DNA of 38,014 nucleotides, taken from contig JAFTDQ010000098.1 of the NCBI GenBank assembly GCA_017454075.1, positions 1 to 38,014 of the forward strand, in the 5' to 3' direction. The position numbers and the translations under genes were made by a program. The notes beneath the pieces are model-generated. The model ran no database searches. It saw only the letters and a program-made list of their open reading frames with translations, and was not told the DNA's origin. Below are positions 1 through 38,014 of this stretch, one piece after another; position 1 is the stretch's first letter, and the number at the start of each line of letters is the position of its first letter. The DNA is from Clostridia bacterium. GTDB taxonomy: Bacteria > Bacillota_A > Clostridia > Oscillospirales > CAG-272.

Positions 1-1275
1 AAAGGCATGGAAACCGTCACTTATTCGCTCGAGGCGCTTTCATCGCTCGTCGTGAGCTCCGGATATACTCTCAGCATGAGGCGGCTCGCCTTTGAGGAGA
101 CCGAGGATCTTTCGTCGTACGGTCTCGCGCCCGAAAACGACCCGTCCTGGTATATCGTCACAAAGATGGACGGCGTTAAGCACAAGGTCCTTATCGGAAA
201 CAGGATCCCGACGGGCGGCGGCTTCTACTGCACCTACGAAGGGCGGGAGAGGGACGGCAGACCGGTCGTCTACATTCTCGACACGACCCTCGCCTCGACC
301 CTGCTCAACGACGTGCACAATCTGATAACTCCGGCGCTCGCCTGGCCTGTCTCGACCTCCTCGTATTTTAACGTCGACGATTTCTTTATCGTGAGAAACG
401 GCGAGATGTACGTCTATATAGACATGCTCACGCCCGAGGAGACCGGAAAAGACCTTCCGTCGTACAAGCTCATGGTCCCCGAGGGGTATAACGTCAATCT
501 CTCGACCTACAGCTCGATGCTCGAGACGTTTTCAAAGTTCAGCGCCGATTACTGTGTCAAAGCCGGAAAGGAACTCGATGACTATTCGGCGGAAAAGCTT
601 CGCGAGGAGTACGGGATAGACGTCGAACATCCGTATTACGAAGTCTCGTACAAGGTCGACGGAGTAACGTCCGTCGTCGTATTCTCCGAACCGGACGAGA
701 CCGGCGGCTTCTACGCGCTTTCATCCGTCTACAACACGATATGTCATATGACGACGTCGAGCGAAGGCGCGGCCTTCCTCGGATGGGGACTCCTCAAATT
801 CGTTGACAATTACGTCTTCTCGACCAACATAAACGAGGTTTCGAAGATCTCGATCAAGGGCCGTCTCGACGAAAAAAACACCCGCGGCGAGGATATCGAC
901 GTCGACTGCGCTTTCACGCTCAGCGGAGAGGGTGAAACGCTGCTCGTTTACGAAAATCAGAAAACATCGGCTTACGACGCCGACAACCTCAAGATATTCC
1001 GCCAGCTGTACAAGGATTTTCTTTCCCTCAAGATCATCGACTACGTCGACGAAGGTCACGAGAGCAAGGACGCGCTCCTGCTCGAGCTTTCGTTCGAACT
1101 TGACGACGGAAAGCGTCTCGACTACAGATTCTATTCCTATTCCACGAGGCGCTGCTTCTACACCCTGAACGGGACGGGAGAGTTCTACGTTATGCGCTCG
1201 CTCGTCGAAAAGGTGATAAGAGACGCCGACCGCATGCTGCACGGCGAGCAGATAATCGCCGAAAGCAAAGACTGA
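1..1275 (+). CDS. DUF4340 domain protein, 5' end outside window
   Basis: The frame is open from the first base, and the first ATG (7) has no ribosome binding site, so the true start probably lies upstream and this is a C-terminal part of at least 422 residues. Two similar units are visible, each with a 'YG(L/I)...P.Y/W.v..kvdGv' opening and a following 'gGFY' strand (about residues 37-80 and 205-240). This is the pattern of the DUF4340 family. Such proteins often sit beside GldG/ABC-2 type transporters, but the upstream neighbour is not in view, so this role is inference. The biochemical function of the family is unknown. A GC-rich hairpin follows the stop. Confidence 0.7.
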   Translation, partial: KGMETVTYSLEALSSLVVSSGYTLSMRRLAFEETEDLSSYGLAPENDPSWYIVTKMDGVKHKVLIGNRIPTGGGFYCTYEGRERDGRPVVYILDTTLASTLLNDVHNLITPALAWPVSTSSYFNVDDFFIVRNGEMYVYIDMLTPEETGKDLPSYKLMVPEGYNVNLSTYSSMLETFSKFSADYCVKAGKELDDYSAEKLREEYGIDVEHPYYEVSYKVDGVTSVVVFSEPDETGGFYALSSVYNTICHMTTSSEGAAFLGWGLLKFVDNYVFSTNINEVSKISIKGRLDEKNTRGEDIDVDCAFTLSGEGETLLVYENQKTSAYDADNLKIFRQLYKDFLSLKIIDYVDEGHESKDALLLELSFELDDGKRLDYRFYSYSTRRCFYTLNGTGEFYVMRSLVEKVIRDADRMLHGEQIIAESKD

Positions 1276-1280
1276 CGCTC

Positions 1281-1305
1281 AGCCGCGGCGAATCCCGCCG
1301 CGGCT
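1281..1305 (+). terminator. possible intrinsic terminator after the DUF4340 gene
   Basis: A perfect 10-bp stem (1281-1290 with 1296-1305) with a 5-nt loop follows the stop codon by about five bases. The downstream tract (gtctgattatat) has few consecutive T residues, so termination may be weak or assisted. Confidence 0.5.
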
Positions 1306-1351
1306 GTCTGATTATATCCGGGAATCCCCGGGAAAGGTTCATATCACTGAG

Positions 1352-2335
1352 ATGAAAAAAGCAACGCGTTTCGGGGCGGCCTTCGCCGCCGCGGCAATGA
1401 TCATCGTTTTCCTGTCATCCTGTTCGGGTCCCGGACCCGCCCCTTCGGACGGGCGGACCGTGCTTACGATCGGGGGAACGAAGATAAACTACGACTTATA
1501 CAGATACGTGTTTCTGAACACCAGGGACGACATGGACGGGGGCGATCATACGGTCTGGCAGGGCGACTACGCCGCGCAGGCGGAGCTGAACGACGCAGTC
1601 CTCGAGGTCCTCACCCGTAACACCGCGATCGAAAAACTCGCGGCAAAATACGGCGTAAAGCTTTCGGCCGACGAAAAACGCGAGGCGGCCGAAGCAGTCG
1701 CCGCGCAGGCGGCCGTCACGGGCTCCGACGGAAAGACCGGAAGGGATCTTCTCGAAGACGCACACATGACGGAATACGCCGCCTACTACGTCTCCTGCTT
1801 CACCTCGTTATGGGGAAAGATCTATAATCACGTCACGAACGAGGAAAACGGCATACTTCGTTTTTCAGATGAAGAGCTGATATCCGCAGTGCCTGAAAAA
1901 TTTACGTGTATCTCCTACGTATACATTCCGCGTGACAAGGAAAACGCCCTTCAGCTTGCGCTGGAGGCGAGCGAAAAGATTTCGGGAGGCGCGGATTTCG
2001 GCGATATCGTGACAGAATACGGAAGCGACCCCGACATGAGCGCAAGACTCGAACACGGATATTACTACGTCGAGGGGGAGATCATCGACGGCGTGGCAGA
2101 CGAAGCGGCGGCGCTCGGCCCCGGGGAGACGAGCGGCGTAATCGACCTCGGTCAGGGATATTTTATCATCCGTCGTCTCCCGGTCGACATGGACTACGTC
2201 AGATCCGATCTTTCGACGTTCCGGACCAAATATCTCGCCCATCTGTTCAACGTAATGGTGGACGAGACGGCCGCCGGACTTGACGTGAAATACGGAAAGC
2301 CGTACGCCTCGCTGACGGTGGAGACCGTGAAGTGA
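1352..2335 (+). CDS. PpiC/SurA-like peptidyl-prolyl isomerase lipoprotein
   Basis: The 327-residue product begins with a lipoprotein signal peptide: basic MKKATR, a hydrophobic stretch, and the lipobox LSSC with Cys24 as the probable lipidation site. A helical SurA-N-like segment follows. Residues about 185-290 resemble a parvulin domain (FTCISYVYIP, ADFGDIVTEYGSDP, LGPGETSGVIDLGQGYFII). By family it would help fold exported proteins at the outer face of the membrane, like PrsA. The stop overlaps the start of the following methyltransferase gene (TGATG), so the two are co-transcribed. The ribosome binding site is weak (AAAGG about 14 nt upstream). The isomerase domain is divergent, so catalytic activity is uncertain. 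Confidence 0.72.
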   Translation: MKKATRFGAAFAAAAMIIVFLSSCSGPGPAPSDGRTVLTIGGTKINYDLYRYVFLNTRDDMDGGDHTVWQGDYAAQAELNDAVLEVLTRNTAIEKLAAKYGVKLSADEKREAAEAVAAQAAVTGSDGKTGRDLLEDAHMTEYAAYYVSCFTSLWGKIYNHVTNEENGILRFSDEELISAVPEKFTCISYVYIPRDKENALQLALEASEKISGGADFGDIVTEYGSDPDMSARLEHGYYYVEGEIIDGVADEAAALGPGETSGVIDLGQGYFIIRRLPVDMDYVRSDLSTFRTKYLAHLFNVMVDETAAGLDVKYGKPYASLTVETVK

Positions 2336-3609
2336 TGCCCTTAAAGAACGAGATATTCGAGGCCGCCGTGACCGGCATGACGCAGATGGGGTACGGCGTA
2401 TGCAGACATCCGGACGGACAGGTCGTTTTCGTCCACGGAGGAGTGCCCGGCGACCTCGCCTCCGTGAAAGTTATCAAGACCGGAAACGTGACCGTCGGAA
2501 AGGTCGAAAAGCTCATATCCCGTTCCCCGTTCAGGATGACGGACGTCTGTCCGTCAAAACGGTGCGGCGGGTGTTCTTACGGCTCCGTGGCCTTCGGATG
2601 CGAAGAAGAACTCAAGCGCGAAACGGTGAAGGCCGCCCTTAAAAAGCAGGGGATCGACGCCGAAGTCGCCGAATGCGTAACCGACGGACGGCGCGAAAGA
2701 TACCGCAACAAGATCTGCGTTCCCGTCTCTGACGGAAAATACGGATACTACGCCCGGCATTCTCACGAGCTCGCCGACTGTTCAGGCTGCGTCCTGTCTC
2801 CCGCCGTTTTCGGGGAAATAACCGACAAATGCGTCTCTCTCGGGCTTCCTCTGAGACACGTATGCCTCCGGATCGGCGAGGCAACAGGGGAAATAATGCT
2901 CTACCCGGTGACGTCACGCCGGCTTTCGGAGAGCGAAAAGAAAGCGCTCGTCTCCCTGAGGGACCTTTTTCCGGGAATCGTATCCGTTGTCTCGAACATA
3001 AACGAAAAGGACACGAACGTGATCCTCGGAGACTTTTCCGAGGTGATTTACGGAAGAGACGCCGTCAGCGACGAGCTGCTCGGCTGCCGGTTTGAAATAT
3101 CGCACAGATCGTTTTATCAGGTCAACCGGGGCGTGACGGAGCTGCTTTACGGCAGAGCGGCGGATATCGTCGCCCGGAGCGGCGCGAAAAAAGTCGCCGA
3201 CCTCTTCTGCGGAATCGGCACGATAGGCATTTGCTGCGCGAAGGCGATACCCGGGATCTCGGTGACCGGCACGGAGATCGTCCCGGACGCTGTTTATAAC
3301 GCGCGGGCAAACGCCGTCCGTAACGGAATCGGAAACATATCTTTCACCTGCGGGAGCGCCGACGCGGTCCCCGCCGGGACCGGGCTCGTGATAGTCGACC
3401 CGCCGCGCAAAGGGCTCTCTCACGGGCTTATATCCTCGATAATCCGGTCGGAAGCGGAGACGCTCGTTTACGTCTCATGCAATCCCGATACCCTCGCGCG
3501 CGACGCCTCTGAAATCATAAAGGGCGGATTTGAGCTGAAATCCGTCACGCCCTTCAACATGTTCCCGAGGACGGGATCCGTCGAATGTCTGACCTGTTTC
3601 TCACGCTGA
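2335..3609 (+). CDS. 23S rRNA (uracil-5-)-methyltransferase, RlmD/RumA family
   Basis: The 424-residue protein matches the TrmA/RumA family of SAM-dependent RNA m5U methyltransferases. An iron-sulfur type cysteine cluster is seen (Cys72-x4-Cys77-x2-Cys80, with Cys149/Cys152 as candidate fourth ligand). The SAM-binding segment is DLFCGIGTIGICCAK. It also has the DPPRKGL motif and the catalytic cysteine in VSCNPDTLARD (Cys382). The first cysteine spacing is x4 where x5 is common. The start is taken as ATG 2335, overlapping the previous stop as TGATG; a GTG at 2332 is also possible. Which uracil (1939, 747 or another) is modified cannot be told from sequence alone. Confidence 0.88.
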   Translation: MPLKNEIFEAAVTGMTQMGYGVCRHPDGQVVFVHGGVPGDLASVKVIKTGNVTVGKVEKLISRSPFRMTDVCPSKRCGGCSYGSVAFGCEEELKRETVKAALKKQGIDAEVAECVTDGRRERYRNKICVPVSDGKYGYYARHSHELADCSGCVLSPAVFGEITDKCVSLGLPLRHVCLRIGEATGEIMLYPVTSRRLSESEKKALVSLRDLFPGIVSVVSNINEKDTNVILGDFSEVIYGRDAVSDELLGCRFEISHRSFYQVNRGVTELLYGRAADIVARSGAKKVADLFCGIGTIGICCAKAIPGISVTGTEIVPDAVYNARANAVRNGIGNISFTCGSADAVPAGTGLVIVDPPRKGLSHGLISSIIRSEAETLVYVSCNPDTLARDASEIIKGGFELKSVTPFNMFPRTGSVECLTCFSR

Positions 3610-3643
3610 ACTCAACAAAATATTCATTGAAAGTGAATAAAAA

Positions 3644-3674
3644 CTCCCCCGCGCATTGACACGGGGGAGCTTTT
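3644..3674 (+). terminator. intrinsic terminator after the rRNA methyltransferase gene
   Basis: An 8-bp stem CTCCCCCG/CGGGGGAG (3644-3651 with 3662-3669) is followed by CTTTT. The loop carries the -35 box of the next promoter, so the terminator and the nusB promoter occupy the same bases. Confidence 0.75.
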
Positions 3675-3684
3675 GCTGTATAAT
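3656..3684 (+). promoter_or_regulatory. consensus sigma-A promoter for the nusB operon
   Basis: TTGACA (3656-3661), 17-nt spacer, TATAAT (3679-3684): a perfect consensus. The -35 box lies in the loop of the upstream terminator hairpin, and its descending arm plus T tract form the spacer. The nusB start codon is 33 nt after the -10 box, with GGAG at about 3706. Confidence 0.9.
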
Positions 3685-3716
3685 AATACCATATAGATAC
3701 ACTATGGAGACCCGAT

Positions 3717-4205
3717 ATGTCTGATAAAAAAACACCTGCCGACCCGTTCGAAAGCGACGCCGGAGAGATAATTCTGAATACAAGGCGCGAGGCGCGCAAA
3801 ACCGCCTTCCGCATACTTTTCGAAGCGGAGTTTCAGAAGCCGGAGGACCCCGACTCATTTCTTGCCGACGAGACCGAAAATCTCGGTCTGAAAGGTCCCG
3901 AGTACGGATACGTAAAGGCTGTCTTTGACGGAGTCACCGGAGAAAAAGACAAGATCGACGGGCTTATCGGGAAGTTTTCCCGGGGAAGGGCTATCGGCCG
4001 CCTCCCCGCGGTGACCCTCACCGCGCTCAGGATCGCGATATTCGAAATGGGCTTTTACACCGGGAAGGACGGCCGTCATATCCCGTTTGAGATAGCGGTA
4101 AACGAGGCCGTCGAGATCTGCAAGCTCTTCGGAGACGAGAAGTCTCCGGCGTACGCGAACGGGGTGCTCAACTCCGCGGCGGCGGAGCTCGGACTGAAAA
4201 AATGA
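3717..4205 (+). CDS. nusB: transcription antitermination factor NusB
   Basis: The 162-residue protein has the all-helical NusB fold pattern: RREARKTAFRILFEAEF near residues 24-40, the RLPAVTLTALRIAIFEM segment, IPFEIAVNEAVEICKLFGDEKSPAYANGVL, and a C-terminal helix. NusB with NusE (S10) binds boxA RNA in the antitermination complex on rRNA operons. An extra N-terminal segment of about 20 polar residues precedes the domain. It is the first gene after a consensus promoter, and its stop overlaps the next start (ATGA), giving translational coupling. Heading the xseA–recN cluster is typical for Firmicutes. Confidence 0.92.
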   Translation: MSDKKTPADPFESDAGEIILNTRREARKTAFRILFEAEFQKPEDPDSFLADETENLGLKGPEYGYVKAVFDGVTGEKDKIDGLIGKFSRGRAIGRLPAVTLTALRIAIFEMGFYTGKDGRHIPFEIAVNEAVEICKLFGDEKSPAYANGVLNSAAAELGLKK

Positions 4206-5137
4206 GTTCCTGCACGCTCGGGATAGACACAAGCAATTATACGACGTCCGTCGCGGTGAGCCGGGACGGAAGGATCACCGATTTCAGAAAAAAGCTCCTC
4301 GACGTTAAAGAAGGGGAGCGCGGGCTCAGACAGAGCGAAGCGCTTTTTCAGCACGTGACGCGCCTCCCCGAGCTCATGGAAGGTATCGGAAAAAACGGTC
4401 CGCCCGACGCCGTCGGCGTATCGACGAAGCCCCGCGACGCCGAGGGGTCGTATATGCCGTGCTTTCTTGCCGGAGTGTCGGCCGCCGCATCCGTCGCCTC
4501 GGCGGCGTCCGTTCCGCTTTACGGGTTCTCCCATCAGCGCGGCCATATCGCGGCTGCGCTATATTCCGCAGGTCGTGAAGACCTTATCCACAACAGGTTC
4601 CTCACGTTTCACATATCCGGCGGAACGCACGAGCTCCTTCTTTACGAATACGGCGAAATTAAGATCGCCGGAAAGACGCTTGACATAAGCGCCGGCCAGC
4701 TTATCGACCGGACGGGCGTCATGACCGGGCTCGGTTTTCCCTGCGGAGCCGAAATGGAGAGGCTTGCCGATCCGTCGCTTAAAAAGGTCCGCCCCGTCAT
4801 AAAGGGTTTTGACTGTAATCTTTCCGGGTTTGAAAACACCGTATCGCTGATGCTCCGGAAAGGCGTCCCTGCGGGGGAGATTTACTCTTATGTCTTTTCG
4901 GCGGTGCTCGAGACCGTCTCGGCGATGATACAGAAGGCGCTCGACGAACACGGACGGATGCCCGTCCTGCTCGCGGGAGGCGTATCTTCAAACAGGATGA
5001 TATCGGAAGCTCTTTCGGAACGCTTCGGCGTTTTGTGCGCCGAACCGCGCTTTTCATCCGACAACGCAGCGGGTATCGCCCGCCTTTCCGAGATGTGCCT
5101 TCTCGGTGAGCTCGACATAAAACCGATACGGTCATAA
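4202..5137 (+). CDS. TsaD/Kae1-like protein (paralogue of tRNA t6A synthase subunit)
   Basis: The 311-residue protein belongs to the ASKHA-fold Kae1/TsaD/YgjD group: GIDTSNYTTSVAV at the N-terminus, metal-binding type motif H111-QRG-H115, SGGTHELLLYE, GGVSSNRMI, and SSDNAAGIA near the C-terminus. Canonical TsaD has HxEGH and is about 340 residues, so the shorter length and altered motifs suggest the Clostridia-type paralogue rather than the essential TsaD. If so, the canonical gene lies elsewhere. It is coupled to nusB by a 4-nt ATGA overlap. Threonylcarbamoyl transfer to tRNA A37 would be the family reaction; whether this copy catalyses it is unknown. Confidence 0.75.
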   Translation: MSSCTLGIDTSNYTTSVAVSRDGRITDFRKKLLDVKEGERGLRQSEALFQHVTRLPELMEGIGKNGPPDAVGVSTKPRDAEGSYMPCFLAGVSAAASVASAASVPLYGFSHQRGHIAAALYSAGREDLIHNRFLTFHISGGTHELLLYEYGEIKIAGKTLDISAGQLIDRTGVMTGLGFPCGAEMERLADPSLKKVRPVIKGFDCNLSGFENTVSLMLRKGVPAGEIYSYVFSAVLETVSAMIQKALDEHGRMPVLLAGGVSSNRMISEALSERFGVLCAEPRFSSDNAAGIARLSEMCLLGELDIKPIRS

Positions 5138-5143
5138 AAAAAC

Positions 5144-6373
5144 ATGTCAGAAAGCAGAAACATAATTTCCGTCACCGCGCTGAACGAATACGTCAAGCGC
5201 GGGCTCGAGGGAAGCAGATACCTGTCGTCGCTTCTCGTCGCCGGGGAAATATCAAACCTGTCGGTCAAGGGCGGGCACCTGTATTTTTCCCTGAAAGACA
5301 AGGGAGGAGCGGTGTCGGCCATAATGTTCCGCTCATACGCCGAGCGGATGAAATTCGTCCCGGAAAACGGGATGCAGGTGGTCGCCGCGTCGTCGGCGAC
5401 GCTTTACGTCCCCACGGGGAGATATCAGCTGAACGTCACGGCGCTCGAACCTTACGGCAAGGGCGCGCTTTACGCCGCCTTTGAACAGCTGACCGAAAAA
5501 CTGAGGTCCGAAGGACTTTTCGATCAGTCGCACAAAAAACCGCTCCCGCCGTATCCCGAAACGATAGGGGTGATAACGTCCCCGTCCGGCGCCGCCGTCC
5601 GCGACATCGTCAGCGTGACGGGAAGGAGATTCCCGTCCGCCGTCGTGAAAATATATCCTGCGCTCGTCCAGGGAGACGGTGCGGAGGAATCGCTCGTTTC
5701 GGGAATCAGATATTTTTCAGAAAACAGACCGGACGTTATAATAATCGGCAGAGGCGGCGGCTCCATCGAAGACCTCTGGGCGTTCAACGGCGAAAAGCTC
5801 GCGAGAGCCGTCTTCGCCTGCCCCGTTCCCGTCATTTCAGCCGTCGGTCACGAAACGGATTTCACAATATGCGACTATGCCGCAGACGTCAGGGCAGCGA
5901 CCCCGTCGGCGGCCGCGGAACTCGCCGTTCCGGATTCCTCGACGCTGCTTCCCGGGCTGTCCGAGATGCGCCGCAGACTCGTTTCGGCGGCTGTCTCGAT
6001 CATTTCAGACGGACGCGGGGCGGTCGCGTCCCTCGCCGGTTCGAGACAGCTCACGTCGCCGGGCAGCTATCTCGCCGACAGAAGGCAGGACGTCATCGAG
6101 CTGAGCGAGCGGCTGAATGCGTCGGCCGGCTCCGCGACCGCAGAATGCAGGAGAAAACTCTCGGTTCTCTCGGGCCTGCTCGGGGCTCACAGCCCGCTCG
6201 GAACGCTCTCGAAGGGCTACGCGGCGGTGTTCGCCCCCGACGGATCGCCCGTCTCGAGCGCTCTCGACGCGGAACCGGGGCAGAACGTAAGACTTGTGTT
6301 CGCCGACGGAGAGGCGAACGCCGAGATTAAAGACAGAAACATCCGCAAGGAGTTTGAAAACGCAAATGACTGA
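5144..6373 (+). CDS. xseA: exodeoxyribonuclease VII large subunit
   Basis: The 409-residue protein has an N-terminal OB-fold DNA-binding region (about 1-105, LLVAGEISNLSVKGGHLYFSLKD) and the catalytic region with GVITSPSGAAVRDI, IIIGRGGGSIEDLWAFN and VGHETDFTICDYAADVRAATPSAAAE. It then has a coiled helical part and a C-terminal SLGTLSKGYA-type segment. Exo VII degrades single-stranded DNA in both directions and needs the XseB small subunit, which is encoded immediately downstream with an 8-nt overlap. The start has no clear Shine-Dalgarno sequence, so translation may depend on the upstream gene ending 6 nt earlier. Confidence 0.95.
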   Translation: MSESRNIISVTALNEYVKRGLEGSRYLSSLLVAGEISNLSVKGGHLYFSLKDKGGAVSAIMFRSYAERMKFVPENGMQVVAASSATLYVPTGRYQLNVTALEPYGKGALYAAFEQLTEKLRSEGLFDQSHKKPLPPYPETIGVITSPSGAAVRDIVSVTGRRFPSAVVKIYPALVQGDGAEESLVSGIRYFSENRPDVIIIGRGGGSIEDLWAFNGEKLARAVFACPVPVISAVGHETDFTICDYAADVRAATPSAAAELAVPDSSTLLPGLSEMRRRLVSAAVSIISDGRGAVASLAGSRQLTSPGSYLADRRQDVIELSERLNASAGSATAECRRKLSVLSGLLGAHSPLGTLSKGYAAVFAPDGSPVSSALDAEPGQNVRLVFADGEANAEIKDRNIRKEFENAND

Positions 6374-6608
6374 AACGATACAAGAAAACGAAATGACGTT
6401 TGAACAGGCGCTCGGAAAGCTCACCGAAACCGTCAGGGCTCTCGAAGACGGAAAACTCCCTCTTGACAAGTCGCTGGAGGCGTTCGAGACCGGAGTCGGG
6501 CTCGTGAGATTCTGCGAAAGCAAACTCGACGCAGCAGAAAACCGCGTCAGACTTCTCGTCTCCGACGGTGAAAAAACAGATGAACAGCCTTTCCCCGGCG
6601 CTGACTGA
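6366..6608 (+). CDS. xseB: exodeoxyribonuclease VII small subunit
   Basis: The 80-residue product has the short helical hairpin of XseB: MTFEQALGKLTETVRALEDG, then LPLDKSLEAFETGVGLVRFC and a third helix. The start at ATG 6366 overlaps the end of xseA by 8 nt, and the length matches the family. An upstream in-frame extension exists but is not needed. It overlaps the following prenyl synthase gene by 29 nt at its 3' end. Together with XseA it forms the exonuclease VII complex. Confidence 0.93.
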   Translation: MTETIQENEMTFEQALGKLTETVRALEDGKLPLDKSLEAFETGVGLVRFCESKLDAAENRVRLLVSDGEKTDEQPFPGAD

Positions 6609-7416
6609 AAACGCCGCCCTGACCGACCGGGTGCTTGAGACCGAACTCCCGTCGGTCGCCGGACCGCAGAAGCGCCTGACCGATGCGATGAGATATTCGC
6701 TTTTCCCGGGCGGAAAGCGCGTAAGACCATTTCTGACAATAGAATTCTGCCGGCTTTTCGGAGGCCGGGACGATATCGCCGCGCGCTTTGCCGCCGCGGT
6801 CGAGTGCGTACACACATATTCGCTTATTCACGACGATCTTCCGTGTATGGACGATGACCTCATTCGCCGGGGAAGGCCTTCAAATCACGCCGTTTTCGGG
6901 GAGGCGGAGGCGCTCCTCGCGGGAGATTCGCTCCTTACCCTCGCTTTCGGTATAATCGGAAGGACGGAATGCGACGGGAAAACCGTCGCCGGGGCGGTCG
7001 ACGTGCTGTCACGGCTCGCCGGATCCGACGGAATGGCCGGGGGTCAGAGCGCAGATCTCGCGTTCTCTTCCCCGACGGACGTGCCGTACGCCGATTTTCT
7101 CGCCATGAACGAGATGAAGACGGGGTGCCTAATTCGCGCCGCCTGTATCCTCGGGACGCTCGCCGCCGGGCACGGCAAAGGGAGCCGCGAATATGAGATT
7201 GCCGACGAATTCGGCAGAGCCGTCGGTCTTTCGTTTCAGATAGAGGACGACCTGATAGACGAAGGCGGCGACGGACTGTCTTTCCTTGACTACATGAGCC
7301 GCGAAGACGCCGTCCGCCTCATCGACGAGCTCACGGAAAAAGCGAAAAGCGTCCTCCCGCCGGACGCCGCTCTTCTCAGGGAATTCGCCGACGGGCTGAC
7401 CAGGAGAAAACTGTGA
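6580..7416 (+). CDS. ispA: polyprenyl (farnesyl-type) diphosphate synthase
   Basis: The 278-residue all-helical prenyltransferase condenses IPP with an allylic diphosphate. Visible motifs are GGKRVRP (44-50), the first Asp-rich motif DDLPCMDDD (85-93), the RRGRP arginines, K180-T181, and the second Asp-rich motif QIEDDLID (220-227). The usual GK-x-GxD-x-K-x-T segment just after the second motif is missing: the sequence runs directly DEGGDGLSFLDYMSRED. This could alter pyrophosphate binding or chain length. ATG 6580 is preferred to a GTG at 6568. The gene lies inside the xse–recN operon, but dxs, usually next to it, is absent. Confidence 0.85.
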   Translation: MNSLSPALTENAALTDRVLETELPSVAGPQKRLTDAMRYSLFPGGKRVRPFLTIEFCRLFGGRDDIAARFAAAVECVHTYSLIHDDLPCMDDDLIRRGRPSNHAVFGEAEALLAGDSLLTLAFGIIGRTECDGKTVAGAVDVLSRLAGSDGMAGGQSADLAFSSPTDVPYADFLAMNEMKTGCLIRAACILGTLAAGHGKGSREYEIADEFGRAVGLSFQIEDDLIDEGGDGLSFLDYMSREDAVRLIDELTEKAKSVLPPDAALLREFADGLTRRKL

Positions 7417-8171
7417 GCCGGCTGGATACCGAAATTTTCACAAGAGGACTTGCGGGCTCGAGATCAGCCGCCTCAGCGATGATCAGGAACGGGCAGGTGA
7501 CGGTAAACGGCCGCGCCGTCTCAAAAGCATCGCTCGACGTTTGCCCCGGCGACGTTATCGCCGTTTCGGACGGACAGATCGGAAAATACGTGAGCCGCGG
7601 CGGGCTCAAGCTCGAAGCGATCCTCGACGAGGCGAAGATCGACCCTTCCGGACTTCTTTGCTGCGATATCGGATCGTCCACCGGCGGATTTACCGACTGT
7701 CTCCTTAAACGGGGAGCCGCTCACGTCTACGCGGTGGACTCCGGAAAAGACCAGCTTCACCCGTCGCTGAAAAACGACGCGCGGGTGACCGTCATGGAAG
7801 GGACAAACGCGCGCACGCTCGACGGCTCGTTTCTGCCCCGCCCCGCCGACGTCGTGACGATGGACGTCTCGTTCATATCTCAGACGCTCATTCTCCCGGT
7901 AATTCCCTCGCTCCTGAAAGACGGCGGATACCTGCTGTCACTTATAAAGCCGCAGTTTGAGGCGGGACGCGGAAAAATCGGAAAAGGGGGCGTGGTGAAA
8001 AGCGAGGCCGCCCGCAAAGACGCCGTTCTGAAGGTGTCGTCCTGCGCCGCAGCACTCGGGCTTTTCGCCGAAATTATTATCGAGTCGCCGGTCAGAGGCG
8101 GAGACGGGAACGTCGAATACCTCGCGGCTTTTGTGAAACGCAATCCGAAAGGAAGTGATAATCCGTCATGA
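7413..8171 (+). CDS. tlyA: TlyA-type rRNA 2'-O-methyltransferase (S4 + FtsJ domains)
   Basis: The 252-residue protein has an S4 RNA-binding domain (residues about 1-60, with SRSAASAMIRNGQVTVNG) followed by an FtsJ/RrmJ Rossmann domain. The SAM site is CCDIGSSTGGFTDCLLKRGA, with TMDVSFIS and LIKPQFEAGRG nearby. The family 2'-O-methylates ribose in rRNA and was once annotated as haemolysin A. The start is GTG 7413, overlapping the ispA stop as GTGA, and its stop overlaps nadK as ATGA. Both junctions indicate tight coupling. Confidence 0.9.
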   Translation: MSRLDTEIFTRGLAGSRSAASAMIRNGQVTVNGRAVSKASLDVCPGDVIAVSDGQIGKYVSRGGLKLEAILDEAKIDPSGLLCCDIGSSTGGFTDCLLKRGAAHVYAVDSGKDQLHPSLKNDARVTVMEGTNARTLDGSFLPRPADVVTMDVSFISQTLILPVIPSLLKDGGYLLSLIKPQFEAGRGKIGKGGVVKSEAARKDAVLKVSSCAAALGLFAEIIIESPVRGGDGNVEYLAAFVKRNPKGSDNPS

Positions 8172-9034
8172 TCACGAACAGAACGATGACTCCCACCGTT
8201 GAGATAGTGACCGCCGCGGGAAGAGATCCCGGGCTGAAATATACTCTGCTTACGGCAGAACTGTTCCGGGATCAGGGATACAAAGTCCATATTCCCTACG
8301 TAAAGAATTCCCTGCCCGACTGGGTCGAGGCCGAGCCGTGCCGCAAACCGGACCTTGAGGTCGTCCTCGGAGGGGACGGCTCGATTATGAGAGCTTCGCA
8401 TTTCGCCTCCCGCGCGGGATGTCCGATTCTCGGGATAAATACCGGTCACATCGGTTTTCTTTCCGAAATATCAGTCGACGAGACGGACAGGATCGGAGAA
8501 TATTTCGCCGGGCAGTATTCGATAGAGGAGCGGCGCATGCTCCACGTCTGCCACACCAGGGACGGCGCGCTTGTCGGAAGACCGTCCTCGGCGCTGAACG
8601 ACGCCGTGATAACCCACGGGAGGACGGCGAAAATACTCGATCTCGAGGTCTTCTGCTCAGGCGTGCAGCTCGGACGTTTCCGCGCCGACGGGTATATAGT
8701 CTCGACGCCGACGGGCTCGACCGCATACTCGCTCTCTGCCGGAGGACCGGTCGTGGATCCCGAGCTCAGGGGGATATGCCTCACGGCAATATGCCCTCAC
8801 TCGCTCGGAGCAAGACCGGTCGTCGTACCCGACAACCGGGAGATCGAGGTCAGGTACCTCGGTCACGGAGGGACCGTATCCCTCTCGGTCGACGGGAGCG
8901 ACACCGCTCAGCTCGACCCGGGAGACGCCGTCAGGATATCCCTTTCCCAGGACATCACAAAGTTCATCCGCCTCGGAAACGGGAACAAAAAAAGCTTTTA
9001 TACACGTCTCCGCGACAAGATGTCGGACACGTGA
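8168..9034 (+). CDS. nadK: NAD kinase
   Basis: The 288-residue ATP/polyphosphate-NAD kinase makes NADP from NAD. Diagnostic motifs are LGGDGSIMRA (GGDG active-site loop), GINTGHIGFLSEI, LNDAVITHGRTAKILDLEVF, and ADGYIVSTPTGSTAYSLSAGGP with the conserved glycine-rich NAD-binding turn. Start ATG 8168 overlaps the tlyA stop. A second Met at residue 7 could also initiate. Its place between tlyA and argR is the standard Clostridia order. Confidence 0.95.
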   Translation: MITNRTMTPTVEIVTAAGRDPGLKYTLLTAELFRDQGYKVHIPYVKNSLPDWVEAEPCRKPDLEVVLGGDGSIMRASHFASRAGCPILGINTGHIGFLSEISVDETDRIGEYFAGQYSIEERRMLHVCHTRDGALVGRPSSALNDAVITHGRTAKILDLEVFCSGVQLGRFRADGYIVSTPTGSTAYSLSAGGPVVDPELRGICLTAICPHSLGARPVVVPDNREIEVRYLGHGGTVSLSVDGSDTAQLDPGDAVRISLSQDITKFIRLGNGNKKSFYTRLRDKMSDT

Positions 9035-9047
9035 CGGGGGAAGCCGC

Positions 9048-9500
9048 ATGACTAAAAGAGAACGCCAGGAGCTCATTCTGAAGCTCATCGGCAAATACGA
9101 GATAAGCACGCAGGAGGAGCTCAGACGCAGGCTCTCGGAGACGGGGTGCGACGCCACACAGGCGACCGTCTCGCGGGACGTGAGAGAACTCCGCCTGATA
9201 AAAAAACACGGCGACGAAAACAGCCGCTATACAGTCCAGCCGCCGAAGGAAGACAATGACATCGGCCCGAAATACCGCAGCATCCTTCGCGATTCGGTGA
9301 TTTCAGCCGACAGGTCGTCTGTTTTCTGCGTTCTCAGAACGTACTCGGGGATGGCAAACGCCGCGGCGGCCGCCGTCGACGGGCTCGGATTTCCCGAGAT
9401 ACTCGGGACGATCGCCGGGGACGACACGATTTTCGTGATGTTCAGAAACGAAGAGGATGCGGCCGCATTCGCCGACAGGATCACGGCGCTTGACGTCTGA
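9048..9500 (+). CDS. argR: arginine repressor ArgR
   Basis: The 150-residue regulator has an N-terminal winged helix (KRERQELILKLIGKYEISTQEEL and ATQATVSRDVRELRLIKKHG) and a C-terminal arginine-binding/oligomerisation domain ending in the typical GTIAGDDTIFVMFRNEEDA. With arginine as corepressor, hexamers bind ARG boxes to repress arginine biosynthesis and activate catabolism. A GGGGGA ribosome binding site precedes the ATG by about 7 nt. No arginine genes are in the window; the location beside recN is conserved across Firmicutes. Confidence 0.94.
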   Translation: MTKRERQELILKLIGKYEISTQEELRRRLSETGCDATQATVSRDVRELRLIKKHGDENSRYTVQPPKEDNDIGPKYRSILRDSVISADRSSVFCVLRTYSGMANAAAAAVDGLGFPEILGTIAGDDTIFVMFRNEEDAAAFADRITALDV

Positions 9501-9510
9501 CTAAAACGAT

Positions 9511-11235
9511 ATGCTGAAATCTATCCACATTGAAAACTTCGCCGTCATAAGAGAAAGCGACATAAGCTTCCCGCAGGGCTTCAGCGTGATAACGGGAGAA
9601 ACGGGAGCGGGTAAATCCGTTCTCATCGACTCCGTGTCCGCCGTTCTCGGAGGCAAAACGAAGAAAGAAATAATCCGCACGGGCTGCGAAAAAGCGTCGG
9701 TCAGCGCCGTGTTTTCGGATATCGGGGAGGTCATCCCGGAGGACTCCGAAATCAGCCCGGACGAGAACGGCGAACTTTACGTCGTGCGTTCGATAGATTC
9801 TCAGGGGCGCTCGCAGTCGAAAATAAACGGGCGCAGCGTCTCCCTCGCCGTTCACCGCTCCGCGCTTTCCGGCGCCGTGTCCATTCACGGCCAGAACGAC
9901 AGTCTTTCGCTCCTCTCGGAGGACTCTCATCTGAACTACGTGGACAGCTTCGCCGGGGACCGGGAACTGCTTTTGAAATACCGCGAAAAATATAACGAGG
10001 TCGTCTCGCTCCGACGGCGTATCGACGACCTGAAAAAAGACGAAAAAGAAAAAACCCGGCTCGCAGAGCTTCTGAGGCTTCAGCTCGACGACATAAACGG
10101 CGCTCGTCTCAGGGACGGCGAGGAGGAAGCGCTCAACGACCGTCTTCTTAAACTCAAAAACGCCGAAAAGATAAACAAGCATGCGCGTTTTATCGTCCGC
10201 ACGCTCTACAAAAGCGAAAAAGGCGTCCCCGCCTATGAGCTCGTCAAACGCGCCTCTGCCTCGATCGAAGCGATAAGCGAATATTTCCCGGAACCCGAGA
10301 AATATACCGACCTGCTCACAAAGCTCTCCTACGGACTTGAAGAGGTCGCCCTCGTCGCCGAAGATCTCTGCTCCGATTTCGGTGAAGATCCCGAAAAAGA
10401 GCTCGACTCCGTTCAGACCCGGCTCGACAGGATCGAAAAGCTCAGGAAAAAATACGGCGACAGCGTCGGGGAGATACTCCGATACCGCGACGAGACGGAA
10501 AAACGTCTCAAAGAACTCGAAAGCTCGGAAGAGATCATCGGCCGGCTTTCCGAAAAACTCGCCTCTGCGGAGCGCGAAGCCGTTTCCCTCGGGGAGGAAC
10601 TCACCCGCGTCCGCCGCGAGGCCGCCGGGAAAATCGAGTCCGCGATACTCTCGGAGCTCGAATATCTCGAAATGCCGCGCGCCCGTTTCAGGGTATCGGT
10701 AAAAAAGCTGTATGAAACGTCCGGCGCGCCGGAGCTCACGCGCGACGGGACCGACCGCGTGAACTTTATGTTCTCGGCAAACACCGGCGAGGAACTGAAA
10801 CCGCTTTCCGAGGTCGCGTCGGGCGGCGAGCTGTCAAGGGTCATGCTTGCCCTGAGAACCATATCGACCGTCCCGAGCAGCGGAGAAACGCTCGTTTTCG
10901 ACGAGATCGACACCGGAGTGAGCGGAAGGACTTCCCACAAGATAGGAATAAGGCTGAAACGCCTCTCCCGAACCGGAGGGACCCAGGTAATATGCGTGAC
11001 GCACTCCGCGCAGATCGCCGCCGAAGCCGACGCGCACTACCTGATAAAAAAGACCGAGAACGGCGGAAGGACCGAAACGTCCGTATCTCTCCTCGACAGA
11101 CAGGGAAGAATAAACGAGCTCTCCCGCATAATGGGAGGCGTAAATATAACAGAAAAAATAAGGCAGTCCGCCGAGGAGATGCTCACCGACTCGGAGAACC
11201 GCGCGGAGACTTACAATGAAGAACAAGCCCATTAA
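9511..11235 (+). CDS. recN: DNA repair protein RecN
   Basis: The 574-residue SMC-like ATPase acts in double-strand break repair. Walker A is GETGAGKSVLIDS (about residues 28-40). Two long coiled-coil stretches rich in Glu, Lys and Arg occupy the middle, and the signature motif ASGGELSRVMLALR and Walker B TLVFDEIDTGVSG lie near the C-terminus, with CVTHSAQIAA after them. The length is as expected. There is no obvious ribosome binding site in the 10 nt after argR. In most sporulating Clostridia spoIVB and spo0A follow recN; here an acyltransferase gene overlaps it by 20 nt. Confidence 0.95.
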   Translation: MLKSIHIENFAVIRESDISFPQGFSVITGETGAGKSVLIDSVSAVLGGKTKKEIIRTGCEKASVSAVFSDIGEVIPEDSEISPDENGELYVVRSIDSQGRSQSKINGRSVSLAVHRSALSGAVSIHGQNDSLSLLSEDSHLNYVDSFAGDRELLLKYREKYNEVVSLRRRIDDLKKDEKEKTRLAELLRLQLDDINGARLRDGEEEALNDRLLKLKNAEKINKHARFIVRTLYKSEKGVPAYELVKRASASIEAISEYFPEPEKYTDLLTKLSYGLEEVALVAEDLCSDFGEDPEKELDSVQTRLDRIEKLRKKYGDSVGEILRYRDETEKRLKELESSEEIIGRLSEKLASAEREAVSLGEELTRVRREAAGKIESAILSELEYLEMPRARFRVSVKKLYETSGAPELTRDGTDRVNFMFSANTGEELKPLSEVASGGELSRVMLALRTISTVPSSGETLVFDEIDTGVSGRTSHKIGIRLKRLSRTGGTQVICVTHSAQIAAEADAHYLIKKTENGGRTETSVSLLDRQGRINELSRIMGGVNITEKIRQSAEEMLTDSENRAETYNEEQAH

Positions 11236-12538
11236 GCCTTTTGACACTCTGAAACAGCCCGAAAAGCCGCGCCCGATACTCTTTCCGGTGGAGCTCGGCG
11301 GGAGCGCCGCGTTCCTGCTGCCCGTCGGGGGCAAAATAAACAAAGTCAACTGCGAAGGGCTCGAGCCCCCGTATCTCATCCTCGCGAACCACGCGTCCTT
11401 CGTCGACTTTCCCCTTATAGTCAAGGCGATATTCCCGAAACGGACCAACTGGGTCATTTCAATCGAGGAGTTCAACGGCAGAGAGTGGCTCATGCGGGGG
11501 GTCGGCGGCATTTACAAGCGCAAGTTCACCTCCGACATAACGGTGGTGAAACACATGCTGACCGTACTTCGCAAGCGCAAGGGAATCGTCACGATGTATC
11601 CCGAGGCGCGCTTTTCCCTCGCCGGTATAAACGAACGACTGGACGACGCGCTCGGAAAATTCGTCAAGGCGGCGCGCTGCCCCGTTGTCATTTTCCTCGC
11701 TCACGGGAATTTTCTCCGCTCGCCTCAGTGGAACAAGCATCCGGTGCGGCAGGTCCCGGTCGGCGCGACAATGACGCAGATAGTAACGGCCGAGGAGGCG
11801 ATTTCCCTGCCTGCCGCCGAGATACAGAAGCGTATCGAGGAGGCGCTCGTTTACGACGAATACGCCTGGCAGGCCGAGAACAACATCCGAATAAAATCGA
11901 AAAAACGCGCGCATAATATCCACAGGATACTCTATCAGTGCCCCGTGTGCGGAGAAGAGTTCGTCACTGACAGCCGCGATACGAAAATATGGTGCAATTC
12001 CTGTCACGCTGAATGGGAAATGGACGAGCTCGGAAAGCTCCGCCGCACGGACGGGGGAGAGGACGTCTTCACCCACGTTCCCGACTGGTATCTTTGGGAA
12101 AAAGAGAACGTTTACCGGGAGGTCCGCGAGGGGCGCTATCACTTTGAGGACACCGTCCGTCTCGAAGAACTCGTGAACTGCGGAAGCGCCGGCTTCGTCA
12201 CGCTCGGCAACGTCACGCTGACCCACGACAGGGACGGCTTTAAAATGCACGGAAAGCTCGACGACGGCTCGGATTTCGATTTCCACCGTTCGGTGCGCTC
12301 GATGTACTCCTGCCATATAGAATACAATTTCAAGGAACGCGGCGACGCGATCGACCTCGCCACGCTCGAAAAGACCTATTTCGTCTTCCCTCAGACGGCG
12401 CATAACGTCCTGACGAAGATCCATTTCGCCACCGAAGCGCTCTACGACGTCGTGACCGCCGAGGAAAAAGCCGCAAAAGAGGGGGAAAAACCGGCGGAAA
12501 CGGCGGAAGAGGATATCGATCTTTCATCCCGGGATTGA
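11216..12538 (+). CDS. PlsC-like acyltransferase with C-terminal zinc ribbon and extra domain
   Basis: The 440-residue protein has an N-terminal glycerolipid acyltransferase domain with the catalytic NHASFVD box (His59, Asp64) and the acceptor motif YPEARFS (128-134). After about residue 230 comes a zinc ribbon (Cys242/Cys245 and Cys260/Cys263) and a domain of about 160 residues that I do not recognise. PlsC proteins acylate lysophosphatidate in phospholipid synthesis and are usually about 200-250 residues, so the tail is an addition. It overlaps recN by 20 nt. Its stop codon lies inside the -35 box of the next promoter. Confidence 0.78.
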   Translation: MKNKPIKPFDTLKQPEKPRPILFPVELGGSAAFLLPVGGKINKVNCEGLEPPYLILANHASFVDFPLIVKAIFPKRTNWVISIEEFNGREWLMRGVGGIYKRKFTSDITVVKHMLTVLRKRKGIVTMYPEARFSLAGINERLDDALGKFVKAARCPVVIFLAHGNFLRSPQWNKHPVRQVPVGATMTQIVTAEEAISLPAAEIQKRIEEALVYDEYAWQAENNIRIKSKKRAHNIHRILYQCPVCGEEFVTDSRDTKIWCNSCHAEWEMDELGKLRRTDGGEDVFTHVPDWYLWEKENVYREVREGRYHFEDTVRLEELVNCGSAGFVTLGNVTLTHDRDGFKMHGKLDDGSDFDFHRSVRSMYSCHIEYNFKERGDAIDLATLEKTYFVFPQTAHNVLTKIHFATEALYDVVTAEEKAAKEGEKPAETAEEDIDLSSRD

Positions 12539-12563
12539 CAACCGGGAGTAAATGGTATATAAT
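12535..12563 (+). promoter_or_regulatory. consensus promoter for the CNNM operon
   Basis: TTGACA (12535-12540), 17-nt spacer, TATAAT (12558-12563). The TGA stop of the acyltransferase gene (12536-12538) is part of the -35 box, so the operons abut without spare sequence. No terminator is seen between them. Confidence 0.88.
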
Positions 12564-12604
12564 ATTTATTTGACTTAATATCGCAAAGGAAGTGATTTGT
12601 CTTA

Positions 12605-14005
12605 ATGGACGGCGACCCCGGTAACGGCACTGTACCGATACCTTTGCCGGACCCCGCGGCGGGCATGCCCGACAGCGGGATCACGGCGGTTCTCATAATA
12701 CTTTTTATAGTTCTGATAATACTCGGAGCGTTTTTCGCCGGCGCTGAATCGACGTTTTCCGCCATGAACCGGCTGAAGATCAAAAGCCGGGCGGAGGACG
12801 GCGACAGACGTGCGAAAAAGGTGATGCTCGTCGACGCGAACTTCGAGCGCGCCATCACGGCGCTCCTCATCGGGAACAACATAACCCACATAGCGGCGGG
12901 CTCCGTCGCCGCGCTCATCGCGGTGAGGGCGTACGGGAGCTCCGGTATAGTGGGCACTCTTACCACCCTTGTTTCGACGGCGGTCGTGTTTCTTTTCAGT
13001 GAAATGATACCGAAAAGCGCCGCAAACGACCGGGCGGACAGTCTTTCGCTCGCGCTCGTATCGCCGACGATATTCTTCATGCGTCTGTTCAGGCCGCTGA
13101 CGTTTCTGTTCCTGAAATTCTCGGGGCTTGTCACAAAACTTCTCGGCAAGCCGGAAACCCCTTCGTACACAGAGGATGAGCTTCAGGAGATCATCGACAC
13201 GGCCGAGGAGGAGGGGGTCGTCGACGAGGAACAGAGCGATCTCATACGCAGCGCGCTCGTTTTCTCGGAGACCGAGGTCTCCGAAATAATGACGATGCCG
13301 GAGGACATGGTGACGGTCGACGTCACGGACAGCCCCGGGCAGATCTGCGCCCTGCTGCGCGAAACGAACCACTCCCGTCTGCCGGTCTTTCAGACCGAGG
13401 AGAACGGGGCGAAAAAATACGTCGGTATGCTCAACGTCAGAACGTATTTCAGGGAACTCCGCCACGTCGGAAAACCCGAAAAAATACGGCTCGGAGACAT
13501 AATTTCTCCTGTGACCTTCGTCCCTGACAACACCCCGGTCGACAGGCTGCTCCGGGATATGCAGAAAAACAGAACGTATCTCACGCTTGTCACGGATCAC
13601 GAGGACGGCGTGGTCTGCGGACTCGTCACGATAGAAGACCTGCTCGAAGAGCTCGTCGGCGAGATATGGGACGAGGACGAGGAGGTCGACGAAAACTTCA
13701 TCAAGCTCGGCGGCAATTATTTCAGAGCCGTACCGACGCTTACCTGCGGCGACGCCTTCGGGCGTTTCGGGTACGTATGCAAAAACCGCGACGACGCGAG
13801 AAAGACGATACGTCAGCTCTATTTTGAAAACGTCGCTGAACCTGAAGAGGATGAAGAGGGGTTCATCTACCGCGGGAGGATAAAAATCGCCCCCGAGGAC
13901 GTCTCGGAGGACGGAGAACCCGCGTATTTCGTGATCCATCCGCTCGACGACGACGAAATAAGCGAGCTGCTCGCTTCGGCCCAGAAGGAGGCGGAACATG
14001 AGTGA
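12605..14005 (+). CDS. CNNM/CorC-type transporter-associated protein, copy 1
   Basis: The 466-residue membrane protein has an N-terminal DUF21/CNNM transmembrane domain with about four hydrophobic segments (residues 25-180, including FFAGAESTFSAMN). A CBS pair (AEEEGVVDEEQSDLIRSALVF through DLLEELVGEIWDEDEEVDE) and a C-terminal CorC/HlyC domain (about 375-455) follow. Bacterial relatives transport or regulate Mg2+ (CorC/MpfA type). ATG 12605 is preceded by AAAGGAAG with a somewhat long spacing. The first CBS unit reads EIMTMPEDM where copy 2 has the usual EIMTPRTEL. It overlaps copy 2 by 8 nt. Confidence 0.87.
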   Translation: MDGDPGNGTVPIPLPDPAAGMPDSGITAVLIILFIVLIILGAFFAGAESTFSAMNRLKIKSRAEDGDRRAKKVMLVDANFERAITALLIGNNITHIAAGSVAALIAVRAYGSSGIVGTLTTLVSTAVVFLFSEMIPKSAANDRADSLSLALVSPTIFFMRLFRPLTFLFLKFSGLVTKLLGKPETPSYTEDELQEIIDTAEEEGVVDEEQSDLIRSALVFSETEVSEIMTMPEDMVTVDVTDSPGQICALLRETNHSRLPVFQTEENGAKKYVGMLNVRTYFRELRHVGKPEKIRLGDIISPVTFVPDNTPVDRLLRDMQKNRTYLTLVTDHEDGVVCGLVTIEDLLEELVGEIWDEDEEVDENFIKLGGNYFRAVPTLTCGDAFGRFGYVCKNRDDARKTIRQLYFENVAEPEEDEEGFIYRGRIKIAPEDVSEDGEPAYFVIHPLDDDEISELLASAQKEAEHE

Positions 14006-15293
14006 CGGCATCCTTCTCGGGACCATCTTCCTTCTGCTGCTGTTTTCGGCAGGTTTTTCCGCGTCGGAAATGGCGTTCAACTCCGCCAATAAACTAAGGC
14101 TCAAGAGCGCCGTCGAGGACGGGCGTCCGTTTGCCTCCCTGGCCGACAGAATATCCGAAAACTTCGGAAACGCGCTCTGCGCCATACTTATCGGAAACAA
14201 TCTCTCGAATATCGGCGCGTCGACCTGCGCGACGATGCTCTTTATCGGCTGGCTCGGCTCGGGAATGGGAGAGGGCGGCGCGACCTTTGTCTCGACGGTC
14301 GTCCTGACGCTCATCGTTCTGCTCTTCTGCGAGATCATGCCGAAGGTCATAGCAAAACAGCACGCGGACTCTCTTGTCCTGAGGTTAGCGCTCCCCGTCC
14401 GGATCGTGACGGTTCTGCTCTTCCCCGTCGTTTTCACAGTCATGCTCCTGATAAAGCTGCTTTCGAAAATCTGGGGTAAGGACAAGGGGGAGGACGACCC
14501 GACGGTCACAGAGGACGAACTCTCGCTCATCATCGAGACCGCCGAGGAAGAGGGCGTCATCGACGAAGACAAAAACGAGCTTCTCCAATCGACGCTCACC
14601 TTTCACGACACCATCGTGCGAGAGATAATGACTCCCCGCACCGAGCTTACCACGATATCCCTCGACGACCTGACCGAAGCCGAAAAGACAATTGAGGAAT
14701 CACAGTTTTCACGCATACCTGTCTGCGGCGAGGACATCGACGATATAGTCGGCATACTCCTTCTCAAAAGGTATTACAAGGACGATCCGGATCAGCCGCT
14801 TACGCGCGAAAAGCTCGAAAGCATGCTCATAAAACCGCTTTTCATCCACAAAACGATGCGGCTGCCCGTCGCGCTCGACCGGCTTCGCCGCGCAAAGACC
14901 CATATGGCGATAGTCATAGACGAGTTCGGCGGGACAATGGGTATCGTGACCGTCGAGGACATTCTCGAAGAGCTCGTCGGGGACATCTGGGACGAGAATG
15001 AGGAGATCACCGTCGACGTCGAGGAAAAGAGCGAGAACATCTTTGACGTGAGCGGCGACATGAACATAAGCGATTTCTTCGACGCCGTGGACGTTGACCC
15101 CGGCGAGGACTTTGAAAGCGAATACACAACGGTCGGCGGCTGGGCCACCGAAATGCTCAACGCCGAGCCGGAGCTGAACGCATCGTTCACATTCAGAAAT
15201 CTTAAAGTGACGGTCACGGGAATGGACGATCTGTGCGTGACCTCGGTCCGTGCCGAGAAAACCGAGCAGCCGGACGAGGAGGTCAGAATATGA
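13998..15293 (+). CDS. CNNM/CorC-type transporter-associated protein, copy 2
   Basis: The 431-residue protein has the same architecture as the preceding gene: a DUF21 membrane domain (FSAGFSASEMAFNSANKLR start), the linker TEDELSLIIETAEEEGVIDE, CBS pair with EIMTPRTEL and AIVIDEFGGTMGIVTVEDILEELVG, and a C-terminal CorC/HlyC domain. It matches the canonical family more closely than copy 1. The tandem pair suggests an old duplication, perhaps a heteromeric Mg2+ (or other divalent ion) efflux system, which is inference. Its stop overlaps the next start (ATGA). Confidence 0.88.
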   Translation: MSDGILLGTIFLLLLFSAGFSASEMAFNSANKLRLKSAVEDGRPFASLADRISENFGNALCAILIGNNLSNIGASTCATMLFIGWLGSGMGEGGATFVSTVVLTLIVLLFCEIMPKVIAKQHADSLVLRLALPVRIVTVLLFPVVFTVMLLIKLLSKIWGKDKGEDDPTVTEDELSLIIETAEEEGVIDEDKNELLQSTLTFHDTIVREIMTPRTELTTISLDDLTEAEKTIEESQFSRIPVCGEDIDDIVGILLLKRYYKDDPDQPLTREKLESMLIKPLFIHKTMRLPVALDRLRRAKTHMAIVIDEFGGTMGIVTVEDILEELVGDIWDENEEITVDVEEKSENIFDVSGDMNISDFFDAVDVDPGEDFESEYTTVGGWATEMLNAEPELNASFTFRNLKVTVTGMDDLCVTSVRAEKTEQPDEEVRI

Positions 15294-16396
15294 AGAATAA
15301 ACCCTTTTTTCGCCCGGCGGATATTATTCTGCCGAAAAAAGTGACGGAAAGATGGCCGGTTATCGCCTGCGATCAGTTCACATCCGACAGAGAATACTGG
15401 CTCCGGCTCGACGCATTTGTCGGGGACGAGCCGTCAGCGCTCCGGCTGATTCTCCCCGAAGCGTTTCTTGACGAAGCACGGGAAAGGATCCCCGGAATAA
15501 GAGAAAAAATGAACGATTATCTCGGATCGGATCTTTTCACCACGTATCCGGACTCGATGATTTTCGTGGAACGCACCCTTCCTTCCGGCAGAATCAGGCG
15601 CGGGGTCGTCGGCTCCGTCCTGCTTGAAGAATATCCCGGAGGACTGCTTCGTCCGACCGAGGAAACCGTCCCCGAGCGCGTACCTCCGAGAGCTGAGATC
15701 AGAAGAGGCGCGCCGCTCGACATGCCGCATATCATGCTCTTCACCGATTCGGAAAAGGCGATTCCGGAGAGCATGACCGGTCCCGTCGTATACGACGTTG
15801 ACCTCCCCGGCGGAGGAGGGCACGTCCGCGGAAGTCTGATGTCTTCCCCGGCTCAGAAGCGGTTTACGGAGGCGATCTCTCCGTCGGAAAACGGCATTTC
15901 GCTCATCGTCGGGGACGGAAACCACTCCCTCGCCGCGGCAAAGGCCGCGGGAGTCACCTACGCGCTTTGCGAGGTCGTTTCGCTGAACGATGACGCGATA
16001 GTTTTCGAGCCGATATACCGGATAATAAAGAACGCGGACGCCGAAGCGCTCGTAAAACTTCTCCCCGAAGGACCGGGGGAGAACAGAGTGACCTTCGTGA
16101 CCCGGGACGGCGAGCGGGAGTTTTTCACCGACAAGCTGCCTGTTTCGGCGGTGGACGGTCTGATACGCGAGTATTTCGCAAACGGCGGAGCCGGGGAGGT
16201 CGATTACATTCACGGGCTCGGGGAGCTCCGCCTCCTCGCTTCGGATGAGAAGAACGCGGGATTCGTTTTTGACGGGATCGACAAAAAAGGGCTCTTTTCC
16301 TGGGTGGCGGAACACGGGGTCCTTCCGAGAAAGGCGTTTTCGATGGGAAGCGCTTTTGAAAAACGTTATTATATGGAGCTCATGCGTTCGCGCTGA
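15290..16396 (+). CDS. DUF1015 family protein
   Basis: The 368-residue protein matches the DUF1015 family: PADIILPKKVTERWPVIACD at the N-terminus followed by QFTSDREYWLRLDAFVGDEPS, a central IFVERTLPSGRIRRGVVGSV segment, and the signature GDGNH (residues 208-212) followed by SLAAAKA. The family function is not established. The GDGNH motif suggests a hydrolase-like or nucleotide-handling site, but that is only an impression. The start at ATG 15290 is chosen for the ATGA overlap with the CNNM gene and because the family begins at this point. Confidence 0.82.
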   Translation: MKNKPFFRPADIILPKKVTERWPVIACDQFTSDREYWLRLDAFVGDEPSALRLILPEAFLDEARERIPGIREKMNDYLGSDLFTTYPDSMIFVERTLPSGRIRRGVVGSVLLEEYPGGLLRPTEETVPERVPPRAEIRRGAPLDMPHIMLFTDSEKAIPESMTGPVVYDVDLPGGGGHVRGSLMSSPAQKRFTEAISPSENGISLIVGDGNHSLAAAKAAGVTYALCEVVSLNDDAIVFEPIYRIIKNADAEALVKLLPEGPGENRVTFVTRDGEREFFTDKLPVSAVDGLIREYFANGGAGEVDYIHGLGELRLLASDEKNAGFVFDGIDKKGLFSWVAEHGVLPRKAFSMGSAFEKRYYMELMRSR

Positions 16397-16435
16397 AGCC
16401 TCCGGTAATATAAATATAAAAACAGGGGTAAAACA

Positions 16436-17260
16436 ATGGCAAACTCAACACTCGTTATCATGGCGGCCGGAATGGGGTCGCGCTTTGGCGGGATAAAGCA
16501 GCTCGAGCCGGTCGGCTCGCACGGCGAGGTCCTGCTCGACTATGCGGTTTACGACGCGCTGCGCGCCGGATTTGACAAGGTCGTATTTATCATCAAGCAC
16601 GAGATCGAAAAGGATTTCAGGGAAATATGCGGCGACAGGATCTCGCGTCACGTCGAGACCGCCTACGCCTTCCAGAGCATCCCTTCGTTCCGTAAGAAGC
16701 CGCTCGGCACGGGCGACGCCGTGCTTTCGGCAAAAAACGTGGTGGACACGCCATTTGCCATTCTCAACGCCGATGATTTCTACGGAGCCGAGGCGTTTTC
16801 TCTGATCCATGACAGTCTCTCACTCCCCGACTACTCAATGGTCGCCTACGATCTTTTCAACACTCTGTCGGACAACGGCGGGGTTTCGCGCGGGGTCTGT
16901 AAGATCGAAAACGGATTCCTGACCGGGATAACCGAAACTCACGGAATTGAAAAGACGTCGCCCTTCCCGAAGGACACGCCGGTTTCGATGAACCTCTGGG
17001 GACTCAAGCCGGATATTTTCGACATTCTCGACGACGGGATCGTCGAGTTCCTGCGCACCGCACCCGACATCAGAAAGAACGAGTATCTCATCCCGACGGT
17101 CATCGGGGATCTCGCCACGTCCGGCCGCCGCCGCGTCGTCGCGCTCAGGACCTCCGCCGTGTGGTTCGGAATGACGTACCGTGAGGACAAAGCGCTCGTA
17201 TGCGAAAACATCAGAAAGCTGACCGAGGCCGGGGTATATCCCGAGGACCTCTGGGGCTGA
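16436..17260 (+). CDS. sugar-nucleotidyltransferase-like protein
   Basis: The 274-residue protein has an NTP_transferase GT-A-like fold. The nucleotide-binding loop AAGMGSRFGGIKQ (residues 10-22) is close to the GxGxR-x-K/Q pattern, and ILNADDFYG carries the metal-binding acidic residues. Such enzymes couple a sugar phosphate to a nucleotide, but the substrate cannot be deduced. A good ribosome binding site (AGGGG) lies 8 nt upstream. It is the last gene of the CNNM operon and is followed by a strong terminator. Confidence 0.8.
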   Translation: MANSTLVIMAAGMGSRFGGIKQLEPVGSHGEVLLDYAVYDALRAGFDKVVFIIKHEIEKDFREICGDRISRHVETAYAFQSIPSFRKKPLGTGDAVLSAKNVVDTPFAILNADDFYGAEAFSLIHDSLSLPDYSMVAYDLFNTLSDNGGVSRGVCKIENGFLTGITETHGIEKTSPFPKDTPVSMNLWGLKPDIFDILDDGIVEFLRTAPDIRKNEYLIPTVIGDLATSGRRRVVALRTSAVWFGMTYREDKALVCENIRKLTEAGVYPEDLWG

Positions 17261-17276
17261 TATAGCACTGAAACGG

Positions 17277-17320
17277 GTCCGTGATCCGGCTTTAAGCTCT
17301 GAGCCGGATTGCGGACTTTT
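17277..17320 (+). terminator. intrinsic terminator after the nucleotidyltransferase gene
   Basis: A 15-bp stem including two G·U pairs (17277-17291 with 17302-17316), a 10-nt loop and TTTT immediately after. This is a convincing rho-independent terminator 16 nt after the stop. The remaining bases up to 17385 show no clear promoter for the next gene. Confidence 0.85.
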
Positions 17321-17385
17321 CGGAAAACACATAACCGTCAATGCGCGACAAACGCCTGAATTATTTTACCGTCCCGGAGACAACA

Positions 17386-19614
17386 ATGAAAAAAACCGCG
17401 ATTCTGTTTCTGTCACTGCTTACGCTGATATCCCTCCTTGCGTCCTGCTCCGGAGAAACCGGGACAGACGACCCGGATCGGGAACCCTCGGTCAGGACCG
17501 TAAACGGAGAGACAGTGTTCGTCCTGAAATCTCTCACAACGGAAACCGCCGTCACGCTCCGCGGCGGAAAACCGTTTATAACCTCACTTAAGACCGAAAG
17601 CGGGATCGAAACCGTCACGAATCCGACGGAATGCTCTCTGCCGGATCTCGGCGCGGACTATTCCTGGACGTACCGGGATTACAAGCAGTATGACGACAAA
17701 AAGGGCGGGCGGGGCTTTATCCTCCGGTTTTCATGCGACGAGCTTGCCCTGACCTATCACTGGTCAGTCGTATCACGTCCGGACTCTCCCGGACCGTTCG
17801 AGTTTTTCGGAGAGATCATAAACGAAGGCACGGTAACGAACGAGCTCGCCCCCGGCACGCTGTTCTCGGCGACGGTCTCCGGGGATACCAGCCCCTACGC
17901 CTGGACTTTCAGCAAGGAAAGCGGCGTCGCCGAGGGCTACACCCTGTACTGGACCGATCCCAAAGGCGTCAGTTTCCCGGGCAGAGGAATAAACAGGCGT
18001 ATACTCAAAAGCGGTATCTCGGCGCATGCGGAGAACAGTCTGCACGGAGGCTGGAACCAAAACGGGCTTATACCGATGATGTACCTCGATTTCGGAGAAA
18101 CGCGGGGAGTTTATTTCGCCCTTGAATGGACCGACGGGCGGCTTGACGCCGTCGGAACGGATGAAAACGGCGTTACTCTCTCCGTCCACCTGGGAGGAAC
18201 CGAGCGCCGGGACGGGCAAACCGTTTACACCTTCTCAACAAAGCTGCCTCCGAAAGGAACCTTCCGCGTCCCGCCCGTCTACCTCGGCGCCTACGACGGC
18301 GACGTCGACGACGGGTCAAACGTCTTCAAACGATGGTTCCTCAGATACAAGGCGCCGGCAAACGTTTATGAAGACGAATGCGAGCCGCTCACGCAGTGCG
18401 ACCTTCAGATGGTGAGCTCCGACGCCGTCAGATGGGGGATCGAGTCGATCAAATGGGACATTGCCTGGTGGAACGAGGACGGAAGCTGGTCCAAATTCGA
18501 CACACTGATACCGCGCAATCCGGCTTATCTTTACTGGGTCGGGCTCGAAGGGGCGGAGACCCTGCCGGAATATACCGCAAAGCTCAAGGAAAACGGCGTT
18601 TCGATGACTGCGTACGTGCTTCTGCGCGACCTTCGCGTTGACGACCCGGGCGAGCCCTCTTCAAAAGGAGAAGGGGGACATCCCGAGTGGTTCGGGATGT
18701 CGAGCAGCAACGGAATGGTCGCCGATCTCGGCAACGAAGGATGCGTAGCGTTTTTCCGGAATTATCTCCGCAACTTTTTCGCGTCAAACGGCGTCACGAC
18801 CTGGAGGTCGGATTTTGAGCCGATAATCTCTACCGGCGACTTTGGCGTTAAAGAAAACCGCCACGGAGGAAAAGGAAGCTCCGACGTGTCATACTGGTGC
18901 ACCGTCGGTTTCGGAGAACTTGTGGATTATCTTACCGAGAACGTGCCGGGGTTCAGATACGAATCCTGCAGCAACGGCGGATCCATGAAGGACCTTTATA
19001 CGATGACGAAGGCTTCGGTCGTCAACTGCGACGACACCGGCGACTATATGTCGCTCCACATGTCCTTTTATGACGCATCGTACTGTATCCACCCGGCGCA
19101 GATACAGCTTCCCACCGTTACGGGAAGCTTCATCCGCGGCAACGACCGCAGCACGGATTATTCGTTCGACTATCTTTACGGTCTCAGATGCAGTCTCGTC
19201 GGCGGGGTCATGCTGAATTATCACGGCGAACAGCAGAACGAACACGAAACATACTGGCCGTACTACCTGAAGCTCTATCGCGAAACGATGCGTCCGCTTA
19301 TCAGAAACGGAAATCTGTACCACATCCTCCCGAGACCGGACGGCGTTCACTGGGACGGTCTGGAATACTACGATCCGGACTCGACCGCAGAGATCTCCGG
19401 CATGATCCTGCTCTGGAAGCCGAGCGAAAAAGAAGGCCCGCAGAAAACCGTGACGCTCCGCGGCCTTGATCCCGACGCAAACTACAAGCTCACTTTCGAG
19501 GACAGAAAAGAGCAGAACGCGACGTACACCGGAGCTGAGCTTATGACAAACGGGCTGACCGTGACGATCGAAGGCGATTTCGGCTCCGAGATGATTTGGA
19601 TCTCCAAAGCGTAA
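17386..19614 (+). CDS. GH36-like alpha-galactosidase-type lipoprotein
   Basis: The 742-residue product starts at ATG 17386 (GGAGA upstream) with a lipoprotein signal: MKKTAILF, a hydrophobic core, and lipobox LASC with Cys21. An N-terminal beta-rich domain precedes a clan-D type (GH36/GH27) catalytic barrel. The probable nucleophile is Asp476 in WRSDFEP. A downstream ESCSNGGS (Glu526) block and CDDTGD (Asp549/Asp550, candidate acid/base) match the E-C-x-x-GG...SDxTD pattern of melibiases. A C-terminal beta domain ends the protein. It would hydrolyse alpha-galactosides or related sugars at the cell surface; the exact linkage is unknown. It is monocistronic, with no transporter nearby. Confidence 0.78.
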   Translation: MKKTAILFLSLLTLISLLASCSGETGTDDPDREPSVRTVNGETVFVLKSLTTETAVTLRGGKPFITSLKTESGIETVTNPTECSLPDLGADYSWTYRDYKQYDDKKGGRGFILRFSCDELALTYHWSVVSRPDSPGPFEFFGEIINEGTVTNELAPGTLFSATVSGDTSPYAWTFSKESGVAEGYTLYWTDPKGVSFPGRGINRRILKSGISAHAENSLHGGWNQNGLIPMMYLDFGETRGVYFALEWTDGRLDAVGTDENGVTLSVHLGGTERRDGQTVYTFSTKLPPKGTFRVPPVYLGAYDGDVDDGSNVFKRWFLRYKAPANVYEDECEPLTQCDLQMVSSDAVRWGIESIKWDIAWWNEDGSWSKFDTLIPRNPAYLYWVGLEGAETLPEYTAKLKENGVSMTAYVLLRDLRVDDPGEPSSKGEGGHPEWFGMSSSNGMVADLGNEGCVAFFRNYLRNFFASNGVTTWRSDFEPIISTGDFGVKENRHGGKGSSDVSYWCTVGFGELVDYLTENVPGFRYESCSNGGSMKDLYTMTKASVVNCDDTGDYMSLHMSFYDASYCIHPAQIQLPTVTGSFIRGNDRSTDYSFDYLYGLRCSLVGGVMLNYHGEQQNEHETYWPYYLKLYRETMRPLIRNGNLYHILPRPDGVHWDGLEYYDPDSTAEISGMILLWKPSEKEGPQKTVTLRGLDPDANYKLTFEDRKEQNATYTGAELMTNGLTVTIEGDFGSEMIWISKA

Positions 19615-19657
19615 CGGGTCCAAAAGGCGGCTTTTGGCCTCGTGCTGCGACGGGTAC

Positions 19658-19686
19658 TTGACAAAAAAGGCGTTTTGATATATAAT
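19658..19686 (+). promoter_or_regulatory. consensus promoter for a small membrane-protein gene
   Basis: TTGACA (19658-19663), 17-nt spacer, TATAAT (19681-19686). The start codon of the following gene lies 48 nt downstream. Confidence 0.88.
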
Positions 19687-19733
19687 ATCCCGAACAGTTT
19701 GTCTGTATCTGCCGATTTCCGGAGGAAAAAGAA

Positions 19734-20141
19734 TTGGCTTCGCGTTTCAGATTTGACGGAAAGGAATATACAAAGCGGTTTGAAGAGGACGAACGCCGCG
19801 CTTATCTCGGCGAATGTCTCTGCGCAGCGACCGGCCTGCTTTTCTTCGTGCCGCTCGTCTCGGCGCCTGATTCCGAGTACGGGAAGTTCTGGGCAAATCA
19901 GGGGCTGATAACTCTCATTATCGAGGGTCTCTGCCTTGTCGTCGGGCTTGTGACAAAGCTCCTCTGCTGGCTGCTTTCACTTATCCCGGTGATAGGCGTC
20001 GCCTTCAACGTGCTTCACGTGATCATCGTGATCGTCCTCTGGCTCGTCGCCCTGTTCTACGTCGCGTGCGGTATATTTTTCGTCGCGAAACGGAGGGCGA
20101 AGAATCTGCCGTTTTTCGGATACATGAGATTTATAAAATAA
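19734..20141 (+). CDS. small membrane protein, DUF4870-like, TTG start
   Basis: The 135-residue protein has a charged N-terminus of about 25 residues, then three hydrophobic segments (about 28-44, 56-80 and 90-118), and ends RRAKNLPFFGYMRFIK. Initiation is at TTG 19734, supported by a strong GGAGG 8 nt upstream; no ATG is in a suitable place. The blocks W-ANQGLI, LIPVIG and AKNLPFFG recur in the protein encoded at 27137-27508, so the two are paralogues. The function is unknown. It is transcribed alone, between its own promoter and terminator. Confidence 0.75.
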   Translation: MASRFRFDGKEYTKRFEEDERRAYLGECLCAATGLLFFVPLVSAPDSEYGKFWANQGLITLIIEGLCLVVGLVTKLLCWLLSLIPVIGVAFNVLHVIIVIVLWLVALFYVACGIFFVAKRRAKNLPFFGYMRFIK

Positions 20142-20152
20142 TACGAAAAAGC

Positions 20153-20191
20153 AAACCGATAGAGCCGCCTGCGGGCGGCTCTCTCGGTTTT
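20153..20191 (+). terminator. intrinsic terminator
   Basis: A long stem of 7 + 9 bp with one mismatch (20153-20169 with 20174-20190), a tetraloop and a short T run. It lies 11 nt after the stop of the small membrane-protein gene. Confidence 0.88.
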
Positions 20192-20253
20192 CATGAAACG
20201 ATCCGGCCGGCGCTTTTAACAATGTGTTTACAACACTTTTTTCGTGCCGACGG

Positions 20254-20282
20254 TTGAAAAAATGAGCCGGATACTGTATAAT
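20254..20282 (+). promoter_or_regulatory. promoter for the yhaO-like to dprA operon
   Basis: TTGAAA (20254-20259), 17-nt spacer, TATAAT (20277-20282), 38 nt before the start codon at 20321, which has GGAGGG in front. Confidence 0.85.
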
Positions 20283-20320
20283 ATAATTAAGTTGGATAAT
20301 TATCGGCAGCGGAGGGCGGT

Positions 20321-21451
20321 ATGAAATTCATTCACATGGCTGATCTTCATCTCGGCTCGCCCTTTGCCGGACTCCCCGCGTCAGAGGCCGCCAAAAGATA
20401 TTCCGGACAGTTCGACGTCCTTGACGCCGCTCTTCGGACGGCGGCGTCATCAAGGGCACGTCTGGTGCTCATCTCGGGCGACGTATTCGACGACACCGTG
20501 GTATCCCGCAGTATCGTCTCCGGATTTTTCGAGCGGCTTGGCTCATACCGCGGGACAAGCTTTGTCATATCCCCCGGCAATCACGATTATTTCACCCCCG
20601 AAGGGTATTATTCCGAATCATTTTCCGGGATCCCGGAAAACGTATTCATATTCCGATCGCCCGACATGTCAAAATTCGAGTTCCCGGGTCTTGGGGTCGA
20701 CGTTTACGGTTTTGCCTTCACTTCGGACAGTATGTTCGAGGCGCCGTCGCTCGCCGAGGGCGTGGAAGAAAACGGACGTCTCAGAATTCTCTGCTGCCAC
20801 GCCGCGCTCGATGATCCGTTGTCGCCGTACTGCCCGGTCTTCTCGTCGTCGCTCGGCGGTTTCGATTACGTAGCGCTCGGTCATATTCACGCGCTCAGCG
20901 TTTCAAAGTTCGGAAAAACGACCATCGCGTATCCCGGATGCCCCGAAGGACGGGATTTCGGCGAGTGCGGAAAAAAGGGCGTCCTGCTGATCGACGCCGA
21001 CCGCGAAAACGTCTCGGTTTCCTTCCTGAGAATGCCCGGCGTAACTTACCGTGCCGAGACGCTTGATCTGACGGGAATCGTTTCAAAAGACGGGCTGATC
21101 TCATCGCTGCTTGAAAAAGCGGGAGAGGACTCCGACCGCAGAGGATCCACCGCGCTTCGCGTTACTCTGACCGGGACCTGCGATCCTTCGTTCGATCCCG
21201 ACGCGCAGTCGCTCGCCTTTGAGCTCAGCGATCGCTTTTCCTCCGACCCGTTCCTCGAAATACAGATACGGAACGAATCCGTACCGGGATACCGGGCGGA
21301 AGAACTTGAAAAGGATATTTCACTGAGAGGCGGCTTTTACAGGGCGCTCAGGCAGGAGCTTGAAAGCACCGATCCCGAAGTACGCCGCCGCGCCGCCAGG
21401 GCGCTCAGAATGTGTCTGAACGCCATCGACGGACTCCCGGTATTGAGATAA
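20321..21451 (+). CDS. YhaO/SbcD-like DNA repair exonuclease (calcineurin-type phosphoesterase)
   Basis: The 376-residue protein has the Mre11/SbcD-type metallophosphoesterase motifs: HMADLHLG (5-12), GDVFDD (53-58), GNHDY (86-90), CCHAAL and LGHIHAL. The C-terminal third is a capping or dimer region as in YhaO. Relatives process DNA ends and usually pair with an SMC-like ATPase (SbcC or YhaN) encoded next door. No such ATPase gene is present here; the next gene encodes a small membrane protein. A partner may be encoded elsewhere. Confidence 0.83.
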   Translation: MKFIHMADLHLGSPFAGLPASEAAKRYSGQFDVLDAALRTAASSRARLVLISGDVFDDTVVSRSIVSGFFERLGSYRGTSFVISPGNHDYFTPEGYYSESFSGIPENVFIFRSPDMSKFEFPGLGVDVYGFAFTSDSMFEAPSLAEGVEENGRLRILCCHAALDDPLSPYCPVFSSSLGGFDYVALGHIHALSVSKFGKTTIAYPGCPEGRDFGECGKKGVLLIDADRENVSVSFLRMPGVTYRAETLDLTGIVSKDGLISSLLEKAGEDSDRRGSTALRVTLTGTCDPSFDPDAQSLAFELSDRFSSDPFLEIQIRNESVPGYRAEELEKDISLRGGFYRALRQELESTDPEVRRRAARALRMCLNAIDGLPVLR

Positions 21452-21452
21452 A

Positions 21453-21830
21453 ATGAAATCAAAAACTCCCGTCGGAAAAATGCTGCTGCTGCTTCTCGTT
21501 GTCGTCGCCGTCACCGTTTTTTACGAGGTGATGCTGAATTTCGGCAACGGCTGGATCACATACGTATACGTGATCGCCGCCTGCGCGGCGGCCGGAGCGT
21601 ATATGATCATTATGCGCGGACTTTATACTCATCCCGATAAAACCGTTTTTTCGTACGATCTGCCGGAAGAAGAGCGTGTAAAACTGGCCGAGGCGCACCG
21701 CAGGCATTATTTCGCGGCGCGTCCCCTGCTCTTTGTCATAATCGCCGTCGCGGCGGCGCTTCTTCTCGACTTCGTTTACGTTATGATCACGGGAAGCGGT
21801 CTGACCTCCTGGATCGATTCGAGATTCTGA
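21453..21830 (+). CDS. hypothetical membrane protein
   Basis: The 125-residue protein is not recognised. Three hydrophobic stretches are visible (about 8-27, 36-55 and 92-112), with a charged loop (YDLPEEERVKLAEAHRRHY) between the second and third. The ATG follows the previous stop by one base, and its TGATG junction with the next gene implies co-translation. Its constant position between nuclease and MBL-fold genes gives no functional clue. Confidence 0.65.
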   Translation: MKSKTPVGKMLLLLLVVVAVTVFYEVMLNFGNGWITYVYVIAACAAAGAYMIIMRGLYTHPDKTVFSYDLPEEERVKLAEAHRRHYFAARPLLFVIIAVAAALLLDFVYVMITGSGLTSWIDSRF

Positions 21831-22603
21831 TGAGAATCGTCAATCTGTTTTCCGGTTCTTCGGGGAACTCCACCTACGTCGGATGCGGCGACGGAGCGCT
21901 GCTTTTTGACGCCGGCGGCTCCGCAAAGTCTATCCTCTGCTCTGTCGAAAGAATAGGCGAGGACCCACGCCGGATCGGCGCAGTATTCATCACTCACGAG
22001 CACACCGATCACGTCTCCGCCCTCCGTACGCTCTTGAAAAAACTCCGCATCCCGGTATATATCCCGAACGGGTGCGTCGACCGGATCGCACCGCACATTC
22101 CAGACGCGGGGGATCTCATCGTCCCGATAAAAGAGGGCGACGAAGTGCCGATTTTCGGCTGTTCGGTCATTTCATTCAGAGTGCCGCACGACAGCGCGGC
22201 CTGCTTCGGATACCGCGTGAACGGAAATGACCGCACGCTCGGCATAATGACTGACGCCGGGCAGATAACCGACCGGGTCACGGAAGGTCTCACGGGATGT
22301 ACCGACGCCCTTCTCGAAGCAAATCACGACGTCGGAATGGTCCTTTCAAGCGCGCTTTACCCGAAATCCCTCAAAGACCGGATTCTGTCGGGCGGCGGAC
22401 ATCTTTCAAACGAGGCGTGCGCCGGGCTGATTTCCGCCCTTGCGCCTCACGGACTCAAACGCGTGATGCTTTCTCATCTCAGCCGCGAGAACAACACCCC
22501 GGAGACGGCGGAAAAGGCCGTTAGGCTCGAGCTTGCGCGGAACGGAATCTCGGGGGTGACCGTTTGTTCCGCGTCCGCCGATACAGAAACGGAGCTTTTC
22601 TGA
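21830..22603 (+). CDS. MBL-fold metallohydrolase, WalJ/YycJ-like
   Basis: The 257-residue metallo-beta-lactamase fold protein opens with FSGSSGNSTYVG, a hallmark of the YycJ/WalJ subfamily, and carries the metal motif HEHTDH (56-61). Further conserved histidines lie at LEANHD and MLSHLSREN. WalJ of other Firmicutes is linked to DNA replication/repair and the cell-wall WalRK operon. Here walRK is not present, but the neighbour downstream is rlmH, which often occurs near yycJ in Firmicutes. Overlaps of 1 nt at both ends indicate a tight operon. Confidence 0.85.
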   Translation: MRIVNLFSGSSGNSTYVGCGDGALLFDAGGSAKSILCSVERIGEDPRRIGAVFITHEHTDHVSALRTLLKKLRIPVYIPNGCVDRIAPHIPDAGDLIVPIKEGDEVPIFGCSVISFRVPHDSAACFGYRVNGNDRTLGIMTDAGQITDRVTEGLTGCTDALLEANHDVGMVLSSALYPKSLKDRILSGGGHLSNEACAGLISALAPHGLKRVMLSHLSRENNTPETAEKAVRLELARNGISGVTVCSASADTETELF

Positions 22604-23028
22604 TGCTTAACGTGACAATTCTCTGCGTCGGCAATCTGAGGCCGGGATATCTGCGCGAAGCGGCGGACGAATACGTCAAGCGCATAGGCGCCTACGCCTC
22701 GCTTAAGACAGTCGAGGTCGGCAGGGAGCGGGATCTCATTCCCAGACTGCCGAAAAAAGGGTATAAGATCGCACTTTGCGTCGAAGGCAGACAGATGTCA
22801 TCCGAAGCCTTCGCGGAGCTTGTCGAGGATCTGCCCGGGAAAGGCTTTTCCGACCTGACGTTTGTCATCGGAGATTCCGACGGAATGGGAGAGGACGTCA
22901 AAAATTCGTGCGACCTCCGTCTTTCGTTCTCCGAAATGACCTTCCCGCATCAACTCATGAGAGTCATCCTCCTCGAACAGATTTACAGAGCGTTCAGTAT
23001 AATAAACCACGGAAAGTACCACAAATAG
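22603..23028 (+). CDS. rlmH: 23S rRNA pseudouridine-1915 N3-methyltransferase RlmH
   Basis: The 141-residue SPOUT-fold methyltransferase carries FVIGDSDGMG (SAM-binding knot), the segment LRLSFSEMTFPHQLMRVILL and then EQIYRAFSIINHGKYHK. The C-terminal YHK and the MTFPHQLMR block are characteristic. It methylates pseudouridine at position 1915 in helix 69 of 23S rRNA. ATG 22603 overlaps the previous stop as TGATG; an upstream in-frame extension would be longer than the family. The glycine usual in FVIGGSxG is Asp here. Confidence 0.93.
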   Translation: MLNVTILCVGNLRPGYLREAADEYVKRIGAYASLKTVEVGRERDLIPRLPKKGYKIALCVEGRQMSSEAFAELVEDLPGKGFSDLTFVIGDSDGMGEDVKNSCDLRLSFSEMTFPHQLMRVILLEQIYRAFSIINHGKYHK

Positions 23029-23040
23029 AACGGGAAACAC

Positions 23041-24918
23041 ATGAAAAACACGGCAAAAAGGGTCATCGTAATTCTGATATTCGCGTCGATCATCGCCGCG
23101 GTCCTTCTTTACCGGGCCGGCGCCTATGATATTTCTTTCATAAAACGCCCTCTGCCGCCCCGGAGCGAGCCCGGGACAGAGACGTCCGCGACGGAGCCCC
23201 CGGAAGACTCCGGCACGAGCACGGGGGACACCTCCGCGCCGCCTGATACGACAGAAGTCGCCCCGGTGACAGAACCGCCGGAGCCTCCCGTCTCTGATCC
23301 CATGTCGGACAAAGATGCCGAGGAATACCTTAACGGTCTCGGGACAGTATCGTATAACAACCTGACCGTCTCGACCGGCATATTCGACAAAAACACGTCG
23401 TTTCTCAGGATCCTGAACAGCAGCGTCCCGTCTGCTTTTTCGAAGAGAAACGTCAAGGTAACGGTAAACGAGATATACAGGATGAAAAACCAGCGGCTCG
23501 GAATAAAAGCCGTCACAAGCACCGTGAAAAAGCCGGCTCTCTCGCTGTATTTCGGATATGTTTTCGTGGATCAGGGCAAAAACTATACGGTCTATTCCCC
23601 GACCGGCAGGGAGATCGCGACAAAATTCACCGGATCGCTTCCCTTTCTGACGACCCTCGACGGCCGACCGCTTGTCGAGATAAAAGAAAAATACTACGTT
23701 CTCTCCCCTGACGGGATCTCATCCGAGCCAGTAGGAGAAGATATGATAAACAGGATGGCCCTTGCCTTCGATTTTCCGGAGTATTACCCCGCGGCGACCG
23801 ACCTGCCCGTTCCCTACTCCGACTGGCTGCTTGTCTTTAATGAGATCGAGCCGCCGGACACCTCCGGGAATGACGAAAGCAGCGACGCCCCGACAGATAC
23901 CGGATCAGACGAACCGGCTCCCGTTACGGACGACTCCGCGCAGACCGAAAGCGGGCCGGCAGTGACGGAGACAGAGCCCGGCCAGGGCGTCATGGAGACG
24001 CAGGAAACGTCAGACCCGGCCGAAAGCGATCTTCCGACCGGCGTGGTGACCGTCGTCGACGGGACCTTCAACGCGGAACCCGCCGATACCGGAACCGATA
24101 TACCGGATCCTGAACCGGAACCTGGCGAAAGCGTTCCTCAGGACGGCACGGAAACCGAGCCTTTCCCGACCGACGCCGAGGACGGCGACGTTGTCGTCGT
24201 GAACGGAAAGACCTATCTCGTCGAAAAAAAACTCGCCTGGGGCTTCAAGGACGCCGAGGGCAATGTAGTTGTCCCGGCGAAGTACAAAACAGTATATCAG
24301 TTCACAAAGGACGGCGTCGCTTCCGTCATAAGCTTTGAGGATGAGGTTATCGTCGTAAATCGCACGGGCAAGGAGATTTTCAACCGCGTTGCCGAACCCG
24401 TTAAGTATTCGCCGGCCATGCAAAACGTAGTCAAGACTCACCGCCGCCATCTCGGAGCGGTAAACAGCGATCTCTCGTCGATCGGAATGTACTATTTCGA
24501 CCGCGGATACTGCCTCGTCAGGTACGCGGAAGCGCATCAGAAACATATTGATCTCATCAACATTTCCGAATACCGTCTCGCAACCAAGAGCGGAGGGTAC
24601 TACACCGTCCCCGGGAACTACTCCATAGTCAATTACAGCGACGGGATAATCGTCGTCGAAAAAGACGGACTGTACGGATATTTCTCCATCGACGGAAGAT
24701 GGGTGAGCGCCGCGAGCTTTTCCGAGGCGCGGCCGTTCCTGCAGGGCCTTGCGGTCGTCAGAGACGAAAACGGAAAATACGGGATGATAAACACCGAAGG
24801 GGACTTTATCCTTCCCATGTGTTTCGACTACGTGTCGGACGCGTCACGCGGATTTGTCGCGACGTGGTCGGAGACCCGCGGATGGGAACTCTACTGCACC
24901 GTAAACAACATCGAATAA
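23041..24918 (+). CDS. membrane-anchored WG-repeat protein
   Basis: The 625-residue protein has an N-terminal membrane anchor (residues 8-24) and an extracellular Thr/Glu/Pro-rich linker (41-88). A globular part (90-268) and a second acidic Thr/Pro/Glu linker (270-380) follow. The C-terminus has WG-type repeats: AWGFKDAEGNVVVPAKYK (399-416), LYGYFSIDGRWVSAASF (544-560) and KYGMINTEGDFILPMCFDY (579-597). WG repeats are found in many surface proteins of Firmicutes and are thought to mediate binding. No enzyme motif is seen. A GGGAAA ribosome binding site precedes the ATG. Confidence 0.75.
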   Translation: MKNTAKRVIVILIFASIIAAVLLYRAGAYDISFIKRPLPPRSEPGTETSATEPPEDSGTSTGDTSAPPDTTEVAPVTEPPEPPVSDPMSDKDAEEYLNGLGTVSYNNLTVSTGIFDKNTSFLRILNSSVPSAFSKRNVKVTVNEIYRMKNQRLGIKAVTSTVKKPALSLYFGYVFVDQGKNYTVYSPTGREIATKFTGSLPFLTTLDGRPLVEIKEKYYVLSPDGISSEPVGEDMINRMALAFDFPEYYPAATDLPVPYSDWLLVFNEIEPPDTSGNDESSDAPTDTGSDEPAPVTDDSAQTESGPAVTETEPGQGVMETQETSDPAESDLPTGVVTVVDGTFNAEPADTGTDIPDPEPEPGESVPQDGTETEPFPTDAEDGDVVVVNGKTYLVEKKLAWGFKDAEGNVVVPAKYKTVYQFTKDGVASVISFEDEVIVVNRTGKEIFNRVAEPVKYSPAMQNVVKTHRRHLGAVNSDLSSIGMYYFDRGYCLVRYAEAHQKHIDLINISEYRLATKSGGYYTVPGNYSIVNYSDGIIVVEKDGLYGYFSIDGRWVSAASFSEARPFLQGLAVVRDENGKYGMINTEGDFILPMCFDYVSDASRGFVATWSETRGWELYCTVNNIE

Positions 24919-24937
24919 AACAAAGGGAGATAAAAAA

Positions 24938-25645
24938 ATGAAAACAGGAACACTCACGAAAGCTCTCATTATCATAGCGTCCGTGCTCGCCGTCTCGATA
25001 ATCGGGGCGGTCGTCGTAGGACAGGCGCAGAAAAGCAACCCCCCGGTATCTGGGACCGATACGGACACAGGAACAGCGGAACCTGTTTCGACCACGGCCA
25101 AACAGCCGGTCAATACGGAAAACAATAACCAGGGCACGAAATATAATCCGCCGTCAAGCAGTTCGACGAAAGAAAACAATCCGCCCGTCACCAATCCGAA
25201 TCCTTCGAGCTCGTCCAAGGACACAACTCCCACTCCTCCGGTCACAACTCCCGTTCAGAAGGCGCCGGCTAATTTCAAATATAACAAGACCATAAGTTCT
25301 AACTCCGCGGCGAAGTATATCAACACCAAGTCCGTCATCGTCGGCACCCGCAACGACGACGGGACGGTCCATCTCAAAGTGTCGATGTATCTCGTCCACT
25401 GGAGCATTTTCACCGGCGGCTGCCCGAACAGCTTCATCAAAATAGGCGACAACATCTCGACGTTCACCGCCCCCGCCGTAAACCAAAGCGAAAACAAAAA
25501 GGGAGAGACTCTCCTCGCGGTGTTCGAGATAGACGCGATTTACGGACAGACCCTCTCCTTCTCGACGCTCTATACCTTCAACGGAACGTATAACGACGTC
25601 AAGCTCGAGGGTATCACCTCCGAGGCAACTCTCACGATAAAATAA
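24938..25645 (+). CDS. hypothetical anchored extracellular protein
   Basis: The 235-residue protein is not recognised. A signal-anchor helix (residues 9-28) is followed by a disordered Asn/Ser/Thr/Pro-rich linker (31-110) and a small beta-rich domain (about 112-235, with TVHLKVSMYLVHWSIFTGG and a closing EATLTIK). The linker has unusual AAC/AAT and CCG richness compared with its neighbours. It has a clear AAGGGAG ribosome binding site. Like the WG-repeat protein upstream, it seems to present a domain outside the cell on a flexible stalk. Confidence 0.68.
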   Translation: MKTGTLTKALIIIASVLAVSIIGAVVVGQAQKSNPPVSGTDTDTGTAEPVSTTAKQPVNTENNNQGTKYNPPSSSSTKENNPPVTNPNPSSSSKDTTPTPPVTTPVQKAPANFKYNKTISSNSAAKYINTKSVIVGTRNDDGTVHLKVSMYLVHWSIFTGGCPNSFIKIGDNISTFTAPAVNQSENKKGETLLAVFEIDAIYGQTLSFSTLYTFNGTYNDVKLEGITSEATLTIK

Positions 25646-26910
25646 TGGATCCGAGTCAGGCAAGCGACCGGCAGGCCCTCTGGCTCTGGCTTTCGCTCCG
25701 GACAGAATTTACCGGAAAGAGCCGCGCCGCGCTCCTGAGGCATTTCGGAGGCGACCTCGCGGCGCTTTACGCGGCGGATTCATACTCCGAAGTGCCCGGA
25801 GTTTCCCCTTCGGCCGCCGAGCGGCTGAAGCTCAAGGACATGAAGCTCGTCCTGAAAACCGTCGAAAACTGCCGGAATGAAGGCATTTCGATAATCACCC
25901 CGGACGACGACGAGTATCCCGAGCGGCTGAAGCTCATTCCCGATCCGCCGGGAGTTCTATACCGCAAAGGCAGGGCGCTCCCCGACGCCGGCGCGCTCCT
26001 TATCGGGGTCGTCGGAACGAGGCGCATGAGCGAATACGGCAGAGACTGCGCCTACACAGCCGCATACGATATGAGCAAGGCCGGCGCCGTCATCGTCAGC
26101 GGAATGGCGATCGGAGTTGACGGGACCGCGCACCGCGCCTGTCTCGACGCCGGAGGCGCCACCGTGGCCGTCCTCGGAAACGGACTCGACAGAGCTTATC
26201 CCGCCGCGCACGGGGACCTGATGAACGAGATTGCCGAGCGCGGAACCCTCATTTCGGAGTTCCCACCGTATTCCCGACCGGAAAAATGGCATTTCCCGTC
26301 CCGCAACAGAATAATAAGCGGCATTTCCCAGGCGGTCCTCATTATTGAAGCGCCGGAAAAAAGCGGAGCGCTCAACACCGCCGAACACGCGTCGTCACAA
26401 CACAGGCGCGTCTACGCAATGCCCGGCAAGGCCGGCGAGCTCGGGAGCAAGGGAACGAACGCCCTTATCCGGGACGGAGCCGGAATGATAACCGAAGGTC
26501 GGGAGATAATCGCCGACTTTGAGGAGCGCTATCCGACGGTCAGCAGTCTGCTCATCCCGTCGGAGGCAGTCAAGCCGAGAGAGCCCGAAAAGACCGCGAA
26601 AAAAGAAAAATCGCGCTCGCGCGCGAAAAAGCCCGAGCCGCCCGTTCCTCAGCCCGAGGTCATCGAGGATATACCGATACCCGGCGTCATTACCGGCGTC
26701 CCCGAACCCGGGCGAACCCTGCCCGAGGGTCTGGACGGCGTCGAAGCCGACATCATGGAGTTGTTCGCCTCGCGCGGCGGCGTCATGACCGCGGACGAGC
26801 TTTCTGTCCGTCTCGGCGCGGAGATCGGCGACGTCCTCTTCGGTCTCACCATGCTTGAGATAAAAGGGCTCATCACGGCCGTCCCCGGCGGCAAGTACGT
26901 GATGGCGTGA
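25645..26910 (+). CDS. dprA: DNA-processing protein DprA
   Basis: The 421-residue protein has a helical N-terminal SAM-like region (1-75), then the Rossmann core with GVVGTRRMSEYGRD, SGMAIGVDGTAHRACLDAGG, AVLGNGLDRAYP, the signature WHFPSRNRIISGIS and EAPEKSGALNTAEHAS. A Lys/Glu/Pro linker follows (about 308-352), and the C-terminus has a winged-helix (365-420). DprA protects incoming single-stranded DNA and loads RecA in transformation and is widely kept even in non-transformable bacteria. The start overlaps the previous stop as TAATG. It ends the operon before a strong terminator. Confidence 0.94.
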   Translation: MDPSQASDRQALWLWLSLRTEFTGKSRAALLRHFGGDLAALYAADSYSEVPGVSPSAAERLKLKDMKLVLKTVENCRNEGISIITPDDDEYPERLKLIPDPPGVLYRKGRALPDAGALLIGVVGTRRMSEYGRDCAYTAAYDMSKAGAVIVSGMAIGVDGTAHRACLDAGGATVAVLGNGLDRAYPAAHGDLMNEIAERGTLISEFPPYSRPEKWHFPSRNRIISGISQAVLIIEAPEKSGALNTAEHASSQHRRVYAMPGKAGELGSKGTNALIRDGAGMITEGREIIADFEERYPTVSSLLIPSEAVKPREPEKTAKKEKSRSRAKKPEPPVPQPEVIEDIPIPGVITGVPEPGRTLPEGLDGVEADIMELFASRGGVMTADELSVRLGAEIGDVLFGLTMLEIKGLITAVPGGKYVMA

Positions 26911-26923
26911 ACAGTGACAATTC

Positions 26924-26955
26924 AAAAATCCCCCGAAAAAAAACGGGGGATTTTT
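26924..26955 (+). terminator. intrinsic terminator after dprA
   Basis: A perfect 12-bp stem AAAAATCCCCCG/CGGGGGATTTTT (26924-26935 with 26944-26955) with an A-only 8-nt loop. The T run is part of the descending arm. It lies 13 nt after the stop. Confidence 0.93.
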
Positions 26956-26968
26956 GTCTGTCCCGGTA

Positions 26969-26997
26969 TTGACATGATCCGGTTTTTATTGTATAAT
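26969..26997 (+). promoter_or_regulatory. consensus promoter for the second small membrane-protein gene
   Basis: TTGACA (26969-26974), 17-nt spacer, TATAAT (26992-26997). The start codon is about 140 nt downstream, so the transcript has a long leader. Confidence 0.88.
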
Positions 26998-27018
26998 TTA
27001 CTTGACTAAAGCGGATTT

Positions 27019-27106
27019 GTCCTTATCGCGGCAAAATTGCCCCGAGGACACCCGGACGTCGCAAAAGAATAAACGCGCTGCCGCCGCGAGCCGTGCGGGG
27101 ACGCGC
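27019..27106 (+). other. structured 5' leader with two possible hairpins
   Basis: Within the roughly 130-nt leader, an interrupted stem joins GTCC 27019-27022, CG 27027-27028 and GGCAA 27030-27034 to TTGCC 27037-27041, CG 27043-27044 and GGAC 27046-27049. A second pairs GCGC/CCGC (27075-27084) with GCGG/GCGC (27095-27106). It matches no riboswitch class I know. Confidence 0.3.
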
Positions 27107-27136
27107 ATTTATATAAAAAAGAAAGAGAGAAAGACC

Positions 27137-27508
27137 ATGGCCTCCTTCAAAGAAAAATTCACCAACCCCCCGGATCACACCTCCGAAATGGAAGAAAAGG
27201 ACATCGCCGACAACAAGGTGATGGCTATACTCGCCTACCTGTGGATACTGTTCCTTATTCCGCTCTTTGCCGCAAAAGAGTCGAAATTCGCGCGTTTCCA
27301 CGCTAATCAGGGCATTATACTCTTTATCGCTTCCATCGTCGTCGGCATCGCAAGCGCCATCCTCGGCCTGATCCCGATAGTAGGCGCGATCGTCGGCTGG
27401 CTCCTCAGCATCTGCCTCTTCGTCTTCTTCATCCTCGGCATAGTCAACGCCGTTCAGGGAAAAGCGAAGGAACTTCCGTTCATAGGCGGTATCAAGATCC
27501 TCAAATAA
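27137..27508 (+). CDS. DUF4870-like small membrane protein
   Basis: The 123-residue protein has an acidic cytoplasmic N-terminus (EMEEKDIADNK) and then three hydrophobic segments (about 31-47, 56-80 and 86-108) with FHANQGIILFI, LIPIVGAIVGWL and the end block GKAKELPFIGGIKILK. These features fit the DUF4870/TM family and mark it as a paralogue of the 135-residue protein at 19734. Its function is unknown. An in-frame TTG at 27002 would add 45 polar residues but sits at the transcription start with no ribosome binding site, so ATG 27137 is chosen. Confidence 0.8.
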   Translation: MASFKEKFTNPPDHTSEMEEKDIADNKVMAILAYLWILFLIPLFAAKESKFARFHANQGIILFIASIVVGIASAILGLIPIVGAIVGWLLSICLFVFFILGIVNAVQGKAKELPFIGGIKILK

Positions 27509-27521
27509 TTGCAGGAAAAGC

Positions 27522-27546
27522 AAATCCCCCGCGACGCGGGGGATTT
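27522..27546. terminator. bidirectional terminator between convergent operons
   Basis: An 11-bp perfect stem (27522-27532 with 27536-27546), loop of 3 nt. It begins 13 nt after the + strand stop and abuts the stop of the - strand histidinol phosphatase gene. T-rich sequence follows on the + strand, and the A-rich arm gives U on the - strand. Confidence 0.9.
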
Positions 27547-28314
27547 TCATATTTTGTCTCCGAATCGGTCAAAACCGAAGCACAGCGTCTCTTTCCTGTG
27601 GCTGTCGCTTGAAAGGATAAAGCGGCCGCCGCGCGAGCGGACGTAATCGGCGAGCGCCGGCGACGGATAAGGACTTTTCCGGCAGCCCCTTGAGATCGCG
27701 CCGGTGTTGATCTCGAATATCTGTCCCGGGCGGGCGGCGAGTATTTCGTCGACCGCCTTTTTTGCCGCCGCGACGTATCGCGGATCGTTTTCATCAAAGA
27801 GCGCTCCGCCCTCGTTGAACTTCGTTATGAGATCGAGATGCCCGATTATATCCGGGCTCATCGCGGAAAGCCGCGCGACGTTTTCGAAATAATCCTCGGC
27901 GAGCGATATAAGATCTCCGCAAAAATACTTTTCGGCGGCGTATATCAGCGTCGCGCCGTCAAGATCGACGGGTATGTATTCGTCGCCGAGGTGAAAATAG
28001 TGCACCGAACCGATGACGTAATCAAAATCCCCCGCCGGCATTCCCGAGAAAAGATCCTGTTCTATCCCGCAGAGCACGCGCATCCTTCCGGCATACTCCC
28101 GGGCGAGTGATCTGATCTCCGAAACGTATTCGCCGGCTTTGTCCCTGTCCATGCAGTACGAGGTGTCAAAATCCGTGTAAGAATGATCGGAGAAACCGAG
28201 AACCCCGACGCCGATCTCCTCCGCCCGGGCGGCGACGTCACGGGGAAGGTCGGCGCCGTCGCTGTAAACCGTATGGACGTGAAGATCTGTCAGTACGTTT
28301 CCAAAGCAGGGCAT
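27547..28314 (-). CDS. hisK: histidinol-phosphatase, PHP family
   Basis: The 255-residue PHP-fold phosphatase removes phosphate from L-histidinol phosphate. Metal-binding motifs are DLHVHTVYSDG (10-20), GFSDHSY, GIEQDLF, GSVHYFH, GHLDLI and SSDSHRKE near the C-terminus. Placement at the end of the his operon supports this over other PHP hydrolases. The start overlaps the hisIE stop by 1 nt. The type is the Bacillus-like HisK rather than the HAD-type domain fused to HisB in enterobacteria, which fits the single-domain HisB here. Confidence 0.9.
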   Translation of the reverse strand: MPCFGNVLTDLHVHTVYSDGADLPRDVAARAEEIGVGVLGFSDHSYTDFDTSYCMDRDKAGEYVSEIRSLAREYAGRMRVLCGIEQDLFSGMPAGDFDYVIGSVHYFHLGDEYIPVDLDGATLIYAAEKYFCGDLISLAEDYFENVARLSAMSPDIIGHLDLITKFNEGGALFDENDPRYVAAAKKAVDEILAARPGQIFEINTGAISRGCRKSPYPSPALADYVRSRGGRFILSSDSHRKETLCFGFDRFGDKI

Positions 28315-28982
28315 CAGGTCATTTTCTCCTGTTTGACCTTATGATCTATCACGTGCCGGGAAGCGAGCTCTTTTCTGATCTCGTCGACGGAGATGCCCAT
28401 GTCAGTCATAAGAACGAGGACGTGGTAAGCGAGATCGGCGATCTCGTAGACCGTCTCTTTTCTGTCGTCGGCTTTTCCGGCTATAATGACCTCGGTGCAT
28501 TCCTCGCCGACCTTTTTAAGAATCTTGTCACGTCCCTTTTCAAAAAGGTACGTCGTATAGGAGCCCTCGGGTCTCGTCGCGTTTCTTTCGGAAAGCAGAG
28601 CGGCGAGCCCGTCGATCGAAAAATCTCCGAGCTTATCGCTCCTGAACAGACCGTTCTCAAAGCACGATTCGCTCCCGAGATGACAGGCGGGACCGTCAGG
28701 TATCACGTCGACGAGCAGAGCGTCGAAATCGCAGTCCGCGGTCACCGAGACGACGTGCTGGTAATTCCCGCTCGTCTCTCCCTTCAGCCACAGCTCGTTT
28801 CTCGACCTGCTGAAAAAGCAGGTCAGTTCCTTTTCGAGGGTAATATCGAGGGATTCGCGGTTCATATAGGCAAGCGTCAGCACGCGCCCGGTGCGGGCGT
28901 CCCTGACTATTGCCGGAATGAGCCCGTTTTTGTCGAATCTGAGTTTTTCCTTACAGTCAAAATCAAGCATATCTGTCCTCAT
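28314..28982 (-). CDS. hisI: bifunctional phosphoribosyl-AMP cyclohydrolase / phosphoribosyl-ATP pyrophosphatase
   Basis: The 222-residue fusion (HisIE) catalyses steps 2 and 3 of histidine synthesis. The N-terminal cyclohydrolase domain (about 8-115) has VLTLAYMNRESL, LWLKGETSGNYQ, and the zinc/catalytic segment CDFDALLVDVIPDGPACHLG. The C-terminal pyrophosphatase domain (about 128-215) has GSYTTYLFEKG, KKVGEECTEVIIAGK and ETVYEIADLAYHVLVLM. ATG 28982 is chosen for its ATGA overlap with hisF; Met at residue 5 is the alternative. Confidence 0.94.
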   Translation of the reverse strand: MRTDMLDFDCKEKLRFDKNGLIPAIVRDARTGRVLTLAYMNRESLDITLEKELTCFFSRSRNELWLKGETSGNYQHVVSVTADCDFDALLVDVIPDGPACHLGSESCFENGLFRSDKLGDFSIDGLAALLSERNATRPEGSYTTYLFEKGRDKILKKVGEECTEVIIAGKADDRKETVYEIADLAYHVLVLMTDMGISVDEIRKELASRHVIDHKVKQEKMT

Positions 28983-29740
28983 ACAATCCGCGCCGGAATC
29001 CCCGCCGCGGACATTTTCTTTTTGAGTTCGGGTATCGAAACCTCGCCGTAATGGAACACCGACGCGGCAAGCCCGGCGTCCACACGCGGGAGCGCCCTGA
29101 AAAGATCTATAAAGTCCTCCGTCTTTCCGGCGCCGCCCGAGGCAATGACCGGGACGTCGACCCTGTCGCACACGGCGGAGAGCATCTCGATATCAAATCC
29201 TCCCCTGACGCCGTCGGCGTCCATCGAGTTCAGAACGACCTCCCCGGCGCCGCGCCCGACGCACCCGGCGATCCAGCCGACGGCTTCAATGCCGGTATCG
29301 ACCCTGCCGCCTTTACCGAATACCGTGAACCTTCCGCCGACGCGCTTAACATCTGCCGAAATGACGACGCACTGGCTCCCGTAGCGTTTCGCAGCCTCGG
29401 AAATGAGATCGGGGTTTCTTATAGCGCCGGAATTGACCGACACCTTGTCGGCCCCGCATCCGAGGACCGCCTCGAAATCCGCGAGCGTATTTATCCCTCC
29501 TCCGACGGTCAGGGGTATAAAGACCTTGTCGGCCGTCTCCTCGAGCACGTCGAGGAACAGGGATCTGCCCTCCGCAGACGCGGTTATATCGTAAAAAACA
29601 AGCTCATCCGCGCCTTCAGCGACGTATCTTTCGGCGAGCTCCACCGGGGAGGATACGTCACGGAGATTTTCGAAGTTCACTCCCTTGACGACTCTGCCGT
29701 TTCTGACGTCAAGGCACGGGATTATTCTTTTCGCAAGCAT
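28979..29740 (-). CDS. hisF: imidazole glycerol phosphate synthase cyclase subunit HisF
   Basis: The 253-residue TIM-barrel enzyme uses ammonia from HisH to turn PRFAR into IGP and AICAR. Catalytic aspartates lie in IIPCLDVRNGRVVKG (Asp11) and VVISADVKRVGG. Phosphate-binding loops LTVGGGI and VIASGGAG and the LNSMDADGVRGG segment are present. The gene overlaps hisA by 19 nt upstream and hisIE by 4 nt downstream. Length and motifs are normal. Confidence 0.96.
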   Translation of the reverse strand: MLAKRIIPCLDVRNGRVVKGVNFENLRDVSSPVELAERYVAEGADELVFYDITASAEGRSLFLDVLEETADKVFIPLTVGGGINTLADFEAVLGCGADKVSVNSGAIRNPDLISEAAKRYGSQCVVISADVKRVGGRFTVFGKGGRVDTGIEAVGWIAGCVGRGAGEVVLNSMDADGVRGGFDIEMLSAVCDRVDVPVIASGGAGKTEDFIDLFRALPRVDAGLAASVFHYGEVSIPELKKKMSAAGIPARIV

Positions 29741-30444
29741 GCCGCCTCCGTTGCCTCACCCACGGTGAGTGTTCCCTCGTAGTACGCTCTTCCGATGATC
29801 GCCCCGTAAACGCCGGCGCGCGCGAGCTTTATCACGTCCTCCGCGGAGCTGACGCCGCCCGAAGCTATGACGTCAAGACCCGTTTTTCCTATCCTGCTGT
29901 AAAGGCCGTGATTTGCTCCCTTCATCGCCCCGTCACGGGAGATGTCGGTGCATATGACGGTCTTTACTCCTTTTTCTTTCAGTTCGCGGCAGAAATCCTC
30001 CGCCCGGACGCCGCTCGTTTCGGTCCATCCGTTGACCGAGACAAATCCGCCGCGGGCGTCGACCGAAACGGCTATCCTGTCCCCGTAACGTCCGATCGCC
30101 GTATCGAGAAATCCGGGATCCCCGAGCGCCGCCGTCCCGAGGATCATGCGGTCGATCCCGGCCTCCGCGTATCGTTCGAGAACTTCTTCCGAGCGGATCC
30201 CTCCTCCGACCTCGCAGAACAGGCCGGTCTGTTTTTTTATTTCAGCAATTACGGGGAAATTCGGAGAAGTTCCGGTTCTCGCGCCTTCGAGGTCAACGAT
30301 ATGAAGACGACCGGCCCCTTCCTTCATAAGTCTGAGAGCCGTTTCGACGGCGCTGTCCGAATAGACCTTCATTTTCCCGTAGTCTCCGCGAAGCAGTCTT
30401 ACGACCCTTCCCCCGTAAACGTCTATTGCCGGAAAAATCAGCAT
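29722..30444 (-). CDS. hisA: ProFAR isomerase HisA
   Basis: The 240-residue TIM-barrel isomerase converts ProFAR to PRFAR. Motifs: FPAIDVYGGRVVRL (Asp8), EVGGGIRS, VSVDARGG (second catalytic Asp), TDISRDGAMKGAN and VIASGGVSS. ATG 30444 is chosen because the family begins MLIFPAID; it overlaps hisH by 7 nt. The start in the longer in-frame extension would add basic residues unlike the family. Confidence 0.95.
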   Translation of the reverse strand: MLIFPAIDVYGGRVVRLLRGDYGKMKVYSDSAVETALRLMKEGAGRLHIVDLEGARTGTSPNFPVIAEIKKQTGLFCEVGGGIRSEEVLERYAEAGIDRMILGTAALGDPGFLDTAIGRYGDRIAVSVDARGGFVSVNGWTETSGVRAEDFCRELKEKGVKTVICTDISRDGAMKGANHGLYSRIGKTGLDVIASGGVSSAEDVIKLARAGVYGAIIGRAYYEGTLTVGEATEAACLRKE

Positions 30445-31076
30445 CGTATACCTCCGATCCCGGCGGCAAAGTCGGCGAAAGCGCGAAGGATCCCGAGCCC
30501 GACGCGCCCGCTTTTTTCGGGATGGAACTGACACCCGAAAACGCTGCCGCGCCCGACGGCGGCGGTGACCTCAACGTGATAGTCTGCCGTCGCTATAACG
30601 TCGTCCCCGCAGTCCGCGCCGTAATAGGAATGAACGAAATAAACGCAATCACCGTCCGAGCTGTATTTCATCAGCGGAGAGTCTTTTTTCTTTATCTCAA
30701 GGGCGTTCCAGCCGATATGCGGGACCTTGAAATCCGTCGGTACCCTGTCCCTCAGAGGGACGACCCTGCCGCTTATCAGCCCGAGACCGCGGTGAACGCC
30801 GAATTCGAGACTTTCTTCAAGGAGCAGCTGCATCCCGAGGCATATGCCGAGCAGGGGTCTCCCCTTGCCGGCGGCGTCTTTCAGATATTCATCGAGTCCC
30901 GTCGCCCTCAGTTTTTCGGCCGCCTCGCCGAACGCGCCGACGCCCGGGAGGATGATCCCGTCGGCAGTATCGAGCGTCCCGGGATCGCCCGTCACCACGG
31001 CGTCCTCGCCGATCGCCCTGAGCGACCTGACGACCGAAAAGAGATTCCCGACTCCGTAGTCGACAACCGCGATCAT
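30438..31076 (-). CDS. hisH: imidazole glycerol phosphate synthase glutaminase subunit HisH
   Basis: The 212-residue class I glutamine amidotransferase supplies ammonia to HisF. It starts MIAVVDYGVGNLFSVVRSL, has the oxyanion/nucleophile segment PLLGICLGMQLLLEES with the catalytic Cys, PHIGWN, and the catalytic His in CQFHPEKSG. Start ATG 31076 shares one base with the hisB stop (TGATG). The position between hisB and hisA follows the usual Firmicutes order. Confidence 0.95.
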   Translation of the reverse strand: MIAVVDYGVGNLFSVVRSLRAIGEDAVVTGDPGTLDTADGIILPGVGAFGEAAEKLRATGLDEYLKDAAGKGRPLLGICLGMQLLLEESLEFGVHRGLGLISGRVVPLRDRVPTDFKVPHIGWNALEIKKKDSPLMKYSSDGDCVYFVHSYYGADCGDDVIATADYHVEVTAAVGRGSVFGCQFHPEKSGRVGLGILRAFADFAAGIGGIRC

Positions 31077-31654
31077 CAGATCACGCCCTTTGTCGAGGGG
31101 ACGTCGGAACCGGTAACCGAGCACGCCTCGGAAAGCGCGCGGGCGGCGCTTTTGAAGCAGCACTCTATGATGTGGTGGGTATTCATTCCGGAAAGCTGTC
31201 TCACGTGGAGAGTGATCGCCGCCTCACGGGCAAACGCCGTGAAGAACTCGCCGACAAGCTCGGTGTCAAAATCGCCGACGCGGCGGCACGGGAGCTCGGT
31301 CCTGACGTCTGAAAAGCCCCTCCCCGAAATATCGACGGCCGTCATCACGAGCGCCTCGTCCATCGGAAGTATCACCGAACCGTATCTTTTAATCCCGCGG
31401 CAGTCGCCGAGCGCCTCGCGGAACGCCTTCCCGAGACATATTCCGATATCCTCGGCGCTGTGGTGAAAATCCACCTCGGTGTCCCCGCTGCAGGAAAGCG
31501 TGATATCAAATCCTCCGTGCTTCGAAAAAAGCGTGAGCATATGATCGAAAAAACCGTTTCCGGTTGCGATTTCCGAAACGCCGGTACCGTCAAGCGACAG
31601 ACCGATCGCGACGTCTGTCTCCTTTGTTTTTCTCTTTATTTCCGCTTTTCTCAT
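31076..31654 (-). CDS. hisB: imidazoleglycerol-phosphate dehydratase HisB
   Basis: The 192-residue single-function enzyme converts IGP to imidazole acetol phosphate. Manganese-binding histidine motifs are NGFFDHML, VDFHHSAEDIGI and MNTHHIIECCFKS. No HAD-type phosphatase domain is fused; this is consistent with the separate PHP phosphatase at the operon's end. The start overlaps the hisC stop by 4 nt (ATGA). Confidence 0.96.
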   Translation of the reverse strand: MRKAEIKRKTKETDVAIGLSLDGTGVSEIATGNGFFDHMLTLFSKHGGFDITLSCSGDTEVDFHHSAEDIGICLGKAFREALGDCRGIKRYGSVILPMDEALVMTAVDISGRGFSDVRTELPCRRVGDFDTELVGEFFTAFAREAAITLHVRQLSGMNTHHIIECCFKSAARALSEACSVTGSDVPSTKGVI

Positions 31655-32724
31655 CTGAGTATTCCTTTCTCTTCGATTATCGCGCTGAGCGCACCGATAA
31701 GCGCGTCTACCTCTTCTTCCGAGCCGACTGTGATCCTGTTGTAGTCTCCGGTCCGTTCGCCGCCGAAATGCCGCACGAGTATCCCTTTTCTCCTGAGAGA
31801 CAGATATATCTCTTCGCCGGAGATCGAAGGATGTCTCGCAAAAACGAAATTCCCGAGCGAGTCCGTGACGTCAAACCCGGACTTTTTCATCTCCGATATG
31901 AGCCGGCCGCGGCTTCTGATTATCCGGCGACAGTTATCCGAAGTATATTCGGGATCTGAAAGAGCCCCTATCCCGGCCGCCGCCGTCATCATGCTTACGT
32001 TATAAGGATTTATCGAATTTCGTATCAGGTCAAGATCTTTTATAAGCTCCTGACATCCTATCCCGAAGCCCAGACGCGCCCCGGCCATCGACCTGGATTT
32101 TGAAAACGTTCCGGTCACGAGGACGTTGTCGAGCTCCTTCGTGAGTCCCGCGCAGCTCTCCGCTCCGAAATCAACGTACGCCTCATCGATGACGTAAAGC
32201 GATTCCGGGTGTCTCAGCGCCGCCTCCCTTATACGTTCAATCGGGGTGAATATGCCGGTCGGCGCGTTCGGATTGGCTATGAAGAACACGCATTTTTCCC
32301 CGTCGAGCATTCCGTCAGGCAGGGAAAAGTCGCTGTTCAGCGGGACCGTCCGGTAAGGAACGCCGTTCTGCTCCGCGAATATCGGATAAAAACCGTAAGT
32401 CACGTCGGGAAAGACCGCCGGCCTTTCATGACAGCAGAACGCCGCAAATGTAAAATTGAGTATCTCGTCCGATCCGTTTCCCACGGTGATACATTCCGGC
32501 GTCACGGAATACGTCCCGCCGAGCGCCTCTCGGAGGGAAAGATACGTCGGATCCGGATAAAGCATGAGCCTTTCGGCCGCGTCCGCCGCGTTTTTCACCG
32601 CCTTTTCCGAAGGAGGGTACGGGGACTCGTTTGTGTTGAGTTTTATATACCGCCGGTCCCTCGGCTGTTCTCCCGGGACGTACGAAACAAGCCCGGATTT
32701 GCGATCCGAAAGAAAACGGCTCAT
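31651..32724 (-). CDS. hisC: histidinol-phosphate aminotransferase HisC
   Basis: The 357-residue PLP-dependent class I/II aminotransferase uses imidazole acetol phosphate and glutamate. Visible are IKLNTNESPYPPSEK, GNGSDEILNFTF, IANPNAPTGIF, YVIDEAYVDF, and the PLP lysine in TFSKSRSMAGARLGFGIG. The start is taken at ATG 32724 (family-like MSRFLSDR), giving a 4-nt ATGA overlap with hisD; a longer upstream frame adds a basic tail with no support. Confidence 0.94.
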   Translation of the reverse strand: MSRFLSDRKSGLVSYVPGEQPRDRRYIKLNTNESPYPPSEKAVKNAADAAERLMLYPDPTYLSLREALGGTYSVTPECITVGNGSDEILNFTFAAFCCHERPAVFPDVTYGFYPIFAEQNGVPYRTVPLNSDFSLPDGMLDGEKCVFFIANPNAPTGIFTPIERIREAALRHPESLYVIDEAYVDFGAESCAGLTKELDNVLVTGTFSKSRSMAGARLGFGIGCQELIKDLDLIRNSINPYNVSMMTAAAGIGALSDPEYTSDNCRRIIRSRGRLISEMKKSGFDVTDSLGNFVFARHPSISGEEIYLSLRRKGILVRHFGGERTGDYNRITVGSEEEVDALIGALSAIIEEKGILR

Positions 32725-33995
32725 TTTTTCATCCTCACGGCGGCGCTTTCGGCATGAGCCCCGAGGCCTTCGCATTCCGCGAAACGCCTTACGTCGTCTC
32801 CTACCCCGAGAAACGCCTCCCTGTCAAAGAAACAGTACTGGGTCTTTTTTATAAAATCGTCTACCGACAGAGGGCTTGAAAATCTCGCCGTTCCGCTCGT
32901 CGGGAGCGTGTGGTTCGGCCCGGCCATATAGTCGCCGAGCGCTTCGGGACAATATCTGCCGAGGAACACCGATCCGGCGTTTTTAACTTTACCGAGCAGA
33001 GCGAACGGCTCTTTCACGCAGAGTTCGAGATGTTCCGGCGCGATCCTGTCGGAAACCGAAACGGCCTCCGACATGTCGCCGACGATTATAATCCTGCCGT
33101 TTTTCTCGATCGAAGCACGGGCGATTTCCTCCCTTGCGAGCCTCGGAAGCTGCTTTTCTATCTCCTCCGACACGAGTACGGCCAGCTTTTCGGAATCCGT
33201 GACCAGAACGGACATCGCGTTTCTGTCATGCTCCGCCTGAGAAAGCAGATCTGCGGCGACGGATTCGGGATCGTTGTCCCCGTCGGCTATGACGAGGATC
33301 TCGCTCGGCCCGGCTATCATGTCTATCGACACGCGGCCGAAGACCTGGCGCTTCGCCTCGGCTACAAAGGCGTTTCCGGGGCCCGTGATTTTGTCGACCG
33401 CCGGTAGGGACTCCGTCCCGAAGGCGAGGGCGGCGATCGCCTGAGCCCCGCCGACCTTGAATATCCTGTCGGCGCCGGCAACGCAGGCGGCGGCGAGCAC
33501 GTTTTTATTTACCTTGCCGTCTCGTCCGGGCGGCGTCGTTATTATTATCTCCGGACATCCGGCAATTTTTGCCGGTATCACGTTCATAAGAACGGTTGAC
33601 GGATAAGCGGCGGTGCCGCCGGGAACGTAAAGCCCCACGCGCCCGAGAGGAGTGATTTTCTGTCCGAGGACGGTCCCGCCGTTTTTCAGCTCAAAGCCCT
33701 TTCGCACCTGTTCGCTGTGAAAACGCGTTATATTTTCGGCGGCGCGGCGAAAAACGCCGAGCAGAGCGGGGTCGGCGCCGGCCATCGCTTCATCCTTTTC
33801 CTCCCGGCTGACTTCAAGTTCTTTCAGTCGGACGCCGTCGAATTTTTCGGTATAATCGCGAAGAGCTTCGTCTCCTCTCAGCGACACGTCTCTGATTATT
33901 TCCCTTACCGTTTCGGAAACATCCCCCGAGAGCGGCTGTTCTCTTCCGAAAACCGCCCGGTCGGGATCGCGCCCGTAATAAAACGTTTTTATCAT
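32721..33995 (-). CDS. hisD: histidinol dehydrogenase HisD
   Basis: The 424-residue zinc enzyme oxidises L-histidinol to L-histidine in two NAD-dependent steps. Characteristic stretches: GLYVPGGTAAYPSTVLMN, IAALAFGTESLPAVDKITGP, DLLSQAEHDRNA (zinc ligand region), IAPEHLEL and GPNHTLPTSGTARFSS. It is 16 nt after hisZG, the only gap in the structural genes, and carries its own AGGAT-type ribosome binding site. Confidence 0.96.
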   Translation of the reverse strand: MIKTFYYGRDPDRAVFGREQPLSGDVSETVREIIRDVSLRGDEALRDYTEKFDGVRLKELEVSREEKDEAMAGADPALLGVFRRAAENITRFHSEQVRKGFELKNGGTVLGQKITPLGRVGLYVPGGTAAYPSTVLMNVIPAKIAGCPEIIITTPPGRDGKVNKNVLAAACVAGADRIFKVGGAQAIAALAFGTESLPAVDKITGPGNAFVAEAKRQVFGRVSIDMIAGPSEILVIADGDNDPESVAADLLSQAEHDRNAMSVLVTDSEKLAVLVSEEIEKQLPRLAREEIARASIEKNGRIIIVGDMSEAVSVSDRIAPEHLELCVKEPFALLGKVKNAGSVFLGRYCPEALGDYMAGPNHTLPTSGTARFSSPLSVDDFIKKTQYCFFDREAFLGVGDDVRRFAECEGLGAHAESAAVRMKK

Positions 33996-34011
33996 GTGTT
34001 ATCCTGTAAAA

Positions 34012-35556
34012 TCATTTGGGACATACCGCGGCGAGCCCGTCTCGCACGGCGTCGATCTCGGCTCCCCTGAAGAGCCGGCTGGCTTTCCCGCAGATCAGGC
34101 GGGCGCTTATATCGAGGAATCTGTCGATTACTTCAAGCCCGTTCTCCCTGAGGGTAGTCCCGGTCTCAACGATGTCGACGATGACGTCGGACAGCCCAAG
34201 CAGCGGCGCGAGCTCTATCGAGCCGTTAAGCTGTACGGCGTCGATCTCCCTGCCCTTCGACGCGTAATAATCCCTTGCTATGTTGAAAAACTTTGTCGCG
34301 ACGGTGAGACGTCCCGTGCCGTCGTCCGAAAATCCCTTCGGGGCGGCCACGGCCATCGAGCATCGGCCGAGACCGAGGTCGAGCAGTTCCAGCACGTCGC
34401 TGTCATGCTCGAGCAGGACGTCCTTTCCGACGACGCCGATATCGGCGACTCCGCGCTCAACGTAAACAGCGACGTCCGACGGCTTTACCATGGAAAATCT
34501 GAGTTTTCCGTCGCCGCTGTCGAATACCAGTTTCCTGCTGTTTTTTTCATCGACCGGACAGTCAAAGCCCGCCCTGACGAAAAGATCCCTGACCTTTTCT
34601 CCGAGCCGTCCCTTCGGGAGCGCGACGCAGAGAGGTCTTTTCTCCGCGCGTTGCCCCGCGGGGCGCTCAACGGTGTCGGTGTATACGGCAAAGCCGACCG
34701 CCGAGCCGCGTTTTCCGAGCTTGTTCATAAGAAGATCGTACCGTCCGCCGCGAAGACAGGGGGCGGGAAGCCCGCGCGTCATCCCCCGGAAAACGAGACC
34801 GCTGTAATAGTCTCCGTTTCCGACGACGGACAGATCGACCGACAGTCCAACCGGGAAATCCGCGCCCGCTTTTTCCACAAGCCGGCAGAAGCCGCCGTCG
34901 TGTATACCGAACTCGGATATTATTCTTTTTATCTCAGGCAGGGAGCGCCCGGGGTCCCCCTTAACTTCCGAAAGCAGAACGAGCGGCGAAGGATCGCCTC
35001 GGCAAAGTCCCCGGAGAGCCCCCGCGTCCGTCCTTTCAAACGCTTTTATCACCTTCCCGAAATCGGCGGCAAGTACCCCCGCCGCGCGGGCGGCGTCCCG
35101 GATCAGTTCAAGACTCGATACCGCGACGACCGAGTCGTCGGAGATCAGTTTCATGCTCTCCCCGGCGAGCCGAAGGACGGAGATCACGTCGTCTTCGGTT
35201 ATGTTCCCGAAGCATTCGGCGCCAACCTGTTTTATCTCGCGGAAGCATCCCGACGTCCTGTCTTCACGGAACACGTTTTCGTCATATCTCACCCGGGCGG
35301 TTTTGCCGGGCTTAACGTCGCCGAGATCCTTTATAACGGAAAGCGTGACGTCCGGTTTCATGGCGACGAGCCGTCCGTTCACGTCGGTGAAGGTTATGAC
35401 CTGCCCCGGATCGAGAAATTCCCTGTTCCGCGCGTAGAGATCATAATCTTCGAACTTGTTCATCCTGTATCGGGAATATCCAGCCGAATCAAAAAGCATG
35501 CCCAGCCGCAGCGCGAGCGCCTCTCCGCGGCTGAGCAATCCGTCACTTATATTCAT
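34012..35556 (-). CDS. hisZG: fused ATP phosphoribosyltransferase: regulatory HisZ + catalytic HisG
   Basis: One 514-residue frame contains both subunits of the short-form ATP phosphoribosyltransferase, the first and feedback-controlled step. Residues 1 to about 295 are HisZ, a class II aaRS-like fold (FTDVNGRLVAMKPDVTLSV, RYDENVFRED, LRGGRYDLLMNKLG). A linker (about 296-308, ERPAGQRAEKRP) leads to HisG (309-510): LCVALPKGRLGEK, ADIGVVGKDVLLE, and the PRPP loop DVIVDIVETGTTLRENG (457-473). HisZ is shorter than the usual 350-400 residues. No stop or frameshift separates the domains. It overlaps the regulator by 14 nt. Confidence 0.92.
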   Translation of the reverse strand: MNISDGLLSRGEALALRLGMLFDSAGYSRYRMNKFEDYDLYARNREFLDPGQVITFTDVNGRLVAMKPDVTLSVIKDLGDVKPGKTARVRYDENVFREDRTSGCFREIKQVGAECFGNITEDDVISVLRLAGESMKLISDDSVVAVSSLELIRDAARAAGVLAADFGKVIKAFERTDAGALRGLCRGDPSPLVLLSEVKGDPGRSLPEIKRIISEFGIHDGGFCRLVEKAGADFPVGLSVDLSVVGNGDYYSGLVFRGMTRGLPAPCLRGGRYDLLMNKLGKRGSAVGFAVYTDTVERPAGQRAEKRPLCVALPKGRLGEKVRDLFVRAGFDCPVDEKNSRKLVFDSGDGKLRFSMVKPSDVAVYVERGVADIGVVGKDVLLEHDSDVLELLDLGLGRCSMAVAAPKGFSDDGTGRLTVATKFFNIARDYYASKGREIDAVQLNGSIELAPLLGLSDVIVDIVETGTTLRENGLEVIDRFLDISARLICGKASRLFRGAEIDAVRDGLAAVCPK

Positions 35557-35863
35557 CGGGATTATCTCCGTTCAGGCGGAGCACGGCGGCGAGATATCCG
35601 CCCGCTCCCGCCTTTATGCAGCGGCTTACGCGTCCGACGGTCGCCGTACTGAGGCCCAGGCGGTCGATTATATCCTTGTAGCTGTGCGCTTCGTAAAGCA
35701 TCTGCGCCGCGATTATTCTGTTAGAGAGAGACCTTATCTCCTGAGGGGTACAGATATCAGCGAGAAAAGCGCGGAACTCGTCTTCCCCTTTCAGGACAGC
35801 AAGCGCTCTCACGATGTTTTCTATATGCTCTTTATGTTCTTCTTCGGAAATAAAGGTGTTCAT
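35543..35863 (-). CDS. TrpR-family transcriptional regulator (YerC/HisR type)
   Basis: The 106-residue helical protein matches the YerC/YecD branch of TrpR-like regulators: ENIVRALAVLKGEDEFRAFLADICT, PQEIRSLSNRIIAAQML, and the helix-turn-helix SYKDIIDRLGLSTATVGRVSRCIKAG. It is the first gene of the his operon with a good AAGGAG ribosome binding site, and the operon promoter carries a 16-bp palindrome. Comparative work has linked this type of regulator to histidine synthesis in Gram-positive bacteria (recalled, not checked), so a histidine-responsive repressor is likely. Ligand binding is inferred. Confidence 0.85.
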   Translation of the reverse strand: MNTFISEEEHKEHIENIVRALAVLKGEDEFRAFLADICTPQEIRSLSNRIIAAQMLYEAHSYKDIIDRLGLSTATVGRVSRCIKAGAGGYLAAVLRLNGDNPDEYK

Positions 35864-35891
35864 TCTGAGTCTCCTTATCGGTTTATGCCAT

Positions 35892-35920
35892 ATTATACCG
35901 CTTTAGCGCGCTAAAGTCAA
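35892..35920 (-). promoter_or_regulatory. promoter of the histidine operon
   Basis: Read on the - strand: TTGACT (35920-35915), 17-nt spacer, TATAAT (35897-35892). The palindromic operator fills the spacer. The leader to the regulator's start is only about 25 nt, so there is no space for a T-box or attenuator. Confidence 0.85.
35901..35916. promoter_or_regulatory. palindromic operator, likely bound by the TrpR-family regulator
   Basis: CTTTAGCGCGCTAAAG is a perfect 16-bp palindrome located between the -10 and -35 boxes and overlapping the last two bases of the -35 box. A dimeric HTH regulator bound here would block RNA polymerase. The autogenous assignment is inferred from the adjacent gene. 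Confidence 0.75.
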
Positions 35921-35938
35921 TAGCTTTTTTCCCGGAAT

Positions 35939-35971
35939 AAAAAAATCCGCCCGGGCGCTTCGCACGGGCGG
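35939..35971 (-). terminator. terminator of the cobalamin-uptake operon
   Basis: On the - strand a GC-rich hairpin (35971-35947; 7 bp, one mismatch, 3 bp, AAG loop) is followed by seven T residues (35945-35939). It lies just after the S-component stop. Confidence 0.9.
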
Positions 35972-35975
35972 AAAG

Positions 35976-36506
35976 TCATGTTATGCTGATATACGGCTCT
36001 CTTTTGTCGAGCCGGCATATGACGGAGGCGAGCGGTACGGCGAGGAAAGACAGAATGAGATTCCCGACCATGTGCATGGCGTCGTAAGGCAGTCCGGAAA
36101 GGATCCAAAGAAACATGAGCTTCAGGTTGCCGCCGAAGAACACTATGCACTGATAAGGTGCGTAGAGCGTCCCGTAAAGCATCCCGTGAAGCCCGCACAC
36201 CAGACTGACGAGAGCAACCGCCTTCGCCTTTTTCATTTTCCTCGGAAGTATCAGAACGGCGAGGCACACGGGCGCCCATATATAAAGATACGGGAACCAC
36301 CATATGCCGAATCCGGCGTAAAGCCCTTCGAGGAAAACAAAAACGTAGGTAGGGATGAGCGCCTTCGCCCCGTAAACGAGCGTCATCGTCGCGATGAAAA
36401 GCGCGATCGGATGAAAGTTCGGCACGACCTCGATCTGTTTCAGAACGAACATCATCGAACCGAATATCGCGAAGAGAACGATCTCCCTGACCGTTAGTTT
36501 TTTCAC
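35976..36506 (-). CDS. ECF transporter S component, CblT-like candidate
   Basis: The 176-residue, strongly hydrophobic protein has about five to six membrane segments and a typical S-component opening (KKLTVREIVLFAIFGSMMFV). It includes FHPIALFIATMTLVYGAKAL, YAGFGIWWFPYLYIWAPV and GLPYDAMHMVGNLILSF. S components bind a vitamin and dock to a shared EcfAA'T module, which is not in this window. The start is GTG 36506, one base after the DUF4430 gene, with AAAGG upstream. The cobalamin-riboswitch-like leader suggests a corrinoid or precursor as the substrate. Confidence 0.8.
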   Translation of the reverse strand: MKKLTVREIVLFAIFGSMMFVLKQIEVVPNFHPIALFIATMTLVYGAKALIPTYVFVFLEGLYAGFGIWWFPYLYIWAPVCLAVLILPRKMKKAKAVALVSLVCGLHGMLYGTLYAPYQCIVFFGGNLKLMFLWILSGLPYDAMHMVGNLILSFLAVPLASVICRLDKREPYISIT

Positions 36507-36507
36507 G

Positions 36508-36903
36508 TCAGCCTTTCGTGTAGGTTATCTCATACGAGTCGCCGTCCTTAATAGCCGTCTCGGCAACACCGGTATTGAGATATTCGCCTCCTTTATAGAA
36601 GGCCCAGTAGGCGTGGTCGGTGTTCCAGTCGGCAGCAACGCCCAGCACCTTGTCGACGTAGAACATCGTTCCATCAACGTGTCCCTCGATCAGTTTTTCC
36701 TGCTCGAGCGCGCCGCGGAGAAATTCTTCGTCCGTCCTGATTGTATAGGAAGTCTCCTTCCCCTCCTTGTCGGTCACCTTGACGGTGATCGTCTTTTCTC
36801 CCGGCGTCCCTTTTTTGCCGCATGAGCTCATCGACGTGACACAGACCGCAGACAGTATCATTACAAGAGCAAGCAAAAGGGACAATGATCTTTTAGCTTC
36901 CAT
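36508..36903 (-). CDS. DUF4430 (transcobalamin-like) lipoprotein
   Basis: The 131-residue protein starts at ATG 36903 (AAAGG upstream) with a lipoprotein signal ending in SMSSC (Cys28). A single DUF4430 domain follows, with ITVKVTDKEGKETSYTI, EQEKLIEGH, and the typical WAFYKGGEYLNTGVAETAI-KDGDSYEITYT end. DUF4430 resembles the C-terminal domain of animal transcobalamin/intrinsic factor. With the S component and riboswitch it is a plausible surface corrinoid-binding protein, but direct binding is not shown. Confidence 0.83.
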   Translation of the reverse strand: MEAKRSLSLLLALVMILSAVCVTSMSSCGKKGTPGEKTITVKVTDKEGKETSYTIRTDEEFLRGALEQEKLIEGHVDGTMFYVDKVLGVAADWNTDHAYWAFYKGGEYLNTGVAETAIKDGDSYEITYTKG

Positions 36904-36974
36904 TGTTTTTATACCTTTCGTAATAGGATTTTTTATCGCCCGTGCGCGCATTGCCTTTCGGCCCAGGCGCTCGC

Positions 36975-37140
36975 TGAATGCACGGCGGGGAGAAGTCTTC
37001 CGGCTTGTCGGCGCTCCGCCGGGCGTCTTCTCGCTTTCGCAATGACGTGCCGCCTGCGGTGACGGCTGCCCGGTGTATTCTGCCGCTTACGGCGACGTGC
37101 TCGTCGGGGCGTTTCACCCCGTTCCTTGTTCCCCTCACGG
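36975..37140 (-). ncRNA. cobalamin riboswitch (probable)
   Basis: On the - strand the leader holds GGTGAAACGCC, then GCACGTCGCCGTAAGCGG, GAAAGCGAGAAGACGCC, and near the 3' side ACAAGCCGGAAGACTTC (B12-box-like, cf. AAGCCxGGAxACC) followed by CCCCGCC. Order and spacing match the AdoCbl/cobalamin riboswitch consensus. No T-rich terminator follows in the leader up to 36904, so control may be at translation. A covariance-model search was not possible here. Confidence 0.82.
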
Positions 37141-37149
37141 AACCGAATA

Positions 37150-37178
37150 ATTATACCACTGCCGCAAGGTAAATTCAA
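37150..37178 (-). promoter_or_regulatory. promoter of the riboswitch operon
   Basis: On the - strand TTGAAT (37178-37173), 17-nt spacer, TATAAT (37155-37150), placed just upstream of the riboswitch-like leader. Confidence 0.82.
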
Positions 37179-37329
37179 GCCGCGGGATCGTGAAATGCAA
37201 TGTATAATTGCGAAAAACGCCCGTTCGAGGCCTTTTCCGACAGCGGTCAGGAGCCCCGACGTCCCGCACCGGCTCATTATCCGGTTGTGAAAAAAACGAA
37301 AAAATAACATTTTCATGCTCTCCCGGGGA
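37179..37329. other. intergenic region between divergent promoters
   Basis: About 150 nt between the - strand riboswitch operon and the + strand pckG promoter. It holds a short inverted repeat GCAAT-n5-ATTGC (about 37197-37211) and A-rich stretches. No gene is apparent. Confidence 0.4.
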
Positions 37330-37358
37330 TTGACAGAGGAAGGCTTTTTGTGTATAAT
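37330..37358 (+). promoter_or_regulatory. consensus promoter of pckG
   Basis: TTGACA (37330-37335), 17-nt spacer, TATAAT (37353-37358), with a leader of about 55 nt before the start codon. Confidence 0.9.
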
Positions 37359-37418
37359 GATATATGTGGGTATATGTGGCTCTGAAGTCGGCATCACCCG
37401 CGAACGGAGGACAGAAGA

Positions 37419-38014
37419 ATGGAAAACATGACAAACAACAGATACGTCCTTGACTGGATAAAAGAAATGGCGGAGCTTACGAAGCCCGACAGGATCGTGT
37501 GGATCGACGGCTCGGACGAACAGCGCGACGCTCTGCGCGCCGAGGCGGTCTCCACCGGAGAAATGATTAAACTCAACGAGGAACTCCTCCCCGGGTGCTA
37601 CCTCCACCGCACGGCGGTCAACGACGTCGCGAGAGTGGAAAACCGCACTTTTATCTGCACAAAAACGAAAGAAGACGCCGGCAACATCAACAACTGGATG
37701 GAGCCGGGCGAATGCTATGAACGGCTCGGAAAACTTTTCCGCGGTTCAATGATCGGCCGCACAATGTACGTAATTCCCTATTCGATGGGCGTCGTCGGCT
37801 CGGATTTTGCCAAGATCGGCATCGAGCTGACCGACTCTATCTACGTTGTGCTCAACATGCTCATAATGACCCGCGCCGGCAAAAAAAAAATCGACGCTCT
37901 CGGTGACAGCCCCGATTTCGTAAAGGGTCTGCACTCCCGCGCCGACATTGACGAAAACAACAGATATATCTGCCATTTCCCGGAGGACAACACTATCTGG
38001 TCGGTCAACTCCGG
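37419..38014 (+). CDS. pckG: phosphoenolpyruvate carboxykinase (GTP), 3' end outside window
   Basis: The frame from ATG 37419 (GGAGG 8 nt upstream) stays open to the window's end, 198 codons. It closely follows GTP-dependent PEPCK: WIKEMAELTKPDRIVWIDG, NEELLPGCYLHRT, DVARVENRTFICTKTKEDAG, NNWMEPGECYERLGKLFRGS, then MIGRTMYVIPYSMGVVGSDF and KIGIELTDSIYVVLNMLIMT. The enzyme interconverts oxaloacetate and PEP with GTP/GDP. The nucleotide-binding and catalytic loops lie beyond the window. A run of ten A residues (37881-37890) encodes three lysines. Confidence 0.93.
   Translation, partial: MENMTNNRYVLDWIKEMAELTKPDRIVWIDGSDEQRDALRAEAVSTGEMIKLNEELLPGCYLHRTAVNDVARVENRTFICTKTKEDAGNINNWMEPGECYERLGKLFRGSMIGRTMYVIPYSMGVVGSDFAKIGIELTDSIYVVLNMLIMTRAGKKKIDALGDSPDFVKGLHSRADIDENNRYICHFPEDNTIWSVNS

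Follow-up and report, generated by a model that had tools for sequence, protein, structure and literature searches.

Short-form ATP phosphoribosyltransferases pair two polypeptides, HisZ and the catalytic HisGS, in a 4+4 hetero-octamer (L. lactis 1z7m/1z7n, P. arcticus 5m8h, A. baumannii 8oy0, T. maritima 1usy). Passages of PMC9734150 describe P. arcticus HisGS as active alone and insensitive to histidine, with HisZ both activating it and carrying the histidine site; the premise of the initial annotation, that short-form HisG needs HisZ for activity, is contradicted by this enzyme. The HisZ of P. arcticus and A. baumannii has a C-terminal domain, whereas that of L. lactis and T. maritima does not (passages of PMC10795190). 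In long-form HisGL, catalysis and regulation lie on one chain, which begins with the catalytic domain and ends with the regulatory one (PMC10795190, in part). Joined hisZ and hisG genes have been named among the fused his genes of a variety of genomes (Ashniev et al. 2022, PMC9413887). In its sections 3 and 6 and in further passages, that article gives no architecture, count or origin for the hisZ-hisG fusion, and the text of PMC1963479, one of the two fusion works that it cites, does not contain "hisZ". Among the open-licence papers listed by literature searches, none dealt with how this fusion is structured or with its having arisen repeatedly.

The locus described here, hisZG, lies in a stretch of 38,014 nucleotides that was analysed whole (the window) and joins the same gene pair as the fusions named in PMC9413887. 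It shares with the two-chain enzymes, its nearest known counterparts, the same two folds, aligned catalytic arginines, an aligned HisRS-like pocket and a similar his operon context, but is encoded as one polypeptide, from which the 1:1 ratio of HisZ to HisG, as originally claimed, follows directly. Like HisGL it carries catalysis and regulation on one chain; unlike HisGL, a HisRS-like regulator comes first. Its HisZ half resembles the L. lactis and T. maritima type in lacking the C-terminal domain.

Architecture of hisZG and its operon

hisZG stands second in a complete operon of ten genes (hisR-ZG-D-C-B-H-A-F-IE-J), and its start overlaps the hisR frame by 14 bases. The features of the operon are as follows, in the direction of transcription.

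35892 to 35920, minus strand: predicted operon promoter TTGACT-17-TATAAT, upstream of hisR (11/12 consensus matches)
35901 to 35916, no strand assigned: perfect 16-bp palindrome CTTTAGCGCGCTAAAG of the pattern CTTTAN6TAAAG, overlapping the promoter
35543 to 35863, minus strand: hisR (YerC/YecD, TrpR-like; TIGR02531, 68.8 bits against a cut-off of 42.2)
34012 to 35556, minus strand: hisZG, fused ATP phosphoribosyltransferase of 514 amino acids in a single open frame (PF13393 and PF01634)
34666 to 35556, minus strand: HisZ core, residues ~1-297, without the C-terminal HisRS-like domain
34636 to 34665, minus strand: linker, residues ~298-307 (pLDDT below 50 at 300-305; HisG similarity from 308)
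34012 to 34635, minus strand: short-form HisG, residues ~308-514, plus stop codon
32721 to 33995, minus strand: hisD (PF00815, TIGR00069)
31651 to 32775, minus strand: hisC (best model TIGR01141, 274 bits, slightly below the cut-off of 276.55)
31076 to 31654, minus strand: hisB, dehydratase (PF00475 and NCBIfam HisB)
30438 to 31163, minus strand: hisH, frame as listed (TIGR01855 at residues 31-231); the real start is probably further inside
29722 to 30534, minus strand: hisA, frame as listed (TIGR00007 at residues 33-260)
28979 to 29740, minus strand: hisF (TIGR00735)
28314 to 29171, minus strand: hisIE, frame as listed (NF002747 at residues 74-273)
27547 to 28314, minus strand: HisJ-type histidinol phosphatase, PHP (TIGR01856, 104.4 bits against 90.2)
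27522 to 27546, minus strand: terminator-like hairpin with an 11-pair stem, directly 3' of the last his gene

The hisZG frame runs from an ATG through 514 uninterrupted codons. Pfam placed the tRNA-synt_His/HisZ domain (PF13393) at residues 12-296 (E 3.3e-33, 115.7 bits against a cut-off of 25) and HisG (PF01634) at residues 358-504 (E 1.3e-48, 165.3 bits against 25.5), and NCBIfam matched TIGR00443 (hisZ) at residues 10-296 and TIGR00070 (hisG) at residues 310-488. Both agree with the fusion of HisZ and HisG, regulatory domain first, read from the initial sequence. The HisZ part had been put at about 295 residues and the linker at about 13; the values found were ~297 and, varying with the choice of domain borders, 10 to 13. 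The 300-305 segment of the linker is the only stretch of the predicted structure with pLDDT below 50.

The HisG half, of ~207 residues, scored 190 bits with TIGR00070, above the cut-off of 75.75, and the C-terminal regulatory domain of the HisGL type is absent, since Pfam at E 0.001 returned PF01634 and PF13393 only. The HisZ half scored 118.5 bits with TIGR00443, below the curated equivalog cut-off of 271.65, although this was the top-scoring of the HisZ or HisS models. We therefore describe it as a divergent HisZ that probably works like a HisZ half, rather than as a member by that cut-off. Histidyl-tRNA synthetase has the same fold, but TIGR00442 gave 66 bits against a cut-off of 286.75, and where HisRS continues after its core with an anticodon-binding domain, hisZG continues with HisG from about residue 308. 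The predicted model of the HisZ half matched solved HisZ structures in fold; among the solved-structure chain matches listed, none spanned both halves.

The pocket of the HisZ half was assigned by alignment with HisRS, and we take T71, R97, Q110, E114, Y251 and Y273 to be its residues; these positions are almost invariant in the fused rows. A study by Thomson et al. (2019) is said to deal with the histidine site. In the alignment, G246 occupies the position of the catalytic arginine of HisRS. In the HisG half, R317 and R341 align with P. arcticus R32 and R56; both positions are arginine in 67/67 fused rows, and in the separate rows arginine is found at the former in 125/134 and at the latter in 134/134. 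The catalytic role of R32 and R56 in P. arcticus HisGS is described in passages of PMC9734150.

Distribution of fused and separate genes

The fusion was originally taken to be open to refutation by separate hisZ and hisG genes in the closest relatives. The three nearest, at 99, 86 and 74% identity, are fused with an uninterrupted frame; split genes were found in more distant relatives. A domain search over relatives, proposed at the same time, returned both Pfam domains in all of the 120 homologues listed (120 of 4727 protein matches). In the scan of genome contigs a single-protein query found no relative, and a query built with alignment A1 gave at least 596 matching stretches. Among the best 80 genome loci, HisZ and HisG share one frame in 46 and are two adjacent genes in 34. 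The 34 two-gene loci are what could be cited for an assembly or sequencing artefact merging two genes, but the 46 fused loci come from independent assemblies, and the uninterrupted frames of the three nearest relatives, together with the two-domain homologues, leave this explanation with next to no credibility.

In a sample of the class to which G002 (the genome of L004, titled a Clostridia bacterium) belongs, 249/291 genomes gave a match, weak HisRS-like matches included. Ninety loci were taken, of which 89 have HisZ in reach; 17 of these are fused, and in the others the genes are separate, HisZ being long in 67 and short in 5. Since long frames were deliberately chosen, the fused count reads only as at least 17/291 genomes. 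In a phylum-wide sample, HisG was present in 320/398 genomes, and one of the 29 loci with HisZ in reach (30 taken) is fused. The hisZ-hisG fusion is thus frequent in certain clostridial groups and a minority arrangement across the phylum. It is a widespread architecture, already published, and no surprise in itself. Two of the 200 loci (L156 and L199) have no HisZ in reach and stand outside all counts; the 64 fused and 134 separate loci include near-copies (60 and 132 at 99% identity), and L004 and L081 represent one and the same locus. No second HisG was found in any of the seven fused genomes searched whole, the completeness of which was unstated.

Several records were unusual. A fusion occurs in a record titled Enterococcus sp. 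CU9D (L048) and in a MAG titled Spirochaetales (L017), the latter grouping with the window's gene on the 88-row tree described below (SH-aLRT 95); horizontal transfer may be the reason, or a bin may carry the wrong label. Clostridial-type hisZ and hisG in a MAG titled Candidatus Methanocorpusculum equi (L076) probably lie on a mis-binned contig. In a 657-aa homologue (P0077) the HisZ end and linker are duplicated ahead of HisG, perhaps as an assembly artefact.

The HisZ C-terminal domain and the number of fusions

The HisRS-like C-terminal domain is present in 0/64 fused loci versus 119/134 separate HisZ; the other 15/134 are short. Spacing was measured by pattern in 50/64 fused loci and by alignment in all 64. 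The identity of the separate-HisZ tail as HisRS-like is suggested by one superposed predicted model and a profile alignment that extends to chain residue 368 of 3od1 and 361 of 5m8h. As a named Pfam domain the tail was sought and rejected: beyond PF13393, no family matched more than 2/23 long HisZ, with E at or above 0.007. A tail retained in the fusion was likewise rejected. Foldseek alignments to 3od1, the 8oy0 HisZ and 1wu7 span 368-405 columns, but at 16-18 Å rmsd; good superpositions of the fusion model on HisRS stop at residue 303, and the one row reaching residue 363 (4yrg) does so at 19 Å. The claim that this HisZ is shorter than usual holds against the average of 377 ± 39 residues given in passages of PMC8305728, but does not set it apart, as the tail is likewise absent from the L. 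lactis and T. maritima proteins (PMC10795190, in part); the T. maritima HisZ chain in 1usy has 275 residues.

Gene trees were used to ask how often the fusion arose. A tree built from HisG alone, with 201 rows (198 loci plus the window, P0003 and P0004), required 18 switches between the fused and the separate state, 7 of them forced by starred branches. A tree of the HisZ core plus HisG gave 15 changes, 9 forced, and an 88-row mixture-model tree gave 15, 6 forced. The 88-row tree was a quick search without bootstrap and omitted P0003, rows near kept rows and five fused loci whose HisZ hits were short or odd (L051, L053, L054, L055, L058). According to a FastTree warning, long branches come together at the window, and letter composition is uneven in many rows. 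A single fused clade was rejected by the AU test on the 33 fused rows of the 88-row tree (p 4.75e-63), for which the fused label was fixed before tree building; a 26-row fused subset picked once the tree was known gave p 3.73e-06. On the assumption that a lost C-terminal domain never returns, and with midpoint rooting, the separate tail losses that hold a fusion number 15, 13, 10 and 6 on 88 rows (support thresholds 0, 80, 90 and 95), and 15, 15 and 10 on 201 rows (thresholds 0, 80 and 95). This would mean between 6 and 15 independent fusions.

The alternative to repeated events is one old clostridial fusion, split again in many lineages. Parsimony counts alone do not distinguish gain from loss, and the short separate HisZ (15/134) could, with the pair in L021, be later splits. 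The 33 fused rows, however, do not form one clade, and because the fused forms lack a tail that most separate HisZ possess, any split would have to restore a homologous domain. We consider a single old fusion improbable. A reading that we hold to be probable is repeated convergent replacement, in which HisG took the place of the HisZ tail directly after the core through a linker of at most 25 residues in at least 6, and perhaps 10-15, lineages. Such replacement points to an assembled enzyme in which the HisZ core ends near the place where HisG starts, and to a tail that obstructs joining or becomes dispensable. A lone fusion being ordinary for clostridia, it is this repeated placement of HisG that is worth retaining; the fused set forms a natural experiment on which parts of HisZ are needed, and all fusions examined dispense with the C-terminal domain.

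A second fused group (L084, L111 and L113-L121; frames of 546-619 codons) is distantly related to the window's type, and L112 and L124/L125 resemble further separate fused proteins. In L021, hisZ and hisG lie in the same frame with one TGA between them, and hisG starts after a gap of 9 nt; this is a near-fusion state, preceding or following fusion. Some of the separate short HisZ could be intermediates.

Proposed enzyme and its probable control by histidine

hisZG very probably encodes a working, histidine-inhibited ATP phosphoribosyltransferase built of four fused chains in place of the 4+4 hetero-octamer. The basis is sequence and model: an open frame, both folds, conserved catalytic and pocket positions, and a position behind hisR in a complete his operon. 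In the proposed origin, adjacent hisZ and hisG genes would have been joined in frame with loss of the HisZ C-terminal HisRS-like domain, leaving HisG directly after the HisZ core, apparently several times. Four fused chains would form a HisZ tetramer with a HisG dimer on each of two sides, a geometry like that of the hetero-octamer; the domain arrangement in the single-chain model carries no evidence on assembly. Histidine would bind in the HisRS-like pocket of the HisZ half and inhibit the HisG half of its own chain or of a neighbour. Since P. arcticus HisZ both activates HisGS and holds the histidine site, the fused protein would by analogy stay permanently in the activated, inhibitable form.

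Alternatively, the fusion may have altered regulation, the HisZ half being a relic, or the enzyme being weakly inhibited or in a new oligomeric state. The divergence of the HisZ half by TIGR00443 and its missing C-terminal domain would fit such a change; the nearly invariant pocket does not, and the two-chain L. lactis and T. maritima enzymes also lack the domain, 1usy being the histidine-bound T. maritima complex (passages of PMC10795190). Altered regulation thus appears unlikely, and retention of histidine inhibition is preferred. The fused proteins are naturally occurring one-chain forms of an allosteric enzyme that has been much studied, and their fixed stoichiometry is convenient for kinetics and structure.

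The palindrome at 35901-35916 is, from its sequence, a likely HisR operator. CTTTAN6TAAAG occurs once in the window, versus 0.01 expected, and agrees with TTTAN6TAAA, the core of the HisR consensus cacTTTAnnnnnnTAAAgtg (PMC9413887, in part). The locus thus has both sequence marks of a HisR (YerC/YecD) regulon, a TIGR02531 protein and a palindromic operator candidate at the his promoter. Passages of the same article report that HisR of Ruminococcus gnavus requires L-histidine to bind its DNA site. Histidine therefore probably controls this operon at two points, by way of HisR and by feedback on the fused enzyme.

Perfect 12/12 promoter matches (TTGACA-17-TATAAT) flank the his region on both sides, at 26969-26997 and 37330-37358, both on the plus strand. 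On the minus strand, a cobalamin riboswitch (RF00174, 51.4 bits; 36973-37175) lies upstream of two ORFs: a DUF4430 ORF (36508-36951) and a hydrophobic-looking ORF of 176 aa (35976-36506) with no match in Pfam or NCBIfam. These two are possibly a cobalamin uptake pair adjoining the his operon.
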